A DNA stretch of 10,019 bases from Chthonomonadaceae bacterium (GTDB taxonomy: Bacteria; Armatimonadota; Chthonomonadetes; Chthonomonadales; Chthonomonadaceae), in assembly GCA_025355115.1 (NCBI GenBank), contig JANXLO010000305.1, positions 1 through 10,019 on the forward strand, read 5' to 3'. Made by a program: the position numbers and the translations under genes. The notes beneath the pieces are model-generated. The model was not told where the DNA came from. It did not search any database and was given only the letters and a program-made list of their open reading frames with translations. Positions 1-10,019 of the stretch are shown piece by piece (the stretch's first letter is position 1; the number at the start of each line of letters is the position of its first letter).

Positions 1-62
1 TAACGCAAAAACGGTATCTTCCTGACCAAAAATCTCACACTCAACTTGTATTTTTTTGCAGC

Positions 63-99
63 CTGGAATATTCAGTACCGGGACATATCCAAATTCCAG
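63..99. repeat. Inverted repeat, 7-bp arms, possible operator
   Basis: CTGGAAT at 63-69 is the exact reverse complement of ATTCCAG at 93-99, with 23 nt between them. The arms lie about two to three helical turns apart in the AT-richer part of the upstream region, which would suit a dimeric or looping regulator. A chance occurrence is possible for arms this short. Confidence 0.25.
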
Positions 100-168
100 A
101 TTGCCCCATTAATTCCTGCTCGCTTTCAATGGCAAAGGTCGTGTGCGGCCTAAATGCAGGCCCGACTT

Positions 169-201
169 AACTGCGTGCAGTTTTGACCGAGCACCGGTGC
201 T
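169..201. repeat. Two adjacent palindromes upstream of the leader ORF
   Basis: AACTGC-GT-GCAGTT (169-182) is a 6-bp-arm inverted repeat. Seven nt later AGCACCGGTGCT (190-201) is a perfect 12-bp palindrome. They sit 34 to 82 nt before the strong ribosome binding site at 235, where an operator or a 5' untranslated RNA structure would be expected. Neither is followed by a U-tract, so they are not intrinsic terminators. A regulatory function is inferred only from position and symmetry. Confidence 0.3.
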
Positions 202-234
202 TTACGGCGGCAAAGCATGCACGTAACCTTTTGC

Positions 235-244
235 AGAGGAGGTG
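235..244 (+). promoter_or_regulatory. Strong Shine-Dalgarno for the leader ORF
   Basis: AGAGGAGGTG matches the anti-Shine-Dalgarno very closely and lies 6 nt before ATG at 251. It is the strongest ribosome binding site in the cluster, yet it serves a short ORF and not the sigma factor directly. This makes translation of the leader ORF likely. Confidence 0.7.
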
Positions 245-250
245 CGTCTA

Positions 251-364
251 ATGGCCGAGACCGCTGAAAAATCTGTGCGGACGGGCAGTCCCCATCGAGG
301 AGTGCCAGGGATAGACCTTTGTCGATTCAAGAGACCGGTACACTGGTGTGGGGCATACCGATGA
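251..364 (+). CDS. Leader ORF of 37 codons, translationally coupled to the sigma factor
   Basis: The ORF starts at ATG 251, 6 nt after an almost ideal Shine-Dalgarno, and ends at TGA 362-364. That stop overlaps the ATG at 361 of the sigma factor in an ATGA junction, the classic arrangement for translational coupling. The peptide begins MAETAEKSVRTGSPHRG and ends HWCGAYR; it has no recognisable domain, signal peptide or membrane segment. It may be a leader whose translation delivers ribosomes to the otherwise poor start of the sigma gene. The alternative is a frameshift (natural or from sequencing) that cut the true N-terminus of the sigma factor away. Against this, the recognisable sigma homology begins only about 10 residues after the 361 start, so that start already gives a normal N-terminus. 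Confidence 0.45.
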   Translation: MAETAEKSVRTGSPHRGVPGIDLCRFKRPVHWCGAYR

Positions 365-996
365 ACGGGGGACGGCCGGTGACGACCGACGATGACAGCC
401 GATTCGTCGCCCGCTTTCTGCGCGGCGATGCATCCGGCTTCGACGCGCTGTTCCTCAAATACCAGGACTACGTCTATAACATTATCTATGGAATCGTGGG
501 CAACTCCGAGGAGGCCAGAGATTTAACTCAGGATGTGTTCCTGCAAGTCTATAAGTCCCTCGGTGGCTTTCGTCAGGGTGCCCGCTTTGCCACGTGGCTC
601 TACCGAATAGCGGTCAACAGGGGAGTCGACGCAGCTCGCGGCTCCCGTCGTTGGCGATTCCTCCCGCTGCTGGACGAGCCTTCCATACTCAACAGAGCAG
701 CGGACCCTGAAGGGGAGCCGGAGTACGCATTCGAGCGTACCATGGAGCGGGAGTCGGTGCAGAAAGTGCTCATGCTCTGCCCTGTTGCGGGCCGCGACAT
801 CCTCGTGCTCCGCTACTATCAAGGGCTGTCTGTTGAGGAGATCGCGGAGACGCTCGGTTGTTCTGTAGCTGCCGCTAAAGTACGCCTCCATCGCGCACGT
901 CTGCTCTTCAAGGACAAATATACGGCTGCCTGTGGATTGGATCCTTCGGACACGCACAGAAAGGAGCAGCACGATGCAGCGAAACCATCGCTCTAG
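361..996 (+). CDS. ECF-type RNA polymerase sigma factor
   Basis: This encodes a 211-residue sigma-70 family factor of the extracytoplasmic function group, which directs RNA polymerase to a small regulon. Region 2 spans about residues 12-92: it opens with DDSRFVARFLRGD and includes the core-binding and -10 helices with DLTQDVFLQVYKSL and FATWLYRIAVNR. A short linker follows, then region 4 at about 132-184, with the helix-turn-helix GLSVEEIAETLGCS ending in KVRLHRAR, for -35 recognition. Regions 1 and 3 are absent, as usual for ECF factors. I chose ATG 361 because it overlaps the stop of the leader ORF and gives a family-like N-terminus. TTG 319, with an AGGG 8 nt upstream, would add 14 residues and cannot be excluded. 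The 3' end overlaps the anti-sigma gene by 23 nt, so the two are probably made in a fixed ratio. Confidence 0.93.
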   Translation: MNGGRPVTTDDDSRFVARFLRGDASGFDALFLKYQDYVYNIIYGIVGNSEEARDLTQDVFLQVYKSLGGFRQGARFATWLYRIAVNRGVDAARGSRRWRFLPLLDEPSILNRAADPEGEPEYAFERTMERESVQKVLMLCPVAGRDILVLRYYQGLSVEEIAETLGCSVAAAKVRLHRARLLFKDKYTAACGLDPSDTHRKEQHDAAKPSL

Positions 997-1945
997 TTCA
1001 AATAGTTTTTCCGCTCCAGACTGTCAGGCGGTTCTAGCCGTGGAGTGGGCCTATGTGGACGGCTCGCTGCCGTCACAGGAGCATGCTGCGGTGCAGGCTC
1101 ATCTCGACAACTGCAGCGCCTGTCGCGCCGAGATCGACCATTGCCGCTCGCTGGAGAGCGTCCTGCAGACTGCCGTTAAGGCCGTTCCTTCCCCCGGCGA
1201 TCTGCGGTCAGGGTTCTACTCCAGGCTGGCGAGGGACAGAGCCTCCTCACGCCGAAAACTGTGGGCGGCGGCACTGCCCGCCTTCGCGATCGGCTTGCTG
1301 ACGATCGGGTTGATCAGGCATGGAAACCACGGTCTTCCGGCGTCAAATGGGCCCAAGACGACGATCGCCGGATCGACAGCGGCGGTGCCTTACTCAACTA
1401 GCCGCACCGAGATCGCCTCGCTGGCCCCTGACAGATCACCGCATGTCGAGCAGCGAATCGTGCCCGGCCTTTCCAACGGGCAGGCAGAACGTCTACTCAC
1501 AAGGGCCGTTGTCGCACGAACGCCAATCCATTCTGCCGCCCGGCATCGCCGCAGCGATCCAAGGGGCGAACAGATCGCTCTGGGAAGTGCCAGGCATTTT
1601 TTAAGCCAGATCCTGCCATCCACAGCAGAATCGTTGAGGAAAAGAGATTTGACGTCCAGCATGAGCTTGGCGGAAGCGGAAGATAAGAGGGACTCACCCA
1701 CCCTCTCCCTGAAGATATCCGCCCTCTTCCCGAAGCAAACACAACGTGCGGAGTTGACGGCACAGAGTGCCCTGGATTTTCAGAACACGACACTGGCATC
1801 CGCCGGCCCGATTCAGCCCGCAACCGGAGTAAGTCTTCAGGTTGACGACGAAGTGCGCGGCTTCACCAACTCAACGCGCATAGTGGCTGGCGTCGATGCA
1901 CAGGACAGCGAAGGCACATTTCATATCGAAGCAGATGGCAACTGA
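974..1945 (+). CDS. Zinc-finger (zf-HC2) transmembrane anti-sigma factor
   Basis: This 323-residue protein should hold the adjacent ECF sigma factor inactive at the membrane. Residues about 16-58 form a zf-HC2/ZAS anti-sigma domain, with C17 and the zinc motif H43-x3-C47-x2-C50. A basic stretch (R93, R94, K95) precedes one transmembrane helix at about 96-114. The remaining ~210 residues would lie outside the inner membrane; they are Ser/Thr/Ala/Pro-rich and look low in structure, with no domain I recognise, and could be the target of a sensor protein or protease. The start is ATG 974, preceded by AAGGAG with 7-nt spacing; an upstream in-frame start at 932 lies within the sigma gene and lacks such a site. 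The overlap with the sigma gene supports their pairing. Identity as an anti-sigma factor is strong; the signal is unknown. Confidence 0.88.
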   Translation: MQRNHRSSSNSFSAPDCQAVLAVEWAYVDGSLPSQEHAAVQAHLDNCSACRAEIDHCRSLESVLQTAVKAVPSPGDLRSGFYSRLARDRASSRRKLWAAALPAFAIGLLTIGLIRHGNHGLPASNGPKTTIAGSTAAVPYSTSRTEIASLAPDRSPHVEQRIVPGLSNGQAERLLTRAVVARTPIHSAARHRRSDPRGEQIALGSARHFLSQILPSTAESLRKRDLTSSMSLAEAEDKRDSPTLSLKISALFPKQTQRAELTAQSALDFQNTTLASAGPIQPATGVSLQVDDEVRGFTNSTRIVAGVDAQDSEGTFHIEADGN

Positions 1946-2041
1946 TGCCATAGTGCATACTATTAGTCTACAAAGCCGCCGCCATACGATGCCAAGGATA
2001 GAGCGAGACGGCATGTGCTTCAATCGATCAGGAAAGAAAAA

Positions 2042-3268
2042 ATGAAATTCCCTGGCTTCAGCATATCAAAACGAATATGGATCGCATCCATCGCCGCGTT
2101 CGCCATGTCCTTTTCATCAGTAATGGCGTGGGCGGAGGGATCTGCGACGGATCAGACTCCAATCTCCGTCTACACAGTGCCCGCCTCGAAGCTGCAGGTG
2201 ACGGGAACCTCGGAAAAGTTCACGGTGGACGCGGACAATGCCGATGTGCAGAGCCTGCTCAAAGCGGTGTTCGATCAGGCCAAGGAGCAGTTCACCGCCG
2301 ACAACAGCGCAGTCGGTCACGTCACCATGCGTCTGACTGAGCAGTCTCTCTCCACTGTCCTTGACGCCATCTGCAAGCAACTGCTCCTCAAAAACCACAA
2401 GAACGAGAAGGGCATCTATCTCTTCGAGCAGGATTTCGAGGCGACCAAAGCAGCCATCTCTCGTCTGCGGGACCTCGACGCGCTCATGCGGCAACAGCTG
2501 CGAACGTTTGGTCTCGACCTTCCGGAAGACTTGGCCCTGGCCGCAAGGCAGCCGTCCGTCGTGGATGCCCCGAAAGCGAATGGTCAGGCAGGATTTGCTC
2601 AAACTGGTCCAGCCTCGGGACTCTTTGGGGGCGGTGCTGCTGGTGCGCAAGGCCCCTCTGGGAGAGCCATAGCCAAAAGCGCAGACGCCCCTAAAATGCG
2701 CCGGCAGCCCGCTCCCGGCCCGCCTGGAACTGCAGCCGAACGGAGCGCAGCTGGCGGGCGTTTCAACTACCTGACCGACAGCGATCTGGCCGAAATTTTT
2801 GCGATTGACCCGCAGAGCAACAGCTTGCTCAATCCGAACTCCTATCGCCAGTTCATCCAGCAGAACGGGCTTGTCTTCATCAACACGGGCCATGAGAAAA
2901 CCCCTGTGGCGGAAGTTCTCGAGGAGATGGGCAGGCAGTCGAACACGCGGATCATCGTCGATCCTAGCGTTCCGACGGGGCCAAAGTTCAATATGTTGGG
3001 CTATATCACTCCCCGGACGTTGCCGGAGGCTCTCAATGTGCTGACTCAATCGACGCGTCTGAACTGGCGCTGGATGGGCAGCCAAATATATGTGAATGCC
3101 CTTCCTGACTTCCAGCTCTTCTATAACTCCACTCCTTCACGTAGAGGGTACAACTCCAACGTATATCCACCGCAGCAACTGAGCGGTCAGCAGAGCAACG
3201 CTCCGGCCGTGCCCGTGCAGACACAGACCCCGCTCCCTATCACCAACGGCAGCAAGAAGACGCCCTAA
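2042..3268 (+). CDS. Exported protein with two STN/secretin N0-like domains
   Basis: This is a 408-residue protein with a Sec signal peptide (basic start, hydrophobic core about 12-28, likely cleavage after AWA at 29-31). Residues about 59-131 (FTVDADNADVQSLLKAVF and following) resemble the STN/N0 fold of secretins and TonB-dependent receptors: beta strand, helix with a hydrophobic-repeat pattern, then a strand and a 'L..VLDAI' helix. Residues 180-239 form a Gly/Pro/Ala-rich linker. A second similar unit covers about 278-355 (PVAEVLEEMGRQSNTRIIVD, then LPEALNVLTQSTRLNWRW and a closing strand). No secretin pore domain or TonB receptor barrel follows, so it is not a complete secretin. The tail is Gln/Pro/Asn-rich. 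ATG 2042 has AGGAAAG just upstream and gives a clean signal peptide; GTG 2015 is less likely. In FecA-type systems an STN domain signals to an anti-sigma factor, so a role as sensor partner of the neighbouring anti-sigma factor is a reasonable inference, unproven here. Confidence 0.75.
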   Translation: MKFPGFSISKRIWIASIAAFAMSFSSVMAWAEGSATDQTPISVYTVPASKLQVTGTSEKFTVDADNADVQSLLKAVFDQAKEQFTADNSAVGHVTMRLTEQSLSTVLDAICKQLLLKNHKNEKGIYLFEQDFEATKAAISRLRDLDALMRQQLRTFGLDLPEDLALAARQPSVVDAPKANGQAGFAQTGPASGLFGGGAAGAQGPSGRAIAKSADAPKMRRQPAPGPPGTAAERSAAGGRFNYLTDSDLAEIFAIDPQSNSLLNPNSYRQFIQQNGLVFINTGHEKTPVAEVLEEMGRQSNTRIIVDPSVPTGPKFNMLGYITPRTLPEALNVLTQSTRLNWRWMGSQIYVNALPDFQLFYNSTPSRRGYNSNVYPPQQLSGQQSNAPAVPVQTQTPLPITNGSKKTP

Positions 3269-3272
3269 GCCC

Positions 3273-4538
3273 GTGATACGAATCGAGCGCACCAATCTAA
3301 ACTTCGAACGGGAACGTCTGGCTGTTCCCTTCGGCTTCAAAGGCGGATTTCTAAGCGAAATCTGGCAGAGCATTGCCTTGCTTGAGAGCGACGCTGGCAG
3401 CCGCGGAGTGGGTCTGGGAGTGCAGAGTGTACTCTGGTCTGATCCGCAGGTATTTGCAGGGCGATCAGAGGCGGCGGGCAATGCTCTCATGCTCCTGCTC
3501 ACTTCCCATGCGCTCGAAACGGCGGAGGGCAGGTCATTCGACTCACCTCTCGACCTGCTCGATACACTGTTGCCGCTCACGATGGAGTACGGGAGGCAGA
3601 TCACACGCAACCCCGCGCTCCGAACCACTTTCGCCCTTAACTCCCTTGTCGCATTAGACAACGCCGCGTGGAGGCTCTTTGCAGCCACGAACGAGCTCTC
3701 TCATTTCGACGATCTGATTCCCCATTTCGCCCGGCCCGCTCTCTCGCATCGGCACCGCAACGTCATAAGCGTACCGGCTGTCGGCTACGCAATGACGACT
3801 GCGCAGGCTGTCAACCTCGCGGAGACGGGTCATTTTCTGCTCAAAATCAAAATCGGCTCAGACCCCGCTAAAGACGGTGACCAGGCAAAGATGCTCGACT
3901 GGGACGTGGCTCGGATGCGTGATCTCCACTCCGCGCTCAAGGTATTCCCTAACGTCCGGTACTACCTCGATGCCAATGGCCGCTACGACGGCAAGGCGCG
4001 GCTGTTGAGCCTGGTGGATGCGCTGGACAACTGCGGAGCGCTGGCGCGGACTATGCTGCTTGAGGAGCCGTTCCCTGAGGATCTGAAAGAGAGTGTGACC
4101 GACGTGCCAATCCGCGTGGCCGCCGACGAGAGCGCCCATACCGACCAGGACACGGCGGAGCGTATCGCGCTCGGCTACGGCGCCATCGCGCTGAAGCCAG
4201 CCGCCAAAACCCTCAGTATGAGTTTCCGCATGGCGCAGGTCGCATACGCTCACGGCGTCCCCTGCTTCTGCGCTGATTTGACGGTGAACCCTGTTCTCGT
4301 CGACTGGAACAAAACATTCGCTGCCCGTCTGGCTCCTTTGCCCGGCCTGGAGGATGGCGTCCTTGAGGCCAATGGACACCAGAACTACCGTGATTGGGCC
4401 CGAATGCTCTCCTACCACCCCTGCGACGGGGCAAACTGGATCGCTGCGAAAGACGGCCGATTTCCGCTCGATGAGACCTTCTACGAGAATAGCGGCGGCA
4501 TACTTCTTCCGATGCCGCATTACGAAAGTCTTGTTTAA
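3273..4538 (+). CDS. Enolase-superfamily enzyme, muconate-lactonizing/racemase type
   Basis: This 421-residue enzyme belongs to the enolase superfamily, which abstracts a proton next to a carboxylate with Mg2+ help. All barrel landmarks are visible in order: K191-I-K193 (the KxK base motif), metal ligands D233 (in LDANG), E264 (in EEPF) and D285 (in ADES), and the second-face lysine K308 (in ALKP). This K/K and D/E/D arrangement is the muconate-lactonizing subgroup, which includes cycloisomerases, o-succinylbenzoate synthases and dipeptide epimerases. The N-terminal ~150 residues would be the capping domain that sets the substrate; it is longer than in most relatives, so the substrate is not predictable. 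The start is GTG, only 4 nt after the stop of the STN protein with a weak ribosome site (AAGAAG), which suggests coupled translation. No signal peptide is visible, so it is cytoplasmic. Confidence 0.82.
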   Translation: MIRIERTNLNFERERLAVPFGFKGGFLSEIWQSIALLESDAGSRGVGLGVQSVLWSDPQVFAGRSEAAGNALMLLLTSHALETAEGRSFDSPLDLLDTLLPLTMEYGRQITRNPALRTTFALNSLVALDNAAWRLFAATNELSHFDDLIPHFARPALSHRHRNVISVPAVGYAMTTAQAVNLAETGHFLLKIKIGSDPAKDGDQAKMLDWDVARMRDLHSALKVFPNVRYYLDANGRYDGKARLLSLVDALDNCGALARTMLLEEPFPEDLKESVTDVPIRVAADESAHTDQDTAERIALGYGAIALKPAAKTLSMSFRMAQVAYAHGVPCFCADLTVNPVLVDWNKTFAARLAPLPGLEDGVLEANGHQNYRDWARMLSYHPCDGANWIAAKDGRFPLDETFYENSGGILLPMPHYESLV

Positions 4539-4543
4539 AGGAG
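4538..4543 (+). promoter_or_regulatory. Strong Shine-Dalgarno before an out-of-frame ATG
   Basis: AAGGAG directly follows the stop of the enolase-family gene and lies 5 nt before ATG 4549. That ATG is not in frame with the next gene: it opens a 94-codon reading frame (to 4833) whose bulk overlaps the secreted-protein gene. It may drive a short leader-like translation event that brings ribosomes to the true start at 4601, or it may be a leftover. Confidence 0.4.
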
Positions 4544-4600
4544 TCGTCATGTTCCGGAGTGAACCTGAGTATGAGCAAGCGGCGATTAAGGAGCAGCAAG

Positions 4601-5578
4601 ATGAAGATCACAAGAGGCGTGGGGGTAATTTGTTCGGCGGCGCTGATTGGCCTTGCAGGCATCTGTTGGGGTGGACAGCGGACTTCGTCATCAGAGGGAA
4701 GACCGGCGTTGGGAATCGGAGCCGACTTGAACGGAAAGCGGGTCTTTCCGGCCGACAACCCCTGGAATCAGGACATCTCACGAATGCCTGTGGATCCGCG
4801 GTCGGACACCCTTGTCGCGAGCATTGGTCTTAACAAGCCACTGCATCCCGATTTCGGCACGACGTATAACGGTAACCCGAACGGGATTCCGTACACTGTT
4901 ATCTCAGGCGAGCAAGCCAAAATCCGCGTTTCCGTCAAGTTCCAGTATGTTGATGAGAGCGATGCCGGCCCGTACCCCATTCCGCCCAACGCGCCGATCG
5001 AGGGCGGGCCGAAATCGAACGGAGACCGGCATCTGCTTGTGCTGGATCGAGACAACTGGCTCCTCTATGAGCTGTTCTCCTCCTACCCAGAAGGCAAAGG
5101 ATGGAGGGCAGGCTCGGGGGCGATTTTCGATCTGAAGACCAACCGGGAGCGACCCTCAGGATGGACATCGGCGGATGCAGCGGGGCTCCCGATATTTCCG
5201 GGGCTTGTGAGATATGAGGAGGCCGTGGGGCGGAGGGTGATAGATCATGCGCTGCGATTTACGTGCGTCAAATCACGTCATGCCTTCGTGCCGCCCGCCC
5301 GCCACTTCGCCAGCAGATCGACGGATTCTAGCCTGCCGCCGATGGGAATGCGAGTACGCCTGAAGGCATCGATAGACATTGCGAGCTTCCCGCAGAGTGT
5401 TCGGCCCGTGCTCAAAGCGCTTCAGAAGTACGGCATGATACTCGCTGACAACGGCTCCGATTGGTTTCTAAGCGGCTCTCCTGACCCACGCTGGAACGAC
5501 GACGAGCTAAACACGATGAAGCGGCTGAAAGGCCATGATTTCGAGGTCGTTCAGATGGGCGAGATGGTCACAAAATAG
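4601..5578 (+). CDS. Secreted protein of unknown function, conserved family
   Basis: This is a 325-residue protein with a Sec-type signal peptide (K2, R5, then a hydrophobic core about 7-23). The C22 region (LAGICWG) is not a good lipobox, so a lipoprotein is unlikely. The mature part is one continuous domain with striking conserved-looking blocks: FPADNPWNQDIS (49-60), LHPDFGT (81-87), GPYPIPPNAPIEGG (123-136), GDRHLLVLDRDNW (141-153), GSGAIFDL (171-178), GWTSADAAGLPIFPGLVRYEE (187-207, quoted in part) and ADNGSDWF (282-289). From memory, proteins with these same blocks recur as secreted hypothetical proteins in soil bacteria; I know no assigned function. The many Trp, Asp, His and Gly residues would suit a carbohydrate-active or binding domain, but that is a guess. 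ATG 4601 has AAGGAG at 7-nt spacing, nearly identical to the anti-sigma start region; ATG 4571 would add a more basic N-terminus (MSKRRLRSSK). It is the last gene before the convergent block. Confidence 0.8.
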   Translation: MKITRGVGVICSAALIGLAGICWGGQRTSSSEGRPALGIGADLNGKRVFPADNPWNQDISRMPVDPRSDTLVASIGLNKPLHPDFGTTYNGNPNGIPYTVISGEQAKIRVSVKFQYVDESDAGPYPIPPNAPIEGGPKSNGDRHLLVLDRDNWLLYELFSSYPEGKGWRAGSGAIFDLKTNRERPSGWTSADAAGLPIFPGLVRYEEAVGRRVIDHALRFTCVKSRHAFVPPARHFASRSTDSSLPPMGMRVRLKASIDIASFPQSVRPVLKALQKYGMILADNGSDWFLSGSPDPRWNDDELNTMKRLKGHDFEVVQMGEMVTK

Positions 5579-5618
5579 TCGGGCTCGGCCAGAACAGATC
5601 GCCGTTGAAGACGGAGCG
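5579..5618. other. Convergent intergenic gap with no clear terminator
   Basis: Only 40 nt separate the stops of the secreted-protein gene and purD. The single candidate hairpin, CCGT-TGAAG-ACGG at about 5603-5615, has a 4-bp stem and no U-tract on either strand, so no intrinsic terminator is supported. Confidence 0.5.
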
Positions 5619-6914
5619 CTAGTCAACGGACTGCAGGGCGCGGGCTGCGATGTCGCGACGGAAGGACATGCCCTCGAAATGAAGGCGATCCAATCCTTCA
5701 TAGGCGCGAGCCACGGCGGCGCGAAGGTCATCAGCTAGTCCGGTCACGCTCAGCACTCTACCGCCATCCGTCACTGTTCTGCCATCTTCGAGCCTCGTGC
5801 CGCCATGAAAGACGAGACAATCCTCCTGACCGACGAACAACTCCAGTCCTGAGATAACCTTGCCGATCTCGTACTCTCCAGGGTAGCCTTTAGACACCGC
5901 TGTGACGGAGGCGGAGGCTCCCCCGCGCCAACGTACCTCCTGCTTATCGAGCGTGCAGTCGGTCACGCCCATCAGAAGCGGCACCAGGTCGCTCTCCAAC
6001 AGCGGAAGCACTGCCTGCGTCTCAGGATCCCCCAACCGACAGTTGAATTCAATGCATTTTGGCCCGTCCGCCGTGACGATGATCCCGGCATAGAGGACGC
6101 CTCGATAGGGAATCCCCAGTTCACGAACCGCCCGGACAGCAGGGCGGAGAATGCGCTCCATCACCACGCTCGCCGTGTCCTCTGGGATGCCTGGAACGGG
6201 AGAGTACGCTCCCATCCCGCCCGTGTTCGGGCCGGTATCGCCTTCCCCTACTCGCTTATGATCCTGTGACGGGACGAGCGGAATGATCGTCTCGCCGTCC
6301 GTAATTGCCATGATGGAAGTCTCTTCGCCGTAGAGCCGCTCCTCGATGACCACGACGTCGCCAGCGGCTCCGAAGACGCGCTCTCCCATTATCCGCAACA
6401 GCCCCGCCTCCGCCTCCGCCTGGCTACCCGCGACGATCACGCCTTTGCCTGCCGCTATCCCATCCGCCTTTATGACGATGCCGACCTCGGGGCCGTTCTG
6501 CGTGTAGTAGGCCCGCACAATTGCCTGCGCCTCCGCCAGAGAGCGACACGTCCAGTAGGCTGCTGTTGGGATGCCTGCCGCCTGCATCAGCTCCTTCGCG
6601 AAGGTTTTGCTGCCCTCCAGCCGTGCGGGATCTGTAGAAGGGCCGAAGATGGGCAGGCCGCGCGCCTCGAAGGCGTCCACTATCCCGGCGATGAGCGGAG
6701 CCTCTGGCCCGACTACAGTAAGACCAATCCTGTTGCGTTCGGCAAAGTCAACTAAACCCGCAATTTCCGTCGCCTGAATCGGAACGCACTCCGCAAGCTG
6801 CGCGATGCCCGCATTGCCCGGCGCGCAGAATATTTTGTCGACCAGAGGACTCTTCGCGATTTTCCATGCCAGCGCATGCTCTCGCCCGCCGCCTCCCACC
6901 ACCAGTACGCGCAT
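5619..6914 (-). CDS. purD: Phosphoribosylamine--glycine ligase (GAR synthetase)
   Basis: This enzyme carries out the second step of de novo purine synthesis: phosphoribosylamine + glycine + ATP gives glycinamide ribonucleotide. The 431-residue length matches the family (about 420-430). Visible landmarks are the N-terminal nucleotide-fold loop VVGGGGREHALAW (5-17), GPEAPLIAGIVD (69-80), the ATP-grasp lysine region IVIKADGIAAGKGVIVA (146-162), the family hallmark PSQDHKRVGEGDTGPNTGGMG (215-235, quoted in part) and the metal-binding EFNCRLGDPETQ (289-300). The start is ATG 6914, with GGGAG about 8 nt upstream; an upstream in-frame extension from 6989 runs into dnaB and precedes the conserved N-terminus, so it is rejected. 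It lies 19 nt downstream of dnaB and is probably co-transcribed with it. It is single-domain, not fused to other purine enzymes. Confidence 0.98.
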   Translation of the reverse strand: MRVLVVGGGGREHALAWKIAKSPLVDKIFCAPGNAGIAQLAECVPIQATEIAGLVDFAERNRIGLTVVGPEAPLIAGIVDAFEARGLPIFGPSTDPARLEGSKTFAKELMQAAGIPTAAYWTCRSLAEAQAIVRAYYTQNGPEVGIVIKADGIAAGKGVIVAGSQAEAEAGLLRIMGERVFGAAGDVVVIEERLYGEETSIMAITDGETIIPLVPSQDHKRVGEGDTGPNTGGMGAYSPVPGIPEDTASVVMERILRPAVRAVRELGIPYRGVLYAGIIVTADGPKCIEFNCRLGDPETQAVLPLLESDLVPLLMGVTDCTLDKQEVRWRGGASASVTAVSKGYPGEYEIGKVISGLELFVGQEDCLVFHGGTRLEDGRTVTDGGRVLSVTGLADDLRAAVARAYEGLDRLHFEGMSFRRDIAARALQSVD

Positions 6915-6933
6915 CTCTACTCTCCCTCTTCGT

Positions 6934-9180
6934 CTACTCCCTATCGCCATCGTCGTAGTATCCGGGTGCAAGGTTTTCAAATCGGGCATAGTGCGGCAGG
7001 AAGCCGACTTTGACCGGGCCGGTCGGGCCGTTTCGCTGCTTGGCGATAATAAGCTCCGCTACCTCGAGCTTCTCGCGGTCTCGATCCTGCCAGTCTCGTC
7101 CTTGCTGCTCCCTATCGTCCTCCGCCGAAGTCGCCTCTTTCATCTTGTAGTAGGCTTCGCGGTAGATGAACATTACGATGTCCGCCTCCGCCTCGATTGC
7201 GCCGGATTCACGCAGATCGGAGAGCATCGGGCGCTTGTCAGGACGGGATTCAACGGCGCGGCTAAGCTGCGACAGTGCGATCACAGGAACTTCCAGCTCA
7301 CGGGCCATCTGCTTGGTGGACCTGGTGATCTCGGAGATCTCCTGGTTGCGGTTTTCGGTGCGCTTGTGAGAACGCATCAGCTGGAGGTAGTCGATGACCA
7401 CCATGCCCAGCCCCTTCTGCTCGGCTTTGAGACGGCGGCATTTGGCGCGTATCTCTAAGACGGAGATATCGGGCGAGTCGTCGATGAATATTGGCGCTTC
7501 CGCGAGACGCTGAATTCCCTCCCCCACCCTCTGCCAGTCATCGCTCTGCAGAAACCCCGTTCGCAGTTTGTGGGCGTCCACTTTCGACTCGGAGCAGATC
7601 ATGCGCGTCACCAACTGCTCCGCGGACATCTCCAAGCTGAAGATCGCCACCGGCAGCTTCTCGTTGAGGGCGACATATTGCGCCACCTGCACCGAGAGAG
7701 CGGTATTGTGCACGCAGACATCCTGTGCGATGAAATTGGCTCCGTCCGGCACGGTCAAATCGTAAACCTGATGAATGCCCGTCGGCTCGATGGCGGTGAT
7801 CTCATCCCAATAGATATCGCTGCCTTCGGTCTCCTGATGCTTTTCGCTCGGACAAAGACTCTCGTCAGCACCGAGCCAAGTTAGAGAGCCCGTTTCACTT
7901 GGCTGCCCAATTTGACGAATGAACTCTGTGACCGACCGCGGCTCATTTATATCGACGAGGCAACGGCCTCTGCTTTCGCGCGTTACTTTTGCGACGATGC
8001 CGAGTCGCGTCAGTCCGTGCAGAATGTCCGTCGCCGCCTCTGCCCGGGTCTCCTCGAACTCGATGCTGACAGAGCCGTCCGGGCAACGTATCGAGCGGCC
8101 TGAACCGAGAAGCGAGCGTAGCGACGCTGTTAGCCTCGAAAGGCCTTCATGCCAGATGATTGCTGAAGGCCGTGTGATTCCCGGGGAATATTGATGGCGC
8201 TGACGTGGGATTTCGGGACTGAAGGAGGGAAGAGTGCGGGGAACGCCGATTTTGTCGCCTGCCTCGAGACAGTGCAGCGGCTTCCAGCCCTCCTGTGTGA
8301 GAAACGGATGGTGGCCAGTGACCTCCACGTTGCGGCCAGTGTCCGTAGTGACGCGGAAGCAGGGCTTTTTGCCGCTGTCAATCCAGTCGGCCACTGCCGT
8401 CCTGCGCACAGTCCCCGACATCGAGACGCCCCAGACCTCAGGAAGTTTAATTCTGACGCACTCGTCTATGGTTCGACGCTCACCGGTTCGGGGATCGACG
8501 ATGAGTGTGTCCCACTTGACGCATTTGCCCATACTCGGTCGAGCAGCGACAATGATGAGATCGGAAGGCTGGAAGCCTGCGGTCTTGTAGTTCAGGTCAT
8601 CGAAGGGGGTTTTGCGGCCCGTAGGCGCACCGCGGTTGGCGTCCAGGCTGTCGAGGCGGTCGAGCTCCTTGTCCAACAAGGGCCGCAGGGGCTTGAAGAA
8701 CTGCCCGGCGCGGCGGCGGCCGATCTCGAAGACAATCTGCTCGGCTCTGTCCACGACCTCGCTGATGTTGTTGAACTCCGAGTATGCAAGGCCCTGCACT
8801 TGAGTTCCGGCATCGAGGAGGCGGCGGAGAATGGATTTCTCTTCAACCAGACGGGCGTAATACTCGATGTTGGCGGCGGTGGAGGGCGCCTCCATGAGGT
8901 TCTGGAGGTAGATCAGCCCGCCGACCGAATCGTACTGGCCGCGGGAGCGGAGCTCATCGGTGAGGGTGATGAGGTCCACAGGCTCATCCCGTTGGGTGAG
9001 AGCCAACATGCCCTCGAAAATGTGGCGATGGGCGTCGCGGTAGAAGTCCTCGGGGCGCAGCAGTTCGGACCCGCGCTCAACCGCAGGGCGCTCGATTAGC
9101 ATCGAACCCAGAACAGCCTGCTCCGCTTCGAGGTTCTGCGGAGGAACACGATCAAACGAAGCCGGATAGTCCGATGCCAC
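6934..9180 (-). CDS. dnaB: Replicative DNA helicase DnaB, intein-containing precursor
   Basis: DnaB is the hexameric 5'-3' helicase that unwinds DNA at the replication fork. The precursor has 748 residues; removing the 273-residue intein (220-492) leaves 475, close to the usual ~470. The N-terminal domain starts with PPQNLEAEQAVLGSML (13-28), followed by the linker helix region (about 155-185) and the RecA-type ATPase. Its Walker A, ARPSMGK-T, is split by the intein between K219 and T493. Walker B is MVVIDYLQLM (593-602); SLEMSAEQLVTRM (515-527), RPMLSDLRESG (650-660) and IIAKQRNGPTG (711-721) are further helicase motifs. A charged insert at about 680-703 is longer than in E. coli DnaB. The start is GTG 9180 with GGAGGG 7 nt upstream. 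Gene order rplI-dnaB is common in bacteria; purD follows after 19 nt. Function depends on splicing. Confidence 0.97.
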   Translation of the reverse strand: MASDYPASFDRVPPQNLEAEQAVLGSMLIERPAVERGSELLRPEDFYRDAHRHIFEGMLALTQRDEPVDLITLTDELRSRGQYDSVGGLIYLQNLMEAPSTAANIEYYARLVEEKSILRRLLDAGTQVQGLAYSEFNNISEVVDRAEQIVFEIGRRRAGQFFKPLRPLLDKELDRLDSLDANRGAPTGRKTPFDDLNYKTAGFQPSDLIIVAARPSMGKCVKWDTLIVDPRTGERRTIDECVRIKLPEVWGVSMSGTVRRTAVADWIDSGKKPCFRVTTDTGRNVEVTGHHPFLTQEGWKPLHCLEAGDKIGVPRTLPSFSPEIPRQRHQYSPGITRPSAIIWHEGLSRLTASLRSLLGSGRSIRCPDGSVSIEFEETRAEAATDILHGLTRLGIVAKVTRESRGRCLVDINEPRSVTEFIRQIGQPSETGSLTWLGADESLCPSEKHQETEGSDIYWDEITAIEPTGIHQVYDLTVPDGANFIAQDVCVHNTALSVQVAQYVALNEKLPVAIFSLEMSAEQLVTRMICSESKVDAHKLRTGFLQSDDWQRVGEGIQRLAEAPIFIDDSPDISVLEIRAKCRRLKAEQKGLGMVVIDYLQLMRSHKRTENRNQEISEITRSTKQMARELEVPVIALSQLSRAVESRPDKRPMLSDLRESGAIEAEADIVMFIYREAYYKMKEATSAEDDREQQGRDWQDRDREKLEVAELIIAKQRNGPTGPVKVGFLPHYARFENLAPGYYDDGDRE
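7705..8523 (-). mobile_element. DnaB intein in the P-loop (273 residues)
   Basis: This is an in-frame protein-splicing element, translated inside DnaB and expected to excise itself while joining K219 to T493. Block A starts with catalytic C1 (CVKWDTLIVDPRTGE). Block B carries the T69-x-x-H72 motif in EVTGHHPFL. Block F is VYDLTVPDGANFIAQD (253-268). Block G ends in V-H272-N273, followed by Thr as the +1 nucleophile. All class 1 splicing residues are therefore present. About 135 residues between blocks B and F exceed a mini-intein and resemble half of a LAGLIDADG endonuclease without an intact acidic motif. The other well-known DnaB insertion point, after DLRESG (as in the Synechocystis DnaB intein), is empty here. 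P-loop inteins are known in mycobacterial DnaB. Boundaries rest on the clean reconstruction of PSMGKTALS across the junction. Confidence 0.96.
7903..8142 (-). pseudogene. Decayed LAGLIDADG-like endonuclease segment within the intein
   Basis: Intein residues about 128-207 run LSRLTASLRSLLGSGRSI, then DGSVSIEFEE, DILHGLTRLGI and a closing SVTEFIRQIG. The order (motif helix, strand, helix with 'L..LGI', strand, helix) matches one half of a LAGLIDADG domain. At the place of the catalytic 'L-x-G-D-G' the sequence reads LLGSGRS, so the acidic residue appears lost, and no second repeat is visible. The element would therefore be splicing-competent but unable to home. The reading frame is intact because frameshifts would kill dnaB. 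The assignment is by pattern only. Confidence 0.5.
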
Positions 9181-9384
9181 GACGACGCCCTCCGAAGAAC
9201 AGCAAGTATGAGGCAGATGCAGCAGGTGAGAAAGAGGAGTCGGAGCGTATACGACGAGCGGCTCGGAATTGACGGAAGATCACGCGGAACATGCCAGAGC
9301 TGTCTACGCCTGGCCTGTCGGCGATCCGCACCCTCCGGCCGATACGGAGGGTGAGAGAATCAGTTCAGCTTGCGTTGACAGGCA
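9181..9384 (-). other. rplI-dnaB intergenic region
   Basis: There are 204 nt between L9 and DnaB with no ORF. The region contains a perfect 9-bp hairpin (listed separately) and, next to dnaB, the GGAGGG ribosome binding site at about 9188-9193. A TATACG on the - strand near 9257-9262 could be a -10 element but lacks a credible -35 at the right distance, so no promoter is called. Confidence 0.5.
9329..9353 (-). terminator. GC-rich hairpin downstream of rplI, no U-tract
   Basis: CACCCTCCG (9329-9337) pairs perfectly with CGGAGGGTG (9345-9353) over 9 bp around a 7-nt loop. In transcripts from rplI it begins 31 nt after the stop codon. No run of U follows on the - strand, so it is not a standard intrinsic terminator. 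It could be a partial terminator, an RNA-processing site, or a structure protecting the 3' end of the L9 message, lowering dnaB expression relative to the ribosomal gene. Confidence 0.4.
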
Positions 9385-10019
9385 TCAGCCTTCCGCGTCG
9401 GGAGCCTCGTCGAGCAGGGAGTAGTTTCGGCGCGGGCGGCGCTCGCGGGGCGGCTCATCGCCTCGAGCCTCTATGGCGGCGGCGCGAGCTTCGGCGGCGG
9501 CCTGAGCGGCGACTTCAGCGGCGGCGACGCGGGCAGCTTCCTTGACGGCGGCAGCCTCGGCCGCAACACGGGCCTTTTCGCGTCCTTCCAGAATCTCAGG
9601 CGTCACCACCTCGACTTTGAAGGGCACGGTGACTTCGGGATGCAGGCGCGCGGTGAGGTCGTAGGTTCCGGTCACTTTGATCGGGTCTATCAGGCTGACG
9701 CGCCGCTTGTCCACTTCGATGCCGAGCGTCTTCTGAATGATCTCCACGACGTCGGCTTCGGTGACGGCACCGAAGAGGCGGTTGGACTTGGGGTTGGACT
9801 TGGCAAGAATCTGAAACGACTGATCGCGCAGCTTCTCTCCGTTTGACTGTGCCGCGGTCAACAGCGCGGTGGTCTTCGCCACTTCACGGTTTATGCGGGT
9901 AGCATGCTGTTTGAGAGCCGTGCCTTTGGCGACCACGGCGAGCGAACGAGGAAACAGATAGTTTCGCGCATAGCCGTCCGCCACGGCGATAATCTCTCCG
10001 TCCTTGCCGACCTTCGGCA
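9385..10019 (-). CDS. rplI: 50S ribosomal protein L9, 5' end outside the window, extended C-terminus
   Basis: L9 binds 23S rRNA near the base of the L1 stalk and helps maintain the reading frame. The frame is open to the window edge: it begins mid-codon and reads PKVGKDGEIIAVADGYARNYLFPR, the hallmark L9 N-terminal domain (shown in part; key residues are the Gly of VGKDGE and ADGYARN). A GTG inside this motif is not the start; about nine residues (normally like M-x-VILLEDV) are missing beyond 10019. The long connecting helix follows, then the C-terminal domain (NRLFGAVTEADVVEII ... HPEVTVPFKVEVV). A normal L9 has about 150 residues; here roughly 65 more follow, mostly Ala/Glu/Arg (EAAAVKEAARVAAAEVAAQA) and ending in Arg/Pro-rich and acidic stretches. 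This tail looks helical and is unusual. It is first in the - strand series rplI-dnaB-purD. Confidence 0.96.
   Translation of the reverse strand, partial: PKVGKDGEIIAVADGYARNYLFPRSLAVVAKGTALKQHATRINREVAKTTALLTAAQSNGEKLRDQSFQILAKSNPKSNRLFGAVTEADVVEIIQKTLGIEVDKRRVSLIDPIKVTGTYDLTARLHPEVTVPFKVEVVTPEILEGREKARVAAEAAAVKEAARVAAAEVAAQAAAEARAAAIEARGDEPPRERRPRRNYSLLDEAPDAEG

Follow-up and report, generated by a model that had tools for sequence, protein, structure and literature searches.

A putative class 1 intein with a decaying homing endonuclease splits the P-loop of DnaB in a Chthonomonadaceae bacterium

In the window analysed here (10,019 nucleotides of contig JANXLO010000305.1 from a Chthonomonadaceae bacterium), dnaB lies on the reverse strand, downstream of the gene for ribosomal protein L9 and upstream of purD. 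Its open reading frame (9180..6934, reverse strand) encodes a precursor of 748 amino acids, and the translation contains an insert of 273 residues (residues 220–492; 7705–8523, reverse strand) that splits the Walker A motif between lysine and threonine, giving RPSMGK/C...HN/TALS. Profile matches and translation delimit an N-extein of 219 amino acids (8524–9180, reverse strand), which has a GTG start and ends in the Walker A residues RPSMGK (8524–8541). The C-extein (6934–7704, reverse strand), delimited by PF03796 and translation, comprises 256 amino acids and the stop codon, with the +1 threonine at 7702–7704. Without the insert, the exteins add up to a DnaB of 475 amino acids. A previous sequence-only reading of this DNA had proposed an intein with exactly these borders and a 475-residue DnaB encoded by its flanks, both of which are borne out by the translation. 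As listed, the purD open reading frame (5619–6989, reverse strand) overlaps the end of dnaB; its GARS_N domain starts at residue 26 (MRVLVVGGGG), so the true purD start is probably there and an overlap with dnaB is not required. Elsewhere in the window, 319–1945 (forward strand) encodes an ECF sigma factor and then a zinc-finger anti-sigma-type protein (zf-HC2), with a 65-base overlap as listed, and a 339-amino-acid open reading frame at 4559–5578 (forward strand) has a signal-peptide-like start by eye and no Pfam or NCBIfam match at an E-value of 0.001.

The insert (the query in the comparisons below) scored above the cut-offs of three intein profiles, which agrees with the profile search that the earlier reading had put forward as a check: Pfam Intein_splicing (PF14890; E = 9e-20, 71.5 bits versus a cut-off of 35.8), NCBIfam intein_Nterm (TIGR01445; 32.6 versus 24.5 bits) and NCBIfam intein_Cterm (TIGR01443; 24.6 versus 15.6 bits). 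Solved DnaB inteins in the PDB matched it at E-values of 5.5e-21 to 2e-19 in a single-sequence search. Within the gene, to which this comparison is confined, the GC content at third codon positions is 0.648 in the intein versus 0.767 and 0.763 in the exteins. Together with translation and the DnaB proteins of relatives, these matches define the 273-residue intein. Its splicing domain, delimited by TIGR01445, TIGR01443 and column conservation, consists of an N-terminal part (residues 1–100; 8224–8523, reverse strand) that includes Cys1 (8521–8523) and the block B TxxH motif from Thr69 to His72 (8308–8319), and a C-terminal part (residues 235–273; 7705–7821, reverse strand) that includes Asp255 (7759–7761), located in the block F sequence VYDLTV, and the terminal His272–Asn273 (7705–7710). 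Each class 1 splicing residue named earlier (Cys1, Thr69 and His72, His272, Asn273 and the +1 Thr) was found in its place. By contrast, the features of class 3 inteins are missing: Cys1 is present, and Phe74, Asp255 and Val271 occupy the positions of the class 3 residues Trp, Cys and Thr, respectively, by our own placing of these positions (blocks B, F and G) from PMC6195587 and PMC7664689. Judging from its residues, the insert belongs to the class 1 inteins and occupies the established P-loop site of DnaB (site b). From these residues, the relatives described below and the known class 1 mechanism, we infer that Cys1 would attack the Lys–Cys bond, the N-extein would pass to Thr+1, and Asn273 would cyclise, joining the 475-residue helicase and restoring GKT.

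Most relatives of the intein are considerably longer. From the best 120 of 1899 proteins we cut 92 inteins, keeping those in which both borders matched the pattern and the length was 250–470 amino acids; 71 of the 92 comprise 406–426 amino acids and one comprises 460. The full-length relatives have two LAGLIDADG motifs (for example, LAYFIAEGG and FLRVLMSCDG) and an additional stretch ahead of the C-terminal part of the splicing domain, and rows of at least 400 amino acids (n = 78) have Glu at the first catalytic position in 73 cases and Asp at the second in 75. The query has neither. Alignments and the decay comparisons below assign its residues 101–234 (7822–8223, reverse strand) to a remnant of a LAGLIDADG homing endonuclease that has lost its first motif and most of the C-terminal stretch. 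The second motif is degenerate (residues 129–143; 8095–8139, reverse strand): it reads LRSLLGSGR, with Gly142 replacing the catalytic Asp. An active homing intein of this family carries two motifs with catalytic acidic residues, and a mini-intein has no endonuclease domain; the query lacks the former and, with about 134 remnant residues left, is not the latter. By its sequence, it would not be a full mobile intein, and the remnant cannot be expected to cut DNA. This broken endonuclease, which is absent from the sequence-only reading, is the most informative feature of the locus.

Known systems place these features in context. Class 1 DnaB P-loop inteins of Ktedonobacterales (P0003; 52% identity across 47% of the intein), Rubrobacter (P0129; 65% identical over 98% of the first 103 residues) and a Rubrobacteraceae metagenome-assembled genome (L035) share the insertion site and splicing residues of the query, but they are 419–423 amino acids long as opposed to 273, and L035 and the others aligned keep both LAGLIDADG motifs where the query has a broken remnant. 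The best matches among solved structures, the DnaB mini-inteins 1mi8 and 4o1r (E = 2.5e-20 and 2e-19 in the single-sequence search, approximately 1e-34 with a profile), are chains of 142–158 amino acids with Val or Leu in the column of the query's Cys55. We take these to be the Ssp and Npu DnaB mini-inteins, which would be inserted at a site different from that of the query. The PhoVMA intein, as described in PMC8966425, also contains a degenerate LAGLIDADG domain without catalytic residues; however, it resides in an archaeal VMA protein and retains the nuclease architecture with a truncated second motif, whereas in the query it is the first motif that is gone.

The closest counterpart came from a second search in which only the first 103 residues of the intein were scored. 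This search yielded 41 proteins, and 33 inteins were cut from the 36 that were new. One of them, P0121, is a DnaB of 741 amino acids with a similarly reduced intein of 266 amino acids. In a tree of 121 splicing domains, built after 11 identical or near-identical rows had been removed, the inteins of P0121 and the query are sisters (support 100/98). This tree draws on few columns, leaves 46 of 118 inner branches open and has bootstraps that did not settle; an earlier tree without P0121 gave no resolved place for the query intein. The exteins of the two proteins are 96.0% identical over 475 amino acids, whereas the inteins are only 55.9% identical over 254 aligned residues, and the two parts of the intein have decayed unequally, with 77.1% identity in the splicing domain and 28.9% in the middle, which contains the remnant. 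The middle parts are still homologous (local score of 75 versus a maximum of 54 in 500 shuffles). P0121 differs from the query in keeping a trace near the first motif, and the deletion ends of the two inteins differ, which leaves one shared reduction unproved.

Similar differences were found in other reduced inteins. Among pairs with core-extein identities of 85–98.5%, taken with a C-extein prefilter and tallied without mixed and intermediate pairs, the median excess of splicing-domain identity over middle identity was 2.7 points for 115 pairs of full-length inteins (at least 400 amino acids; range −7.2 to 17.0), which include Rubrobacter near-copies, and 26.8 points for nine pairs of reduced inteins (less than 320 amino acids; range 17.1 to 48.2), two of which are repeats because the P0030 and P0035 inteins are identical; the two ranges are barely non-overlapping, and members are shared between pairs. 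We considered selection on the remnant as a whole and rejected it: between the query and P0121, formerly conserved nuclease columns (conservation taken from 88 full-length rows) are identical at 12 of 38 positions and variable columns at 11 of 50 (p = 0.22), so conserved columns decay as fast as variable ones. The splicing domain of this pair has itself changed rapidly. Its 77.1% identity accompanies a core-extein identity of 97.3%, whereas 38 full-length pairs at 96–98.5% have a median of 85.4%, with only 3 of the 38 at or below 77.1%; a similar picture would arise if splicing were less constrained or if a related intein had replaced this one. The unequal decay matches the degeneration stage of the homing cycle described in PMC8966425. 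A different pattern was seen in P0137, P0139 and P0140, the core exteins of which are 100% identical: the splicing domain of P0137 is 92.1% identical to those of the other two and its middle is 99.3% identical to that of P0140, a local block of differences that perhaps reflects recombination between inteins or an assembly mix.

The host genome (G000; 3.66 Mb in 774 contigs) is 73.85% complete and contains one DnaB and one match to the intein profiles; at this completeness, a second, intein-free DnaB is possible. Another match to the DnaB_C profile, on contig C505, looks RadA-like by its sequence motifs. Within the Chthonomonadaceae, the intein is present in 1 of 17 genomes. DnaB is uninterrupted at the insertion point in all 16 others, as the comparison with relatives suggested by the sequence-only reading had anticipated; GKT was seen directly in 14 of them, and in G001 and G008 an intact P-loop was deduced from abutting match coordinates. 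Across the phylum, 24 of 291 genomes contain some match to the intein, many of them weak and many in other proteins; P-loop DnaB inteins were read in G042, G034, G048 and G066, as was the start of one in G074. The DnaB frames L055 (in G066) and L036 (in G048) each have more than one intein match, one in the P-loop and one further on, and the P-loop intein of G066 comprises 235 amino acids. Relatives with 73–76% extein identity (P0047, P0073 and P0137/P0139/P0140) carry P-loop inteins of 408, 411 and 287–289 amino acids, respectively, so empty, full-length and reduced states are found among probable close relatives of the host. Among phages, 4 of 50,697 records matched at an E-value of 1e-5, as did 3 of 72,556 plasmid records; none of these matches spanned 80% of the query in one place, and neither collection pointed to a vehicle. 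The papers found on inteins in Armatimonadota, as judged from titles and the openings of abstracts, included nothing about such an intein.

Shortening appears repeatedly among these inteins. In 14 of the 121 rows the intein is below 320 amino acids, and parsimony on the tree needs nine state changes, a count that gives no direction; regain of a lost nuclease is unlikely. L055 (235 amino acids) and L051 (415 amino acids) are sisters from two genomes of one genus. We aligned 13 reduced inteins (P0139 was left out as a near copy of P0137), all of which retain some of the second half of the nuclease, with W124, A164, H169 and R173 identical in all 13 and positions 124, 164, 169, 173 and 188 each holding one residue in all 12 inteins other than the query. 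This alignment and a column test point to a small core (residues 163–177; 7993–8037, reverse strand) that tends to stay in shortened inteins, which we regard as a lead. One explanation is that the half-nuclease has been absorbed into the splicing machine, with a core that folding or splicing requires and that sets a lower size limit. Columns kept by the other 11 reduced inteins are more often identical between the query and P0121 than the rest at all three thresholds (9/16 versus 14/73, p = 0.004; 6/9 versus 17/80, p = 0.008; 4/5 versus 19/84, p = 0.015), and splicing depends on the nuclease domain in some inteins according to PMC8966425, which, however, also describes a degenerate intein that spliced after loss of this domain. 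The numbers are small, the columns were picked after inspection, and the first search for relatives ranked proteins on a query that included the remnant, which biases the set towards its retention. Moreover, by our count the query itself differs at 9 of the 18 columns that the other reduced inteins keep best, and formerly conserved nuclease columns are better kept in only two of eight pairs (p = 0.023 and 0.0035), not in the other five or in the query and P0121. We therefore consider a role for the half-nuclease possible but doubtful.

The sequence-only reading had suggested that splicing could gate replication, citing the P-loop DnaB inteins of mycobacteria, and this step is weak. In PMC6195587, Mycobacterium smegmatis DnaBi1 resembles the query in occupying site b of the DnaB P-loop, in having the Mg-coordinating Ser/Thr as its +1 residue and in having no working nuclease. 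However, it is a class 3 intein with a block F nucleophile (Cys118), no nucleophile at position 1 and Ser+1, whereas the query has the Cys1 and Thr+1 of class 1; the mechanism of the mycobacterial stress-responsive intein thus does not carry over. Oxidation of DnaBi1 forms a disulfide between Cys118 and Cys48, a residue termed non-conserved, and blocks splicing; DnaBi2, a class 1 intein at site a of the same protein, is unresponsive (PMC6195587). DnaBi1 is also inhibited by zinc, according to PMC7360933. The query has a candidate counterpart of Cys48 in Cys55 (8359–8361, reverse strand), which is shared by most of the class 1 P-loop relatives compared (86 of 91 others; 100 of the 121 rows in the larger set). 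Like Cys48 relative to Asp62 in M. smegmatis, it precedes the block B Thr by 14 residues. A profile of eight inteins matched 49 sequences, and DnaBi1 (6bs8) was not among them, so the equivalence of Cys55 and Cys48 is one of residue counts, and we treat it as a lead. The same column holds Val in four and Leu in one of five solved DnaB-intein chains, and Val, Ala or Thr in 21 of the 121 rows, including all four other Armatimonadota-type site-b inteins of the tree (L036, L051, L052 and L055). It is conceivable that oxidation or metal stress would halt splicing, leave the P-loop broken and hold back replication. Unspliced DnaB should not hydrolyse ATP with its P-loop interrupted, and an intein in the P-loop of RadA disrupts its ATPase function (work cited by PMC6195587); Cys1 would be the nucleophile, and the five cysteines of the splicing domain (residues 1, 22, 55, 85 and 270) are all present in P0121, although keeping five of five is unremarkable at 77% identity. 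Given the different class of the precedent and the replacements of Cys55, such a conditional switch seems unlikely. Less probable still is a thiol switch shared by class 1 and class 3 P-loop DnaB inteins, in which Cys55, at the Cys48 position, would be oxidised onto Cys1 and leave the helicase without ATP, the nuclease-dead intein being retained for this function as well as for the difficulty of removing it. The insert might instead have ceased to splice, the cell using another helicase and the frame being a pseudogene in the making. The rapid change of the intein and the incompleteness of the host genome are compatible with this, but the query and P0121 have each retained the catalytic residues and the two splice borders while the adjoining remnant is down to 29% identity, and exteins that are 96% identical place DnaB under strong constraint, making a pseudogene extremely improbable.

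Very probably, then, the insert is a class 1, cis-splicing P-loop (site b) intein in the only DnaB found, derived from an ancestor whose LAGLIDADG endonuclease had two motifs, and with a nuclease that is now dead and decaying. Loss of the first motif, the C-terminal stretch and the second catalytic residue should have ended homing. The intein would since have been passed on by inheritance, because no functional DnaB can form unless it splices, with the nuclease remnant decaying meanwhile; this would correspond to a late stage of the known homing cycle. It is an ordinary and well-supported intein of class 1 in the DnaB P-loop, at a late, nuclease-dead stage, and it adds one further member to the P-loop DnaB inteins. 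It also carries a warning, as sharing an insertion site is no ground for extending the redox result for the class 3 mycobacterial intein to class 1 inteins. The pair formed with P0121 separates the part of the intein that is kept, for splicing, from the part that is not, for homing. Together with their relatives, these inteins show the homing cycle at a single site as a natural series, with empty, full-length and decaying states in hosts whose DnaB exteins are 67–96% identical to those of the query.
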